From positions 496,001 through 560,000 of the forward strand of contig QQUE01000012.1 in NCBI GenBank assembly GCA_008501765.1: 64,000 bases of DNA. The letters are read 5' to 3'. Position numbers and translations under genes: made by a program. Under the pieces are notes generated by a model. That model searched no databases. It worked only from the letters and a program-made list of their open reading frames with translations, and was not told the origin of the DNA. Origin of the DNA: Calditrichota bacterium (GTDB lineage: Bacteria > Zhuqueibacterota > Zhuqueibacteria > Zhuqueibacterales > Geothermadaptataceae). Position 1 is the stretch's first letter. Each line of letters begins with the position of its first letter. Of the stretch, positions 1 to 64,000 are shown piece by piece.

Positions 1-3
1 AAT

Positions 4-999
4 TCACCCCTGTGTACGCTCGTTATACCGGTTCATGATATCTTTCCAGTTTGTAAAAATGATGCCCTCGTTTGTCAGGAAATCTTTAACGACGGGATCG
101 GCAAACATTTCGTACTCCCAAATTCGTTGCTGCCAGGAATTGGTGATGGTTTTCAGATTATCCGAACCGACAGAAGGGTGAAAAATAATCTCATTAATTC
201 CCGGTTTCATTTCCTTGACTTGATCGAAAAATTGCTGCCGTTTTTCTTCGTATGTTGGCGCACCTGACACGCTATGAAAATCGTCTAATTTAGGCAATTT
301 ATATTCAGAAATAAGCGCGATTAGTCCATCGGTTATTGGATATCCCTGCGCACGAAATTTCTCAGCCACCTCGTCTTGCATGTTGATGGCCATGGCGGGA
401 ATGCCGTATTCTTCCGCCACTTTCAAATAGGCGGCGGTGAAATCGTAACTGGCAAAGAGAGTGCCCATGTGTGTATCGAGATGCCCGGGTTTTATGCCAG
501 CTTCGAGGGCTTTCTCAACCTGAGCACGGATCTCTGTTTCAACTTCAGCTGCGGAGGCGTTTTGCACCACCGACATCACATCGTGCCACATTTTTCCTTC
601 GGCATCGACCAATCCGGGAACATTCTCCGCACCGGCCACAGGTCCCCAGCGCCAGGTTTTCCATTCGCTGGTCAGAGTCAAATGCAAGCCGACGTCTTTA
701 GCGGGATTTTCTCTGTACCACGCAGCGAACTTATCAAAATATTCGCATGGAACCATCACCGCCGCCGATTGAATATGATCACCGGCTAACTGTACCATGC
801 CTGCCTGATTCGCCTCGTCACACATGCCGATATCATCCGCATGCATAATCAGCACAACTTTATCTTTGGGGAATCCCAGTTTCTCGCCCCAGGTGTCGCC
901 TGTTAGTGTTTGGTTCTTCATTAAATTATCATCTTGCTTACACGCCAAAGTCATCAGAAAAAAACACAACATCAGAAGTCCGCTTATGCTCAATTTCAT
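4..999 (-). CDS. ChbG/YdjC-family carbohydrate deacetylase, putative lipoprotein
   Basis: 331 aa. Members of this family are metal-dependent enzymes that remove acetyl groups from oligosaccharides such as chitobiose. The family's metal-binding signatures are visible: HADD near residue 53, an HxDxH-type stretch in GHLDTHMG, and a late FHPS motif. The N-terminus is a hydrophobic signal ending in TLAC, an imperfect lipobox, so the enzyme is probably anchored outside the cytoplasm. A longer reading from 1065 is open, but the ATG at 999 has a strong AGGTGGAGG ribosome site and avoids overlap with the upstream glycosidase gene, whose stop lies 34 bases away. The two genes are probably one operon acting on the same glycan. 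The fold assignment is firm; the substrate is not known. Confidence 0.85.
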   Translation of the reverse strand: MKLSISGLLMLCFFLMTLACKQDDNLMKNQTLTGDTWGEKLGFPKDKVVLIMHADDIGMCDEANQAGMVQLAGDHIQSAAVMVPCEYFDKFAAWYRENPAKDVGLHLTLTSEWKTWRWGPVAGAENVPGLVDAEGKMWHDVMSVVQNASAAEVETEIRAQVEKALEAGIKPGHLDTHMGTLFASYDFTAAYLKVAEEYGIPAMAINMQDEVAEKFRAQGYPITDGLIALISEYKLPKLDDFHSVSGAPTYEEKRQQFFDQVKEMKPGINEIIFHPSVGSDNLKTITNSWQQRIWEYEMFADPVVKDFLTNEGIIFTNWKDIMNRYNERTQG

Positions 1000-1033
1000 T
1001 AAATCAGTCCTCCACCTTTTCTTAAAATACAGA

Positions 1034-2797
1034 TTAAAAATCGATTTGGTAATTGCCATTTTCATATAAATCAGTTGTTATTTTTAATCGCTGTTTCGTC
1101 GCATCATAGTTCCAATTCCGCACCGGTTTGAGGGATTTATTATCCAGTAAAACGGTTTTGGGTTTATCTGCGGTGGCGATGAGAAGAATGTGTGGCATTT
1201 TGTGTCCAGTAAATTTCACATTTATCTGTTTGTTCTTCTGCTCCACCGCAACGGTCGTTTCTCCGCCATTGTCAGGATGGAACACTTGGATCTTATTTTT
1301 GTCATGCGGATAAATAAGCCATGTCAAATATCCGGCAGAATTTTGATCGCCAAATCCGGTGTAATCGCGCTTGATATTCAGCGGAATAATGGCGCCATCG
1401 CGAACAAAAAACGGATATTCATCAAGCGGGAAATCGCGTGCCACTTTATTGCCACCGTCTATTATTCCACGGTCATCAAAAAAATAGCGCCAGCGGCCAG
1501 GCGGCAGAACCACTTCCTGGTGAAATGAATCCTGAAAAATCGGCGCCACAAAAAAATCATCGCCAAAGAAATAGTTGTAATCTATGCCTGTCGAGCGCTG
1601 CAAAACTTTACCACCAGCATGGGCTGAAACGACATAATTATAAATATAGGGCACCAATTCGGTGTGCAACCAGGAAAATTTTCGAATGATTTGCAGCTCG
1701 GTTTGACTGCGTTTCCAAAGGGCTCGTTCCCCGTGGCCACCATTTAAAAACAGACCACAAAATGTTGAAAACTGGGCCCAACGGATGTACAAATTCGCCG
1801 GGATTTCTCTCCCGGAAAAACCTGCAACATCAGAGCCGATTATATTGTAACCAAGTTTTGCACTGTTCAAAATGTCTTTAATCGCTGTTTCCAGTCCTTC
1901 ACTGCCACCAAAAATTTTATCACCGAAGCCATCTTCGTTTTCAATTTCCGGCGCTTGCCAGATATGTTCCTGATCACCAACCCACGTCACCGGCGCGGCA
2001 TCGATTGGAGCAAATCCTTCCGGGTGAATAAAATCGCCGTCGAGTGCGCGCGCAAGTGTCACGAACTCGGGATTTTGTTTTTTTCCATGCAGGTACTCTT
2101 CGCGGTAGTACGAATCCATGTACTGGCGCGTTGTCATTATTCCTGAATAGCTCCTCAGATACGGCACCGGCAAGCCGAGAAAACGGCTCGAAAAGAATGT
2201 TGCTGTTCCATCCAATTTCCAGCCATCGATTCCCAGGTCGAATAGATTTTGCTGCTGTGCCTGCCACCATTTTTTGGCTGCTGGATTGCTGTAATCGATA
2301 AATCCGCCGCGCCCCTTCCACCATTTGGATTGAAGTTTTCCACCAGCCAAAAAGTCAATTTCAGCAACCCCATCGTACCATACCTGTGAATTTTTAATCG
2401 CCGTATCTTTGCTGAAACTGTTGACCATGCTGGTCATCCACAAAACAACACGATAGCCATCATTTTCAAGCTGACGAAACCATTTATCAGGCTGTGGATA
2501 GCGCAGCGTATCGACTTCAAAATCATTGTAGCGTGTACTCCAGGGGCTGTCGATTAAAATTGTGCGCACCGGAATATCGTGTTCAGCATAGCCGCGAAGC
2601 AATTCATCGACACGTTCGGCTGTGTTGACATCATCTTCCCAGAGCCAACACTCCAATGCCCAGGCTGGCGTTAGCGGTGGATTGCCATGACGCTCGGAAT
2701 TGAAGGGCATTCCCCAAAACGGCCAAATCCAAAGGAAATAAAAAAGGCCAAAGAGAACGAGCAAAAGTACAAGTAAAATTTTTAACACTTTTAGCAC
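1034..2797 (-). CDS. Glycoside hydrolase family 31 (alpha-glucosidase/alpha-xylosidase-like)
   Basis: 587 aa, GTG start. GH31 enzymes hydrolyse alpha-linked glucosides or xylosides by retention. The catalytic TIM barrel occupies most of the protein: the nucleophile motif is DGWKLDG (Asp about 196) and the probable acid/base aspartate lies in IGSDVAGFSG (about 323). The N-terminal 25 residues are a single hydrophobic helix, so the enzyme is membrane-anchored or exported. It is shorter than classical GH31 members because the N-terminal beta-sandwich is reduced; the C-terminal beta domains are present. A second GTG three codons downstream is an alternative start; the ribosome site is weak (CAGGTAG). 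It lies directly upstream of the deacetylase gene, consistent with stepwise trimming of a decorated oligosaccharide. Specificity cannot be read from the sequence. Confidence 0.88.
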   Translation of the reverse strand: MLKVLKILLVLLLVLFGLFYFLWIWPFWGMPFNSERHGNPPLTPAWALECWLWEDDVNTAERVDELLRGYAEHDIPVRTILIDSPWSTRYNDFEVDTLRYPQPDKWFRQLENDGYRVVLWMTSMVNSFSKDTAIKNSQVWYDGVAEIDFLAGGKLQSKWWKGRGGFIDYSNPAAKKWWQAQQQNLFDLGIDGWKLDGTATFFSSRFLGLPVPYLRSYSGIMTTRQYMDSYYREEYLHGKKQNPEFVTLARALDGDFIHPEGFAPIDAAPVTWVGDQEHIWQAPEIENEDGFGDKIFGGSEGLETAIKDILNSAKLGYNIIGSDVAGFSGREIPANLYIRWAQFSTFCGLFLNGGHGERALWKRSQTELQIIRKFSWLHTELVPYIYNYVVSAHAGGKVLQRSTGIDYNYFFGDDFFVAPIFQDSFHQEVVLPPGRWRYFFDDRGIIDGGNKVARDFPLDEYPFFVRDGAIIPLNIKRDYTGFGDQNSAGYLTWLIYPHDKNKIQVFHPDNGGETTVAVEQKNKQINVKFTGHKMPHILLIATADKPKTVLLDNKSLKPVRNWNYDATKQRLKITTDLYENGNYQIDF

Positions 2798-2904
2798 AAA
2801 TACTACCTGTAATATTTCTACTTCAATAAGGAAAGCTAAACAATGGAATATTAACTACTTGGAAATTGATTGTTGCATGTTGTTTATTGGCTATTGATTC
2901 TTTT

Positions 2905-3330
2905 TCAATGGGTCGTCGTACCGTCGTGCAAATCCGTGAACACCTTGTCCACCGGTTCCCAGAGTTCGATTTTATTGCCTTCGGCATCCAGAATATGGAT
3001 AAATTTTCCGTATTCGTAGGTTTCGAGTTCATCGACGATTTCCACGCCCGCAGCTTTTAAATCTTCGATGAGCGCTTCGATATTTTCCACCCGGTAATTG
3101 ATCATAAATTCGCGCTTCGACGGATCAAAATATTTTGTATCTTGCGGGAAAGGACTCCACTGCAAATAGCCTTTTTGTTCCGGGTTATCCGTGCTGCGAA
3201 ACTCAAACAACGAGCCATATTCGTTGGTTTTCAAACCAAGATTTTTCTGATACCAATCTTTCATTTTATCCACATCTTTGCATTTAAAAAAAATACCACC
3301 GATGCCCGTTACTTTTTTTCGCTCTGCCAT
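2905..3330 (-). CDS. VOC (glyoxalase/bleomycin-resistance) superfamily protein
   Basis: 141 aa. Single-unit vicinal-oxygen-chelate fold: an N-terminal beta-alpha-beta stretch (GGIFFKCKDVDKMKDWYQKN), a central 'FMINYRVENIEALIEDLKAAG' type segment and the closing 'DAEGNKIELWEP' motif whose glutamate is the usual metal ligand. The family includes glyoxalase I, dioxygenases and resistance proteins; close relatives of this size are often annotated as glyoxalase-like and have no known substrate. No signal peptide, so cytosolic. The ATG has an AAAGGA ribosome site. It stands alone between the glycosidase and the phosphodiesterase genes with about 100 bases on either side. The fold is confident, the function open. 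Confidence 0.8.
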   Translation of the reverse strand: MAERKKVTGIGGIFFKCKDVDKMKDWYQKNLGLKTNEYGSLFEFRSTDNPEQKGYLQWSPFPQDTKYFDPSKREFMINYRVENIEALIEDLKAAGVEIVDELETYEYGKFIHILDAEGNKIELWEPVDKVFTDLHDGTTTH

Positions 3331-3416
3331 TATTGATCCTTTTTTAATCCTGATATTGTCTCAGCGGAGCACAAAATTTAGAATTACTTTAAATTGTAAA
3401 TGAGCCACCGAAGAGA

Positions 3417-4295
3417 TTAGTTTTTGCGAGATTTAACCAGTGCAATAAGTTTTTCTGGATGATCAGTTTGAATGCCATCAACACCGAGATCGATTGCTTT
3501 TTCCCAACTTTCCGGACCATCTTCATCGGCAATCACCAGGGCTTTATTCGTGTGGGCTAATTTAATAAAATTTTTGGAAATAACATCGCAATATGTCGCG
3601 ATCAGCGGTGGGTGCAGCAGTTCGATCAATTCGGACAAATTTTCTGCTGGGCCCGGATCAGGCATTATCAGGCAGGCAGAGCATAATCGCTGTAATTTTT
3701 TAATTTGCGAGTGGCGGGAAAAGGGTAAATACCAGAGAACCTGATTTTCCATTTCGTATTTCTGAATGAGCTGCAATAACGCTGGAATTTCTGCATCTTT
3801 CACATCCAAATAAATGCCAATGCGATTTTTGCAGAGCATCAAAATCTCTTCAAAAGTCGGAATACGGGTGCCTCGCCAATTTTCAGCAAATTTTTCGCCG
3901 ATGTCCAATGCACGCAATTCCTGCAAGGATTTGTCTTTTACTTTTCCCGTGGCTGCGTTGACATAAGCGTCTATTTCATCATTATGAATGCTGACCAATT
4001 GAATATCTTTTGTGGTGCGAATATCGACTTCGACAAAATCACAGCCGAGCTCGATGGCTTTTTCATAGGCAGGCAGTGAATTTTCCGGAATGCCCTTGTG
4101 TGCCCCGCGGTGGGCTACAACATAAACATTGCCATTTTTAGGTGGTTGGATCGATATTGTGGTCTGATTTTCGACTGAATTGTTGGAGATTTGTGCTGCA
4201 ACTGGAGAAATCAGGCTTGCAGTGGGGACTGCAAAAATTAGAGATGCGATTGCACAAAATCTACCGAACCGTTTCATTTTTACCAGTTCATCCAT
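3417..4295 (-). CDS. Glycerophosphodiester phosphodiesterase, exported
   Basis: 292 aa. GDPD enzymes split glycerophosphodiesters into glycerol-3-phosphate and an alcohol. The family signatures are clear: VAHRGAHKGIPENS (catalytic HR...EN), FVEVDIRTTKD (metal-binding ExD) and SIHND (catalytic His). A Sec signal peptide ending near VAAQ places it in the periplasm. The start is ambiguous: ATG at 4295 or ATG at 4277 (six codons later, giving a more typical signal peptide); neither has a convincing ribosome site. The spacer to the following unknown membrane-protein gene is only about 25 bases, so the two may be cotranscribed. Role: probably scavenging glycerol phosphate from degraded phospholipids. 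Confidence 0.88.
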   Translation of the reverse strand: MDELVKMKRFGRFCAIASLIFAVPTASLISPVAAQISNNSVENQTTISIQPPKNGNVYVVAHRGAHKGIPENSLPAYEKAIELGCDFVEVDIRTTKDIQLVSIHNDEIDAYVNAATGKVKDKSLQELRALDIGEKFAENWRGTRIPTFEEILMLCKNRIGIYLDVKDAEIPALLQLIQKYEMENQVLWYLPFSRHSQIKKLQRLCSACLIMPDPGPAENLSELIELLHPPLIATYCDVISKNFIKLAHTNKALVIADEDGPESWEKAIDLGVDGIQTDHPEKLIALVKSRKN

Positions 4296-4320
4296 AATTC
4301 AGAAACAAATTAATTAGCCG

Positions 4321-5283
4321 CTAATTAGACTGTAAAACAGGCGCTTGCGCTTCCGGTATCCTGCCGTCAATCCACATATGAATCCGGTAAATATTTTTTC
4401 GTAAATCCTTCGCCTGTTTCGATAATTCTTTGGTGTAATCTCTTAAACTTAAATCGTCCGGATTTTCATCATTGCGCAAACTTTCGATTGCCCGAAAGTG
4501 CGCTACTACCACGGCTTGCCACATGATTCCGCAGGAGTGAATGGATAACAATTCTTCCTCAAGAATTTTGCGCCTGCGATTGTTGCCGATGATTCTCAAC
4601 ACAATTATCAGCATTACAAAAAGTGTGATTAGCACTGCCGTTAGCTGTAAATAAACATTACCTGCGAGCGTTCCCCATACTTGATAAATCATCGCAAATA
4701 TCGAAATACAAGCGAGCGAAATCATCAAATAAAATACAAAAAGCATGGTTTTCAGGTAACTTCCAGCGTGATAATCACCATCATGCCCGACTAATTTCGA
4801 AGGGATAAACCATTCGTATTCTCCCCGATCTTCCGCAATTTCGTGAATATTGCGCTTGTTCGGGAAGAAATCACGTGTTCGATATAAAAATCGAAATTGT
4901 GTTGCCTGGACGACCCGCCAGGCCCGCACAGCCTCTTCCCAGCCTATCTCCCGCATTTTGCTTTGCCAGCCGTTTTCCTTGTCAGTCAAATGAAGCGTGC
5001 GCTGCAAATGCAATTCGTAACCAAAATGACGGTTTGCAGTGGCATATTTGTAGGTGCCGATGCGCGCAACGACCAACAATAGTATAATAACACCAAAGCT
5101 CGACAAGGCAATTGCCGGAAATTCAATCTGGTAGCGGGCTACGGCGCCCAGAACTGCCGTGGAAAAAGCGAGTGCCTGAAAGGAAAACCGGGTAAAACAA
5201 TCTTTCACGTTTTGCGCTTCTCGTCGCAGCATATCAATTAAACTGGCTTCATCGAATTGATACTGAGCATTTGATTTTGACAT
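4321..5283 (-). CDS. Unknown four-helix membrane protein
   Basis: 320 aa; I do not recognise a named family. Two pairs of hydrophobic helices are visible, at about residues 35-77 and 180-233. They are separated by a soluble loop rich in aromatic and charged residues (a WEEAVRAWRVVQATQFRFLYR stretch), and a charged C-terminal tail of about 85 residues follows. The start is well supported by AAAGGAGG nine bases upstream of the ATG. Its stop is about 25 bases before the phosphodiesterase gene start, suggesting one transcript. No catalytic motif was seen; a structural or signalling role at the inner membrane is possible but unproven. Confidence 0.75.
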   Translation of the reverse strand: MSKSNAQYQFDEASLIDMLRREAQNVKDCFTRFSFQALAFSTAVLGAVARYQIEFPAIALSSFGVIILLLVVARIGTYKYATANRHFGYELHLQRTLHLTDKENGWQSKMREIGWEEAVRAWRVVQATQFRFLYRTRDFFPNKRNIHEIAEDRGEYEWFIPSKLVGHDGDYHAGSYLKTMLFVFYLMISLACISIFAMIYQVWGTLAGNVYLQLTAVLITLFVMLIIVLRIIGNNRRRKILEEELLSIHSCGIMWQAVVVAHFRAIESLRNDENPDDLSLRDYTKELSKQAKDLRKNIYRIHMWIDGRIPEAQAPVLQSN

Positions 5284-5343
5284 AATGCAATTCCTCCTTT
5301 AAATTGAATTCACATTATAAATCAGGCACGCGCATGCAGCAGT

Positions 5344-7671
5344 CTACTTTATAAATCCGTGATACAATCCCATATAATACGGCAAGAGAAAAATTGTGCC
5401 GTCGCCTAATCCGTGGCCATTGCCACCAGACTGCACACGCCACACATCGTGATTATAGTGATTGTAATAACTCTCATCAACAGGGATTACTTTGCCATTG
5501 CTGCGGTAGGCTTTGCCCACAAAACTATTTTCGTCAAAGCCCTCATTGGAGGGGTGCAGCGTGACAAGATCAATGCGCTGGCTGTTATCGTGGCGCCAGT
5601 TCACCCGGTCAAGCGGGATGCGTTTCAGTGTAAAAATTGCATCTTCCAGCCAGCCGTCAGAGGGATCCATCGCATGTGTACCGTAAGCATCAGTATAAGT
5701 TAAACCCGGATTCACCGCCGCGATGATAAAATTAAAAAACGGGTTCATTTCCGGCTCTTCGATCTTCCAGCTATCCCACAGAGACATGGCGTAAATCGAC
5801 AGCCATTCCGGATTTTTTTCATATTTCAGCAAATGATAGTAGGCCATAAATGCCATCTCATCATCAGACTGATTGCCTGTACCAACGCCATGGTGGTATT
5901 TTTGCCGCATCAAATTTTGATTGTAGCTGTGGTTTTCGATCAAATCTTTTTTGATTTTACCGTATTTTGCATCGCCGGTCACATGCTCGGCAATAGCAAG
6001 ATAGGACAACATGCTGAGAGAATTCAAGCCGCGCTCGACAAACCAGTATTTGCTAAAATTGACTTCTTTGGGGCTAAATCGGGACCAGCGTGTCGGTTTG
6101 CCATCGTGATCGACGAGCTGAAAATCATGATCGATGAGGTGGTCGGTGAGCGCTTTTACCTGTTCGCGCACGGCTGCTTTTTCTTCTTCAGTTTTGGCGA
6201 CGAGGTCAAAATAAAGGGCATATAAAAAATAATGGCCGTCCAATTCATCCGAGCTGGTGTCGGTTTTCCAGTACCACTTGCCGTCTTTGCTCGTTGGCCA
6301 GCGCGGCTCGTAAACTTTCCATAATTTATCGCGGTTTTTCTGATTTTCCCTGTCGCGTTCAATTCGCCCCTCATTGGGATTGTGACCATCCGTCGGTAAA
6401 ATTGTCCGGGCAACAAATCCTTTCGGTGGCGAATGTTTGGCATTTTCCGTGACTTTGCGCAGAAACTCCATCGCTTTAAAAGCTTTGGTTGCCCGTTTTT
6501 TCGCCAATGGATCTTTGGTAGCGCCGTAGGCAAAACACTCGCCGGCACCGTACATGCTGGTCCACAAACCATCGTTGTCGCTATCATGTTTGCGGACATT
6601 TTTCTTCACCCCGGCTTCGGGCAAACCGACTTCCAGGACATATTCATAGGGCGTACGGCGGTGATAGCGATCGATTTCGTCCTCATAAAATTTGGCTTTT
6701 TCTGCTAAAGTCATGGCACGGCGTTCGATTAAACTCAATCCCTTTTTTGTTGCGATCCAGGCATCACCATTTTTATTTACTGCAATATCAGTGATATGAT
6801 CATCTGCTACCCAGCGTTTTCCCTGCCGATAGGCCCAATGGGAACCATCATAGCGGATCGCGCCTTTGGTTGTGCCGAACCAAACCACGCCATTTTCACC
6901 TGCTGCAGCAGCAGTAAAATCATCGTAGGGCAATCCCTCGGTGCCGGTAAAAAGAGACCAGTTTTCATCCAGGCACCCAACACCCTGGGGACTCGCAAAC
7001 CACAGTCTTCCTTTGCTGTCAGAAAAAGCAGCGCGAACATCGACAGGCGCCCAACTTTTATTTCCTGAACGTGGAAAAATCGCTTTGCTTGCTTTTTTCT
7101 TTGTGTCCAATTTCATCAGCCCGCGGTCGGTTGCAGCGATTATTTTTCCACTTTTTGTGAGTGTCATTTGGTAGATCGCGTACTCTTCAAGCCCAACTAA
7201 TTTTGGTTTGGCTTGGCTTTTCAACTCAATTGCATAAATGCCAGAGTTCGATCCGAGAAATAGCTTTTTTTCCGAAGGCAGAAGCGCTGTGCATGAAAAT
7301 TTCTCCGGCAATTGAATTTGCCTTTCAATTTTCTTACCCATTAATTCGTAAATAAGTGTTGATGATTTATCTTTAGCTAAAACAAATACTTTATCACCCT
7401 GAATTTCAATGGCTGTGATTGAATGTTCAGCCAGTTCTGACACAATTTGCCATTTTTTGTTAACATAAACTGCTAATCCCTTTTCAGTGCCAACATACGC
7501 AGCATCTGCAACACCTACTGCTACTGCGTTCACCTCATTTGCAGGCAGCCCGTCATTTACTAAAAAATAAGTTCGCACTTCTTGCTGGAACGTTCCAACC
7601 TTAATTGATTCACTACAGAAAACTGCAGTTGCACTCAAAGTGAGAATGAACAAGGATTTCCAGATTTTCAT
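5344..7671 (-). CDS. Secreted beta-propeller plus alpha-helical domain protein
   Basis: 775 aa. The N-terminal half (about 25-325) is a beta-propeller of the 'two-component regulator propeller' type, with repeated units such as GKLWFASPQGVGCLDENW-like and GDAWIATKKGLSLIE. No kinase follows. The C-terminal half (about 335-775) is alpha-helical with conserved aromatics (DGLWTSMYGAGECFAYG), resembling the alpha/alpha-toroid folds of glycosidases and polysaccharide lyases, though I cannot name the family. A Sec signal peptide (ending near VFCSES) predicts export. The ATG at 7671 is preferred over an in-frame TTG four codons upstream because GGAGATAAAC precedes it. Possible roles: a surface polysaccharide enzyme with a propeller scaffold, or a binding protein. 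Confidence 0.75.
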   Translation of the reverse strand: MKIWKSLFILTLSATAVFCSESIKVGTFQQEVRTYFLVNDGLPANEVNAVAVGVADAAYVGTEKGLAVYVNKKWQIVSELAEHSITAIEIQGDKVFVLAKDKSSTLIYELMGKKIERQIQLPEKFSCTALLPSEKKLFLGSNSGIYAIELKSQAKPKLVGLEEYAIYQMTLTKSGKIIAATDRGLMKLDTKKKASKAIFPRSGNKSWAPVDVRAAFSDSKGRLWFASPQGVGCLDENWSLFTGTEGLPYDDFTAAAAGENGVVWFGTTKGAIRYDGSHWAYRQGKRWVADDHITDIAVNKNGDAWIATKKGLSLIERRAMTLAEKAKFYEDEIDRYHRRTPYEYVLEVGLPEAGVKKNVRKHDSDNDGLWTSMYGAGECFAYGATKDPLAKKRATKAFKAMEFLRKVTENAKHSPPKGFVARTILPTDGHNPNEGRIERDRENQKNRDKLWKVYEPRWPTSKDGKWYWKTDTSSDELDGHYFLYALYFDLVAKTEEEKAAVREQVKALTDHLIDHDFQLVDHDGKPTRWSRFSPKEVNFSKYWFVERGLNSLSMLSYLAIAEHVTGDAKYGKIKKDLIENHSYNQNLMRQKYHHGVGTGNQSDDEMAFMAYYHLLKYEKNPEWLSIYAMSLWDSWKIEEPEMNPFFNFIIAAVNPGLTYTDAYGTHAMDPSDGWLEDAIFTLKRIPLDRVNWRHDNSQRIDLVTLHPSNEGFDENSFVGKAYRSNGKVIPVDESYYNHYNHDVWRVQSGGNGHGLGDGTIFLLPYYMGLYHGFIK

Positions 7672-7771
7672 GTTTATCTCCAAAATTAGTAAGTTAATCT
7701 GCTATCCCGCAAAATGGTACAAGACCAAATTCCTGGTCGAAAGGGATCAATTAGTAAGGCATATTTCGCAG

Positions 7772-7814
7772 AAAAAAAGCGGGTATCCGTTTGTCTGTTC
7801 GCGGACACCCAGCG
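7772..7814 (-). terminator. Rho-independent terminator of the cytochrome operon
   Basis: Read on the minus strand, a GC-rich stem (GCTGGGTGTCCG pairing imperfectly with CGGATACCCGC) is followed at once by seven T residues. It lies 8 bases beyond the stop of the b-type cytochrome gene and closes the two-gene heme operon. Confidence 0.75.
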
Positions 7815-7821
7815 TAAATTT

Positions 7822-8436
7822 TTATTTTATAGACTTTGACTTTGCTTTCTTAGCAGGTTTGATTTTTAGCAGAGTTAGATAATAAATATGCATTAAAATG
7901 ATTACGACAAGTAGCAGGGCACCGTATTTATGAAGAGAAATCAACACTTGTTGCGCCGAACTTCCAGCGACAGGGAACATGCTCAAAGCACTTGAAAGAA
8001 TTACCAGTACACCCAGAAAAAGCACGCTCCAGAAACATAATTTTATTTTCATAATGAGCCTGTTTTTCTCACCGCTGTACCTTTGTGCATAGGACCAGTA
8101 CAGCGCCACCAGCGCCAGCGATATTGCAAAAAACGGTGCCGCTGTCATGTGCAAAATCAAAAGAAAGCCAGACATATTTTGATTGAAAAGCCAGGGTTGG
8201 ATTAAACCGGTTAAAGCGAGCACAACTACTAAATCAAGGCCCAGGAAATAGCTCAGATTGCGAATCGTTTTTTTGCTCAACCAACCATTTTTGGGAGCAG
8301 CAGACCAGGCTTCGACCGCTTCCTGCCACCAGTGTTTTATAGTCGATCCGATCGGATAATTTGCCACCTGCAATGCGGAAATCAGTCCGCCAATGGCAAT
8401 GATAATTACAGAAAATGAGACTATCGAAAAAAACAT
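7822..8436 (-). CDS. Membrane b-type cytochrome subunit
   Basis: 204 aa with about five transmembrane helices (near 4-22, 63-83, 90-115, 133-155, 166-190). Histidines placed in or at the ends of helices (H96 in LILHM, H169 in SLHKYG, H183 in LMHIYY) are typical heme b ligands of FdnI/cytochrome-b561-like quinone-linked subunits. The gene follows the seven-heme cytochrome gene by only 12 bases and its ATG has an AAAGGA ribosome site, so the two proteins very probably form a complex that passes electrons between the quinone pool and the periplasmic hemes. Family identity is from the histidine pattern and neighbourhood, not from a strong signature. Confidence 0.75.
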   Translation of the reverse strand: MFFSIVSFSVIIIAIGGLISALQVANYPIGSTIKHWWQEAVEAWSAAPKNGWLSKKTIRNLSYFLGLDLVVVLALTGLIQPWLFNQNMSGFLLILHMTAAPFFAISLALVALYWSYAQRYSGEKNRLIMKIKLCFWSVLFLGVLVILSSALSMFPVAGSSAQQVLISLHKYGALLLVVIILMHIYYLTLLKIKPAKKAKSKSIK

Positions 8437-8448
8437 GCAATTTATCCT

Positions 8449-10311
8449 TTATAAATTGGTTTTCTCATCAGAGATATTTTTTGTAAACGAAGCCAATCCT
8501 TTGAATAAGTAAATTAAAATAATTGCTCCGATGAGAAAACTGGCCGCCAGGACCAAAAATTTTAGAAATGGGCGAAAAATAAATGTAAATGCAAAAAATT
8601 TCGCAGCAAAATCGCTGGCGCCGCGGAATCTTGTCATCGATATTTTTTCTCCCTGTGCAGAAGTCACTGGACTTAGCGGAGAGATGTTTGCAAAATAAAT
8701 TGGCGAATTGAGTGAATGGCAATCACTGCAGCCGTTGCTGCCGAGTGATTGTTGTGCTGGCCGGACATCATGCACCAGTGGCCATGAATACGGTGCAGCC
8801 ATCGGATGTTGTTCCGCGACGAGTTGGCTGTCATTTTCTGCAGTAAATAATTTGCCACCACTGAAATATCCGGTTTTTCCTAAAGTTGAGTCTTCCTCAA
8901 CCAATTTATTTAGCACGACGATCAGTAGTGAATCGCTAAATTGCGGCCATTCACCAGTGCTGAGCGTATCTCGATAAGTCGTTGTTTCTAAAATAATTTT
9001 ACGAACAATTTCAGTTTGAATGACCGTGATTTTTTCATCATTGAGAGAAGCCCAGAACGCAGGCCAGATCATTTTGTGGGGTGCGATTTTTCCATCGTGC
9101 CCTGGCAAAAACACCGGGGCTTGCAGGTGGGGCACTGCCTGTGCCGATTTATTAACACCACGCGTTCCCAACCTGTGAGAAATCGAGGTTTTAATATTAG
9201 CCAATTCAGGTTGCGGCGATGGGCCTGAGTGGCAGGCGGTACAACTTAATTTATCGAAATGTACGAGCGGCATTCCTGCATGTTCCGGTTTTGGGGCTCC
9301 CATTCGCCCTGCCAAAGCCGATTCGCCCTCGCCGAGATGGCACCCGGCGCATGTGAGCGAAGCAACGCCCATTTTTTCATCGGCATAGCCGCGGTTCATT
9401 TTGTGGTCGAGACCATTTCTGTGACAATCGACACAATTCATCCCTGCAGATAGATGAACATCTTCGTCGGCGTGCCAACGCTCATTTTCCGCACCAACAA
9501 TCGCTGTTGAATGGCACGCGTAACATTTTTCATTGGGAACTTTCCGCTCAATTTCGAAGAGAACTTCGCCTTTGCGGTTGAACGGCGAATTTTCATAGAA
9601 AACCATGGGCACTGGGCTGTTGGGAGAAGGTGCATCAAAATTGCCGTAAAGATCAAAGTGGTCCGGCATTTTTGCAGCAGAACCTTCAACTTGACCGATG
9701 CCGCTGGCAGCCGTTGGCGCCCAGCGAAAATTTTCTTTTTTGATTTGCGCAACATATTCTGCCGAATCATAGCCACGGTTGATTTCATGGCACGCCAGAC
9801 AATTGATTTGCTGCTGCCCGGACACGTCCCAGCGTGCGAGATTTTGTAGAGAATGCAGTGAATCAACCTCGCCCAAAACACCGCCAGGATAAAAACCACC
9901 GAATGTTTTAACGAAATCAAATGGTGAAATTCCGGCTGAATCGGGGTGCATCGTCCCCTGCCATTTACGATAAGAGAGAGGTATTTGGGTAGCGCTAAAT
10001 TGGTCGACTAAAATCCACGGTTGCCCCGGCCGCCCCTGGTCGTTGGAATCAAATCCGGACTCAAAATGCCAACCACCGGCAATTGTTTTATAGCTATGGC
10101 ACTCGCCGCCGCACGATTCTTTGGTTGAGAAAGGCAAACGCCGTTGGTGATATGGTTTAACGACGTCCCCGTTTTCATCGAACAATTTTATCCGGTGAAC
10201 GGGCAATGACCGGCTGCCGTCGGATTTATCGCCGAGTTTCGGCAGATCCTGTGCGAAAATAGAAGTTGTAAAAAATAGTGCCCAGCAAGCAAGCCAAGTT
10301 ATTTTTGGCAT
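8449..10311 (-). CDS. Seven-heme c-type cytochrome, C-terminally anchored
   Basis: 620 aa. Six CxxCH heme-binding motifs are visible at about residues 171, 263, 293, 321, 357 and 528, plus one CGGECH at 67, which is a CX3CH spacing and unusual for heme attachment. A Sec signal peptide (MPKITWLACWALFF...) and a C-terminal transmembrane helix at about 575-605 put the hemes in the periplasm with a membrane anchor. The ATG at 10311 is chosen over one 11 codons upstream because it gives a standard signal peptide and has AAAGGA before it. Between hemes 6 and 7 lies a region of about 170 residues with no heme motif. Together with the downstream b-type cytochrome it looks like a quinone-linked redox complex; the electron donor or acceptor is unknown. 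Confidence 0.88.
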   Translation of the reverse strand: MPKITWLACWALFFTTSIFAQDLPKLGDKSDGSRSLPVHRIKLFDENGDVVKPYHQRRLPFSTKESCGGECHSYKTIAGGWHFESGFDSNDQGRPGQPWILVDQFSATQIPLSYRKWQGTMHPDSAGISPFDFVKTFGGFYPGGVLGEVDSLHSLQNLARWDVSGQQQINCLACHEINRGYDSAEYVAQIKKENFRWAPTAASGIGQVEGSAAKMPDHFDLYGNFDAPSPNSPVPMVFYENSPFNRKGEVLFEIERKVPNEKCYACHSTAIVGAENERWHADEDVHLSAGMNCVDCHRNGLDHKMNRGYADEKMGVASLTCAGCHLGEGESALAGRMGAPKPEHAGMPLVHFDKLSCTACHSGPSPQPELANIKTSISHRLGTRGVNKSAQAVPHLQAPVFLPGHDGKIAPHKMIWPAFWASLNDEKITVIQTEIVRKIILETTTYRDTLSTGEWPQFSDSLLIVVLNKLVEEDSTLGKTGYFSGGKLFTAENDSQLVAEQHPMAAPYSWPLVHDVRPAQQSLGSNGCSDCHSLNSPIYFANISPLSPVTSAQGEKISMTRFRGASDFAAKFFAFTFIFRPFLKFLVLAASFLIGAIILIYLFKGLASFTKNISDEKTNL

Positions 10312-10491
10312 ATTTTGGAATTCCTTTATTGCAGTCAAACACATTTATTTTATTGTGGACATCTTCGGAAAAACAGAACACAAATTTGACAAATTAAATG
10401 GATAAAGATGGATATCGAAATGTTGTTTTTAGTAATTTATTTATAACCGTTCAAATCCATCACATCCGTTCGATCCGTGTCCTGATTTTTA

Positions 10492-11853
10492 TTAAACATG
10501 AAACTCGCCAGGCTTGAAAAACAGGCGCTTTTGTGCTTCAACAGCATCATTCACTTTCAGCACCATAACTGCTGTTTCATATCCCACTTCGCCGGGACAA
10601 TTGAGTTCTCCATTGCCCCGCACCGCATTGAAAAAATTCTCCAGGTGAGGTTTGTGGTATGGATCGTTAAATTCCACGGGTATTTCATGGACTGGCGGCG
10701 CCAGGGTTTCGCGCACATCCAGAACTGCCCCGGTATTTTCCGGTTTCTTCTCTTCTGGTGCGTGAATGTACCCTTTTTCAACCCACGGATCCCAGAGTGG
10801 TGCAGTCTGTTGCCGGTACACACCGCCACGCGCAGCCGATTCCGAAAGAATCAACGCGCCCTGGTCGCCCATAAATGCTTCAAAATAGCCTTCGTTGTTG
10901 TTGGTAGTAATCGTTTGGTATGTTGCCCGAACTTTTCCAGTGGATGTTTTGAATTCAAACATGGTCTGAACAGTGTCGTACCATTCGTGGGTCGCCGGAT
11001 CGTAATAATCTGTGCCACCGCTGGCCATCACGGAAGTCGGTGGAGAACCAAGGAACCAGGCATAAATATCCAGTTGGTGCGAGCCGAGGTCAACGATTGG
11101 ACCGCCACCCAGGCCTTTGTACCAGCGCCAGTTGCGAAACTGGTGCATATTTTTGAAACCGAATTTTTTCAGGCGTGCCTGAGAAATTGTCGCTTTTTCC
11201 GGCCAGCCGTTGTCTGGTTGCACAGCACGGTTCCATTGGCCGTTAATTGTCGTGATTCTGCCGAGTAAATTGGCTTCTTTGATCAACTTTTCGTAGCAGT
11301 GGATATAGCGCGGATTGCTGCGGCGCTGATGGCCAATCTGCAACAGTTTACCAGTGCGTTTTTGCGCGAGCACCATTTTTCGGGCGCTGGCCAATGTATT
11401 CGACATCTCTTTCTCGCAATAAACATGCAAGCCGGCTTCCATCGCGGCGATGGCATGTTCCGCATGGCGAAAATCCGGGGTTGCAACGATAACGCAGTGC
11501 AGATCTTTTTCATTCGCTAAAAGTTCGCGATAATCCACATATTTATTGGGGTTATGACCATAAGCTTTTAAGCGACGGTAGACGAGTTTTTGATTGTATT
11601 CTTCCCAAATATCACAGACGGCTTTGAAGCGGATATTTGGAATATTGCGCGCAGCATTCATCAAAACTTGACCCTGAGCACCGCAGCCAATCAAGCCCAC
11701 ATTAATTGTATCAGCACCCCATTCCACTTTTGCACGCCCACGGGATTGGGCATTTATAAATGGCGGCGCAATGACGAATCCTGCTCCCGCCACAGCCGTT
11801 GATTTGAGGAAATCCCTGCGAGGTATATTTTTGTTTGATTTTTTTTCGCTCAT
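10492..11853 (-). CDS. Tat-exported Gfo/Idh/MocA oxidoreductase (copy 1)
   Basis: 453 aa. NAD(P)-dependent sugar dehydrogenase family. The N-terminus carries a twin-arginine signal (PRRDFLKSTAVAGAG), so the folded, cofactor-loaded enzyme is exported, as in glucose-fructose oxidoreductase. The Rossmann motif is VGLIGCGAQGQ at about 53 and the C-terminal catalytic segment is GGGPIVDLGSHQLDIYAW. The normally conserved EKP of this family reads CEKEMSN here, proline replaced by glutamate. It lies downstream of the HEAT-DUF1080 gene, with two palindromic repeats between them. Expected role: oxidation of a sugar hydroxyl, probably at C3, outside the cytoplasm; the substrate is not predictable. Confidence 0.88.
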   Translation of the reverse strand: MSEKKSNKNIPRRDFLKSTAVAGAGFVIAPPFINAQSRGRAKVEWGADTINVGLIGCGAQGQVLMNAARNIPNIRFKAVCDIWEEYNQKLVYRRLKAYGHNPNKYVDYRELLANEKDLHCVIVATPDFRHAEHAIAAMEAGLHVYCEKEMSNTLASARKMVLAQKRTGKLLQIGHQRRSNPRYIHCYEKLIKEANLLGRITTINGQWNRAVQPDNGWPEKATISQARLKKFGFKNMHQFRNWRWYKGLGGGPIVDLGSHQLDIYAWFLGSPPTSVMASGGTDYYDPATHEWYDTVQTMFEFKTSTGKVRATYQTITTNNNEGYFEAFMGDQGALILSESAARGGVYRQQTAPLWDPWVEKGYIHAPEEKKPENTGAVLDVRETLAPPVHEIPVEFNDPYHKPHLENFFNAVRGNGELNCPGEVGYETAVMVLKVNDAVEAQKRLFFKPGEFHV

Positions 11854-11894
11854 GATTCCATTCCATTGGGGTGATATGAAATATTTAGTTCATT

Positions 11895-11927
11895 AAACCT
11901 GCCAGGTTTTGAAAACCTGGCAGGTTT
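11895..11927. repeat. Perfect short palindrome (hairpin repeat)
   Basis: Two 16-base arms (AAACCTGCCAGGTTTT and its exact complement) around a single base. It lies 42 bases upstream of the first oxidoreductase start and forms a strong hairpin in either strand. It looks like a REP-type extragenic palindrome. Confidence 0.8.
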
Positions 11928-11997
11928 GGTTATTGAAAATACAAAAATCAAGTGAATGAAATTGTATTTTAATTGTCACTTAATGTAAGACAAGACT

Positions 11998-12135
11998 AAC
12001 CCTGACGAGACTGTTGAAAATCCTCAAAATTTGGACCCTGAGCTTATCGAAGGGCCCAAATTTGGGGGTAACTCCGGGCCCTTCGACAAGCTCAGCGACC
12101 GGTTTACCTGCTTTTTCAACAGTCTCGTCAGGGTT
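11998..12135. repeat. MITE-like nested palindromic element, family A, copy 1
   Basis: 138-base element bounded by perfect 23-base terminal inverted repeats (outer ends AACCCTGACGAGACTG and complement). Inside is a second inverted repeat of 20 bases with one mismatch (12038-12057 and 12076-12095, containing CTTCGACAAGCTCAG). It begins 10 bases after the stop of the HEAT-DUF1080 gene. A second copy, with its interior inverted, lies at 33398-33536. No transposase is encoded and no clear target duplication was seen. Confidence 0.8.
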
Positions 12136-12144
12136 GGGAAAACG

Positions 12145-15100
12145 TTAATACTCCCGTATCCTCACATTGCGATATTCTACCGGAGCACCGTGGTTTTGGA
12201 AACCGATATATCCTTTCCTGCGCTTCAGCCCGGGATTGCTCCCAGATTTATCCATGTGATCAATCAAATTTGTATCGATAATATTTTCGCCATTGAGATC
12301 AACTTTGACTGCTGGACCTTTGCAGGTAATAATCATTTTTTGCCACTCACCGGCTTTTTTTGTCACGCGTAATTTTGGTGCCTGCACCGCATAAATACTG
12401 CCGGTGTATTGCCACATTTTCAGAGTTTTATATTTATCTGCATAATCATCCAGCACCTGAATTTCCATTCCCTCATAGGCTGGATTTCCGTCGCGAGGGG
12501 CGCGGATAAATACACCGCTATTGCCGCCAGCAGGAACCCGGAATTCCAGTTCGAGCCTGAAGTCAGCATACTCTTTCTGGGTTGAAATCCAGCCACCACC
12601 TGCTGCGCTTGTTGTCAGTTTTGCATCTTTCACGAACCAGGAATCTTCACTGCTGCCGACCACGTCCCAACCGGTCAAATCGCTGCCGTTGAAAAGTGTC
12701 ACTGTGGAAGTATCAATCGTCGCCGGCAATTCCCGGATAAATAGATTGCGAAAAACCAGTGGACTGTTGTGTGCCTGCAATTCGATGGAGCCGGTCGAAT
12801 AGAGTTTTTTATCACGCTGCCAATAATTTTCCAGCGCGACATCGTCGACGACGAGTACGTCATTTAAATACACTGTGCAGCGGTCGTCGATGAGTGTAAT
12901 TCTGAATGAATTCCACTCGCCGATCGGCCGGTCTGCCAAATTCAACGGTTTGTCAGCCCCGATTTTATTATTGAACAATCCGCCAGATCCAACACCTTTA
13001 TTTAAAGCCGGGTCCCAAATCTGCACCTGCGGTGCGCCGCGTAAATAGATGCCGCTATCACCGTCTTCTTCAATTTTCCATTCAAGCCGAAGTTCATAAT
13101 TTTCATAATCTTTGGCTGTGCACAAACTCTGCCCCAGGCCGTCAAAATAGAGCAGGCCATCCTCAGCCCACCAGTGCGCATGCATAATTGAATCGGCTCG
13201 TACCTGAGCGGCAGCATATTCCTCATCGGTCATTTTTTGCCGTTTCACCGGGTCAGCAGCCAGTCCACGCCAACCTGCGAGATCGTTCCCGTTAAACAGG
13301 GGCTCAAATCCGCGCGGTGTTTCATTGCGCTGTTCAAAACTGTTTTGAACGGTGGTGAACGACGACGCATCAAGAGAGTTTTTGAGAACGGCATGCAGAA
13401 TTTGCGCGGTTGGATCATCATTGCGCCAGCGCTCGTCATCCAGCGCAATTTGCACCGCAGTAACACCGGCGGCAACTTTCAGGGAATCATCATTTAAATA
13501 GTGCAAGGCCAGCCGCAGCGCGTCTTGTGAATGCACCTGTGAAAGCGAACCCAAAAGGAGCCGTTTTCCCTCGTCAGTGCGGCTGATTGCCAGCGCTCGT
13601 TGAATATAATGCACTTTTGCTTCAGCGATAAAATCAGCCCCATCGATGAGCCTTTTTATCGCGCGCAATCCGAGAATATGGTAAGTTTCATTTTCGGTAT
13701 TTTCCGCTATCGGCAAAATGGATTCAAGGGCATGCGTCTCGGACCAATCGAAAAGAGCACGATGGGCTGCATCGGCAATTTCCGCATCGCCGTTTTTTGT
13801 CAATTCATTAATTGGTACGATGGCTTTTTTGTCGCCGAGCCGGGCGAGCAATTGCAGCTCGAAAGAAATATCGTCAATTTGGGTGGATGTCCCCAATCTT
13901 TCGAGACTTTCGTCAATCAGGGAATCGGCGAGATTTGCACGGGTGGAAATTTCTTTTAATGCCGTAAATATCTCTTTTTTCTCACGCTCATTTTCTGCCG
14001 ATTGTGCTTTTTTAAATAAAATCGGAATCAGCGCGGAGGAGGCAAACTCACGTAACATGTCAACGGTCGCAATCCGTATTCGTGGATTTTCATGATCGAA
14101 TAGATTTGTGAAATCTTTTTCATCACCGGAGTAATTTTTTTGCCGCAGAAATTGCAATGTTGCCAGCAAATGTTCATCTTGAAAATTTGTTTTTTGCTCA
14201 ATTAATTGGGAAGCAACTCCCTCCAACGGCTGCGTTGAAAAAACCGCAAAAACAGCCGCAATTTCATCATTATTTTGAACTGATGCCAGATGCTCCGTCA
14301 AAAATGCAACCGTATTTTCTTTTGCACATAATTCCAAACTTTGAATGGCAGCAATTCGGTGCTGCTGATTTTCACTTTGCAATTGTTGTTTTAGAAATTC
14401 TACTGAAAGTGGCGAAGCCGCTCCGGCAATTAAAGAAATAACCTGCGGTTGTGCTGTTTCATTTATCTCTGAAAAAACGGCAATCCATTTTTTAACAGCG
14501 TCATTATTTGAATTCTGACTGGCTAATTTAACGGCGGCGACAGCAATGCGTGAATTCTCATTTCGAGCTGCTGCCAGGCACTTTTGAAAACCGGTTACGG
14601 GATCAATAGAATAAAAAATTTCTAAATATTGGATATAGGAATGCGGCGAAAGTGTGTTTTCATCGATTTGATCACGCACAACCACCGCAGATTTTTTATC
14701 CCCTTGCGCAAGCATCCTGCGGGCAGTTTTGAGTCGAAATAAATTGTTCTCAATCTTACCTTTTTTCTCTTTATTGGCATTGATTGCGATGGCTTGTTCG
14801 ATGACCGAAGGTGACGAAAATTCACTCAAAGCCAGCATCGCCGCATCGGCAACAGGCACATTTTTTCCCTGCACCAGTTTCAGCAGCGATTTTTCCGCTG
14901 GTCGAAAGCCCAATTCGCCGAGGGCGTTTATCAGGCTTAATTTTTGTTTTTCCGAGGCCGATTTCAAAGCGGCATGCAAAGTTTTTCCGGCATTGGCGTT
15001 GCCGATATTAACGACTACCTCTATCGCCGGATCAACAAACCTGTCCTCCTGCAACAATGGTTTTAATTTTCCCAAAATCTTGTCGGTAGCTGTTAATTTC

Positions 15101-15477
15101 AATTGATGCAGTAAAAATACTGTTGCCGCAATATTTCTGTTCGCGTTGCTGGCTAAAACTTCGCTGACCGATTTGTTAAACGATGTTCGCTGCCCCTTCC
15201 TGCCACTTTTCGATACATATTTTGCGAGGCCATTTATTGCATATTGTAGTAATGTATCTTGTGGATTTGAATAAAGCAAATTGCACAAGATGCGTGTATT
15301 TTCCGATTCTTGCGCAATTTTCTCGAAAATCATTTCTCCCACCAGCGGGCTTTGCGCTGGCAATGCTTTGAGGAGTTTTTGTAATTCTACCCCAGCTTGT
15401 TTCGAGCTCTGAGCGCCAGCGGATACATTCGTGAATAAGAGTGCGACAAGCATTATTTGCATAATTTTTTTAATCAT
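12145..15477 (-). CDS. Secreted HEAT-repeat protein with two DUF1080 domains
   Basis: 1110 aa. Sec signal peptide (about 1-23), then roughly 700 residues of HEAT-type alpha-helical repeats, then two DUF1080 (3-keto-disaccharide hydrolase, concanavalin-like fold) domains at about 722-920 and 925-1110. Each starts with the family's opening LFNG(N/S)DL(A/T)GW motif. DUF1080 proteins act with Gfo/Idh/MocA enzymes in breakdown of 3-keto-glycosides, and such oxidoreductases flank this gene on both sides (62-base spacer upstream, element A downstream). The second domain keeps the GGNSGVFIR stretch, the first has DGDSGIYLRG, so both could be active or bind sugar. Duplicated domains on a HEAT scaffold are unusual. 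The start ATG has AGAGAT upstream. Confidence 0.85.
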   Translation of the reverse strand: MIKKIMQIMLVALLFTNVSAGAQSSKQAGVELQKLLKALPAQSPLVGEMIFEKIAQESENTRILCNLLYSNPQDTLLQYAINGLAKYVSKSGRKGQRTSFNKSVSEVLASNANRNIAATVFLLHQLKLTATDKILGKLKPLLQEDRFVDPAIEVVVNIGNANAGKTLHAALKSASEKQKLSLINALGELGFRPAEKSLLKLVQGKNVPVADAAMLALSEFSSPSVIEQAIAINANKEKKGKIENNLFRLKTARRMLAQGDKKSAVVVRDQIDENTLSPHSYIQYLEIFYSIDPVTGFQKCLAAARNENSRIAVAAVKLASQNSNNDAVKKWIAVFSEINETAQPQVISLIAGAASPLSVEFLKQQLQSENQQHRIAAIQSLELCAKENTVAFLTEHLASVQNNDEIAAVFAVFSTQPLEGVASQLIEQKTNFQDEHLLATLQFLRQKNYSGDEKDFTNLFDHENPRIRIATVDMLREFASSALIPILFKKAQSAENEREKKEIFTALKEISTRANLADSLIDESLERLGTSTQIDDISFELQLLARLGDKKAIVPINELTKNGDAEIADAAHRALFDWSETHALESILPIAENTENETYHILGLRAIKRLIDGADFIAEAKVHYIQRALAISRTDEGKRLLLGSLSQVHSQDALRLALHYLNDDSLKVAAGVTAVQIALDDERWRNDDPTAQILHAVLKNSLDASSFTTVQNSFEQRNETPRGFEPLFNGNDLAGWRGLAADPVKRQKMTDEEYAAAQVRADSIMHAHWWAEDGLLYFDGLGQSLCTAKDYENYELRLEWKIEEDGDSGIYLRGAPQVQIWDPALNKGVGSGGLFNNKIGADKPLNLADRPIGEWNSFRITLIDDRCTVYLNDVLVVDDVALENYWQRDKKLYSTGSIELQAHNSPLVFRNLFIRELPATIDTSTVTLFNGSDLTGWDVVGSSEDSWFVKDAKLTTSAAGGGWISTQKEYADFRLELEFRVPAGGNSGVFIRAPRDGNPAYEGMEIQVLDDYADKYKTLKMWQYTGSIYAVQAPKLRVTKKAGEWQKMIITCKGPAVKVDLNGENIIDTNLIDHMDKSGSNPGLKRRKGYIGFQNHGAPVEYRNVRIREY

Positions 15478-15539
15478 AATTTATCTCTGAAAATCTAAAT
15501 GATGAAAGTCTTACTTTCGTTAATCATTTTAAATGGAAA

Positions 15540-16796
15540 TCAAGGTAAAATCCACGGGGCCCGCATCGGCTGATCGATCAATCGATTAGCAGCATCGTCA
15601 TCGATAAATTGTTGTTTTACCGGATCGAAATGCAGTTTGCGTCCAAGCTGGATGGCAATTTTGCTGAGATTCACCAGCGTGGCAGAGCGATGGCCGTTTT
15701 GCTCGTTCAGCGCAAATTTCTGCCGATTTTTGACCGCATCGATGAACTCAATTAGTTGCGGTTCGGGATCTGGCAGGCTGGCGAGCTTTTTTGCTAAATC
15801 CGGAATATCCGATTTCATATCGCGGAAAATTTTGCCATCGGGGCCTTCGATAAACGGCGCATCTTTATCCTTTGCCGCGCCATCCAGAATTATTTCGCAA
15901 CCATCTGCATATTTCATCGAAATTCGTCGCCAGGAGCCGACTGCATCCGGGTGCGCTTGTGGGGCATCGACATCAATTTCCACCGGGCTGGTATCGTCTT
16001 TTCCCAAAATATACTGGGCCGGATCGAGATAGTGCTGTCCCATATCACCAACGCCACCGCCATCGTAATCCCAGTAGCCACGAAATGTAGCATGCACCCG
16101 GTGGGCGTGATACGGCTTGTATGGTGCCGGTCCGAGCCACATGTCATAATCGAGCTCTTCGGGAATCCATTCGGGATTGGCCTGCGTCAGACCGCTCCAG
16201 TAAAATTTCCATTCAAATCCCTGATATTTGCCAATTGTTATTTTCAAAGGCCATCCCAACAACCCATTCAACACGGCTTTTTTCACAGGTGCAACATGGG
16301 TTCCGAGCCGGTAAAAATCACTGCGAAAACGAAACCAGGTATTGATACGAAAAATTGAACCGTTGCGTTTGACAGCTTCGACAACTTTTTTGCCCTCGCC
16401 AATGGTGCGCGTCATCGGTTTTTCACACCAGATATCTTTGCCGGCATCGGCAGCCATCACCGACATCAGCGCATGCCAATGGGGTGGTGTTGCGATATGA
16501 ATAATATCAACATCTTGCCGCTGTAAAACTTCACGAAAATCGTGGTAACCTGTTACATCCCGGTCCACCATATTCAAAGCGCGGTCAAGATGATTTTTGT
16601 CGACATCACAGACGGCGAGCAATCGGGAGTTTTGCAGCCGGGCGTGCCAGCGTCCCATTCCGCCGACACCGATCACTGCGCGGGTGAGTTCATCGCTAGG
16701 CGCGGTGAAACCACTGCCACCCAAAACGTGACGGGGAATTATCGTGAATGCGGCCGAAACACCGGCGGTTTTTTTCAGAAAATTTCTTCGATTCAT
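15540..16796 (-). CDS. Tat-exported Gfo/Idh/MocA oxidoreductase (copy 2)
   Basis: 418 aa. Twin-arginine-type signal (MNRRNFLKKTAGVSAAF), a Rossmann GVGGMGRWHA motif near 43, the family EKP motif in DIWCEKPMTR, and the catalytic-domain segment GGGVGDMGQHYLD. Its stop lies 62 bases from the start of the HEAT-DUF1080 gene downstream, so oxidation and hydrolysis steps are probably co-expressed. The permease gene ends about 110 bases upstream of this gene. Function by family: NAD(P)-linked oxidation or reduction of a sugar or cyclitol; working outside the cytoplasm it would need a tightly bound cofactor. Substrate unknown. Confidence 0.9.
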   Translation of the reverse strand: MNRRNFLKKTAGVSAAFTIIPRHVLGGSGFTAPSDELTRAVIGVGGMGRWHARLQNSRLLAVCDVDKNHLDRALNMVDRDVTGYHDFREVLQRQDVDIIHIATPPHWHALMSVMAADAGKDIWCEKPMTRTIGEGKKVVEAVKRNGSIFRINTWFRFRSDFYRLGTHVAPVKKAVLNGLLGWPLKITIGKYQGFEWKFYWSGLTQANPEWIPEELDYDMWLGPAPYKPYHAHRVHATFRGYWDYDGGGVGDMGQHYLDPAQYILGKDDTSPVEIDVDAPQAHPDAVGSWRRISMKYADGCEIILDGAAKDKDAPFIEGPDGKIFRDMKSDIPDLAKKLASLPDPEPQLIEFIDAVKNRQKFALNEQNGHRSATLVNLSKIAIQLGRKLHFDPVKQQFIDDDAANRLIDQPMRAPWILP

Positions 16797-16874
16797 TGAA
16801 TTCTACTCAATGTTAAAATTGATGATTTTAATTTTTTTTGTTGTCTGACTATTGTGTTTGAAATACAACAAAGA

Positions 16875-16904
16875 GGTAGAGGCAGGCCACAAGGGCCTGC
16901 GCTA
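16875..16904. repeat. REP-like hairpin after the permease gene
   Basis: Arms GTAGAGGCAGGCC and GGGCCTGCGCTAC around a four-base loop, four bases beyond the permease stop codon. There is no T-run on the minus strand, so it is better read as an extragenic palindrome (possibly blocking 3' exonucleases) than as a classical terminator. Confidence 0.65.
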
Positions 16905-16908
16905 CAAT

Positions 16909-18132
16909 TTACTGAATTTGTGCCTGTGCCTTATCTGCTGATTTATCATTGAACGTAACTAAAAACAGCAATGATATTGCAGCGGCAAAAATACACGGGA
17001 TCCACCAAATCGTTGGCCAGTCCATAATACCAGCTGCGGTATTCATATCGACCAATTTACCGGCTAATTTTGTACCCAAACTCATACCGATGCCATAAGT
17101 TACCAGGGCGATAAATCCCTGCGCACTGGCGCGGATTTCAATACCAGCAACTTTGTCGACATAAATCTGGCCGGTGACGAAAAAGAAATCATAACAGATT
17201 CCGTGCAGCAGGATGCCGCCATAAAGCATCCAAACATTGGCTCCGAGGTCGCCTAAAGCAAACATGGCATAGCGAACGACCCAGGCAATCATACCGACGA
17301 GCAACATTTTCTTTACTCCGAGACGAACAAAAAAGAACGGCATCACCAGCATGAAAAGGACCTCGGACATTTGCCCGAGGGATTGTTTTGCGGCCACGTA
17401 TTCCATGCCAATATTGTTAAAAAACAGATTGGCGAAGCTGTAATAAAATGCCAGTGGGATGCAAATGAGCAGGGATGAAAGTGTAAAGACAAGAAAGGAA
17501 CGTTCTTTCATCAATTTGAGCGCTTTCAGACCGAGAATATCGCTGATGGTGAATTTTTTCCCGGCATCTTTCGGTGGCGTATTCGGCAGGCTGAAGGAAT
17601 ACAATCCCATAATGAGCGATGCGGCAGCGGCCATTTTCATCGGTATCGCTGTTGCTTCGACATTTTTGAAAAATCCGCCTAAAACGAAACTGATAACAAG
17701 TCCGGCGACAATCCAGCCCAACGTTCCCCAGACGCGTACCTTCGGGAATTCCTTATCCGGGCTTTCCATTTGATTAAACGAGATGGCATTGACAAGCGCC
17801 AGGGTCGGCATGTAACACAAATTAAAAATGAGCATGAGTAAAATAAATGGCACCAGCGCTGTTGTTTCTGCCGCAAAATACATGACGACCGCGCCAATCA
17901 AATGCAATGTGCCCATCACTTTTTCTGAAGAAAAAAAGCGGTCCGCAACGATGCCGATAAAAAATGGCGAAAATATCGCGGCTACCCAGGTTGTCAAATA
18001 AGCGTTGCCGATATTATCCCCGGAAAAATTGATGCTGTTAAGAAATGTCCCCAGCGTCACTGCCCAGGCGCCCCAGACAAAAAACTGTAGAAACATCATG
18101 ATGCTGAGTTGAGAATAGACTTTTTTACTCAC
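16909..18132 (-). CDS. MFS permease, nucleoside:H+ symporter (NHS/NupG-like) type
   Basis: 407 aa, about 12 hydrophobic helices. The N-terminus (SQLSIMMFLQFFVWGAWAVT) and the 'FFIGIVADRFFSSEKVMG' loop are characteristic of NHS-family major-facilitator carriers related to NupG/XapB. In clusters of Gfo/Idh/MocA and DUF1080 genes such carriers are likely to import sugars or keto-sugars rather than nucleosides; that is inference from context. It begins with GTG, preceded by a strong GGAGG five bases away. A four-helix-bundle gene on a possible mobile element sits between this gene and the next oxidoreductase upstream, so any original cotranscription may have been interrupted. Confidence 0.85.
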   Translation of the reverse strand: MSKKVYSQLSIMMFLQFFVWGAWAVTLGTFLNSINFSGDNIGNAYLTTWVAAIFSPFFIGIVADRFFSSEKVMGTLHLIGAVVMYFAAETTALVPFILLMLIFNLCYMPTLALVNAISFNQMESPDKEFPKVRVWGTLGWIVAGLVISFVLGGFFKNVEATAIPMKMAAAASLIMGLYSFSLPNTPPKDAGKKFTISDILGLKALKLMKERSFLVFTLSSLLICIPLAFYYSFANLFFNNIGMEYVAAKQSLGQMSEVLFMLVMPFFFVRLGVKKMLLVGMIAWVVRYAMFALGDLGANVWMLYGGILLHGICYDFFFVTGQIYVDKVAGIEIRASAQGFIALVTYGIGMSLGTKLAGKLVDMNTAAGIMDWPTIWWIPCIFAAAISLLFLVTFNDKSADKAQAQIQ

Positions 18133-18150
18133 ACGACCTCCGGAAAAGAT

Positions 18151-18710
18151 TCAATATCCAATAGTCAATATCCAACAACCAATGTCCAAGTATTTGATTT
18201 GAAAATTGGTAATTTAAGTTGGGGTTGATTATTAAAAGATTTTCAGTTTCTTTTTTTAACTGTTTGGATGCTTTTGAAAAATATTGCGATAAGTTCTTCC
18301 GTTTCTTCGAGCAACGGAAGAACTTTCGTATCTGGTTTAATTAATTCAGCACGAACTATTATCTTAAGCCAGATATTTGTTTCGCGTAATTCTTTGAGCC
18401 CAATTTTCATTTTATGAATAAAATCTTTTGTTGATTCGGCGCTCTGCGCTTCGCCATAGTTTGCAGCTGGGCTGGTTCCACTCCGCAAAATTTGTCCACG
18501 AATATGTTGTCCGATATTTAAATTCGGCAATGATTCAGCCAATTTTATAATTCTTACAGCATAATCCACCAAACGATCTTCTAAATCGAACTTTTGCTTG
18601 CTCATTGCCCCACCCCTTTTTTTCAATCTCCAACAATCAACACACTATGCTAAAGTATTCTTATTTGCATATTGCATATTGGATATTGGTTATTGAATAT
18701 TGATTATTGA
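18151..18710. mobile_element. Candidate IVS-like element carrying an S23 four-helix-bundle gene
   Basis: A segment of about 560 bases with imperfect inverted ends of roughly 40 bases, made of AT-rich units of the type CAATATCCAATA / TATTGGATATTG (left end 18151-18190, right end 18671-18710). The only gene inside is the four-helix-bundle protein. The right end supplies the last codons of the neighbouring oxidoreductase gene (ending SIINIQ). S23-family genes are known from intervening sequences in 23S rRNA genes; this copy lies between protein genes. No transposase is present. Boundaries are estimated by eye. Confidence 0.5.
18243..18605 (-). CDS. Four-helix bundle protein, S23/IVS family
   Basis: 120 aa. 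Small all-alpha protein of the family encoded in 23S rRNA intervening sequences. The typical features are DLEDRLVDYAVRIIKLAE at the N-terminus, the central QILRSGTSPAANYGEAQ motif, and KMKIGLKELRETNIWLKII. Length is normal for the family (about 115-130 aa). ATG at 18605 is used; an in-frame TTG seven codons upstream is less likely. No biochemical role is established for the family. Inverted AT-rich repeats on both sides suggest the gene moves as a unit and is unrelated to its metabolic neighbours. Confidence 0.88.
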   Translation of the reverse strand: MSKQKFDLEDRLVDYAVRIIKLAESLPNLNIGQHIRGQILRSGTSPAANYGEAQSAESTKDFIHKMKIGLKELRETNIWLKIIVRAELIKPDTKVLPLLEETEELIAIFFKSIQTVKKRN

Positions 18711-19760
18711 TTTTTTTCGCACCGATTCATCCGCAGCCAACACTATTTTCAAGCTATTCACCGCATCGTCGAGATGCTCTGTCAGGTCGAGATTTTCTGT
18801 GATGGCGCGCAGAAAATAGGCCTGTTCGCGGTTGCAGAGTTCCTGATGATCGGGCTCATCATCGGTGTTGATCAATTCATCCTTTTCTGTGAATTGCCCA
18901 TTGCTGTCTGTGGTTGACTTGTGAAGTAACAAAGCACTCGTTTTTGTGTGGGAATCGATATCCGACGAATCACCGGCGCCTTCTGCCTGCTTTTCGGTGA
19001 TACTGACACAGCCTTTCGGTCCGATCACATCTTTGACAAAAAAGGCCGTCTGGCTCATCATCGGACCCCAGCCGGCCTCGTACCAGCCAATCGATCCGTC
19101 GGCAAATGCAACCTGCAGTTGGCCGTAATTATACATTTCCTGGTCAATTTCATCGCTCAAGCGCGCCCCGATTGCCTGCACACGCACAGGTTTGGAACGT
19201 GTCATCTGGCACATCACATCGACGTAGTGCACGCCGCAATCAACGATGGGTGAGATAGATGACATGAGCTTTTTGTGGGTCTGCCATTCTTTGCCGCTGC
19301 TCTGCTGATTGAGATTCATGCGCATCACCAGCGGTTTTCCCAAACTTTGAGCAATTTCTGTAAATTTAGCCCAGGCCGGGTGCACGCGTAAAATATAGCC
19401 GACGACAATTTTTAACCGCATTTTTTGAGCCAGTGCAACCAATTTCTTTGCGTCATCAACGGTCGATGCCAACGGTTTTTCAACGAAGACATGCACGCCT
19501 TTTTCAAGACATTTTTTGGTGATTTCATAATGGGTGTCGGGGTACGTGCAAACTGCAACGGCATCCGGATTTACCTGCGCGAACGCTTCTTCAATTGTGG
19601 TAAATTCGGCGATTCCGCCTAATTCCGTTGCCAGGGAATTGCTGCTCGCTTTGTTCGAATCGACCAGTCCGATTAACTCAAATCCCGGCAACTTGTGGTA
19701 GGCGCGGGCGTGCGAAGATCCCATATTTCCACAACCGACAACGACGACTTTTATTTTCAC
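18690..19760 (-). CDS. Cytosolic Gfo/Idh/MocA oxidoreductase (copy 3)
   Basis: 356 aa with no signal peptide, so one of the two cytosolic members. The Rossmann motif VVVVGCGNMGSSHARAY is at the very N-terminus, the EKP motif is in HVFVEKPLAST, and the catalytic-domain segment is ISPIVDCGVHYVDVM. GTG start with AAGGA upstream. It begins three bases after the stop of the methyltransferase gene, so the two are translationally linked. Its last codons (SIINIQ) lie within the inverted repeat of the adjacent IVS-like element, so the natural C-terminus may have been altered by the insertion. Function by family: NAD(P)-dependent sugar or inositol dehydrogenase. Confidence 0.88.
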   Translation of the reverse strand: MKIKVVVVGCGNMGSSHARAYHKLPGFELIGLVDSNKASSNSLATELGGIAEFTTIEEAFAQVNPDAVAVCTYPDTHYEITKKCLEKGVHVFVEKPLASTVDDAKKLVALAQKMRLKIVVGYILRVHPAWAKFTEIAQSLGKPLVMRMNLNQQSSGKEWQTHKKLMSSISPIVDCGVHYVDVMCQMTRSKPVRVQAIGARLSDEIDQEMYNYGQLQVAFADGSIGWYEAGWGPMMSQTAFFVKDVIGPKGCVSITEKQAEGAGDSSDIDSHTKTSALLLHKSTTDSNGQFTEKDELINTDDEPDHQELCNREQAYFLRAITENLDLTEHLDDAVNSLKIVLAADESVRKKSIINIQ

Positions 19761-19763
19761 AGT

Positions 19764-20390
19764 TTATTCCTTCTCAAAAATAAATGAAATTAATCGCGGT
19801 AATTCTGCTTTATCTTCCGAATCAAACCATTCGTGCATTCCATAAAATTTTAAATTATTGCTGTGCGCTGCAGCCATAAAATCAGAAATATGATGGTTAA
19901 AAGTTTCAAGTTCGAATGTAGAATTTTCTTTTTTAAATCGCGCTTTTGTGCCTGTGTACTGCTTGAATGGGTGCAGTTCGCAAATGTAAAATTTTCCCAT
20001 TGGCTGCAACGCACTCTGCACCTGAGAAAATATATCAGATAAATTTTCAATGTGCTCCAATACCAGGCTGCATGTAACCAGATCAAATTTTTCGTTCAGA
20101 AATTGCCAGGGTTTTGTTAAATCTGCCTGATAAAATTCAACTTTTGCAGATTTGATTTTCTCACGAGCTGCTTGCAGCATTTCCGGTGAAAAGTCAACGC
20201 CAACCAGCTTTTCACATTTTTCCAGCAGCCAGGTGGTGTTTTTTCCGGTACCGCATCCCAATTCCAAAACAGAGGAAAATGAGAACGGCGCCAGTAATTC
20301 CTGCCCGACTTCCTTTTCTAAATCACGGGTTTTATTTTTGTTGGAATCATAAAACCGGGCCCAATAATCGTATGCTTCATCAATTTTCAT
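19764..20390 (-). CDS. Class I SAM-dependent methyltransferase
   Basis: 208 aa. SAM-binding motif I is VLELGCGTGKNTTWL at about 40, followed by the acidic residue in LVGVDFSPEML and the motif in DLVTCSLVLEHI. This is the methyltransferase-11/25 type common among small-molecule and biosynthetic methylases; the target cannot be predicted. It is cytosolic and starts with ATG at 20390. It is the first gene of a tight two-gene unit with the cytosolic oxidoreductase, three bases downstream, which suggests a joint function, perhaps modification or demodification of a methylated sugar; that is speculation. Confidence 0.85.
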   Translation of the reverse strand: MKIDEAYDYWARFYDSNKNKTRDLEKEVGQELLAPFSFSSVLELGCGTGKNTTWLLEKCEKLVGVDFSPEMLQAAREKIKSAKVEFYQADLTKPWQFLNEKFDLVTCSLVLEHIENLSDIFSQVQSALQPMGKFYICELHPFKQYTGTKARFKKENSTFELETFNHHISDFMAAAHSNNLKFYGMHEWFDSEDKAELPRLISFIFEKE

Positions 20391-20514
20391 AATTATAAAC
20401 TATTGCCAGGATTTACAGGATCAACGGGAAACAGAATTAAATTGATACACAGAGTCAATTATCAAAATCTTTCAAAATTTCCGGTAAATTCTGTTCATCC
20501 AGTCAAAATATATT

Positions 20515-21915
20515 TTATCCATCCAGCTCAAATCCTTTGCGATATTCCTTGGTTACGAGCGCAGTCGCTTCTTCACTGTTTGTGAAGCGCAAATTCGGCC
20601 CGTCCCATTGCAAAATCTGATTGCTCTTGTTCATTCGCATAGCAATATTGCCGAGAAGCATGGTTTCAGTCAACCGGCCCGCATATTCGAAACTGCTGGT
20701 GGTTTCCTTGTTTTCCTTGATGGCTGCCACCCATTCTTCGTGAATTCCCGGCGAGCGAGGGATCGTCTTCGCTGGTCGCACATATTCCTTCATTTTGGTT
20801 TCCGGAATAATGCGCGGACTGCTGCCGTAAGTTCCGGCCATCAGTTTGCCTTTTGTGCCAATAAATAACATGCCACCGCCACCGTCGCCCAACTTGCGGC
20901 CCGGCTCCAATTCTTCCGGACGCGGCGCTTGCAGCCCGCCGTCGAGCCAGGTGAGTTTGCACGCCGGCATATTTTCACGTGCCGGGAATGTGTAAGTGAT
21001 CATCGAAGACATTGGAAAAGTTTGGTCATTGTATTTTGAGCAGCTCGCCTGAACTGTGGCTGCGTCTTTCAAATTCAATGCCCAATAGGGATGGTCAAAA
21101 ATGTGGGCGCCCATATCGCCGAGCGCACCGCTGCCGAAGTCAAGCCAGCCACGCCACGCAAATGGATGATACGCCGGATGATAATGTCGCCATGGGGCAG
21201 CACCAACCCATGAATTCCAATTGAGACTCAGCGGGACGGAGGGGATTTCTTTTGGCTGAGGAATATTTTGAGGCCAGATTGGCCGATTCGTCCAGCAATA
21301 AACTTCGGTCACATCACCGATGGCACCATCCCAAATCCACTCATTAATCAGCCGCGCACCTTCTTTGGAGTGCCCCTGGTTGCCCATTTGGGTTTTCACT
21401 TTGGCTTCTTTAGCTGCTTCGGCCAGAGCGCGGGCTTCATAAACCGTGTGCGTCAGCGGTTTCTGCACAAAACAATGTTTGCCTCGTTTCAGCGCCCACA
21501 TGGCTGCCGGAGCGTGCGTATGATCGGGCGTGCTCACAGTCACTGCATCAATATCTTTTTGATGCTTCAACATTATTCGCCAATCGGAATAAACCCGGGC
21601 TTTTTTGAGCTGTTCATACCAGATCGGATCGGATTCTTTCGCGCGTTTGTACAGACTTGCGATTTTAGTTTCATCGCAATCGCAGAGCGCGACGATATTA
21701 TTGCCCGGACTAACGTCGCGGATATCTGAATGCCCTTTGCCCTGCACACCGATACAGGCAATATTAATTCGATCGCTGGGTGCGACGTATCCCGGACCGC
21801 CGAGCACATGACGCGGAACAACTGCAAAAGCGGCTGCTGCAACGGCGCTCGTTGTTAAAAAATTACGGCGGGACATTTTATTCGCCTGTGGCGCAATAAC
21901 GTCTTTTTTTCCCAT
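20515..21915 (-). CDS. Tat-exported Gfo/Idh/MocA oxidoreductase (copy 4)
   Basis: 466 aa. Twin-arginine signal (MSRRNFLTTSAVAAAAF) preceded by 13 extra residues. Rossmann-type segment INIACIGVQGKGHSD, where the third glycine position is modified. The family EKP motif reads VQKPLTHT, with glutamate replaced by glutamine but the lysine kept. The catalytic-domain motif is GSGALGDMGAHIFDHP. The ATG is supported by AGGAGA ten bases upstream. This longer subtype is frequent in Planctomycetota, Verrucomicrobiota and Bacteroidota clusters with DUF1080 proteins. Monocistronic by spacing (124 and about 200 bases on its sides). Substrate unknown. Confidence 0.88.
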   Translation of the reverse strand: MGKKDVIAPQANKMSRRNFLTTSAVAAAAFAVVPRHVLGGPGYVAPSDRINIACIGVQGKGHSDIRDVSPGNNIVALCDCDETKIASLYKRAKESDPIWYEQLKKARVYSDWRIMLKHQKDIDAVTVSTPDHTHAPAAMWALKRGKHCFVQKPLTHTVYEARALAEAAKEAKVKTQMGNQGHSKEGARLINEWIWDGAIGDVTEVYCWTNRPIWPQNIPQPKEIPSVPLSLNWNSWVGAAPWRHYHPAYHPFAWRGWLDFGSGALGDMGAHIFDHPYWALNLKDAATVQASCSKYNDQTFPMSSMITYTFPARENMPACKLTWLDGGLQAPRPEELEPGRKLGDGGGGMLFIGTKGKLMAGTYGSSPRIIPETKMKEYVRPAKTIPRSPGIHEEWVAAIKENKETTSSFEYAGRLTETMLLGNIAMRMNKSNQILQWDGPNLRFTNSEEATALVTKEYRKGFELDG

Positions 21916-21990
21916 AAGAAAATTTCTCCTGATATTTAATGCCGTTCACACAGCAAACTTTTGATTGGTATTATTCCTTATCTAATATCC

Positions 21991-22110
21991 CGTTGTGCAA
22001 AATTCACCGAAGTCAATTGCAAATCCTACTTTTGTCATCCCTGAATGAAGTTATCGCGGATGACAGATCGGTGGCAATAAAATCATCTTAGTCGACTTTT
22101 ATGCACAACG
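21991..22110. repeat. Repeat element family B (CGTTGTGCA ends), copy 1
   Basis: 120-base spacer element bounded by inverted CGTTGTGCA...TGCACAACG ends, with a GTCGACTT near the right end. A longer element with the same ends and the same internal GTCGACTT lies at 46521-46706. It occupies the spacer between two exported oxidoreductase genes. Confidence 0.55.
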
Positions 22111-22119
22111 AATAATCTA

Positions 22120-23439
22120 TTAAACCTTTGCTTCGCCGGGCACGGGAATAACAGCTTTCATATTTACAGCGCCCATGGCATATTTTTTTGGTCCGAGATG
22201 CAAATCGGAACTCATCATTTCTTCCCACGTAACTTTCTTACCAGTATAGGCAGAAATTCTACCCATGATAGCGACCAGCGTAGAATTCGCTGTGGCCTCA
22301 GCTTCCACGTAGGGTTTGTTGGTGCGAATAGCCGTCACCAAATCGATATGTTCCTGCACATACGGCGATACTTTGACGCGGTCAGTTTCCTTGCCATCTT
22401 CATCGAGTGGGTATTTGTATTTCCAAATCACGTTGCCCTTGCTGTCGCGGATTTCATTTTTACAGTTTGAGGAGCCGTGTGTGCCCTGAACAAATTCTGA
22501 AACATTGCTCGTGCAACCATCGATTTGGCGGCACATGCTGTGCACTCGCATGGAATTTTCATAACCAAAATCGATGCTAAAAAAGTCGTACTGATCACCA
22601 GTAACGCGGCGATGCCGGCCACCGAAACCAACGGCGGTAGTAGGCAGCATTCCCGTAAACCATTGAACTACATCAATATTATGAACGTGCTGCTCAACGA
22701 TATGATCGCCGGAAAGCCAGGTCCAGTTCACCCAATCCCGGATCATGTATTCCATCTCTGTCCAGCCCGATTTCCGGTTGCGGTACCAAAGCTGAGACTG
22801 ATTCCAGTAGCAATTTGCCGCCACAATTTCACCGATGGCGCCGCCTGCGATTTGCTCGTAACAGGCCTGATAATCGCGCTGGTGCCGACGTTGCGTGCCT
22901 GTGCCAACAGTCAACCCAAGTGATTCGGCCCGCTTCGATGCGGCGATGATCGTCCGTGCACCAGCGGGATCGACGGCTACCGGTTTTTCCATAAAAACAT
23001 GTTTTTTTGCGGCGATGGCAGCTTCGAACTGTACTGGCCGAAAATGAGGAGGCGTTGCCAAAATTACCACATCAACATCCGACTCGAGCACCCGTTTGTA
23101 AGCATCGAATCCAACAAAACAATTTTCCAGTGGCACATCGACGTCCATCCGCTCTTTAATTTTCGCCCGGCTGCTGGCAATGCGATCATCGAAAACATCA
23201 GCCATGGCGACCAATTGCAGATTCGGGCCAGAGGAAAGAAAATTGATAGCTGCACCCGTACCCCGGCCGCCACAACCGATTAATCCAGCCTTTAAAACGG
23301 GGCCATCGACGGCCTGATCAAGAAAATTTTTATGGGCAATTTTTTTACCACTTTGCTTGCTGCAGCCGGCAATGACAACACCCGCGGCTGCGGCCATTGT
23401 ACTCACTTCTAAAAATTTACGACGACTTAAATCTGACAT
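22120..23439 (-). CDS. Tat-exported Gfo/Idh/MocA oxidoreductase, lipoprotein (copy 5)
   Basis: 439 aa. A twin-arginine signal (LSRRKFLEVSTMAAAAG) ends in a lipobox, VIAGC, so the mature enzyme is probably a Tat-exported lipoprotein held at a membrane. Rossmann motif LIGCGGRGTGAA, EKP in HVFMEKPVAVD, catalytic segment DHIVEQHVHNIDVVQWF. The GAGGAGG ribosome site lies in the 15-base gap after the tetraheme/FGE-like gene, so both are made from one message. This is the most direct link in the window between a sugar oxidoreductase and a heme protein: both would sit at the same membrane face, which makes direct electron passage conceivable. That coupling is inference. Confidence 0.9.
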   Translation of the reverse strand: MSDLSRRKFLEVSTMAAAAGVVIAGCSKQSGKKIAHKNFLDQAVDGPVLKAGLIGCGGRGTGAAINFLSSGPNLQLVAMADVFDDRIASSRAKIKERMDVDVPLENCFVGFDAYKRVLESDVDVVILATPPHFRPVQFEAAIAAKKHVFMEKPVAVDPAGARTIIAASKRAESLGLTVGTGTQRRHQRDYQACYEQIAGGAIGEIVAANCYWNQSQLWYRNRKSGWTEMEYMIRDWVNWTWLSGDHIVEQHVHNIDVVQWFTGMLPTTAVGFGGRHRRVTGDQYDFFSIDFGYENSMRVHSMCRQIDGCTSNVSEFVQGTHGSSNCKNEIRDSKGNVIWKYKYPLDEDGKETDRVKVSPYVQEHIDLVTAIRTNKPYVEAEATANSTLVAIMGRISAYTGKKVTWEEMMSSDLHLGPKKYAMGAVNMKAVIPVPGEAKV

Positions 23440-23454
23440 AACGTCCTCCTCATT

Positions 23455-24933
23455 TTATTTTGAAGAATAATACTCACAAACGACACGAAAACCAACTTCA
23501 GAATTATCAGAGTACCACCACAAACTTTTCGGCAGTTGCGGATCGGTTCGCATCCATTGATCGTAATGCGTACGTTCCCGGCTCGCTGCCCTGACCTGAC
23601 CTGCGCCGCTTTTAAAAGATCCGCCGCGAACAACGTGTTCCGTTCCGGTGGCAGGCCCTGCGGGATTGCTTATTACACTATTTTCCGGGTAAGTGGCGTA
23701 GGTTTCAGCAGCGTACCAATCGCTGCAGAATTCTTTGACATTGCCCAGCATATTTTTCAGCCCGAAATCATTTGGTTTCATATTGTCCGAAGCAACAGAC
23801 CGCATGCGGCTATTCGCTGCGTAAAAAATATAGGAATAGATCGTTGTATCCGTTCCAAAGATTTTATTCATCCAGCTCTGTGCGTTAAAATCTGCTGGTT
23901 GACCCGGAATAAAATAAGGCCATGCAGTTCCGGCGCGGCAAGCGAATTCCCACTCCGCTTCCGTTGGCAACCGGTATTTTTTGCCTGTATTTTGCGAAAG
24001 CCATTCACAATATTTTTCAGCAGCATAAAAGGACATGGTGATCGCGGGTCGTTGGCCCCGCCCCCAGCCCTGGCTCGGATCGCCATACGCCGGAGTTGGC
24101 CCGGAAATAGCGTCAATACCGCTCATGCCGTCAGAAATCTGGTCTTCGGACCGACCGGCTGTGGCCGTGGCGCGATAAAAAGCGTCGTATTCATCCCAGG
24201 TTACTTCGGCTTGCCCCATCCAGAAAGAATCGACTTTTACCTGCCGTTGCGGCCCCTCATTTTCTTTGCGAAACGCCTCATTTTCCGGACTACCGATGGT
24301 AAATTCTCCTCCCGGAATTGCAATCATTTCAAAACTCACAGAAGTTGCTGGAATTTTCTCAGTATAATTAACAAACGAATCGACGCGCGTTGCCTGCTGA
24401 AAAATTTCTGTATTTTTTGAACGATCGTTTATTGTCAATTCGGTCTTTTTAGGTGAAAAGTGGCCAACTTCAAGGTGGCAATTCAGGCAGCGTAATTCGT
24501 CTTTTTTGCGGGAATAATGCAGGTGCGCATCCTGGCCTTTTTTCGATAATCCACGCGAGAACAGGTTCTGATGGCAGTTCAAGCAGGAGGCTTCGTAAAC
24601 ATGGCCCATCGCTGCCTCCCGCGAAGATGCCTGTTGCCAATCAAATTCTGACTCATCTTTGAACCAGTAGGAAAATAAATCACGTGAGCCGGTTTTTACT
24701 TTTTCCGTTAAATAGGCCATTCCTTCGGGCGGCAGGTGACAATCGACGCAATGAGCAATGGTTCCGCTGGCATTGTCAAAGTGGGCGCCCTGCTTCCACG
24801 ATAAATCCGCCTGCGGATGCACGTGGCAAGACTGGCAAAAATCATCGGTGGAAGTGACATCCAATCCGGCTTGAAAACTTATGATAAAAATCAGGCCAAA
24901 TGCAAAAGAAACAAAGAGTTTTAATTTATTCAT
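23455..24933 (-). CDS. Tetraheme NapC/NrfH-like cytochrome fused to an FGE/SUMF1-like domain
   Basis: 492 aa. The N-terminal hydrophobic helix (5-22) is followed by four CxxCH motifs at about 33, 62, 117 and 149, the layout of a membrane-anchored NapC/NrfH/cytochrome-c3-like quinol dehydrogenase. A linker leads into a formylglycine-generating-enzyme (SUMF1/EgtB/PvdO) fold at about 200-490: MIAIPGGEFTIGS, RLPTEAEWEFACRAG, GNVKEFCSDW, VVRGGSF and GFRVV are all present. The two catalytic cysteines that follow RGGSY in true FGEs are missing (here RGGSFKSGAGQVRAASRER), so sulfatase activation is unlikely. No clear ribosome site precedes the ATG. It lies 15 bases upstream of the lipoprotein oxidoreductase gene. 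The joining of the two domains is unusual. Confidence 0.88.
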   Translation of the reverse strand: MNKLKLFVSFAFGLIFIISFQAGLDVTSTDDFCQSCHVHPQADLSWKQGAHFDNASGTIAHCVDCHLPPEGMAYLTEKVKTGSRDLFSYWFKDESEFDWQQASSREAAMGHVYEASCLNCHQNLFSRGLSKKGQDAHLHYSRKKDELRCLNCHLEVGHFSPKKTELTINDRSKNTEIFQQATRVDSFVNYTEKIPATSVSFEMIAIPGGEFTIGSPENEAFRKENEGPQRQVKVDSFWMGQAEVTWDEYDAFYRATATAGRSEDQISDGMSGIDAISGPTPAYGDPSQGWGRGQRPAITMSFYAAEKYCEWLSQNTGKKYRLPTEAEWEFACRAGTAWPYFIPGQPADFNAQSWMNKIFGTDTTIYSYIFYAANSRMRSVASDNMKPNDFGLKNMLGNVKEFCSDWYAAETYATYPENSVISNPAGPATGTEHVVRGGSFKSGAGQVRAASRERTHYDQWMRTDPQLPKSLWWYSDNSEVGFRVVCEYYSSK

Positions 24934-25000
24934 AATACTCGAGTTGCAACAATATTTATGTAATTATTTTGCGAAGTCCCATCGAAATCAAGTTATTGCT

Positions 25001-25079
25001 CCCTGAGCTTGTCGAAGGGCGCGTTTCGAGTATTCCAGGTGCACCTCAATTACATTATCCCACTTCGACAGGCTCAGTG
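25001..25079. repeat. Partial family-A palindrome
   Basis: CCCTGAGCTTGTCGAAGGG at the left and the imperfect complement CACTTCGACAGGCTCAGTG at the right, 41 bases apart. This matches only the inner hairpin arms of family A (copies at 11998 and 33398); the outer TIRs are absent. Confidence 0.6.
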
Positions 25080-25128
25080 TCCGTTCCGGTCCAAACCGAT
25101 TTAATCTTTCGCAAATAATAATTCCGAT

Positions 25129-26064
25129 TTAAACATCACACGAACGATAAGCATCGATAACCGCACGCTCGCCTTCTTTGCCATCCCGACTATTGCCGTG
25201 TTCCATACCTAAAATCCCGGTAAATCCTTTTTCATGAATATGCTTAAACACATTTTTATAGTTGATTTCGCCCGTCGTTGGCTCTTTTCGTCCCGGGTTA
25301 TCACCGATTTGAAAATAGGCTATTTCTTCCCAGGCATTATCCATGTTTGGAATCAAGTTGCCTTCCTGAATTTGCTGGTGATACAGATCATCAAGAATTT
25401 TACAGGCAGGGCTGTCCACCGCTTTGCAAATTTCATAGGCCTGCGGGATTTGCGTTAAAAAGAGACCGGGATGGTTGTGAAAATTGAGCGGTTCGAGTAC
25501 CATGACCAATCCATGGGGCGCCAAAATATCACTGGCCTGTTTCAAAGATTCGATAACATTGGCTGTTTGGAAACCAATATTTTTTCGCAGGTCGACAAAA
25601 CCGGGAACCACCGTCATCCAGGTGGCGTTGACACGCTTGGCAACTTCGACCGATTCCTTGATCTGTGATAGAAATTCGGCACGTTTATCTTTATCGCCAT
25701 TGGCAAGGTTTGGCTCTTTCCAGTAAATTTTGTGCGCGACAAATACACCCATCGCCATTTCATTTTTCGCCATTTCTTTGGCTATTTTTTCCTGCATTTC
25801 GACAGTGCGGCCTTTCATCCCATTGTCTTCAAATGCAGTGAAACCCGCATCGACCATAAATTTTATCTGATCGATCAAATCATCGCCTGCATGATTTTTG
25901 AACATTCCAAAATGAGGGGCAAACTTCATTTTAAACTTGTTTTGGGAAGGAATTGGCGAGGCAGAAATTGAGGGAAATTTCGCCCCCAAACTAAGGGCGG
26001 TGGCTGAAGCTGCGGAAGCAGCAATGAAATGACGTCGGGAAATATTTCTTTCTTTTTTATCCAT
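25129..26064 (-). CDS. Tat-exported TIM-barrel sugar isomerase (hydroxypyruvate isomerase-like)
   Basis: 311 aa. A twin-arginine signal (ISRRHFIAASAASATAL) precedes a xylose-isomerase-like TIM barrel. Metal-ligand positions can be followed: E in VMVLEPLNFH, D in KILDDLYHQQI, and E in ILGMEHGNS, as in Hyi-type hydroxypyruvate isomerases. Exported members of this family accompany Gfo/Idh/MocA and DUF1080 proteins and may catalyse elimination or isomerisation of keto-sugars. The ATG at 26064 follows GAGGAGG; an open reading 24 codons longer has no such site and would bury the Tat motif. The ThuA-HEAT gene ends 163 bases upstream. Confidence 0.87.
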   Translation of the reverse strand: MDKKERNISRRHFIAASAASATALSLGAKFPSISASPIPSQNKFKMKFAPHFGMFKNHAGDDLIDQIKFMVDAGFTAFEDNGMKGRTVEMQEKIAKEMAKNEMAMGVFVAHKIYWKEPNLANGDKDKRAEFLSQIKESVEVAKRVNATWMTVVPGFVDLRKNIGFQTANVIESLKQASDILAPHGLVMVLEPLNFHNHPGLFLTQIPQAYEICKAVDSPACKILDDLYHQQIQEGNLIPNMDNAWEEIAYFQIGDNPGRKEPTTGEINYKNVFKHIHEKGFTGILGMEHGNSRDGKEGERAVIDAYRSCDV

Positions 26065-26227
26065 CCAATCCTCCTCAGAATTGATTAAAATGTAATCCCG
26101 GAATACAAATCTTTTTTTAGACCATTTGAATGACAAATTTGCCGGTATATTTTTTCGATCCAGGCTAAAATCTCGATAGTTTTGGATAAAATCTCCACCC
26201 GAAGCGAAGCGCTGAATTTTTTCATTT

Positions 26228-29200
26228 TTACCACGGCACTACATTCAAATTATCGACTTTGCTGCCATCCAAATTTAGAATTCGGGTACAGGCGCCCCAG
26301 CCGCCGCCCCCCTGATTTATCTTCAACAATATGGTGTTGCGCCCTTTTTCGAGTTTGATTTCGACAACATCGCTGCCAGGATTGACGCCACGTTTGATAT
26401 TATTGCTGTGCACGAGCTCGCCATTAATCCATGCCCGCACACCGTCGTCACTTCCCATTTCCAGGCGGTATTTTTTGCCTTCGGCCACGTCAATCGCTGT
26501 GCGCAAATAGGCGACACGGTTTGCTCCGCCGATAAAATCACGGATATCGATTCGCCACGGGTCTTCGTCGTCGGTTAAAGCCGGAATAGTTTGCCAGCCG
26601 GAATCGGATGCCGCGCTTGTTTCCGGTTGGAACGGGTGCAAAAATATATCAACTTTATCATTGACAAACGGGCCTTTTACCTGCCATTTTATTATATGAT
26701 GGTCGAGGCCTTTGATCGTTTTCAATATTTTTGCCGCTTTTTCACGCACAGCTTCATTTCCCGTTTCCGCAGAGAGGTGCGTAAGTTTTTTAGCAATAAA
26801 CGGAGGATTTTCTGCCAAGGCACGCTCGGAAATTGTTACCATCGCAAACTCGGCATCGGTTTTCATTTCTAAATTGTTGGTATAAGATTGCGCCAGTTTC
26901 AGCGCCCCGATTGAAGGAACATTTGCCAGCGCTGCCAGAACACGTTTTTGCTCGTTCAGATTGGCGGCCAGGTTCATCGCTCTACTGAAATCTGTTTCCA
27001 ATCCTTGCACCAACGCCGGATTCTCTCGCGATTTAAGTTGAGCGTAGCTGCGCAAAGCAAGAATTTGATGGCTGCTTTTCTTTTTGCTGTTGGCTATTTT
27101 GAAGAGCGAGGACGCCGGTTGGCTGTCAGGCCAAACTCCCAGTGCCTGAATGGCTGCCGAGCCCAGATCCGAATTATTGGAGCCCAAATATCCAGTCAAA
27201 ACAGGCAATGATTTTTCCTGCCCCAATTCAGCGATTGTTTTCATCAAAGCAGCGGCTGAATTCGTGCTCTCGGCTGATTGCAAAGCCTGCAATAACAAAT
27301 CGTTGGTTTGCTCACTATTTTGCGAGCGTTTGGCCACAGCAATGACGGTTTTTTCGAGAGCCGAACGCACGGACTGGATTTCTGATTTCTGTAAAAGTGC
27401 GATCAATTGTGGCAAAATTTCAGGCTGGCCAACGACCTGTAAAACCCGTGCTGCCTGCAAACGAACCCGTGGATTTTCATCTTCCATCGCGGCTAAAACA
27501 ACGGCCCCGCTCTCCCGAATGCCGCGCTCAACAACACTTTTAAGAAGCTCAACTTTAATTTTCGCTTCCGCCATGGGGATGGCTGCCAAAACTGCCTGAT
27601 CAATATCTTCGCCGCGCATCAAATAGAGGCTCGACTTTGCATCGGCAGAAAAACTGTTGTTAAGTGAAATTTCATTGGCTAATAATTCTACTGAGGAGGG
27701 GACACCAACTTTTTGTAAAGCGAGCAGAGCTGCTTTTTTAACCGCCGGATTTTCATGCTCTGCGTAGCCCATTGCAGCGGCAGTAATTGCTGGTTGCTTA
27801 TGAAACGCAAGGGAAGCGAGCAGGGGAATTTTTACTGCATCGGGGCTCTTTTTTAAAACTTCGACAACGGCTTGTAAATCCGTTTGTGCCGGCAAACTTC
27901 TGATGGCGCTAAAAGCGGCTTTATGCAGCGAGGGATCATCATCATTCAAAATTTTTATTAGCAATTCTGCCTCATTTCCCGAGGCCGCGAGAATACTGCC
28001 ACGTGCTGCGGCGCTGCGGATCGATCTTGTTTCACCTTCAGCATTTAAGCTGCGATAGATGGCAGCAGCCGTGGATTTATTGCCATTTTGCAACTGCCTG
28101 TCTGCAGCATTGAGCAAGGCATCGACGATGTTGGCGCGTACAGGATTTTTTGTTTTCGTTTTTGCATTAGTCAGAGAACCGATTGCCAAATTTGAGCCGA
28201 TTTCACCAAGGGCTCGCGCGGCAGCCGTGGCCACTTTTTCATCTTTACCCAACACAAATTTTGATAATAAATTAACTGCTTTTTCATCCCTGCGGATGCC
28301 CAGTGAGGTAATCATACCGATTTGGCTATCGTCGTGCAATTTTTTAACCGACTTTCGCAATGCTTCTGAAGATTTTTCTCCCGGGATGCGTTCGAGTGCA
28401 AAGCGGGCAAATTCACTGGCTTCCTTTTCCTGGAGGAGCTTTGCCAATATTTTGACGCTGGCATTTGTTCCCATCATGCTTAAACGGTCGCAGATATATT
28501 GTTGTGCGGCGAGCGGGGTATTTTTATTTTTCAGCAATTCGATGAACTGCTTTTCGAGGCGCAAAAGCGCTGCTTTATCGCCAGCCGAAACACGGATAAA
28601 ACGATTCAGTTCAGTGAGATGGGAGCGGTCCTGCCCATATTTATATGTGGCAACTGTTGCGAGACATTTCTCGACGCTGGGAAAATCATCTGCCGGTAAA
28701 TCGCCCAAAGCATATTGAATTCCAGCCAGAAAATGGCGGATCAGTTTTTCATTCCAATAAATATGATTATTGTGGCCAAAACTGCTGTAAAAAACACGGC
28801 CTTTGCCAAAAGTCCGAACCCAGGCGATGGGCATATCGATGTCACTGTGCCGGATTCCTTTGGCGCCTGCAGTGACTTTATCATCCATTTCCAGGCTAAG
28901 CAAAACACGCGATTTCTCCCGCGAAAAGGGCTTGTCAATCCGGTAGATTTCGTCGTTAATCTTGAAACCATTTCCCTCAAATGCGGCACACAACGGGTGT
29001 TCGGACTCATCCAGTTTGACAGCCCAGGTGCCGCTGCTGTTCCAGGGATGGCCCGCGAACCGGCCGCCGATCATCTCGGCTGCTTCCGGCCATTTGTCGA
29101 AATTATCTGTCGCCGAATGAATGCCGATAAATCCCTTCCCATCTTTGACGAATTGCAACAAATTTTCGCCAAATTTCTGGCCGCCCAAATTAATGCCCGT

Positions 29201-29527
29201 AGGATTGAGGAAAAATACGGCATCGAATTTTTGCAGATTATCTTTGGCAAAAACCTGGTAATCTTCGCTGTGTTCGATGCTGAATGCGCCTGTGATTTCC
29301 CCCAACATTTTCACCATCTGCACGCCGTGTGGAATGGATTTGTGGCGATACCCCTCGGTGCGGGTGAAAACGAGAATTTTTCGCGGGGATTGATTTTGAA
29401 CTGTGGCTTTTGCGGGAAAAGCGGATTTTATTTTTTCGATGTCTTCAGCAGGAATTTGTGCAAAAAGGCTGGCGCTGAAAACGAAAAGGAGAAGAGAATT
29501 TGTAACTATGTTTATTCTTTTTTTCAT
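26228..29527 (-). CDS. Secreted ThuA-HEAT-repeat protein with C-terminal sugar-binding-like domain
   Basis: 1099 aa. Sec signal peptide (ending FAQ near 23), then a ThuA (trehalose-utilisation, class I glutamine amidotransferase-like) domain at about 36-279 starting KILVFTRTEGYRHKSI. A long HEAT-repeat solenoid follows (about 280-930), then a beta-rich C-terminal domain (about 940-1099) with GSDDGVRAWINGELVH and GRNTILLKINQGGGGW, which resembles PA14/NPCBM-like carbohydrate modules. The ATG at 29527 gives a normal signal peptide; a reading 26 codons longer is open but lacks one. ThuA proteins accompany sugar oxidoreductases in many genomes; their reaction is poorly defined. The domain plan parallels the HEAT-DUF1080 protein at 12145, suggesting a shared scaffold. 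Confidence 0.87.
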   Translation of the reverse strand: MKKRINIVTNSLLLFVFSASLFAQIPAEDIEKIKSAFPAKATVQNQSPRKILVFTRTEGYRHKSIPHGVQMVKMLGEITGAFSIEHSEDYQVFAKDNLQKFDAVFFLNPTGINLGGQKFGENLLQFVKDGKGFIGIHSATDNFDKWPEAAEMIGGRFAGHPWNSSGTWAVKLDESEHPLCAAFEGNGFKINDEIYRIDKPFSREKSRVLLSLEMDDKVTAGAKGIRHSDIDMPIAWVRTFGKGRVFYSSFGHNNHIYWNEKLIRHFLAGIQYALGDLPADDFPSVEKCLATVATYKYGQDRSHLTELNRFIRVSAGDKAALLRLEKQFIELLKNKNTPLAAQQYICDRLSMMGTNASVKILAKLLQEKEASEFARFALERIPGEKSSEALRKSVKKLHDDSQIGMITSLGIRRDEKAVNLLSKFVLGKDEKVATAAARALGEIGSNLAIGSLTNAKTKTKNPVRANIVDALLNAADRQLQNGNKSTAAAIYRSLNAEGETRSIRSAAARGSILAASGNEAELLIKILNDDDPSLHKAAFSAIRSLPAQTDLQAVVEVLKKSPDAVKIPLLASLAFHKQPAITAAAMGYAEHENPAVKKAALLALQKVGVPSSVELLANEISLNNSFSADAKSSLYLMRGEDIDQAVLAAIPMAEAKIKVELLKSVVERGIRESGAVVLAAMEDENPRVRLQAARVLQVVGQPEILPQLIALLQKSEIQSVRSALEKTVIAVAKRSQNSEQTNDLLLQALQSAESTNSAAALMKTIAELGQEKSLPVLTGYLGSNNSDLGSAAIQALGVWPDSQPASSLFKIANSKKKSSHQILALRSYAQLKSRENPALVQGLETDFSRAMNLAANLNEQKRVLAALANVPSIGALKLAQSYTNNLEMKTDAEFAMVTISERALAENPPFIAKKLTHLSAETGNEAVREKAAKILKTIKGLDHHIIKWQVKGPFVNDKVDIFLHPFQPETSAASDSGWQTIPALTDDEDPWRIDIRDFIGGANRVAYLRTAIDVAEGKKYRLEMGSDDGVRAWINGELVHSNNIKRGVNPGSDVVEIKLEKGRNTILLKINQGGGGWGACTRILNLDGSKVDNLNVVPW

Positions 29528-29707
29528 GATGAACTCAATCCAGATTTGATTAAAGTTTAAAAAAGCATGAAAATGGATCCAACGAATGAGACAATCGAAA
29601 ACCATTGTAACCGGCGCTGCACCGATGGTTGATAAACACGGCTCCTTGCCACGGAGCTTGAAGAAAAGAACTACAGAAGGCGATATGCAGTCCGGTTTAT
29701 AAATTTG

Positions 29708-30277
29708 TTAAGTGCTTTTCCTGAATTTATATACATAGAAATCTCCCTCACTAAAGCGTGTATCGACCAATTCCATGCGCTGGGCTGTGAGAAATCCTAT
29801 ATATGCGGATCTACCCATACTGTAATGATGCACTGTATATTTGCCCACAGTTCCTGTACACTTGTCCATTTCCTTACCACTTGTAAACAAGAACCGTCCC
29901 CCGGGTTTTAATAATTTGCTTACAGCTGCCATGGTCTTTTTTTGTTGTTCAATTGGTAAATGACAAATTGCGCCCCAACTGAATATAAAATCCCATTCTC
30001 CGGGAATCTGCTTTATATCAGGCATTTCGAGCAACTTGCAGTCAGCATTTTGGACGTTTTTCAAATATGCATCCAACATGGATTGGCTGTTATCAATCCC
30101 ACAATATTCTTTGACGTTTGGAGATACTGCTTTTGCAATGGGATGTCCTGTTCCACATCCAAGATCAAGTACTTTTATCTCATTCCCCAAAATTTCTACT
30201 TCATGGAGAATGTCCTTGATTCCAATCTTACTCCGAGCGGAATCATATGTAGAACCTACTTTATTATATATACTCAT
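29708..30277 (-). CDS. Class I SAM-dependent methyltransferase (second)
   Basis: 189 aa. Motif I is VLDLGCGTGHPIAKA at about 35, followed by YCGIDNSQSMLDAY and the hydrophobic strand WDFIFSWGAICHLP. It is small and cytosolic; the end GDFYVYKFRKS is typical of methyltransferase-11-type proteins. The ribosome site is weak (AAGAAAG). It stands alone, 180 bases from the ThuA gene and 76 from the next oxidoreductase. Substrate unknown. Confidence 0.82.
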   Translation of the reverse strand: MSIYNKVGSTYDSARSKIGIKDILHEVEILGNEIKVLDLGCGTGHPIAKAVSPNVKEYCGIDNSQSMLDAYLKNVQNADCKLLEMPDIKQIPGEWDFIFSWGAICHLPIEQQKKTMAAVSKLLKPGGRFLFTSGKEMDKCTGTVGKYTVHHYSMGRSAYIGFLTAQRMELVDTRFSEGDFYVYKFRKST

Positions 30278-30353
30278 GATTCTTTCTTACACTTAACTCG
30301 GGTTCAATCCAATCGATCCGATCGCATGTCAAATCCGGTTAAATCTACTACTC

Positions 30354-31673
30354 TCAAATCGAAACATGCCACGGACTGCGCATCGGCCGAATCAACATAC
30401 GATTGGCGTCGGCATCATTGACGAAGCGTTCTTTTTTGACGTCAAATCGTAATTTCCTACCTAATTTCATCGCAATAACACCGAGATGACCGGTCATTAT
30501 CGAATGGTGCGCTACATTCACCGGAGTGATTGTTTTTTCCCGGGAACGAACACAATCGAGAAAGTTTTGCCGGTGGTCATTACTGATGTACAGCCGCGTA
30601 TCGTTGGCGGATAAGCGTGTTTTCAGCAGCGATTTACTGCTTGCCGTGAGTGTGCCCCGTCCAACGTGAATCCAGCCATCGCTGCCCATAAAATGCACAC
30701 CCATGCCTTTTTCCTGCTGCCGCGAGTCAGCGACAATCATCGTAAAACCCTCGGCGTATTTGGCCTCAAAATAATAGCTGTTGGGGGTATCGAATTGGCC
30801 ATCGCTGGCAGGCGGATAAACAGCGCGGCCTTCGATTTCTACTGCGGCGCTGTGCTCAGTGTTCATGCCCCAATGGGCAATGTCGATATGGTGTCCGGCC
30901 CAATCGGTGAGCTGGCCGCCGGAATAATCACTGATCCAGCGGAAATTCCAGTGGCAGCGGGTCGGATTGTACGGCACAAAAGGAGCCGGGCCAAGCCACA
31001 TATTATAATCAAAATGTTCCGGAACCGGCGCCGGTTGCGTCGAACCCTGGCGAATGCCGTTACCGTAGGGCAAACCAACATGCACTTTGTTAACTTCACC
31101 GATTTTGCCACTGCGCACCAGCTCACAGGCGTAACGAAAATGCTGTTGCGAGCGTTGCCAACTGCCTGTTTGCCAGACAACATCGTATCTGTGCACCGCA
31201 TCCACCACTGCACGGCCTTCGCTGATTGTGTAGGCGAGCGGTTTTTCGCAATAAATATCTTTGCCTGCCCGGGCGGCTGCCACGGCAATAATTGCGTGCA
31301 AGTGATCCGGCGTTGCGATCATCACGGCATCAATATCTTTGCGGGAGATGACATCGCGAAAATCTTTATAGATGGCACAATCCATCGAACCGTATTTCGT
31401 GTTGACCAGATTTTGCGCATTTTCGGCATGGTTCCGGTCGACATCGCAGACGGCCACAACCTGCGCGTCGGGCAACTCAAGAAAAGAGCGCATATTTCCG
31501 GTTCCCATTCCGCCAACACCGATGCAGCCGATTGTGATTTTATCATTTGGAGCAACAACGCCTGGCTTTCCAAAAACGTGGGAGGGTACAATCGTTGGGG
31601 CCACCAGGGCTCCGAGGGAAATTCCGGCTGATTTTTTGAGAAATTGACGGCGGCTGATTTTGTTTTTTTTCAT
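30354..31673 (-). CDS. Tat-exported Gfo/Idh/MocA oxidoreductase (copy 6)
   Basis: 439 aa. Twin-arginine signal ISRRQFLKKSAGISLGA; Rossmann motif IGCIGVGGMGTGNMRSF at about 48; EKP motif DIYCEKPLAYT; catalytic segment GGQLTDWAGHHIDIAHWG. It resembles copy 2 (VGGMG, CEKP) more than the others. The ATG lacks a strong ribosome site. It is preceded by a 246-base spacer containing a fragment (CGTGAGTTCGA at 31748) also found at the ends of the element near 60.8 kb. Role by family: oxidation of a sugar or cyclitol outside the cytoplasm. Confidence 0.88.
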   Translation of the reverse strand: MKKNKISRRQFLKKSAGISLGALVAPTIVPSHVFGKPGVVAPNDKITIGCIGVGGMGTGNMRSFLELPDAQVVAVCDVDRNHAENAQNLVNTKYGSMDCAIYKDFRDVISRKDIDAVMIATPDHLHAIIAVAAARAGKDIYCEKPLAYTISEGRAVVDAVHRYDVVWQTGSWQRSQQHFRYACELVRSGKIGEVNKVHVGLPYGNGIRQGSTQPAPVPEHFDYNMWLGPAPFVPYNPTRCHWNFRWISDYSGGQLTDWAGHHIDIAHWGMNTEHSAAVEIEGRAVYPPASDGQFDTPNSYYFEAKYAEGFTMIVADSRQQEKGMGVHFMGSDGWIHVGRGTLTASSKSLLKTRLSANDTRLYISNDHRQNFLDCVRSREKTITPVNVAHHSIMTGHLGVIAMKLGRKLRFDVKKERFVNDADANRMLIRPMRSPWHVSI

Positions 31674-31919
31674 AGTTTTTTTCTCTACTACAAATATTCA
31701 TTTATTAATAGAACACAACCATTTATAAAAACACTTATTTAATTTATCGTGAGTTCGATGCAAGCCCAGATAGAACATTAAACAAGTCATCCCGGCTTGC
31801 GTGCCCGATTCACTGCCATTTACAAATCCCTCTGACTCCTAAAGTTTTAATGCGAATTTTTCAAATTCAGTAAAATATATAGGCATAAAATTTCTATTTC
31901 AGCTGGCTCGTTAAGAAAT

Positions 31920-32672
31920 TTACTGAAGGTGAAAGTTATTTAGAACATTCCACGGAATATGCTTTATCACACCCTCAATATCTGGGAGAAGAGTAGAAGA
32001 ATTAACATGTAAAATATTCAACTCTTTCAAAATCTTTGAAACTTCAGTATGTGGAATAATTATTTTCATCAAGGAATCCGCATAGCCTTCATCATCATCC
32101 AATGCAACTATGTAACCTTTCTCATTCATTTTATGCAGTGAAAACCAACCAGCTTGAGCAGCAATTCGCGGTGTTATATGTTTTGGTTTAAAGATTATAG
32201 TTTTATCAACATCGAATGGTTTTTTCCATGTTGTTTCCTTTACAACATCCTCTTCAAAATCTTTTTTCAAATGGTGCAACCATACAACCGGATCAGATTG
32301 ATTGGATACATCTCCATTTTCTGAAGAGCATGCAAACCACAATGCAGCTAATGGATTTGATGACCAGTCAAGTAATCTGGTTGGGAGTCCATAATGTCTT
32401 GCAATCGTCAGTTCTTCTAATTGGTTTTGCTGAGGAGAAGGTATTCCATCAATATGCATATGACATAATCGATGAAACTCACTGAACAACTTGAGTTCCA
32501 ATTTTCGCAAGCCCACTGAAAAATTCAAATCTCTACGCATTCGCGCGAGGGTTGGCAATAGTTGAAATTTAGAACAAGGTTGTCCACGAAAAATAACAAA
32601 TTTTGATCCATGACAGTAATCAGATGATTTCTTTAAAAAATCGTTAAAGTTTTTACATTTGTATTCATCCAA
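31920..32672 (-). CDS. FRG-domain protein
   Basis: 250 aa. It carries the FRG motif that names the domain (VIFRGQP at about 28) and the family's second conserved block ARHYGLPTRLLDWSSNPLAALWFAC. The start appears to be TTG: no in-frame ATG precedes the FRG motif, and AAGGAAGGA lies about 12 bases upstream. A run of eight T residues in the coding strand sits at the start, so a sequencing slip there cannot be excluded. FRG proteins have no established function; some occur near mobile or defence genes. Here it stands alone next to a GNAT acetyltransferase gene, away from a recognisable defence cluster. Confidence 0.82.
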   Translation of the reverse strand: MDEYKCKNFNDFLKKSSDYCHGSKFVIFRGQPCSKFQLLPTLARMRRDLNFSVGLRKLELKLFSEFHRLCHMHIDGIPSPQQNQLEELTIARHYGLPTRLLDWSSNPLAALWFACSSENGDVSNQSDPVVWLHHLKKDFEEDVVKETTWKKPFDVDKTIIFKPKHITPRIAAQAGWFSLHKMNEKGYIVALDDDEGYADSLMKIIIPHTEVSKILKELNILHVNSSTLLPDIEGVIKHIPWNVLNNFHLQ

Positions 32673-32866
32673 AAAAAAGAGAGTCCTTCCTTATTTATAT
32701 TCCTATTGACGATATTTATTGTCAAGAAACTACATCAAAGCGAATTTTGATAGCGAAAAAGCTATAAAATGAACTCTGTACGAAACGTTTAATCACGATT
32801 TATTTGAACTTCAGGAAAATGTAACTTACGGTCGATTTACTGGAATACAACTATGGATTATAGCAG

Positions 32867-33355
32867 CTACTCTTTTTCAATTTTCAAAACCATTGTCCAC
32901 GATGTTCCTGATTCTCCGACTTTCACAAATCCTTCCGATTCATATAATTTTAAAGCAAAATTTTCCGGGGCAACGCTTAAACTGATGGCTTTACAGCCAT
33001 CCTTTTTCGCGACGTTCCACAGAGTTTTTAGAATTTGTCGCCCGACTCCTTTCGACCTGAATTCTGCAACAACACCTATTCCCAGTTCCGGTGTTTCCTC
33101 GTCGACATAACCCCAGGAATGATCTTCGTCAGTGCCGAAACGAAACCAGCCTGCGCCAACAGGTACACCATCTTCTTCTGCGATGACGGCCCGATCACCT
33201 GCCCTGCCCCAATTGCCAAGTAATTTGGCAATTTCCGGTTGTGCGAAAAATTCTCTTTTGACGGGTCGTTTCATTTCAGGCTGCCAGAAAAAAGCTTCGA
33301 AAAGCATTTTTTCGATGAAAGGCAGGTCTTCCAAATTGGCCGAACGGATGTGCAT
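32867..33355 (-). CDS. GNAT-family N-acetyltransferase
   Basis: 162 aa. The acetyl-CoA-binding loop is EFRSKGVGRQIL, followed by ISLSVAPENFALKLYESEGFVKVG, the usual motif A/B of GNAT enzymes. A longer reading from 33502 is open but its first 49 codons run through the family-A repeat and encode no protein domain, so the ATG at 33355 (MHIRSANLEDLPF) is taken as the real start. Substrate unknown; such proteins acetylate amino groups on small molecules or proteins. Cytosolic. Confidence 0.82.
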   Translation of the reverse strand: MHIRSANLEDLPFIEKMLFEAFFWQPEMKRPVKREFFAQPEIAKLLGNWGRAGDRAVIAEEDGVPVGAGWFRFGTDEDHSWGYVDEETPELGIGVVAEFRSKGVGRQILKTLWNVAKKDGCKAISLSVAPENFALKLYESEGFVKVGESGTSWTMVLKIEKE

Positions 33356-33397
33356 TTTATTTCCAATCGAACAATGGTGCGACGCATCGAAAATGCT

Positions 33398-33536
33398 AAC
33401 TCTGACGAGACTGTCGAAAAAGTGTGAGAACCGGTCGCTGAGCTTGCCGAAGCGCCCGGCGTTACCCCCAAATTTGGGCCCTTCGACAAGCTCAGGGTCC
33501 AAATTTTCTGGATTTTCGACAGTCTCGACAGGGATT
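33398..33536. repeat. MITE-like nested palindromic element, family A, copy 2
   Basis: About 139 bases. Outer ends CTGACGAGACTGTCGAAAA and near-complement; inner arms GCTGAGCTTGCCGAAG... and CTTCGACAAGCTCAG. The interior is the reverse complement of copy 1 at 11998-12135, and the central ACCCCCAAATTTGGG is kept. The outer arms have drifted more than in copy 1. It occupies the spacer upstream of the GNAT start and downstream of the sugar-isomerase stop. Confidence 0.78.
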
Positions 33537-33605
33537 AAAACCCTGTCAGAATTGAAACATGGCCTTGTTTAATATTTCTCAAATAAAAATATTACTGCAG
33601 TCTGC

Positions 33606-34598
33606 TTATTCATCAAACGCTGCATCAAAAGCAATATTTGAAGGTGAAAAATTGATGTTTTTAACAAATTCGCAGGCTTCTTCGGCGCCAAATTCGCGCT
33701 CCATGCCGCTGTCTTCCCATTCGACAGAAAGCGGACCCTGATAGCCGATGTGGTTGAGCGTGCGGATAATTTCTTCGAAATCCACATCGCCGTGGCCCAG
33801 GCTGCGAAAATCCCAGCCGCGTTGCGCATGCCCGAAATTGAGATGGCTGGATAAAATTCCGTTGTATCCGTCGAGCTGGAGAGCGGCATCTTTCATGTGA
33901 ACATGGTAAATACGGTCTTTGAATTCGTTGAGAAAAAAGACGGGATCGATCATCTGCCAAACCAAATGACTGGGATCAAAATTAAAACCGAACGCTTTGC
34001 GTCCACCAATAGCTTCAATGGCGCGTTTTGTGGTTACAATATCAAAAGCGATTTCGGTGGGATGTACTTCAAGAGCAAATTTGACACCGCATTCATCGAA
34101 GACATCCAGAATTGGATTCCACATATCGGCAAAATACTGAAATCCTTCTTCGATCGTCGATTCCGCGACTGGCGGGAAGCTGTAAATCAAATGCCAAATG
34201 GATGAACCGGTAAATCCGTTGACAACGGAAAGTCCCATGTTCTTGGCAGCCCGGGCTGAATTTTTCATCGTCTCCACCGCCCAGGCTCGTTTTTTCTCGG
34301 CATTGCCGGCGCAATCTGCCGGGGCAAACGCATCGCTGCGGCTATCGTTGTTAAGATCGCACACCAATTGTCCTGCAAGGTGGTGACTGATGGCAAATAC
34401 TTGCAATCCATTTTTAGTGAGAATTTCTTTGTGTCGCTTGCAATAATCGAGATCAGTAGCACCCCGGTCGACATCGAAATGATCGCCCCAACATGCCAAT
34501 TCGAGCCCATCGTAGCCCCATGCGGCTGCTTTTTCAGCTAAAACTTTTACCGGGAGATCAGCCCATTGTCCGGTGCAAAGTGTTACAGGTCTGGCCAT
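33606..34598 (-). CDS. Cytosolic sugar phosphate isomerase/epimerase (TIM barrel)
   Basis: 330 aa, no signal peptide. Xylose-isomerase-like (AP endonuclease 2) barrel with ordered metal ligands: E in GLELACWGDHF, E in FALEVHPTE, D in FNFDPSHLVWQ, H in YHVHMKDA and E in LSVEWEDSG. Relatives next to Gfo/Idh/MocA genes act on inositols, keto-sugars or tagatose/allulose-type sugars. The ATG follows AAAGGG. A cytosolic oxidoreductase gene lies 345 bases upstream, behind a terminator, so they are probably separate transcripts. Good family match, uncertain substrate. Confidence 0.87.
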   Translation of the reverse strand: MARPVTLCTGQWADLPVKVLAEKAAAWGYDGLELACWGDHFDVDRGATDLDYCKRHKEILTKNGLQVFAISHHLAGQLVCDLNNDSRSDAFAPADCAGNAEKKRAWAVETMKNSARAAKNMGLSVVNGFTGSSIWHLIYSFPPVAESTIEEGFQYFADMWNPILDVFDECGVKFALEVHPTEIAFDIVTTKRAIEAIGGRKAFGFNFDPSHLVWQMIDPVFFLNEFKDRIYHVHMKDAALQLDGYNGILSSHLNFGHAQRGWDFRSLGHGDVDFEEIIRTLNHIGYQGPLSVEWEDSGMEREFGAEEACEFVKNINFSPSNIAFDAAFDE

Positions 34599-34679
34599 TT
34601 TATTTTCCCTTTAAATTTTAATTAATATTGAAAGTTAAATTTCAAATCAATTGGATCGTGAGCTTTTTCCTGTTTTGTT

Positions 34680-34713
34680 AAAAAAAGATAGCACCCCACC
34701 CGGGATGCTATCC
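34680..34713 (-). terminator. Rho-independent terminator downstream of oxidoreductase copy 7
   Basis: Minus-strand stem GATAGCA/TGCTATC (34706-34712 and 34687-34693) with a GC-rich loop, followed by seven T residues. It lies about 230 bases beyond the oxidoreductase stop and upstream of the sugar-isomerase start. Confidence 0.65.
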
Positions 34714-34774
34714 GTTCCTGTGCCCAAAAGCATGTCCGACGAGAAACTCTTATTCCGTGCTATCCTGAATAATT

Positions 34775-34841
34775 CTCACGCAGAGTCGCAAAGCCCGCAA
34801 AGAAAAGATTTAAAGATATAAAAAACAGAACTCTGCGTGAG
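34775..34841. repeat. Repeat family C (CTCACGCAGAGT palindrome), copy 1
   Basis: Perfect 12-base inverted ends CTCACGCAGAGT/ACTCTGCGTGAG around an AT-rich centre containing TTAAAGATATAAAAAA. A degenerate relative with the same centre (TTAAAGATATTAAAAA) lies at 38837-38911. It sits in the 345-base spacer between two sugar-metabolism genes; nothing else was seen there apart from the terminator at 34680. Confidence 0.65.
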
Positions 34842-34943
34842 GTGCTTTTTTGAAAAAACTTTATTTTTTCATCAACCTACATTCAACAGTATAATTATAA
34901 ATATGTTAAGCATGTTTTATAAAAAATTTATGAATAATTCAGG

Positions 34944-36116
34944 TTATAAAATTAAAGCAGTCCATTTTTCACTGCCGCGGTCATTTTCAATCACTTTTTC
35001 GATAAAGCACATGCCGCGCAGCCCAGCCTCTACTTGGGGGAAATCCAGAATTAAATCTGACGGAGTCTCGCCAGCCATTTGAGCCCGAATCGTATCGGCA
35101 AAATTGCAATAATGATTGGCAAACGCTTCAAAAAATCCTTCCGGGTGACCGGATGGAATCCGCGTTGCCCGGGCTGCCGCCTCACTTTTATCGGCAACGT
35201 AGCCATTGCCGCGCTTCCAGATTTCCTCACTGCCGCCGAGTACCCCGACGTGCAAATAATTTGGATTTTCCTGATTCCAGTGCACGCTCTTTTTCTCGCC
35301 ATAAATCCAAATGGCCAAATGGTTTTCTTCGCCAACAGCGATTTGACTGACATGCAGAACGCCTTTTGCGTCGTTTTGCAACTTGAGAAGGCAATTGGCG
35401 TCATCGTCAAGAATTCGCCCTTTGACAAAGGTGTTGAGATCAGCGCAAATGTGGGTAATTTCCAGTCCGGTCATGTATTCAACGAGGTTTGCAGCATGGG
35501 TACCGATATCGCCGAGAGCACCACCGCCACCGGATTGTTTCGGATCGCTGCGCCAAACCGCCTGCTGCTGGCCTTCTTTTTCCAGCGCGGTGGAGAGCCA
35601 GTCCTGACTGTATTGAACGACAACTTTTCGCACCTTGCCGAGGTCACCCGATTTGATTAAATCGCGGCCCAGTTTAACCATCGGGTAGCCGGTATAGGTA
35701 TGCATCAATCCAAAAATTTTGCCCGTGGCATGGACGATTTTTTTAAGTTCTTCAGCCTCGGCCACAGACATTGTCATCGGTTTTTCGCACATGACGTGAA
35801 AACCGGCTTTCAAAAAATCACGTGCCATGGGGAAATGCCAGTTGTTGGGGGTGGTTATGGAAACAAAATCACAGCGTTCACCGGCTGGAAGCGCTAATTC
35901 GCCTTCGATCATTTTATTATAGTTATCGTAAACACGACTCGGATCCAATACCAGTTCTGCACCCGTCTGTCGAGATTTTTTGGGATCGATATCAAAGGCG
36001 CCCGCGACAATTTCAATCTGTCCATCGAGCCAGGCTGCTTTTCGATGTACCGCGCCAATAAACGCCCCGGGCCCACCGCCGGTTAGCCCCATTTTCAATT
36101 TTCTTTTTGAGCCCAT
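34944..36116 (-). CDS. Cytosolic Gfo/Idh/MocA oxidoreductase (copy 7)
   Basis: 390 aa, no export signal. The Rossmann start is KMGLTGGGPGAFIGAVHR, with an extra glycine; EKP lies in HVMCEKPMTMS and the catalytic segment is GGGALGDIGTHAANLVEYM. The subfamily resembles dehydrogenases paired with sugar isomerase TIM barrels in inositol-like catabolism. The ATG at 36116 has AAAGGG upstream; a GTG 25 codons earlier is possible but adds a sequence with no family match. The cytosolic TIM-barrel gene follows downstream, so the two could act in sequence on an imported keto-sugar. Confidence 0.88.
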   Translation of the reverse strand: MGSKRKLKMGLTGGGPGAFIGAVHRKAAWLDGQIEIVAGAFDIDPKKSRQTGAELVLDPSRVYDNYNKMIEGELALPAGERCDFVSITTPNNWHFPMARDFLKAGFHVMCEKPMTMSVAEAEELKKIVHATGKIFGLMHTYTGYPMVKLGRDLIKSGDLGKVRKVVVQYSQDWLSTALEKEGQQQAVWRSDPKQSGGGGALGDIGTHAANLVEYMTGLEITHICADLNTFVKGRILDDDANCLLKLQNDAKGVLHVSQIAVGEENHLAIWIYGEKKSVHWNQENPNYLHVGVLGGSEEIWKRGNGYVADKSEAAARATRIPSGHPEGFFEAFANHYCNFADTIRAQMAGETPSDLILDFPQVEAGLRGMCFIEKVIENDRGSEKWTALIL

Positions 36117-36498
36117 ATCATCCCTTTCGCTTCTTTTATATTGTGCTAAAATCTTTGAATTGACGGCATGACGCGGGGTGTGCAAAAGCACACCCGGAGA
36201 TTATTCAATCGATTCCGAAAACATTATTTATAAAGGCGATCTTATTTCAAAAAAACAATCGAAAACTCACTAAGGTATTTTGAATGACAATTTTTTACAC
36301 TTTGAGCAGTAAATTTCGGTTAGATTTGACACAGATTTGTAAAATGAAGAGAAGAGATTGAAATGCCTGAAAATCCGGCAGACACAAAAGCGCGGTCCGC
36401 GGTTTAAGTCTTGTTCAAGTTCAGCAAGTCACAAAATCTGAGGATGGGTATCCGCCTGTCCGATTCAAAAATCAACTAATAATCTGGCGAATATGATG
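36117..36498. other. Spacer without a recognised gene (382 bases)
   Basis: AT-rich spacer between the unknown 430-aa protein and oxidoreductase copy 7. I see no ORF with family features, no RNA gene and no convincing terminator; a short GC-rich patch (GCGCGGTCCGCGG near 36391) is the only structure noted. Confidence 0.5.
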
Positions 36499-37791
36499 CT
36501 ATTGGTATATCTGGCACGCTTTTATTCGCCGGTCTATCTCGTTGGTTACACGTTTGTATTCCCGGCTATTTTCTTTTTCATAAATTCGATTGAAATCGAC
36601 CTCCTGCAATCCTTCCGGTAAGCGGTCAATTGCGGGCATGAAATCTTCCTCACTACGGCAACGGCCCATGCGCTCCTGGAGTTTTTCTGCCGAATTCGGG
36701 TTCATTGCCATTTCTGTAAAAATGACTCCGGCACGGTCGGCAGTTAAATCCGGGAAACTAAATCCTGAGCCACCGCGTGAATCATTCATCTCTTTAAAGA
36801 CACCTGCAAAATTGGCCAAATCAGATCCAGCCGCAGCTGTAATTCCGGCGGAAACCAGGAAATGTTTTGCAAGGTCGCCACGGTCGCGCAACATCAGACG
36901 ATGGCGTGAAATTCGCTCCTTTTCCGGTCCGGTGCCAATCCATTTTTCCAGGGATGAGCCGTGGCTGTAAGCCGCCAGCACGATGAGCACGGCCCGGTTT
37001 TCCTCCACGGCTTTGCGCGATGATTGTGTACGATCTTCAGCGAGGGCGAACAGATTTTGCATGAATTCATAAACTGGAATGCCCGCGCCGGTTTTTTTTC
37101 GCGATTGGGAAAATGCCATCAGATGTTCATTGTAGGCCCGCAACCGTTCGATTTCATCATCGGAAAGCAGCATTCCGCTCACTTGCCTACGGGTTCGTAG
37201 AAGATTTTCCGGATCATGTTGATAGACAATACGCACTTTTTCTTCACTAAATTCCACCTCGCGCATACTTTTGATTACATCCAGCAAAATTTGATAATTC
37301 ATACTGCGTTGTAAAAGGGGATGCAGCAGCGTCATCGTTGGTTTGAACAAAAATGCTGGCAGCGGAACCGAACCGAGCCGCATCCCGACGACATCCAAGT
37401 TCTCAACATTGCGACCGGCAAAATCCAGTTCAACATTGAGATAGTTGCCAGTGAACTCATCAGGTAATTTTAGAGAAGCGTCGATGTCAAAATGCCCGGG
37501 ATTTATATCCACTTTGGCAGCAATATCCCAGAAAACACGACTGGCAGCGTAGGCGAGGATCGAATTTAACTCCGATTCGGTGAGATCGATAGATTTCACC
37601 TCATCTTTTTTCATTTTTCGGGGATCAATATTAGTCGCGAGCCGTTTGATTTTGCCGGCCTCGACGGTTGTTAAATCCTGTTGATTGACAACGAGGGGGT
37701 CTTTCTCGATTCCCCAAATCAGAAGCGCTATGGTATAAAATATGGCTATGAGAAACAAGAACGCGAAAAGATATTTTAATATTTTAAACAT
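36499..37791 (-). CDS. Unknown membrane-anchored protein
   Basis: 430 aa; no family recognised with confidence. An N-terminal transmembrane helix (about 5-25) is followed by a soluble region starting EKDPLVVNQQDLT. The first part contains a lipid-binding-like beta-rich stretch (DIDASLKLPDEFTGNYLNVELDF). The second half is alpha-helical with an ordered HFLVSAGITAAAGSDLANFAGV segment. The ATG at 37791 (MFKILKYLF) fits a membrane anchor and has AGGTGA just upstream; a reading 31 codons longer is open but unlikely. It precedes no operon partner: the Hsp20 terminator lies upstream and a 382-base spacer downstream. It may handle envelope assembly, but there is no direct evidence. Confidence 0.7.
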   Translation of the reverse strand: MFKILKYLFAFLFLIAIFYTIALLIWGIEKDPLVVNQQDLTTVEAGKIKRLATNIDPRKMKKDEVKSIDLTESELNSILAYAASRVFWDIAAKVDINPGHFDIDASLKLPDEFTGNYLNVELDFAGRNVENLDVVGMRLGSVPLPAFLFKPTMTLLHPLLQRSMNYQILLDVIKSMREVEFSEEKVRIVYQHDPENLLRTRRQVSGMLLSDDEIERLRAYNEHLMAFSQSRKKTGAGIPVYEFMQNLFALAEDRTQSSRKAVEENRAVLIVLAAYSHGSSLEKWIGTGPEKERISRHRLMLRDRGDLAKHFLVSAGITAAAGSDLANFAGVFKEMNDSRGGSGFSFPDLTADRAGVIFTEMAMNPNSAEKLQERMGRCRSEEDFMPAIDRLPEGLQEVDFNRIYEKENSREYKRVTNEIDRRIKACQIYQ

Positions 37792-38000
37792 TTCACCTGA
37801 TTTCTGAGAGTGCAAATTGCTGGATAAAATTATATTAACAGGACAGCACAGCCATGCGATTTGTTCCCTAATTTTAACATCCACTGAAAATAATCGTGGA
37901 TGTATTGGATGCCGTTGACTTGTCCTGCCAATTCAACCCAATATAGGTACAATAAAATGAGTAAAAATGCAAAATTATTCTTTCAAGAATCGGCGAAAGC

Positions 38001-38035
38001 AAAAAAAAAGCGAAGGAATAATTTTCCTTCGCTTT
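38001..38035 (-). terminator. Rho-independent terminator of the Hsp20 gene
   Basis: Minus-strand stem AAAGCGAAGGAA/TTCCTTCGCTTT with a five-base loop, running into a T-run of about nine. It begins 21 bases after the Hsp20 stop codon. This is the clearest intrinsic terminator in the window. Confidence 0.9.
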
Positions 38036-38056
38036 GCATAAATTTCAGGATGAAAT

Positions 38057-38500
38057 TTACTTAATTTTTACTTCGATTTCTTTTGGTTTGGCTTCTTCAG
38101 CCTTCGGCAGCTTGATATCCAAAACACCATTTTTAAATTCAGCGGTGATTTTATCGGATATGATATTTTTGCTCAAATTGAACTGCCGTTCAAATTCACC
38201 GTAATTGCGTTCCATGCGTAAATAATTTACACCTTCGGTTTTTTCTTCTGATTTTTTCACCCCTTTAATCGTCAAAACGCCCTCTTTTACATTGATGCTG
38301 AGATTGTCTTTTTCGATGCCAGGTAATTCAATTGCCACGGCGAATTCATTTTCAGTTTCTGAGATATCAACATTTGGTGTCCAGTTTTCGCCAAAGCTGC
38401 CTGGTAAACGGTTAAAGTTAGTAAAAACGTCATTCATCAAGCGATCAAATCCGGTTTCAAAATTGGAAACGGTTCGTGGTTGCCATTTTACGAGTGTCAT
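38057..38500 (-). CDS. Hsp20/alpha-crystallin small heat-shock protein
   Basis: 147 aa. The alpha-crystallin domain spans about 40-140: TPNVDISETENEFAVAIELPG, KEGVLTIKG, NYGEFERQFNL and the closing FKNGVLDIKLPK. Such proteins form oligomers and hold unfolding proteins for refolding. The ATG at 38500 follows AGGAGT, while a reading 21 codons longer lacks support. It is transcribed alone, with its own terminator 21 bases downstream and a spacer of about 745 bases upstream. Confidence 0.93.
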   Translation of the reverse strand: MTLVKWQPRTVSNFETGFDRLMNDVFTNFNRLPGSFGENWTPNVDISETENEFAVAIELPGIEKDNLSINVKEGVLTIKGVKKSEEKTEGVNYLRMERNYGEFERQFNLSKNIISDKITAEFKNGVLDIKLPKAEEAKPKEIEVKIK

Positions 38501-39245
38501 TTTATAACTCCTATTTTTAAAAAAGTAAATTGTTTTAAAATTTGCCTTCAATAACACAAGCACTGTGCCAAAATAAAAACAAAATCCTAAAATACATAAA
38601 AACAGTTATTTATAAAAATACACACAAAATTCATCTGCACAGCAGTTTTTCGCAGCAAGACATCATGACGCGTGTAAATGAAATTATTGCATTCCATCTG
38701 TCACCATGACCGACAAAAATCGAAAGGGCTTCTTTTTTAAATATTACCGGTTCTATGCATAATGAAAGTGCACCTCTTTCTTTTTGTTTATTTTGGCTCT
38801 GTTTAAATAATAAGTTGATTTATAGCCTGATATAATTCTCTTGCAGAGCCGCAGAGAATGACTTAAAGATATTAAAAATAAAACTCTGTGGACTTCGTGG
38901 CTTTGTGAGAGTTGTTGCCTGAATAATATTTCATTCCAAGCTGTTGGATAATTCATACCGTTTCTTAAACAGTGCGTTTATTTTTTGAAGTTTTATTGAT
39001 TTTAAAGTGAAATTCTATTTACTTTTATTCCGCGAGAAAGGATGTGCAGGCAGGATTCAGCGATGAGACAATCAACTTTTTAGTTGTGATAAATATCCTT
39101 CACTGGAGAAAATGAAAAAAGCACCCCATTTGTGAATTTTCAGATTTATAATAAAACACGATGCAAACCAAGCAATCGCTACAGCAATCATTGCAACGGT
39201 TTATCGTATCAGATTATGCGAACCGGCAGAAAATGCAATTCCTGC
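38501..39245. other. Long spacer upstream of Hsp20
   Basis: 745 bases with no supportable gene. It contains the family-C repeat copy at 38837-38911 and must hold the Hsp20 promoter, but I cannot pick out a convincing promoter or heat-shock operator by eye. A 67-codon open frame at 38753-38956 overlaps the repeat and looks like chance. Confidence 0.5.
38837..38911. repeat. Repeat family C, copy 2 (degenerate)
   Basis: Ends CTCTTGCAGAGC and GCTTTGTGAGAG are imperfect complements; the interior shares TTAAAGATATTAAAAA and ACTCTG with copy 1 at 34775-34841. The flanking AATTCTC is also shared. Confidence 0.55.
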
Positions 39246-40892
39246 TTACATCGGAAATTGCAGGACAAACGTGGCTCCGGCGCCATCCCTGTTAGGCTCA
39301 GCCCACATTTTACCACCCATTTCAGTCATATAATTTGCACAGCTATGCAGTCCAAACCCATGACCATTTTCCTTTGTAGTAAATCCGTAGGAAAATATCT
39401 TGCCCAGGTTCTCTTCACTGATTCCTGGGCCAGAATCGGAAATGCGAATCCAGGCATATTGGACGTCATTATCCACCTCGATCCGGAATAATCTTTTAAT
39501 GGGATCTGTCTCGAACATGGCTTCTTTTGAATTTTTATAAAGGTTCATTAAAATATGGACAAGTTTAATTTTTTGTACCTTGATTTCCGGGGTTGTTTTA
39601 TAAAATTTATGCAGGTTGATTTTATGTTGCAGCATTGAATTTTTCTGAATTTTCATCGCGTTATCGATCACTTCCGAGAGCGCCAATTTTTCCGAATAAA
39701 GGCCTTCATTTGAATAGGTCTGCTGCGCTGTGATAACGTCATTTATGAGGCTGACTTTGCCTTCCAATTTCTCAATATTTTTATTTAAAATGACTTGCTC
39801 ATTTTGCAAGCTTTCTTCCAATTTCAAATAATATTCCAGCAGTTTTTTTCCTTTTGGATTGCGCAGAATAAATCCTTCTATGTCACCAATATTTTCTTTG
39901 AGCAAATCCGTGGCCTTAAAAAATCCGGTTATTTTTGACCGTTCCAGTGTTTCCCCAATCACAGAAATGGAGGTGTTTACCGTATTCAGCACATTGCCAA
40001 CATTGTGCAAAACGCTGGTCGCCACATCGGCCATGCCCGCTCGGCGTGCGACCTCATTTAGTTCTTTGTGCATTGCCTCACGTTCCTGTTCCGCTTTCTG
40101 CCTTTCCTTCATTTCTTCTTGCAACTGCTCAGCCCGGTTTTCCGAACGATCATTGGCTTCTTTCAGCTCACCCTGCGTATTTTCCAGGTTTTCCACCATT
40201 TTATTAAAATTATCAGCCAAACAACCCACTTCATCTCTCGTGGTAACTTGTGCACGCTGCGATAAATCTCCGTCAGAAATCAACTGCACAGTTTTTACCA
40301 TTCGGATCATCGGAATTGTTATATAATTGCTGATGCCAAAAACAGCCAGGATTCCGATTAAAAACACAGCCAAACTCACGAAAAAAATTGTTCGCTTACT
40401 TTCCTCGACATGCGCAATTATTTGTTCAAGTGAAATGCCCATGTAAAGCGTACCTATTTGCTGATTATTTATCAAAATCGGTGTTTTGGTGCTGTACACG
40501 GCGGATTCCAGAGATTGCAGATTCTGGTTTTCAGTCACATGATTTCGTGCTTTTGGGGCGCCCTTAAGATTGTGTGACGCTATTACTTTTCCAGAGTCAT
40601 CGACGACGATAATGTACACCAAATCTCTGTTTTGTTTTGCACTGGCGAAGGTTTCATTGATGGTCTCAAGGTCGTCAAAATATAATGCCGAACTGAGATT
40701 AAAAGCGGACATGGCTGAAATGCTATGCGCCTTTGCCTGAAATTGATGTAGCACAAACTTTTGGAGATTTGCCGGAAAATATAGATAAATAAATAACGCA
40801 ATTAGCCCGATCAGCACGCTTATCAGCAGCGCCAGTTTAGCTTTAACTGTAAAAATCCAATTAATGAATTTTGCAAGCAATGGCCTTAACAT
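39246..40892 (-). CDS. HAMP-domain sensor histidine kinase
   Basis: 548 aa. Transmembrane helix (about 20-40), a periplasmic sensor region to about 165 containing VYIIVVDDSGKVIASH, a second helix (168-190), HAMP (about 190-245) and a coiled coil (235-285). The phospho-acceptor histidine is about 296 in ATSVLHNVGNVLNTVN, and the ATPase domain shows NLYKNSKEA, DSGPGI and GHGFGLH. No receiver domain. It is the last gene of a presumed operon with the YfiR-like gene (15-base gap), the TonB-dependent receptor and the hybrid kinase. The periplasmic domain may sense the state of YfiR or the receptor's cargo; that is inference. Confidence 0.92.
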   Translation of the reverse strand: MLRPLLAKFINWIFTVKAKLALLISVLIGLIALFIYLYFPANLQKFVLHQFQAKAHSISAMSAFNLSSALYFDDLETINETFASAKQNRDLVYIIVVDDSGKVIASHNLKGAPKARNHVTENQNLQSLESAVYSTKTPILINNQQIGTLYMGISLEQIIAHVEESKRTIFFVSLAVFLIGILAVFGISNYITIPMIRMVKTVQLISDGDLSQRAQVTTRDEVGCLADNFNKMVENLENTQGELKEANDRSENRAEQLQEEMKERQKAEQEREAMHKELNEVARRAGMADVATSVLHNVGNVLNTVNTSISVIGETLERSKITGFFKATDLLKENIGDIEGFILRNPKGKKLLEYYLKLEESLQNEQVILNKNIEKLEGKVSLINDVITAQQTYSNEGLYSEKLALSEVIDNAMKIQKNSMLQHKINLHKFYKTTPEIKVQKIKLVHILMNLYKNSKEAMFETDPIKRLFRIEVDNDVQYAWIRISDSGPGISEENLGKIFSYGFTTKENGHGFGLHSCANYMTEMGGKMWAEPNRDGAGATFVLQFPM

Positions 40893-40907
40893 CTCCTGTT
40901 TATCCTT

Positions 40908-41483
40908 CTAAATATCGATAATTGTTGAAAATTTTAATAGCTTTGAACTGAAATCTGCGCCAATAGTTTTGGCCTCTTTTAAATTGATGATAATATTTGG
41001 TTTCCCCCCTTTAAGGCCAATTCCTACCATTATACCGTCCTCAACATAATCACTCACGCCGGTAAGCGTCAGAATATTTTTTTGTCGCGCTATTTTTTGG
41101 ATATTTTGGATGTTAATTACACGAAGTGGAGTAACGTAGAGAATATTAATATCTGTGGAGGATAGCGCATTTTCAATGGACGTTTTATCCAGGTTTATCA
41201 ATACCGAAGTAACTGGAACGCCGTGAATTTTAATTTTGAAATTATTTGCAATTTGCGTCTGCAACTCCTCCGCAATATTTCGTGATCCCCGGAATTTTTC
41301 CTGGTAGGCGATGCCAATTGTAAGTTTCTTACCGATGCGTTTTTTTAATGCCCGTTCAAAACTCAATATTTTTAAGGCAAGTGGATATTGAATTTTTACC
41401 GGGATATCCACTTGCTGCGGGTAAATCCCCGCCGAGATAAAAAAAAAGATGACAAACCATATTTTTAATTGGAATCGACGCAT
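40908..41483 (-). CDS. YfiR/DUF4154-family periplasmic protein
   Basis: 191 aa. Sec signal peptide (about 1-22), then a YfiR-like domain: PVKIQYPLALKILSFERAL, the LTIGIAYQE strand, ALSSTDINILYVTP and a final GGKPNIIINLKEAK segment. In Pseudomonas YfiR represses a membrane diguanylate cyclase; in many other genomes DUF4154 genes accompany TonB-dependent receptors and histidine kinases, as here. It lies 15 bases before the kinase gene and 84 after the receptor gene. It probably relays a periplasmic signal to the kinase. Confidence 0.83.
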   Translation of the reverse strand: MRRFQLKIWFVIFFFISAGIYPQQVDIPVKIQYPLALKILSFERALKKRIGKKLTIGIAYQEKFRGSRNIAEELQTQIANNFKIKIHGVPVTSVLINLDKTSIENALSSTDINILYVTPLRVINIQNIQKIARQKNILTLTGVSDYVEDGIMVGIGLKGGKPNIIINLKEAKTIGADFSSKLLKFSTIIDI

Positions 41484-41567
41484 GCCTATTATTCAACATT
41501 GTTTTCATTTTAATGTGTTTGGTTGCAGCAAAAATTCACCAAGCAGGAACATTGTTGCTGAAGCTAA

Positions 41568-43568
41568 TTAATAAATGTACTCGAATTTTAAATTAAAATT
41601 TCTTCCGTCCTGACGTATCGATGGCATAAGGTGTTCGAAACCACCGGGTGTGCGATAGTCGGTATCAAATAAATTATTAATTCGCAAGGCCGCTTTAAAA
41701 TGATTGAATAGTTTTTTACTCGAAAGATTCAAATTTGCCAACAAGTACGGATCCGTTTTTGTGTCATAAACAGTAAGACGCTCCGACTCATAGAGCAAGC
41801 TTGCCGCCAAATAAATGCGATCAAATAGCGGATAAACCAGGCCTGCTTTCAGCAAATTTGCAGGTGAATTGCTGATTTTCAAGTCCGTTGCTTCATCTTT
41901 TGAGATTTGATAGGAGTAGCTCAAATAGCCGGACAAGCCATTTTTATAGCGCATCTGCAAGGCCATTTCAAATCCAGTAGAGTTGATTTTGCTGACGTTT
42001 TGAAATTGCAGGAGAGAATCACCGGGATCGATAGCCTGATCGATCAGGTCGGAAATATTATTTCTGTAGACCGATAAAACGCTGTAAAAATTTTCAGAAA
42101 GTTGCTGTTCCCAGTTTAATTCCGTCGTTCTTATTTTCTCAGGCTGAATATCGTGGTTTGATTTAAATCCGCTGATTGGATCTTCATAATAGACTTCATA
42201 TAATGTTGGAGCACGGAAGGCCTCGCCATACAAAACTTTGAGCGTGCTCGACTTAAAGGGATGGTAAATATAGGCTGCTCTGGGGCTAACAGCGCTCCAA
42301 TCTGTTGAATACCAATCATACCGCCCACCTAGAGTGAAAGCCGACTTTGGGGTGATTTGATATTCATCCTGGATATAAAAAGAAGAGATGGTGTAGGGAT
42401 AATCGTCATCAAAATAAGTTACATCCGCATCCCAATAGCGAAATTCGGACTTCAGGTGTTTTGAAAACTCCGTTCCAATGGTAAATCGATTATCTGAACT
42501 AAAATCATGAATGTATTGAACCTCGTTACTAAGCCATTTTCCATGATTTTCATCAAAAGAATCATAAACATAAGATTCTCCAGTCTCATCTTCCCATTCG
42601 TAAGGATAAGTCCCTTTATAATGATAGTTATCGTACGCGGTACTCAGGAAAATTTGATTGTTGGCATTAAACTCGTGCTGATATTTTAAAACGATATGCC
42701 CCCATTCATCAATTGTATTTGATTTCGGGTGGTTGAACATTGTTTCGTAGGATGCCGTTGGAATTCCTTTTTCCCTTGAGTTAAATTTACCCTCAATTGT
42801 AAAGGCCTTATATTTTAAACTTGCCAAAAAGGTATAATATTTATCCCAATCCAAACTTTCCGCCATACCATTATTTGTTGAAGGATCATCGTATTCACCA
42901 TAATAGATATCTTGCCCTTTAACATCTGCAATAATTGCAGATATCATTAAATCCGTTCCATTTTCGAATTCTTTTCCATAAGTTATGGCCGCTTTTAACC
43001 GCTCAAAACTTCCAGCTTCAGCATTGAGCCTCAACCCGTTAATGACATTTCCGCTTTTGGTAATGATATTAACAACGGCAAACATGGCGCTATTACCATA
43101 CAAGGATGAGCCGGGGCCACGAACAATTTCAACGCGTTCCACGGTATCAAAATCCAGACTTAAATCAGTTCCACTTCCGGCAGATCCATAAAAATTTTCA
43201 TTCATAGAATGACCATTCAATAAAAGCAGAATCCTATTATTGTAGTCCGTTGGCCTGCCAAATCCGCGAGCGCCAACATAGCTGTAATTGCGGTCATAAC
43301 TGGCGTAAAAGCCTTGCACAGATTGAAATATCTCTTCGAGCGTTTGATAACCGTAGCGTTCGATATCTTCGGAGGTAATAATCGTCACCGATGCAGCTGC
43401 TTCTTTTGTGGTTTGTTTGTATTTCGCTGCCGAACTAATTTCAGTATTTAACAAAGCTTCCAATGAAAAATCTTCAAAATCGAGGCTCTCTTCCTGTGCT
43501 GCCAATTGAAGTGGCAGCAGAATCATAGATGAATATAAAATACTAAGAAACAACTCTTTGCGACACAT
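41568..43568 (-). CDS. TonB-dependent outer-membrane receptor
   Basis: 666 aa. Signal peptide (about 1-24), plug domain (about 45-165) with SVTIITSEDIERYGYQTLEE, GFGRPTDYNNRILLLLNGH and VERVEIVRGPGSSLYG, then a beta-barrel with many alternating aromatic strands to the C-terminus (FNLKFEYIY). The ribosome site AGGAG is seven bases before the ATG. Position between two kinases and a YfiR-like gene suggests a receptor with a sensory role, though import of a siderophore, vitamin or sugar is equally possible. No clear TonB box was identified. Confidence 0.92.
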   Translation of the reverse strand: MCRKELFLSILYSSMILLPLQLAAQEESLDFEDFSLEALLNTEISSAAKYKQTTKEAAASVTIITSEDIERYGYQTLEEIFQSVQGFYASYDRNYSYVGARGFGRPTDYNNRILLLLNGHSMNENFYGSAGSGTDLSLDFDTVERVEIVRGPGSSLYGNSAMFAVVNIITKSGNVINGLRLNAEAGSFERLKAAITYGKEFENGTDLMISAIIADVKGQDIYYGEYDDPSTNNGMAESLDWDKYYTFLASLKYKAFTIEGKFNSREKGIPTASYETMFNHPKSNTIDEWGHIVLKYQHEFNANNQIFLSTAYDNYHYKGTYPYEWEDETGESYVYDSFDENHGKWLSNEVQYIHDFSSDNRFTIGTEFSKHLKSEFRYWDADVTYFDDDYPYTISSFYIQDEYQITPKSAFTLGGRYDWYSTDWSAVSPRAAYIYHPFKSSTLKVLYGEAFRAPTLYEVYYEDPISGFKSNHDIQPEKIRTTELNWEQQLSENFYSVLSVYRNNISDLIDQAIDPGDSLLQFQNVSKINSTGFEMALQMRYKNGLSGYLSYSYQISKDEATDLKISNSPANLLKAGLVYPLFDRIYLAASLLYESERLTVYDTKTDPYLLANLNLSSKKLFNHFKAALRINNLFDTDYRTPGGFEHLMPSIRQDGRNFNLKFEYIY

Positions 43569-43638
43569 GACAATCTCCTAAAATTTGCACTAAATTTCTA
43601 AATCCTTTATGTGGGTAAAAATTGTAGTTTGGAAGCAA

Positions 43639-45834
<2,196 letters not shown>

Positions 45835-46257
45835 ATCATGTTACCCCTCAAGCACAGATAAATAGTGTTTCTAAATTTTCTCACAGTTATTCCAATAGCT
45901 TGATTTACAGCTTCATTTCACAGGTGCATTCGTCATTCGATAAAATTAGATTTTCCCATTCAGTTTTTCGAGCCAACCCAAACCCGGCGTCCCGGAAAAA
46001 ACTACATTTATTGAATAATCGACCAAATTGACGATAATGGTTAAATTATAACTGATATTTTTTACTTCTATTTTCAATTTGTGAAAATTATATAAGAGTC
46101 AAGTCACTGAAATGGATCGGTCAATCAAACTATCGGTCAGATTGGGGCTAAAATGAAGAAATTAATTGAGATTAAAACGGAGATGTAAAAAGATTATTGA
46201 TTAATCCTTGAGCTCTGTGGCCTTTTTCTTAAACGGCCTTCGAAAAATGGCGTTAAG

Positions 46258-46340
46258 AACTTTTTGAGAATTTCCGTTAAGAATCATTTTTTGTTTGAGC
46301 ACAGCGAATTTAAAATGATTTAGGAAATTCTCAAAAAGTT
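46258..46340. repeat. Nested palindrome (AACTTTTTGAGAATTTCC arms)
   Basis: Perfect 18-base arms at 46258-46275 and 46323-46340, with an inner AATCATTTT/AAAATGATT pair forming a long hairpin. Low-complexity translations of this region resemble noise seen around repeats rather than a protein family. Confidence 0.7.
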
Positions 46341-46520
46341 TAGCCAATTTTTCGTCAGCCTTGATTTTTTTGTTTCTTTTTTGATCAAGCAAAGCCAACG
46401 GCCGGCGAAGCAAAAAGAAAATGCATAAAACGTTAATAATAAGAGCCTTAAAGTTTAATCAACGGAGCTAAGGTTCTAATCAAAAAGATTATTCTGAATA
46501 ACTTCTATCTTAATATAACG

Positions 46521-46706
46521 CGTTGTGCAGAATAGAAAATTTTTCTATTTATTCCTAATTTTGCTGGCGCCGGCCTGCGGCTCCGCACGATTTTAGCGGG
46601 AATCCAGATGGGATTAGACTGTAAAACGATGGATTCCGTCTAAAAGCATGACGGAATGACGAGAAAAGGTCGACTTGTGACAGATTAGATTGAATTCTGC
46701 ACAACG
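46521..46706. repeat. Repeat element family B (CGTTGTGCA ends), copy 2
   Basis: 186 bases bounded by perfect 13-base inverted ends CGTTGTGCAGAAT/ATTCTGCACAACG. It contains GGTCGACTTGT near the right end, as in copy 1 at 21991-22110, and internal GATTCCGTC/GACGGAAT-type arms. Ends match copy 1; the interior is longer. Confidence 0.65.
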
Positions 46707-46841
46707 GAATAATATACATTTTGAGGAATAGATTTATTTCATCCCGGGATGGGACTATTAATGTAATTTCTGGTTTTAGTGGAGAATTGAGGTCGCCACC
46801 GGAGCAGGCATTCGATCCTGCTCATCAGCGGGTTGCATCAC

Positions 46842-49800
46842 CTACTTCAGCAGTAGAATTCGCTTCGAAAGCGTACGGCTTTTACCTGTGATGCTGTCCA
46901 TTTTTGCACGTAAAATATAGACACCATTCGCCGCATAGATGCCCCAGCGATTCGTTCCATCCCAGCCGATTTGCCGCGAACCGGGCTGAACTCGACCAGA
47001 GAACAGGGATTTGACCTGTCGGCCACGCGTATCAAATAACTCAACGTGCAAATTACCAACAGACGGTATTCCAATTTTTACCCGGGTCGCAATATTGAAT
47101 GGATTTGGATAATTTTGTGTTATGGAAAATTTAGTGGGATTTATTTCTTCCGCCGCAACTGCATTTGGTAAAACCTCGGCAAAGCGAAAAAATACCGCAT
47201 AGGCACTATCCGGTGGTACGATATTCTGCAAATTCGTCACGATAACCGAATCCGGCACGAACCACTCACCCGACCGTGTATTGAACCAGTGCTGGTGCAG
47301 CCAGAATTCACCCAAATCCGGCAGTGGTAAATCGATAGATTCTGTATTTTCAAAATAATATATGGATTTTTCACTGGAGATTGTTGCCCGGTAAACACCC
47401 GATTGCAGCGAATCAAACCGGCTTATTTCTCCCCAATTGACGAAATTCTCGGCTGCTCGGGTGAAAAACTCACCGAGATATTGCATATACAAAGCACCGT
47501 CCGAGTACAAATTGGCATCGGTCATTTGCGCAAAATAATGGTAGGTTTCGAAATTGCCGTACACTGGAAATCCGCCGCGCATCACAATTTGCCACGCATC
47601 GAGGCGCACCGAATCAGCCGATTGATAGCCCTCGTAGCCAAACTCACTATTTACCACAGGTTTCATATGCACACGATCTGTTGCAATAAGTCCGGGATCT
47701 GTGGTTTGCTGGTAAATGAACGACTGCCAGGCCAAAATATCCGCTTCGTCTGCGCTGGAATGCACCGTGTGCGTTGTTAGGGGATGGCCATACGGATCGG
47801 CCGCTGAAATCGCGTTGGCGATATTTTCATAACCACCGATCACAACGGCTTCTTCGTATTCGCCAGCGACAATCCAAAAGACATTGTAGGCGGCGTAGCG
47901 TTGAACCAGATATTCGGTGAAACGCACGGCTTGTTCTTGTGTTTGAAAAATCTGCCAGCCGCCATCGCCCCAGGCAAACATGAACCCGGCGACGATCCCT
48001 TTTTCATTTAGATATTCGATGCGAGCATCAAATTCCTGCCAGAAAGCCGGATTCAAACTATCCGGATTATTTTGAAAAAAGGCCTGCCCACCCCGGTTTT
48101 TGTCATTGCCCTGCGGAAAAATCTGATAGGCCACGCCATGGACATAATTAAAGCCCTGTTGCGAGCGCACATCGACGTACCGATTAAAGTCAAAATCCGA
48201 TAACGCATCGGTTGAAAAAGACCATTGTGTATCGCCGAGCAAGAAATACGCGACGCCATTTTCATGCTCAAAAATATATGGATTTTTCTGGCTCACCCGG
48301 ACAAATCCATTGCGACTGCTATGGCCTGCAGGTAATTTTGAAGCACAGACAAATTCTCCGTTTTTCCCCGTAAAGGAGGTGTCATTCGACAGCACACGCC
48401 ATCGCCAGGTTCCGCTTAAATTTGGCGAAAACCGAACTCGGAATGTGCTGTCGCCATCCCAGAAAGCGGGGATAGTTTGCACAATATTCAAGGCAGCCCC
48501 AGCGACTCCGGTGAACTCAATATCAATTTCAGGTTTGGAAAGATAAAAGGAATTCCCACTGGATTTCACCACGAAAGTTTCTTCAAAAATTCCAAATTGC
48601 GGGATTGGCCCGGCTGTTTTGAATGCACTGTATTTAATTGCAAGGTTTCCAACACTATCGCGCGCGCGCACACGCAATAAATATTCATAACCGGATTGCA
48701 GATTCTGCAACAGAAAAGTGTGCATGCGAGCTGGAAGATTGCTCTCCAACTGATTTGTCAACGCTTCGGTTGTATCGTAATTTATCTGAATAAATGTAGG
48801 TTCATTGGTGTAAAAATTCACCGTTATACTTGTCTGGGTGATATCGGTGTAATGAATATTATAAACAAAGGGTTCAGCTGTGTCAGCATCTGGGCCGGAA
48901 ATGGACAAAGGCTGATTCGCCGGTACATTAGTTCGCATGGCTTTTGAGCCATCAACGAATGTGACTTCAACATCGACAAACTCGTGCGTTGCCAGCCCAA
49001 AATGAAGAACGGGTTCGTTTTGCCCGAGATAACCACGCACGCTCAGGGCTTCCTGAAATCCGATCAATTTTTTCTCGATTCCGGTTGTATATACGCGCAC
49101 ACTCGCCCCTTTTGCGCCTGCCTGGCCAAATTGCGAGCGCAAATGAAGTCGAAGCCAATTGCCGGAATTAAGATTATTGCGAAATAACTGATTTTTAGAT
49201 CTTTTACAGGCATAGGCAAAATCAAGGTCGCCATCGAGATCGATATCAGCAAAACCGATCGAGCGCGGATCTTCAATTACAGCGATCGGCACAAGGGGGC
49301 CGGGGACAAAATGTCCGCTGCCGTCATTCAAATAACACAGGCTATCACCAGCAAAAACAAGATCGAGATCGGTATCATTATCCAAATCGGCAAAGCTGCC
49401 CATATAACCGTCGGTTCCGGAAAAAGCTTGTGTGAAAGCATACGTTCCGATGCTGCTGCGCTTGTAAAGGAATCCATAATTATCACCGGCGAGCAAAAGA
49501 TCGAGATCGCCATCGTTGTCAATATCGGCCGTGGAAATGCCATCCTTCGCGCTGTCAGCAGCAGAAAGTCCGAGATTTTGAATCGGAACTTCGGAAAAAA
49601 TGCCGCTATTATTCCGGAAAAAATGGACTTCCCCGGTGCGGTTCGCCGCGATGAGATCGATGTCTCCATCGCCGTCCCAATCGGTATCGGTGATCCCCTG
49701 CCCGATTCGTGCGATATTAAGCAGGCTGGTATCGATGGTTGCGAACTGCAAAATGCCTGTTTCCATCAAGTTATTATGATAAAACTCATTGCGGTCAGAT

Positions 49801-50696
49801 GCCGGATCTTCATCACCAAGATAACCGGTAACAGTCACCAAATCCAAATCGCCATCGCGGTCATAATCCAGCGCTGTCAGCCCCCTGGTTTCCCAAAAAA
49901 CATCCGGTAAATTCACCGAATCCGATACATCGGTGAAGAATCCATTGCCATCATTCAGGTAAAGATTATTGCGCCCGCTCATCGAATCCGAGGGATCTGT
50001 AGTGCCGTTTAATAAATCGTAATCGCCGTCGTTATCGACATCAAAAAACAGCGCACCGTGGGATCCGCCGTCAAAATCATCAATACCGCGCGCTGCTGCT
50101 TCCTCGCTAAATAATTTGCCATCATTATTGCGAAAAAACAGGTCGGCAACAGGCTCGAGAAATGCCATCGTGATATACAAATCCGGTAAACTATCGCCGG
50201 TGACATCAGTGAAAGAAGCGGCATGGCCACCGGTTTTATTGTATTGCCACGGCCCGCCGGTGCCGGCATCATCGGTGATATTTTTGAAGCTAAGAAGATC
50301 AGTATTCGGCGTGGAAAACTGGCGATCGATGTCGGATATGAGCTGCCCGAGTGAATCTTCGAGAATGATCTGAAAATGGTAACTGGTTAATTCCTGCAAG
50401 CTGTCGAGATCAACATGAAAAAGCGTATCGGGTTGTGAATTGACGACAAACGTATCGGAATACGCAGCAGTCAAACCAAAAGCAAAATGTGAGATTACCG
50501 GCAGATCGGTCCGCCAGTGAATTGAAGCCGTAGACAGTGATAAGCCATTGACATAAACATCTGAAATTCCAGGTGAAGAGTTCAGTTGGGAATTTGCAGA
50601 TTTTGGAACCAAGAAAAAAGTAAAGCAGAGGGGCAAGAAGATCAAAACAAATATCAGGTGTATTTTTATTTTATTCAATTGAATTTTAAAATTCAC
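46842..50696 (-). CDS. Secreted FG-GAP/UnbV protein fused to a DUF5060-DUF4038 glycosidase-like domain
   Basis: 1284 aa, GTG start with AGGAA upstream. Signal peptide (about 1-37); a fibronectin-like segment; FG-GAP/VCBS repeats with calcium-type DVDNDGDYDL loops (about 140-520); an ASPIC/UnbV domain (about 520-600); another FN3. Next come a DUF5060 beta-sandwich (about 700-790; FWDGDSTFRVRFSPNLSGTW) and a DUF4038 TIM barrel (about 800-1130; YIFEHENGVAYFLLGDTQW), a fold shared with apiosidase-type (GH140-like) enzymes. The C-terminus (ITQNYPNPFN... to KRILLLK) is the FlgD-like sorting module of type IX-like secretion. So: an exported surface or extracellular glycan enzyme with a large binding region. 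Confidence 0.87.
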   Translation of the reverse strand: MNFKIQLNKIKIHLIFVLIFLPLCFTFFLVPKSANSQLNSSPGISDVYVNGLSLSTASIHWRTDLPVISHFAFGLTAAYSDTFVVNSQPDTLFHVDLDSLQELTSYHFQIILEDSLGQLISDIDRQFSTPNTDLLSFKNITDDAGTGGPWQYNKTGGHAASFTDVTGDSLPDLYITMAFLEPVADLFFRNNDGKLFSEEAAARGIDDFDGGSHGALFFDVDNDGDYDLLNGTTDPSDSMSGRNNLYLNDGNGFFTDVSDSVNLPDVFWETRGLTALDYDRDGDLDLVTVTGYLGDEDPASDRNEFYHNNLMETGILQFATIDTSLLNIARIGQGITDTDWDGDGDIDLIAANRTGEVHFFRNNSGIFSEVPIQNLGLSAADSAKDGISTADIDNDGDLDLLLAGDNYGFLYKRSSIGTYAFTQAFSGTDGYMGSFADLDNDTDLDLVFAGDSLCYLNDGSGHFVPGPLVPIAVIEDPRSIGFADIDLDGDLDFAYACKRSKNQLFRNNLNSGNWLRLHLRSQFGQAGAKGASVRVYTTGIEKKLIGFQEALSVRGYLGQNEPVLHFGLATHEFVDVEVTFVDGSKAMRTNVPANQPLSISGPDADTAEPFVYNIHYTDITQTSITVNFYTNEPTFIQINYDTTEALTNQLESNLPARMHTFLLQNLQSGYEYLLRVRARDSVGNLAIKYSAFKTAGPIPQFGIFEETFVVKSSGNSFYLSKPEIDIEFTGVAGAALNIVQTIPAFWDGDSTFRVRFSPNLSGTWRWRVLSNDTSFTGKNGEFVCASKLPAGHSSRNGFVRVSQKNPYIFEHENGVAYFLLGDTQWSFSTDALSDFDFNRYVDVRSQQGFNYVHGVAYQIFPQGNDKNRGGQAFFQNNPDSLNPAFWQEFDARIEYLNEKGIVAGFMFAWGDGGWQIFQTQEQAVRFTEYLVQRYAAYNVFWIVAGEYEEAVVIGGYENIANAISAADPYGHPLTTHTVHSSADEADILAWQSFIYQQTTDPGLIATDRVHMKPVVNSEFGYEGYQSADSVRLDAWQIVMRGGFPVYGNFETYHYFAQMTDANLYSDGALYMQYLGEFFTRAAENFVNWGEISRFDSLQSGVYRATISSEKSIYYFENTESIDLPLPDLGEFWLHQHWFNTRSGEWFVPDSVIVTNLQNIVPPDSAYAVFFRFAEVLPNAVAAEEINPTKFSITQNYPNPFNIATRVKIGIPSVGNLHVELFDTRGRQVKSLFSGRVQPGSRQIGWDGTNRWGIYAANGVYILRAKMDSITGKSRTLSKRILLLK

Positions 50697-50920
50697 GCGA
50701 GTACAATTCCTGTGTTATTCAACTCTAATTCGTATTCAGCCAAGTATAAAAAATACCGAAGACGAAGCTGTTTTGAAGAGATTTATTTCATCCCTGCATA
50801 GTAAACGACGCGTAATATAAAAACATTCCCGTTTGATTTCCAGTTTTATGACTGAATTCAAGCTGAAATGACAATCTCGAAAGAATTCATGTGTTCCATT
50901 TTACAACCACCCCAATAATA

Positions 50921-50951
50921 AAAAAGCCGGCAAAAATTTTGTCGGCTTTTC
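50921..50951 (-). terminator. Rho-independent terminator of the giant-protein gene
   Basis: Minus-strand hairpin AAAAGCCGACAAAA/TTTTGCCGGCTTTTTT, stem of about 14 pairs with one G-T-type mismatch and a T-run at the 3' end. It lies 23 bases after the stop of the 3180-aa protein gene. Confidence 0.85.
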
Positions 50952-50973
50952 TGATTCGTTTGAAATATTTCGT

Positions 50974-53900
50974 TTATTTTAACAACATTATTCGCCGTGT
51001 AGCAGAATGTTTTTCTCCCGTGGACATGATAGCCGTGATCCGCAAAATATAGACGCCGGACGGGGCCGGAACACCTAAATTATTTCGTCCGCTCCATGTC
51101 AGCGTCATTTGGCCCGCATCCAATTTACCGGTAAAAATGCGTAATATTTCCTGCCCGCGAATATTGTAAATGATTGCCGAAACATCACCGTTTCGCGGCA
51201 TTGTCAGATCAAAATATGTCTGTGGATTGAACGGATTGGGGTAATTCTGCGAAATGAAAAAACGTTGCGGAATTTGGCTGCTGTTTTCTGTCACCGCATT
51301 ATTCATTTCTAAATCGTTGTATCGAATTTCAATCCAGTCCAATGTCACATTTTTATCGATTTTATCAGTGGTGAGAATATCGCTATCTGCTTTAATTACC
51401 AAATCCTGCAATCCCGTTTCGACATTCATTTTCACAACATATTCAGTAAAATCCGCTGCGGTAATTTCTAAATGGCTGACACGTTTTTCGTTCAAATAAA
51501 TTCCAACACCTGTTTTTTCATCATCGAAACTCCGACCGCGAGCCCGAAATTTAAGCCAATAAATATCCCCATCTGCGAAATCGATTTTTTCGCGCAAAAC
51601 AGCGTTGCCGGAGAATTGCCAACTTTGCCCGTCATCGACAAGCATGCCATCTGATTTTTGTGCAATAGCCTCGGCTTCGAGATGCAAAACATCTTTTTGA
51701 TCGGCAAGCAGCACTGTTCGAAATTCTCGCACTTCCCCAAAATATTTTTGCCCAAATTTATCACGAATAGCTGTTCGGTAATAATACAAAGTTTGTGGTG
51801 CAAGACCGGTTAATTCCGAATTGTGCAACCTGTCCAAATCCGGCTTCAATTTTATCGAACTACCGAATTCAGGGGTGGTACCAAATTCAATTTCAGCGCC
51901 TGTCGCTGCAACCGATTGCCAATTTACCAGAACGGTGCTCGCTGAAACTGACGCCGCATTTATTGCCCGAATGGCTGTTGTGCTGACATCCAGAATCTCA
52001 AATTCATCAATGATTAAATCGCCTTTGCTATCGGTTTTGTAGGCTTCGAGGGCAAAATGAAATTCATCCTGTAGCGTAAAACCAGGCAATGCAAATGGCT
52101 CGTTGTACGTTTCTGTCCAGATAATTCCGTCGAATGAGGCATCAAAAAAGATGTGTGTTTGATCCATGCGCAGCCGCAGGTAGATTTCACCGGTAATATT
52201 TAAATTTCCGGTCACGTCAAGTCCGTTGACAACGCCATTTTTGCGCCACTGAACGTAGAGCAAATAATTGCTGCCACCAGCCTGATAGGTATAAAAACGA
52301 TACCAGTTATTCTCACCGAAAATTCCAGTGGTAGCATTGGCACTATAAGTAGGAGAAATGGCCAAATCGCCATCGCCGTTTGGCTGCATGATTTTTGCGA
52401 TTACTTCCGTATTTTGCGGTACAAATTTTTGCTGCGTAACCACCCAACCCGTTTGACTGTTGCTCGATTTCAGCTCCAAAAAGCCGTTATTCACAACTGA
52501 ATAATTGTTCGTGTTTGTGCCCTTGTGCCATTTCGCCGCATCCAAAGAATTACCGTCGAATGTGTCGGAAAAAAGCGATATCGGGCCCAACGGCAATGTG
52601 CTGAAAACCTGGTCGGTACTCGAAGTAGAATTGTTGTTTCCATCCTGCGAATGCACCATGAAATGGTATTCTGTATTTGCCTGTAAATTTAATAATTCAA
52701 CCGTGTGGGAAGTGACCAGAACCGAGCTTAAGCCACTGGTATCGCCGTAAGCAGAAGTGGTTCCATATTCCACCTGCGAAGTTGCGGGTTCGTCCGTCTG
52801 CCAGTTAATTCGGGCTGAATTGGGGCTGATTGCATCAACCACAATATTGCTGATAACCGGGGGAATTTGGTCCGCAAGTGTCGAAAATGTAAAGTCACCG
52901 GAAATTGTTTCGTTGCCTGAGGAATCGGCGCCCTTTACGCGAAAATGATAAAGCTGATCACCGATTAAATCTGTCAAATTAATCGCATGATCTACGACCA
53001 TTTGTGCAGATGACTGACTAGAATCATAGTTCACTGTGATGCCATAATCAACGCCACTGGTGGCCGGCTCATCGGAATTCCATAGGATTGTGGCACTGTT
53101 TTCTGTGATATTTTCAGCGCGAATATTGGTAAAAACAGGGGGATCTGTGTCCGCCACCAATGTCGTGAAACTCAGCACAGCCGAAATTGCTTCGTTCCCT
53201 GCCGCATCTTTCGAATACGCCCGGTAAAAATATTCCGTGCTATCCGCAAGGCCGGAAAGTGCAACATTGTGGCTGCTCACCAAAGCCGTCTGCAAAGGTG
53301 TAAATGTGCCCAAAGCCGCAGTTGTGCCCCATTCCACACGCGAATCGGCAAGCTCGTCAGTCGTCCACTGAATCTGTGCTGAATTGGTGGTAATTGCATT
53401 CGCCTGCAATGCCGAGATGACTGGAGCAGTTGAGTCATTATCATATTTTTTATTGAATATCGGGATCTGGCCTTCGATCACTTCAATTCGCTGTCCGGCA
53501 AGTGGAGCATCCAGACGTGTTTGCCCTCCGGCAGGCCAATTCACGACCACACTATCCGCAAAATCGACGGGACCCAATCCTGTGAAAACCGGTAAAATAT
53601 TTCCAGAAACAAATCCTTCTCCTGCGAGCATGGCACGCCGCTGGTGTAAATTGTTAAAATAGAGATCCAGGGTTGCACCAACACCATTTTTATTGCTATT
53701 CTGCCCTGACAGATTTAACTCTAACCAATTTGAGCTACCCGCATCATTGTCAAAAAGTTGGCTTTTTGCACCGGAATTGGAAATGAAAATATCGATATCG
53801 CCATCCTTATCAAAATCGGTCAGGCAGGAGCCGTAGCCATTGCGGGTGCTTTCAGAACCAGTGCTGCTTCGCAAAGTAAAAGTCCCATCACCATCATTTT

Positions 53901-56900
53901 GATAAATTCGGTTTGCCTGGCCATAATTTATTACATAAATATCCAACCAGCCGTCGTTGTCAAAATCGGCAAAATTGCATCCAGTTGAGCGACTGTTATC
54001 GGTTAGACCTGCTGTACTTGTGTAATCCATAAAATTGCCACTTCCGTCATTGCGAAACAATTTATTGCTATTGATATCGCTGCAAACGAATAAATCGAGA
54101 TCACCGTCATTGTCGAAATCAGCTACCGTCACTCCCTGACCGTGCATCTCCGGGAAATCGATGCCCCTTTGACTCCCCTGCTCATTGAAATAATTGCTGC
54201 CATTATTGATAAAAAGCAGATTACCGTATGTCTCGCCACGTGAAATAAAGATATCTGTATCCCCATCCCCTTCAACATCGAACGCAACTCCACTCACACT
54301 AAAGTTTCTGTTGCTCAATCCAAAATCTGCCGTACGGTTGGTGAATGAATGGTCATTATTTTGAATAAACAAGCGCAACGGATCATTATAGTTCAGCGAA
54401 ATCAAATCGAGCAATCCATCCTTGTTGAAATCACCCCAGATTGCCGCTTGAGCTTGACCGTTGTCAAAAATTCCGCTGCTACTCGTGGCATCGATAAAGT
54501 GTGAATTTCCCTCGTTTCTGAACAATTTACTGACACCGGCAATATTTAGATAAAAATCATTAAACCCATCGTTGTTATAATCCGCAGCGGCAATTCCACG
54601 GTCAAACCAGTTCGTTTCCCCGAGCACACCCCACGTTTCGGCCTCATCCGAAAATGTGCCATCCCGGTTATTGATCAACAGTGCATTTGAGGTGTCGTAA
54701 TTGCTGACAAATATATCGATGAATCCATCAGCATTATAATCTGCGCCAGCAACACCGTGGCCGTAACCCTGCGGGCCAGAGGGCGTTTCAGCGCCTGCTG
54801 TGTTCGAAATATCAGTAAAATGAATTGGCCCGGGATTGGTGTTAATTGGGTTGGTAATAAAACTGAAGATATCCGAAACAGCTTCATTTCCAGCGGCATC
54901 TGTGGAATAGACTTTATAAAAATATTCCAACTCGGCAGTCAAGCCTGAAAGCGCCACAGTGTGATTGTTCATCAAAACCGTTTGCAAAGGTGTAAATATA
55001 CCCAAAGCCGTGGTTAAGCCGTATTCAATTTTTGAATCAGACGGTTCGTCTGTCGTCCACTGAATTTGCGCTGAATTTGTCGTGATCGATGTCACTTGAA
55101 CTGCGGAAATTACCGGCGCGGTTGTATCGGCTGCAATTGGAGCCAATGTTTTAAAAGTCGCGATAGCGGAAATCGATTCATTGCCCGCGTTATCCCGGGA
55201 AATTACGCGGTAATGATAGGTGGTATCTGGCAGAAGAGTGGTCAATTCCTCGCTATGGGCAGTTTCAAAAACCGGATTTAAAGCCGTTCCCTGCCCCAGT
55301 CCAAAAGTTAAACCATACTCAACGCGGCTGTCCGCAGCCTCATCTGTCATCCAATTAATTGTTGCTGAACTTGTATCAATATTTAGGGCTTGAATTGCAG
55401 ATATCACCGGTGGTGTCGTATCGGCCGGAGTACCGCCAGTGAATCCATAAACTTCAATTTCACCCAAACCTACATCCTCGCTGGTCGAACTCACACCGGC
55501 AATAATAAACTTCACTGAGGTCACCGTGCGCGATGAAAAGTTATAGCTCGTCGCTGAGCCATCATTATTTAACGCATCGTTGGGGCCGTGGTAAAGCAGG
55601 CTCGATCCGTCGCTAAACTCTAATGTGAATTTTTGAATCCATTCGCTCGCATAGCTGCGATCGAAAAGCACAACTTTATCAATACTAACTTGTTCAGAAA
55701 AATCCAGCTGTAGCCAAACACCGACTGCGAGGCTGACATTTTCTACCCACTCGTTGGTATAATTTCCACTCGAAACCAACAAACCATCGATGGCGCTTGC
55801 CGCAACCTGTCCGTAAGCCGCTGTTTCGTGGCTCGCCGTAGCAACGGCTAATGTAGCGACATTTTTGTACTCGCCCGTGGGTGCCGCGGTTGTGACAAAA
55901 CTGAATACAGCGGAAACAGCTTCATTGCCCGCTGCATCAGTGGAGTAGACTTTATAGAAATATTCTGTTTCGGCAGTCAAACCTGAAAGTGCCACAGTGT
56001 GATTGTTGACCAGGGCTGTTTGCACCGGTGTAAATGCGCCCAAAGCCGCTGTTATGCCATATTCCACCCGCGAGTCGGCAGGCTCATCGGTCGTCCACTG
56101 GATTTGTGCTGAATTGGTGGTAATTGCATTCGCTTGTAATGCAGAAATCACCGGAGCTGTCGTATCGGGCGGCGGTTCGGCTGCAGTCAGAAATGACTGA
56201 ACGGCCGTAACAGCTTCATTGCCCGCTGCATCGCTGGAATAGACTTTATAAAAATATTCCGTTTCTGAAGTCAAACCGGAAAGTGCAACATTGTGACTGC
56301 TTACCAAAGCCGTTTGCAACGGTGTAAATGTGCCCAACGCAGTGGTAGTACCATATTCCACCCGCGAATCGGCAGGCTCGTCGGTCGTCCACTGAATCTG
56401 TGCTGAATTGGTGGTAATTGCATTCGCCTGCACAGCGGAAATCACCGGCGGGGTCGTATCCGGAGCAGGGGGACTCGTCGAAGCGAGTGAAAAATCATCA
56501 AGTATCAATTCCCCTTTTACCGGCGTATGATATGCAGACAATTCATAAAAATAGGCGTCAGTCAGCGAGTAGCCGGGCAAATCGAATATTTCGCTGTAAG
56601 CAGTAATCCAGTTGATATCATCAAACGAATATTCGAAATAAATACTGCTGTCGTCCATGCGCAGGCGCAGGAAGAAATTGTTGGTGAAAGTCACACCATC
56701 AGCCACGTCGAGGCCACCGATCTGGCCATTTTTTCGCCATTGCACATAGAGTTTGAAAGGACCGGAAGTGCCGGAAAAATAAACATAAAAGCGGTAACGG
56801 TTTGGCTGATCATAAAATCCGCTGTAAGAATTGGGATTTACCGTTGGCGAAATCCCCAGCACGCCGTCGCCGTTCGGTTGAATGATTTTTACTTTGGCGA

Positions 56901-59900
56901 TTATTTTCTCGGCGATATAATTATCGAATGTATAAATCCAGCCACTGGTATTGCTCTGCGAACGCAGGTGCAGCGCATCGTTTTCAACGACGGCCTGGTT
57001 GCCGCTGTTGAGGCCTTTTTTCCATTTCGTCAGATCAAGGCTGTTGCCGGTAAAATCGTCAGAAAGCAAGGCGCCTTCGAGGGTGACAAAAGTAAAATCA
57101 TCCGAAGCCGCATTATTCCCTTGCCCGTCGGCGGAAAGGGCGCGAAAATGATAGAGAGTAGCGCTCAATAGATTGTTAAGCGTGATTCCATGAACAGTTT
57201 TTAATGCAGCATCCAGTGGGCTGAACTCGCCGTAATTCGTGCTTGTGCCATATTCAACTTGTGAACTGGCAGGTTCATCTGTCTCCCAGGAAATATGCGC
57301 CGAATTCGTGGTTATTTGACTGATCTGAACATTCGAAATTACCGGCGGCGTGGCATCCTGCATCGCTGTGGTGAAACTTCGAATTTCCGATTGCGTGCTG
57401 TTGCCGGAAGCATCTTCGGAGATTACTCGATAATAATACACGGTATTTTCTACCAAACCAGAAATCGAAATTTCGTGGTTTACAGCTAAAACTGTGATTT
57501 TATCTGAGAAAGTCCCCAATGCCTGACTGGCACCAAATTCAACCTGTGCTGTCGCAAGCTCGTTGGTATTCCAGGAGATTACGGCTGTATCTGTCAAGCT
57601 GCTATCCACAGCAATATTTGATAAAACTGGCGCACTATTATCAACATGATTGATAACAATTTTCTGCCCGGACGCCACATTTGTTTGCGATATTTCAGTG
57701 CCATCGAGAAATCGCACTTTGAGGTCATAACTTCCCGGCGTGACGCCAAAATGCAGGACCGGCATGTTTTGAGAAAGTGTGCCTGTTGTTGAGGTAAGCT
57801 GCTGATATCCCTTTAAAAAATTGATATCATCCAAATTTCCGGCCGAATAAAGCCAGGCTTTTGCTCCAAAATTGCCCGCTGTTCCTGCAGCCGTACGAAT
57901 TTCCAGTTGTAAAAAATCTGCGGCCACACTATGGTTGTTCTGATAAAGCATCGTTGGTTCTTCAATATGCGTAATGGCAATATCCAGATCGCCGTCATTA
58001 TCGATATCCGCCATGGAAGTTGCGCGGGCATCCACCCGGTTCCGTTCCAGACCTGTTCCAGACTGCTCAGTAAAAAGCCCGGTACCATCATTGAGCCAGA
58101 GTGAGCTCATGCCAAAATTAATCGATAAAAATAAATCCTGATCACCGTCATTATCCACATCGCCGGTTATTATTGAATAACCGGAAAATGGAATATTGGC
58201 CACATTGGTTTGATCGGTGAAAAAGCCATTGCCGTCATTGCTAAAAATACCCAGTTTTGTGAGCTGGCCATCTTGTGGATTTGAGCTTGCTGCTGAGGCC
58301 AGCAGCATATCAAGATCTGCATCATTATCGAGATCGACAAAAATTGCTCCCGAACCAATACCGGTAAAATTTACGCCGCGGCTGGCAGCTTCTTCGGTAA
58401 AAAATCCCGATCCATCGTTGATATATAGCCGACTCGCCCCTTCTCTTTTTGCAAGAAAAACATCCATATCGCCGTCATTGTCGATATCTGCTGCGGTGGG
58501 AGACATTGTGCCGGCCGGATCATTGTCCAAATCATTCATCCCCCGGTCTTCGATGGTAAATAGTCCGGCTCCATTATTGACATAAAGTTCATTAGTCAGC
58601 CCCCAATTGCCGCTGAACAAATCCATATCACCGTCATTTTCAATATCCAGCGCAAGGACGCCGATGGTTAAACGATCATCAGGCAAAATCCCGGCAGATT
58701 GGGTTATTTCTGAGAAAGCTGCCAATCCATCATTTTGGTATAATCGGTTACCACTGGGCCCACGCTGGCCATTGAAAAGGTCTAAAAATCCATCGTTGTT
58801 AATATCAGCAAAAACTGCCCCGTGAGTTTGCCCGGGATCGTCAACCCCGGCACTTTGTGCACGCTCGCTAAAAGTTAAGTTGCCATTGTTGATGAACAAC
58901 TCATCCGGCAACACCAAAAACTGGCCCTGGTTATTGGGATCAAAATTGGTGTGGGTTACATACATATCCTGCAGGTCATCGCCATCGACGTCGCCGAAAA
59001 GAATGGCGTGGCCACCGTATTCCGGGATGCCGCCAATGCCGGCACTCGCGCTGATATCTGTAAATGAAACCGCTTCTGCAGCAGCAATGCGGTTGCCCGT
59101 CTTTAGCTTCTGAAGCGAGATTTCCGTATCCCCTTCAGAAATCACCAAATTAATACCCGCTTCCTTCTTAAAAAATTGACTCGTATTGCCGGAGGGCCAA
59201 TTAACGGTGATGGACTTGATTCTCGTTTCATCACCCAATCCGATCGTGAGTTTAGGTAGTGAGATAGCCCCGGAGTTCGAGCGAATAAATGAATTGCGGC
59301 GCCAAATTGTTTTATCTGCAGTCTCAACAATCAGTTCTGCACCAATCCCATAATAATTAGTCTGCTTGCCGATTAAAGTTATGTTTATAAATTTCCCGGA
59401 TTTTGTATTATTTTTGAATAAAGAAATTTCCCCGTCAGTATTTGTCGTCACTAAATCCGGTCGACCATCCGCATTAAAATCAATTTTGGCAACAGCAGTT
59501 ATACTACCCGGAAAACTTTCGTGGATGATCGTGTGCTCAAACCGCAAACCGGCTGCATTTTTAAAGAAAATCTGGCCCTGTTTTCCGGTGAGAAGTAGAT
59601 CTTCAAATCCATCACTGTCATAATCAATAAAAGTACCGTTGGCCAGCGATACAGATTCCGTGTTCGGCAGTTGAAGAGCCTGACTGGCAAAATTATTTTC
59701 AGCATTAATCAAGATATGTGCTGACTGTTCAAAGATGATCAGCAGGTCGGTATCGCCATCGTTATCGACATCTGAAACAGCGAAACTCTTTATCGAATCA
59801 GCAGGAATATCCGGAAAAAGAGATTGTGTTTTTTCAACAATTCCACCCATGGAATTATTGGCAAAATAACGCAAATGGCCATCGAAATCGATGAAAAGCA

Positions 59901-60516
59901 AATCCGTGAAAAAGTCGCCATTCAAATCGACGGCCAACTGGAATGCTATATTTTCAATCCCGTGTGGGAAAGCAAGCTCCTGAAATTGATGGTCAGCCCG
60001 CTGAAGCAATACACGGTGAGCGCCATCCTTCGCCAAAACAGACAGATCGAGTAAACCATCGTTATTGAAATCCAGCCAAAGGAGGTGATGCAAATTGTAA
60101 GGAAGTGATAAATCTTTCACTGCAAAATTTGCAACATGACCATCAGGTGAATTCTCAACCAAAATCAATTGCCCCGTGGAGGTAATGGCAGCGAAATCTA
60201 TGTTAGCATCGTTATCGAAATCCGCCGGTGCGAGAAGTGAAATTTCAAAATCATTCAAAGTCTCCGTGTACGCGGATTTGAATGTGGCATCACGCTGCCC
60301 AGAATATAAACGAATCCCCTGTTTTGCTTGGACGGTCAATAAATCGGGAATACCATCGTGATTAAAATCCGCATAAGCAAGCGTATTTAAGTTATGATTT
60401 GAAAGTGCCAACGGTGGTAAAATCTGCTGTGAAATGTCGGTAAATTGAGGGATTTGTGCATTTACAACGGCTGTGATGAAAAAGAGTGCACAGGTAAAAA
60501 AATGCCCTGATCTCAT
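50974..60516 (-). CDS. Giant secreted modular protein (3180 aa): FG-GAP, UnbV, FN3, ConA-like, discoidin
   Basis: Signal peptide 1-21. Approximate order: FG-GAP block and UnbV (25-452); second FG-GAP block and UnbV-like (484-955); two FN3; ConA-like/laminin-G-like domain (1145-1345); two nearly identical FN3; F5/8 discoidin (about 1550-1690); two FN3; third FG-GAP/UnbV block (about 1895-2345); three FN3; second ConA-like domain (about 2640-2845); FN3; a carbohydrate-module-like domain; and the C-terminal ISQNYPNPFNPQT sorting module ending RRIMLLK. DxDxDG calcium loops recur throughout the FG-GAP blocks. The ATG at 60516 follows CGGAG; an open reading 12 codons longer lacks a signal-like start. 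Probably a surface adhesin or glycan-binding scaffold; no catalytic motif was seen. It is the largest gene here by far. Confidence 0.9.
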   Translation of the reverse strand: MRSGHFFTCALFFITAVVNAQIPQFTDISQQILPPLALSNHNLNTLAYADFNHDGIPDLLTVQAKQGIRLYSGQRDATFKSAYTETLNDFEISLLAPADFDNDANIDFAAITSTGQLILVENSPDGHVANFAVKDLSLPYNLHHLLWLDFNNDGLLDLSVLAKDGAHRVLLQRADHQFQELAFPHGIENIAFQLAVDLNGDFFTDLLFIDFDGHLRYFANNSMGGIVEKTQSLFPDIPADSIKSFAVSDVDNDGDTDLLIIFEQSAHILINAENNFASQALQLPNTESVSLANGTFIDYDSDGFEDLLLTGKQGQIFFKNAAGLRFEHTIIHESFPGSITAVAKIDFNADGRPDLVTTNTDGEISLFKNNTKSGKFINITLIGKQTNYYGIGAELIVETADKTIWRRNSFIRSNSGAISLPKLTIGLGDETRIKSITVNWPSGNTSQFFKKEAGINLVISEGDTEISLQKLKTGNRIAAAEAVSFTDISASAGIGGIPEYGGHAILFGDVDGDDLQDMYVTHTNFDPNNQGQFLVLPDELFINNGNLTFSERAQSAGVDDPGQTHGAVFADINNDGFLDLFNGQRGPSGNRLYQNDGLAAFSEITQSAGILPDDRLTIGVLALDIENDGDMDLFSGNWGLTNELYVNNGAGLFTIEDRGMNDLDNDPAGTMSPTAADIDNDGDMDVFLAKREGASRLYINDGSGFFTEEAASRGVNFTGIGSGAIFVDLDNDADLDMLLASAASSNPQDGQLTKLGIFSNDGNGFFTDQTNVANIPFSGYSIITGDVDNDGDQDLFLSINFGMSSLWLNDGTGLFTEQSGTGLERNRVDARATSMADIDNDGDLDIAITHIEEPTMLYQNNHSVAADFLQLEIRTAAGTAGNFGAKAWLYSAGNLDDINFLKGYQQLTSTTGTLSQNMPVLHFGVTPGSYDLKVRFLDGTEISQTNVASGQKIVINHVDNSAPVLSNIAVDSSLTDTAVISWNTNELATAQVEFGASQALGTFSDKITVLAVNHEISISGLVENTVYYYRVISEDASGNSTQSEIRSFTTAMQDATPPVISNVQISQITTNSAHISWETDEPASSQVEYGTSTNYGEFSPLDAALKTVHGITLNNLLSATLYHFRALSADGQGNNAASDDFTFVTLEGALLSDDFTGNSLDLTKWKKGLNSGNQAVVENDALHLRSQSNTSGWIYTFDNYIAEKIIAKVKIIQPNGDGVLGISPTVNPNSYSGFYDQPNRYRFYVYFSGTSGPFKLYVQWRKNGQIGGLDVADGVTFTNNFFLRLRMDDSSIYFEYSFDDINWITAYSEIFDLPGYSLTDAYFYELSAYHTPVKGELILDDFSLASTSPPAPDTTPPVISAVQANAITTNSAQIQWTTDEPADSRVEYGTTTALGTFTPLQTALVSSHNVALSGLTSETEYFYKVYSSDAAGNEAVTAVQSFLTAAEPPPDTTAPVISALQANAITTNSAQIQWTTDEPADSRVEYGITAALGAFTPVQTALVNNHTVALSGLTAETEYFYKVYSTDAAGNEAVSAVFSFVTTAAPTGEYKNVATLAVATASHETAAYGQVAASAIDGLLVSSGNYTNEWVENVSLAVGVWLQLDFSEQVSIDKVVLFDRSYASEWIQKFTLEFSDGSSLLYHGPNDALNNDGSATSYNFSSRTVTSVKFIIAGVSSTSEDVGLGEIEVYGFTGGTPADTTPPVISAIQALNIDTSSATINWMTDEAADSRVEYGLTFGLGQGTALNPVFETAHSEELTTLLPDTTYHYRVISRDNAGNESISAIATFKTLAPIAADTTAPVISAVQVTSITTNSAQIQWTTDEPSDSKIEYGLTTALGIFTPLQTVLMNNHTVALSGLTAELEYFYKVYSTDAAGNEAVSDIFSFITNPINTNPGPIHFTDISNTAGAETPSGPQGYGHGVAGADYNADGFIDIFVSNYDTSNALLINNRDGTFSDEAETWGVLGETNWFDRGIAAADYNNDGFNDFYLNIAGVSKLFRNEGNSHFIDATSSSGIFDNGQAQAAIWGDFNKDGLLDLISLNYNDPLRLFIQNNDHSFTNRTADFGLSNRNFSVSGVAFDVEGDGDTDIFISRGETYGNLLFINNGSNYFNEQGSQRGIDFPEMHGQGVTVADFDNDGDLDLFVCSDINSNKLFRNDGSGNFMDYTSTAGLTDNSRSTGCNFADFDNDGWLDIYVINYGQANRIYQNDGDGTFTLRSSTGSESTRNGYGSCLTDFDKDGDIDIFISNSGAKSQLFDNDAGSSNWLELNLSGQNSNKNGVGATLDLYFNNLHQRRAMLAGEGFVSGNILPVFTGLGPVDFADSVVVNWPAGGQTRLDAPLAGQRIEVIEGQIPIFNKKYDNDSTAPVISALQANAITTNSAQIQWTTDELADSRVEWGTTAALGTFTPLQTALVSSHNVALSGLADSTEYFYRAYSKDAAGNEAISAVLSFTTLVADTDPPVFTNIRAENITENSATILWNSDEPATSGVDYGITVNYDSSQSSAQMVVDHAINLTDLIGDQLYHFRVKGADSSGNETISGDFTFSTLADQIPPVISNIVVDAISPNSARINWQTDEPATSQVEYGTTSAYGDTSGLSSVLVTSHTVELLNLQANTEYHFMVHSQDGNNNSTSSTDQVFSTLPLGPISLFSDTFDGNSLDAAKWHKGTNTNNYSVVNNGFLELKSSNSQTGWVVTQQKFVPQNTEVIAKIMQPNGDGDLAISPTYSANATTGIFGENNWYRFYTYQAGGSNYLLYVQWRKNGVVNGLDVTGNLNITGEIYLRLRMDQTHIFFDASFDGIIWTETYNEPFALPGFTLQDEFHFALEAYKTDSKGDLIIDEFEILDVSTTAIRAINAASVSASTVLVNWQSVAATGAEIEFGTTPEFGSSIKLKPDLDRLHNSELTGLAPQTLYYYRTAIRDKFGQKYFGEVREFRTVLLADQKDVLHLEAEAIAQKSDGMLVDDGQSWQFSGNAVLREKIDFADGDIYWLKFRARGRSFDDEKTGVGIYLNEKRVSHLEITAADFTEYVVKMNVETGLQDLVIKADSDILTTDKIDKNVTLDWIEIRYNDLEMNNAVTENSSQIPQRFFISQNYPNPFNPQTYFDLTMPRNGDVSAIIYNIRGQEILRIFTGKLDAGQMTLTWSGRNNLGVPAPSGVYILRITAIMSTGEKHSATRRIMLLK
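53165..56450 (-). repeat. Near-identical FN3 modules inside the giant gene
   Basis: Four of the FN3 modules are closely alike: a tandem pair at 55895-56450 and single copies at about 54850-55120 and 53165-53430. All share ITTNSAQIQWTTDE and EYFYKVYS-type strings, and long stretches of DNA agree almost exactly (for example GAATTGGTGGTAATTGCATT). This points to recent duplication or gene conversion. Confidence 0.85.
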
Positions 60517-61496
60517 TAAAGTTTCTCCGGTTAGCTTCAATTTAACTATCAACTTTTCAATAATTTACAGGAATTAGAAACTTGGGATCCGAATAAAGAC
60601 CAGCGCCGGAATGACTAATTCGCATGCAATTTGTTGGGCATTTTACATCCTTGTGATTGTAAAATTTGCAGACTGAAATTACGGATTTTCGCGCAAAATG
60701 AGAAAGCCATCTAAATTCCATTTATGAAGGCAGGATGAATAATAATAAAATACAACCATCCCCTTCAAATCGGGGAAAACATATTGCGTGGGCACAATAA
60801 TTTCTAATTAACGCGAGTTCGATATAAAAAGAATTGGGACAAAACGAATTATTTATAGGATATAGTCCGAAGGCGTCCCGCCGAGGATAACCCACGAAAC
60901 GCTCGGCGAGACGCCTTCGCTCTATTTTAATTATGCTTGGTAAAGAATGTTACAGCATACATCGAACTCACGTTAATTAAATCGGGCAGAATTACTTTTG
61001 TGAAAATTCGCCGCCATCATCCTGTGGAAAATCAATTTTGCTATAAATCTGCACTCCATGAAGAATTAGCCTCAAGATTGGCATATTTATGGATTGATTT
61101 TATGACTTCTTTTAAAAAAAATTAAGTGTTCGAATGTTTTTCCTTGCGAAAAATTATATTTTTTCATATAACTTATAATAATAACAATTAGAGCTAAGTC
61201 GTTATATTTTATATTTTTATATAAGTTATTAAAAAAAATAATCATCCTTCCTTGCCCCAGCGATGAATTGAATTACGAATACTATTTTTGAATACAGAAT
61301 TTAGTAAAACTATAAAGCACAAACGGAAACAATAAATTCAATTTTCATCAGATTCCCCTCTTTTTACAGCAATAGACTGTTCTATAAATAGATAGTATTT
61401 TTGCCCATTTTGGATTTTGATTTTTTTCTATAAATAAAAAGCATTTGCAATACCATGCCAAATATCATTTTAAATGAATAAAACCATGGAGGAGAA
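60517..61496. other. Divergent control region between giant gene and hydrogenase operon
   Basis: 980 bases between two outward-facing starts. It contains the nested palindrome at 60805-60979 and, from about 61130, a very AT-rich tract next to the hydrogenase gene. It must hold promoters for both directions, but I could not identify -35/-10 boxes with confidence. A 62-codon frame at 60937-61125 overlaps the palindrome and is unsupported. Confidence 0.55.
60805..60979. repeat. Nested palindromic element (TAATTAACG ends), family D
   Basis: Outer arms of 18 bases (60805-60822 and 60962-60979; TAATTAACGCGAGTTCGA) with one mismatch. Inner arms of 18 bases (60868-60885 and 60902-60919; CGAAGGCGTCCCGCCGAG) with one mismatch. 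The inner GC-rich hairpin stands out from its AT-rich surroundings. A fragment of the outer arm occurs alone near 31748. Confidence 0.7.
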
Positions 61497-62624
61497 ATGC
61501 CGAAGAAATTACCGTCCTTTTGGGAAGCTATTGAACAAAAGGGTTATTCCCGCCGCGATTTTCTGCGCTATTGCAGTATTGCCGCAGGAATGGCCGGAAT
61601 TGAAGCCGTGGGTATTCCAAAAATCGTCCGCGCTTTTGAGACCAAACCACGTCCCCCTGTCGTCTGGCTCCATTTTCAGGAGTGTACCTGTTGCAGTGAA
61701 TCATTCATTCGCTCATCGCATCCAATCGTCGCCGATGTCGTACTCGACTATCTGTCACTTGACTACACCGAAACCCTGCAAGCTGCGGCTGGCCACCAGG
61801 CTGAAAAATGCTTGCACGACACCATCAAAAATTACCCCGGGCAATACATTCTTCTCGTCGAGGGATCGATTCCCGCTGGAAATGACGGCGTTTTCTGCAT
61901 GATTGGCGGGCGTTCTGCCGAAGCCATTTTTCAGGAAGCCGCCAAAGATGCTGCCGCCATCGTCGCATGGGGAAGCTGTGCTTCCAATGGCTGTGTGCAG
62001 GGCGCAAAACCCAACCCGACCAATGCGACACCAATTCACAAACTTACCAGCAAACCGGTCATCAAAGTGCCTGGTTGCCCGCCCATCGCCGATGTGATGA
62101 CGGGCGTAGTTACCCACCTGCTGGTTTACGGCAGCGTGCCACAGCTCGATAGCCAGGGCCGTCCAAAAGAATTTTACTCACGCCGTGTCCACGATACGTG
62201 CTACCGCCGTCCGTATTATGATGCCGGGCTATTCGTGGAATCGTGGGACGATGAAAATGCCCGCAAAGGTTATTGTTTATACAAAATGGGGTGCAAAGGG
62301 CCTGTTACTTACAACGCGTGTGCCGTCACCAAATGGAACGAGGGCACCAGCTTTCCAATCCAATCCGGCCACGGTTGCATCGGCTGCAGTGAAGCCAATT
62401 TCTGGGACAATGGCCCGTTCTACCGCCATCTGCCAAGTTTTCCGGGATTTGGTATTGAATCAACCGCTGACGATATCGGAACCGGGGTGGGAATTGTCAC
62501 TGCCGCTGGAATTGCAGCCCACGCGGTAACGACCAATATTCGCAAGAAAAAACTCATCGAGGGCCAAAAAGAGAGAGCGCTGAAAGATAAAGATATTAAC
62601 GGTGATGAAGGAGGGAAAAAATAA
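61497..62624 (+). CDS. hyaA: [NiFe] uptake hydrogenase small subunit, oxygen-tolerant type
   Basis: 375 aa. Group 1 membrane-bound hydrogenase small subunit: oxidises H2 with the large subunit and passes electrons through three Fe-S clusters to the quinone pool. Twin-arginine signal [14 protein letters not shown]. The proximal cluster has six cysteines, C63, C65, C66, C161, C166 and C194 ([15 protein letters not shown]): the two extra ones (C65, C166) define the [4Fe-3S] cluster of O2-tolerant (group 1d) enzymes. Distal ligands H232, C235, C260 and C266, medial C275, C294 and C297, all present. A C-terminal hydrophobic helix anchors it. GGAGGAG lies five bases before the ATG. Its stop overlaps the large-subunit start by one base. 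Confidence 0.94.
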
Positions 62625-64000
62625 TGGCACGAATAGTCGTAGATCCCATCACCCGTATCGAAGGCCACTTGCGCATTGAAGCGGTCGTCGAAAACGGAGT
62701 AATCACCGATGCATTCAGTTCCGGCATGATGGTTCGCGGGCTTGAAATCATACTCAAAGGCCGTGATCCACGTGACGCCTGGGCTTTCACTCAGCGCGCC
62801 TGCGGCGTTTGCACCACCGTGCATGCCCTGGCCAGTGTCCGCACTGTCGAAGACGCTATCGGCATCTCGGTTCCGCGCAACGCCGAGCTCATTCGAAACA
62901 TCATGGAAGCAGCCCTTTATGTGCAGGACCATGTTGTGCATTTCTACCATTTGCACGCCCTGGATTGGGTCGATGTTGTCAGTGCATTGTCGGCCAATCC
63001 GCAATCCACGGCTGGTATTGCCCAGTCCATTTCAAACTGGCCGAAATCGTCAACCGGCTATTTTAAAGATGTACAAAAGCGTATTAAAACTTTTGTAGAA
63101 AGCGGTCAACTCGGTATTTTTGCCAACGGATATTGGGGCCACAGTGCGTTCAAATTGCCGGCCGAAATCAATTTACTCGCAGTTGCACACTATCTCGAAG
63201 CACTGGAATGGCAGAAAGAGATCGTTAAAGTGCATGCTATTTTTGGCGGGAAAAATCCACACCCCAACTACCTCGTCGGCGGTGTGCCGTGCTCGATCAA
63301 TCTTAACGAGGTCAATGCCATCAATTCCGAGCGGCTCAACCATGTGGCTAAATTAATCAAAGATGCCAACACATTTGTAAATCAAGTCTACATTCCCGAT
63401 TTGTTAGCTATTGCTGGCTATTATAAAGATTGGGGCGCCCATGGTGGTGGTTTATCGAACTACCTCTCCTATGGAGATTTTCCTACAAATGGCTACAATG
63501 AGCCCACTTCATTTAAAATTCCGCGCGGCATAATTCTCAACCGCGATTTGAGTCAAGTCCATCCTGTGGACACCAAAAATGCGGATGAAGTGCGGGAATA
63601 TATCAAACATTCGTGGTACAAGTACGGTGACGGCGAAGATGCCGGACTGCATCCGTTTGAAGGCGAGACCGAGTTCAATTACACCGGTCCGAAACCACCT
63701 TTCAAAAATCTTGACACCAATGGCAAGTATTCCTGGGTAAAAACCCCGCGCTGGAAAGACAAAGCCATGGAAGTCGGCCCACTCTCCCGCGTTTTGATTG
63801 CTTATGCCAGCGGCTCAACAGAAGTGCAAGACATCGTGAACGCAACCCTGAAAAAACTTGATGTTCCTGTCGCTGCACTCTTTTCTACGCTCGGACGCAC
63901 GGCAGCCCGTGGTCTTGAAACCGTTTTGATTGGTGGCTGGATGCAGGGATTCTTCGACGATCTGGTCGCCAATATCAAAGCTGGTGACACGACGACGTTC
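62624..64000 (+). CDS. hyaB: [NiFe] uptake hydrogenase large subunit, partial (3' end outside window)
   Basis: The first 459 codons are present, open to the window edge. Begins [19 protein letters not shown]. The N-terminal pair of nickel-binding cysteines is C60 and C63 in RACGVCTTVHALASV; the second CxxC pair and the cleavable tail lie beyond the window. Start ATG overlaps the small-subunit TAA (TAATG), with GGAGGG upstream, so the two are translationally coupled. Group 1 identity agrees with the small subunit. Cytochrome b and maturation genes are expected downstream. Confidence 0.93.
   Translation, partial: MARIVVDPITRIEGHLRIEAVVENGVITDAFSSGMMVRGLEIILKGRDPRDAWAFTQRACGVCTTVHALASVRTVEDAIGISVPRNAELIRNIMEAALYVQDHVVHFYHLHALDWVDVVSALSANPQSTAGIAQSISNWPKSSTGYFKDVQKRIKTFVESGQLGIFANGYWGHSAFKLPAEINLLAVAHYLEALEWQKEIVKVHAIFGGKNPHPNYLVGGVPCSINLNEVNAINSERLNHVAKLIKDANTFVNQVYIPDLLAIAGYYKDWGAHGGGLSNYLSYGDFPTNGYNEPTSFKIPRGIILNRDLSQVHPVDTKNADEVREYIKHSWYKYGDGEDAGLHPFEGETEFNYTGPKPPFKNLDTNGKYSWVKTPRWKDKAMEVGPLSRVLIAYASGSTEVQDIVNATLKKLDVPVAALFSTLGRTAARGLETVLIGGWMQGFFDDLVANIKAGDTTTF

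Follow-up and report, generated by a model that had tools for sequence, protein, structure and literature searches.

S23 genes across bacteria lie in mobile units of about 430 bases with inverted heptamer-array ends

S23 genes, heptamer repeats and related elements

Genes for S23 are encoded within intervening sequences (IVS) of the 23S rRNA of Leptospira, Coxiella, Xanthomonas and Brucella, and we know of no explanation, since the 1990s, of how these sequences move. A related protein, Avd of the diversity-generating retroelements (DGR), is likewise a pentameric four-helix bundle. RAYT is a Y1 (HUH) transposase, and the REPs bear a GTAG/CGTC tag; the definition of a MITE usually rests on the ends of some known transposon.

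The IVS of Coxiella measures 428-444 nt, has a 28-bp terminal stem and is excised by RNase III; GACAGAT heptamers stand in tandem just before its S23 gene, in a number that varies between strains (Warrier et al., 2016; PMC4990558). Its function and origin were termed unclear in that study, in which S23 is described as a toroidal homopentamer (PMC4990558), and the S23 structures PDB 2GSC and 2RLD hold five chains each. In many bacterial genomes heptamers are reported to be more common than repeats of any other length from 5 to 11 nt, and slippage has been given as their cause (Mrazek, 2007, as cited in PMC4692102 and PMC4679880), special cases being TAACTGA (PMC4679880) and the GGACCGG of Geobacter (PMC2700814). 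The heptanucleotide STRR of Calothrix and Nostoc, TAACTGA, GGGNATC and GGACCGG have the same period as the arrays described below, including those beside S23 genes on cyanobacterial plasmids, yet this literature treats the repeats alone, in terms of slippage, G4 or regulation, without a link to S23. In the openly searchable literature, no report of a general association of S23 genes with heptamer arrays was found, the Coxiella detail excepted.

The S23 locus of the window

The window analysed here, a stretch of 64,000 nucleotides from a Calditrichota bacterium, carries on its minus strand a gene for a Gfo/Idh/MocA oxidoreductase (18690..19760), the upstream host gene; a gene with an ATG start for an S23/four-helix-bundle protein of 120 residues (18243..18605); and, as the downstream host gene, one for a nucleoside:H+ symporter of the MFS (16909..18132; PF03825, 3.6e-119). 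The S23 protein exceeds the curated cut-offs of both PF05635 (1.6e-14; 54.4 bits against 33.8) and TIGR02436 (5e-25; 87.8 bits against 24) and hence belongs to the S23/23S_rRNA_IVP family, its nearest solved structure being PDB 2RLD (1.8e-16). Unlike Avd in a DGR, it has no reverse transcriptase (RT) gene adjoining, and PF05635 is the sole Pfam family that it matches; the only RVT_1 match of the genome, at C3:410893, is about 103 kb away. That RT gene (C3:410893-411516) lies 2.8 kb downstream of the S23 gene at locus L048. The S23 gene of L006, with an RT 2.8 kb downstream, was considered as the Avd of a DGR and set aside, no DGR having been demonstrated.

The S23 gene is bounded by two arrays of a heptamer of the CAATATC type. 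The upstream array (18664..18716, minus strand; sense TCAATAATCAATATTCAATAACCAATATCCAATATGCAATATGC) has a lag-7 identity of 0.86, and the downstream array (18151..18192, minus strand; sense CTTGGACATTGGTTGTTGGATATTGACTATTGGATATTGA), which is inverted with respect to it, one of 0.69; neither value was reached in any of 1000 shuffles, and lags other than 7 gave 0.31-0.46, lag 14 excepted. Over 47 nt the arms (18146-18192 and 18662-18708) have a complementarity of 77%, and the upstream arm scores 22 against the reverse complement of the downstream arm, where the maximum in 1000 dinucleotide shuffles was 13. The upstream array is one of only two found at the strictest threshold in 460 kb of the window contig. 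The first-pass annotation had described inverted AT-rich repeats around S23; the inversion holds (no shuffle out of 1000 did as well), but each arm is an array of period 7 and not plain AT-rich sequence. It had also noted that the right repeat forms the last codons of the oxidoreductase, and the upstream array does overlap the SIINIQ* codons. In the same-genus ortholog without an adjoining S23 gene, however, the C-terminus is RSVREGVAIEIQ* and the length is equal, so that the oxidoreductase has been neither truncated nor extended.

Between the upstream array and the gene, a short inverted arm (18623..18643, minus strand), recognized from the sequence and from family D1, forms a hairpin with that array; it stands just 5' of the ribosome-binding site, the presumed Shine-Dalgarno sequence being GGGGTGGGG (sense; 18608..18616, minus strand), and a similar run of G is also present 5' of the S23 start codons in L003, L005 and L006. 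On the downstream side, the loop region CCAATTTTCAAATCAAATACTTGG (18189..18213, minus strand) is common to dispersed gene-less hairpins of the genus. At 2865..2906 (strand not assigned), an array of the heptamer type seen at the window's S23 gene stands alone, with no S23 gene beside it.

The locus resembles the rRNA IVS in its protein family, in the complementary ends around the S23 ORF, in its sense orientation within the host transcript and, as regards Coxiella, in the heptamers before S23. It differs in lying between protein genes: no Rfam match was obtained for positions 16500-20000 of the window even at E up to 1. Nor are inverted heptamer-array ends described as a general feature of IVS in PMC4990558.

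Heptamer arrays around S23 genes in other bacteria

Five S23 genes are present in the window genome (G000), each with its own heptamer (of the GTAACGT, TTAGGTG, CCAACAG/CTAACTG, CATTTTT and CAATATC types) and each, by inspection, between heptamer-like arrays or hairpins. Throughout 460 kb of the window contig, lag-7 arrays are the clearest excess among all periods, and most of them fall at the three S23 loci of that stretch. The window copy is accordingly not an isolated curiosity. Elsewhere in this genome, a perfect solo array, (AGCCAAT)11, is found at G000:C3:444353-444434, its heptamer matching that in the arms around the S23 gene at C3:216670, and a tandem series of some six ~148-nt units, all of them containing heptamer-like hairpins, lies directly 5' of another S23 gene (L048:2820-3740; G000:C3:406824-407738).

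Beyond this genome, two sets of loci were assembled, many of the genomes being MAGs with short contigs. The class set comprises 119 S23 genes from the class of the window organism; the named-genome set, obtained by a separate search, comprises 79 from more than 15 phyla (Cyanobacteria, Proteobacteria, Bacteroidota, Planctomycetota, Acidobacteriota, Clostridia, Chloroflexi, Omnitrophota, Patescibacteria and others), and 20 of its loci, when searched with Rfam, gave no rRNA match. Lag-7 autocorrelation in the two flanks was 0.556 and 0.545 for the class set, against 0.363 farther away and 0.385 in shuffles, with lag 14 raised too and lag 8 slightly; for the named-genome set it was 0.617 and 0.563, against 0.376 in the control. 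Locus by locus, a periodicity or complementarity better than in all of 100 shuffles was detected at 87 of 119 class loci and at 70 of 79 named-genome loci, while by the same 100 shuffles each, 32 and 9 loci, respectively, had no significant signature. The repeats proposed by the first-pass annotation as a feature to be sought at other S23 genes are therefore present around most of them. The signal is limited to the 200 nt adjoining the S23 gene: there are 34-84 lag-7 windows per 1000 at 120 nt or less from the gene and ~1-7 beyond 300-500 nt, an enrichment within 120 nt of ~20-40 times. As a separate observation, the best period was 8 instead of 7 in ~13% of class-set flanks.

It could be held that these are ordinary heptamer arrays made by slippage, S23 genes being merely beside them. 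The number of repeats in an array does differ between relatives, and long perfect arrays exist without S23, (AGCCAAT)11 being an example; nevertheless, no lag-7 array was present in 274 kb from three S23-less genomes, the arms are inverted and mirrored, and they are gained and lost along with S23. This explanation is already disfavoured, and we regard it as most improbable.

The unit consists of an array of ~4-6 heptamers, the S23 gene and the same array inverted, ~420-450 bp in total. Copies differ in their heptamer but conserve the period of 7; a heptamer is common mainly to S23 proteins more than 60% identical. Inverted complementarity with a score of at least 12 was observed at 71% of named-genome loci, compared to 1.3% for arms cross-paired between loci. 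Unit for unit, one arm mirrors the other: at 116 of 119 loci the match is better than with the heptamer order shuffled in one arm, an effect whose size is inflated because the loci were picked for good match. In a minority of S23 genes (L244, L256, L292, L266 and L093) the arms are direct rather than inverted. A common heptamer consensus, YRGNNNN, is not claimed, its rotation-aligned information being just modestly above permuted controls.

With co-directional neighbours, S23 is in the sense orientation in 113 of 128 cases and antisense in 15 (p 9e-20), a bias which suggests expression of S23 by read-through from the host operon. The array 5' of S23 has its outer boundary at the stop codon of the preceding gene (median distance 0 nt; interquartile range -13 to +7; n=57), a closeness that is partly automatic because the arrays hold stop codons in several frames. 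Both this sense orientation in operons and the complementary arms flanking the gene would be expected of an RNA-level element like the rRNA IVS, in which the arms pair in the transcript for RNase III excision of the S23 mRNA or for translation control and movement is rare and incidental; a precedent is the Coxiella IVS, which is excised by RNase III and has a stem of 28 bp and, before S23, three GACAGAT heptamers (PMC4990558). Mismatches between the arms, however, give no support to selection of an RNA stem: G.U (179) is not in excess over A.C (240), which argues for inverted DNA ends and not for a stem selected in RNA. Direct-orientation arms in some copies and the dispersal of gene-less hairpins also speak against such an element, and a stem leaves the period of 7 unexplained, making this a rather improbable account of the units.

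Occupied sites, empty sites and the movement of the unit

One unit of ~447 nt is found in three genera of the class in copies that are 78-84% identical; the homology stops abruptly at the ends of the arrays, and the flanks are unrelated. Among these relatives of the window copy, the inverted ends delimit the inserted segment. Within the genus, an S23 unit stands between etfB and etfA in G000 and in the same-genus genome G002, while in a third genome of the genus, G001, the etfB-etfA gap is 67 nt and contains neither S23 nor arrays; the unit was also absent from this operon in the family and order relatives inspected. The etf-operon copy of G000 (L050; G000:C1:63140-63457) has an in-frame TAA that is not found in G002 and is a decaying copy. 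There is no clean empty site for the window locus, its two flanking genes being on different contigs in G001, and the flanks of L085 and L106 were not found in sister species when empty sites were sought.

Such sites bear on the proposal that S23 serves host regulation, binding heptamer arrays in the mRNA or DNA of many operons, with the arrays by its own gene as an autoregulatory site. It would fit the solo arrays elsewhere that match the heptamer of a resident S23, the arrays near ribosome-binding sites and MacGregor's regulation proposal for TAACTGA (PMC4679880). Yet the distribution is patchy, one genome has five heptamers, near-identical operons have empty sites, and the etf-operon copy with its internal TAA is decayed, and we attach very little probability to this proposal.

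The closest comparisons come from cyanobacterial plasmids, on which near-identical occupied and empty sites are found. The best pair is the occupied site on plasmid C of Trichormus variabilis and the empty sites on plasmids of Microchaete, Tolypothrix, Nostoc linckia, Aulosira and N. carneum, with flanks ~97.5-97.8% identical and a difference of 428 nt: the empty site reads GTTAAAAAGTAATTAACAAATAAATATG, and the occupied site reads GTTAAAAAGTAAT, then the unit, then GTAATTAACAAATAAATATG. The T. variabilis unit itself measures 423 bp. At a second plasmid site, the unit has entered the stop codon that ends the upstream gene, so that TTC TAG reads TTC TAA, and TTCTA stands on both sides; also at a cyanobacterial plasmid insertion site, the C-terminus of the neighbour has changed from EEEVE* to EEEE*. 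Altered C-termini or stop codons of neighbouring genes thus occur at these other sites, but not in the window oxidoreductase, with its unchanged length. The cyanobacterial plasmid unit recurs, 78-82% identical, in other flanks in Nostoc and Aulosira. Direct repeats of 4-5 nt at two junctions (GTAAT and TTCTA) could be microhomology between array and target; they suggest a target duplication of constant length, but ~190-nt gene-less MITE-like copies with the same ends did not bear this out, no consistent duplication being found in them.

Mobility of the unit with heptamer ends is, as judged from these comparisons, well supported. The empty sites whose existence the first-pass annotation had made a matter for checking occur both in the etf operon and on the plasmids, and, with units in unrelated flanks as well, the same flanks are not fixed in all relatives; its view of a mobile element outside rRNA with recognisable ends is thus supported by empty sites, unrelated flanks and the repeats at other S23 genes. 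Near-identical copies of a unit are few within any one genome, and the evidence thus bears on past movement. S23 was not found in phage records. In sum, S23 genes across bacteria sit in mobile units of ~430 bases with inverted heptamer-array ends, and the window copy is among them.

Several neighbouring features were recorded in addition. On plasmids of two cyanobacterial genera, Anabaena and Pseudanabaena, CRISPR operons carry an S23 unit in the gap from cas6 to cas4 (L251, type I-D, and L244), and in Dolichospermum (L350) a different repeat, GTAGGTTGGGTT, fills that gap. A dispersed repeat of ~180 nt (L106:2516-2697) adjoins an S23 unit and has ~20 matches in genome G037.

Gene-less derivatives of the flanking repeats are dispersed in the genus of the window organism. 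Hairpins with the window's heptamers and loop are found at ~20 places in G002 and at a few in G000 and G001, one of those in G001 being upstream of the symporter gene; none were found in three family members without S23. The layout is that of REP/RAYT (REPINs): the hairpins on either side of the gene also occur dispersed, with no gene between them, in the same genomes, and every gene has a repeat type of its own. The differences are that the gene between the arms encodes a four-helix bundle without a catalytic motif in place of a Y1 HUH transposase, that the ends are 7-nt arrays, and that Y1-free S23-bearing genomes exist. Gene-less relatives with the same ends as the unit (L358-L360) are short, dispersed and have inverted ends like MITEs, but no parent transposon is known for S23 units and target duplication is inconsistent.

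The existence of MITE-like derivatives, and of a unit with S23 as its sole gene and no catalytic motif, would also be compatible with a passenger moved in trans by an unrelated transposase or reverse transcriptase, S23 being cargo that aids persistence. The number of S23 genes correlates with that of RT (rho 0.53) and Y1 (0.37) genes, a relationship which genome size may confound. Among S23-bearing genomes at least 90% complete, however, ten are without RVT_1 and four without Y1, an obligatory RT or Y1 helper being rejected on the ground that S23-bearing genomes without the one or the other exist; furthermore, the arrays track the S23 family specifically, and heptamer type tracks S23 type. We consider a passenger unlikely, if less so than the RNA-level element.

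The explanation that we favour, with a confidence slightly above even, is a minimal mobile element with heptamer ends that its own S23 ring protein recognises. This role of S23 is inferred on three grounds: S23 is constantly associated with period 7, heptamer type matches S23 type, and its relatives form a five-subunit ring. S23, a homopentameric ring in solved relatives, would bind the heptamer array on DNA, perhaps with one 7-nt unit per subunit, and would bring both ends of the unit together, thereby marking it for insertion. To our knowledge S23 has no catalytic site, and the insertion chemistry must for that reason come from elsewhere; the cell or a different element may provide the insertion enzyme. 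The unit would be expressed by read-through of the host operon, as are the IVS copies in rRNA, and the hairpin derivatives may be mobilised in trans, much as REPs are by RAYT. More tentatively, and with rather less than even confidence, the units may constitute a new class of mobile element, delimited by inverted 7-nt arrays that are free in sequence and fixed in period and recognised by a pentameric non-catalytic ring at about one heptamer per subunit; this class would be the source of the rRNA IVS and of much of the heptanucleotide content of bacterial genomes.

The finding connects a gene with the 7-base repeats of bacterial genomes, which had long lacked an explanation, and two old puzzles are joined by it: the movement of the S23 IVS, and the origin of heptanucleotide arrays, for which mainly polymerase slippage had been offered. 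Both become testable because S23 genes lie between inverted arrays in many phyla and gene and arrays come and go together. For assay, the S23 unit offers ends that are defined, empty sites that occur naturally, and just one protein, of 120 residues.
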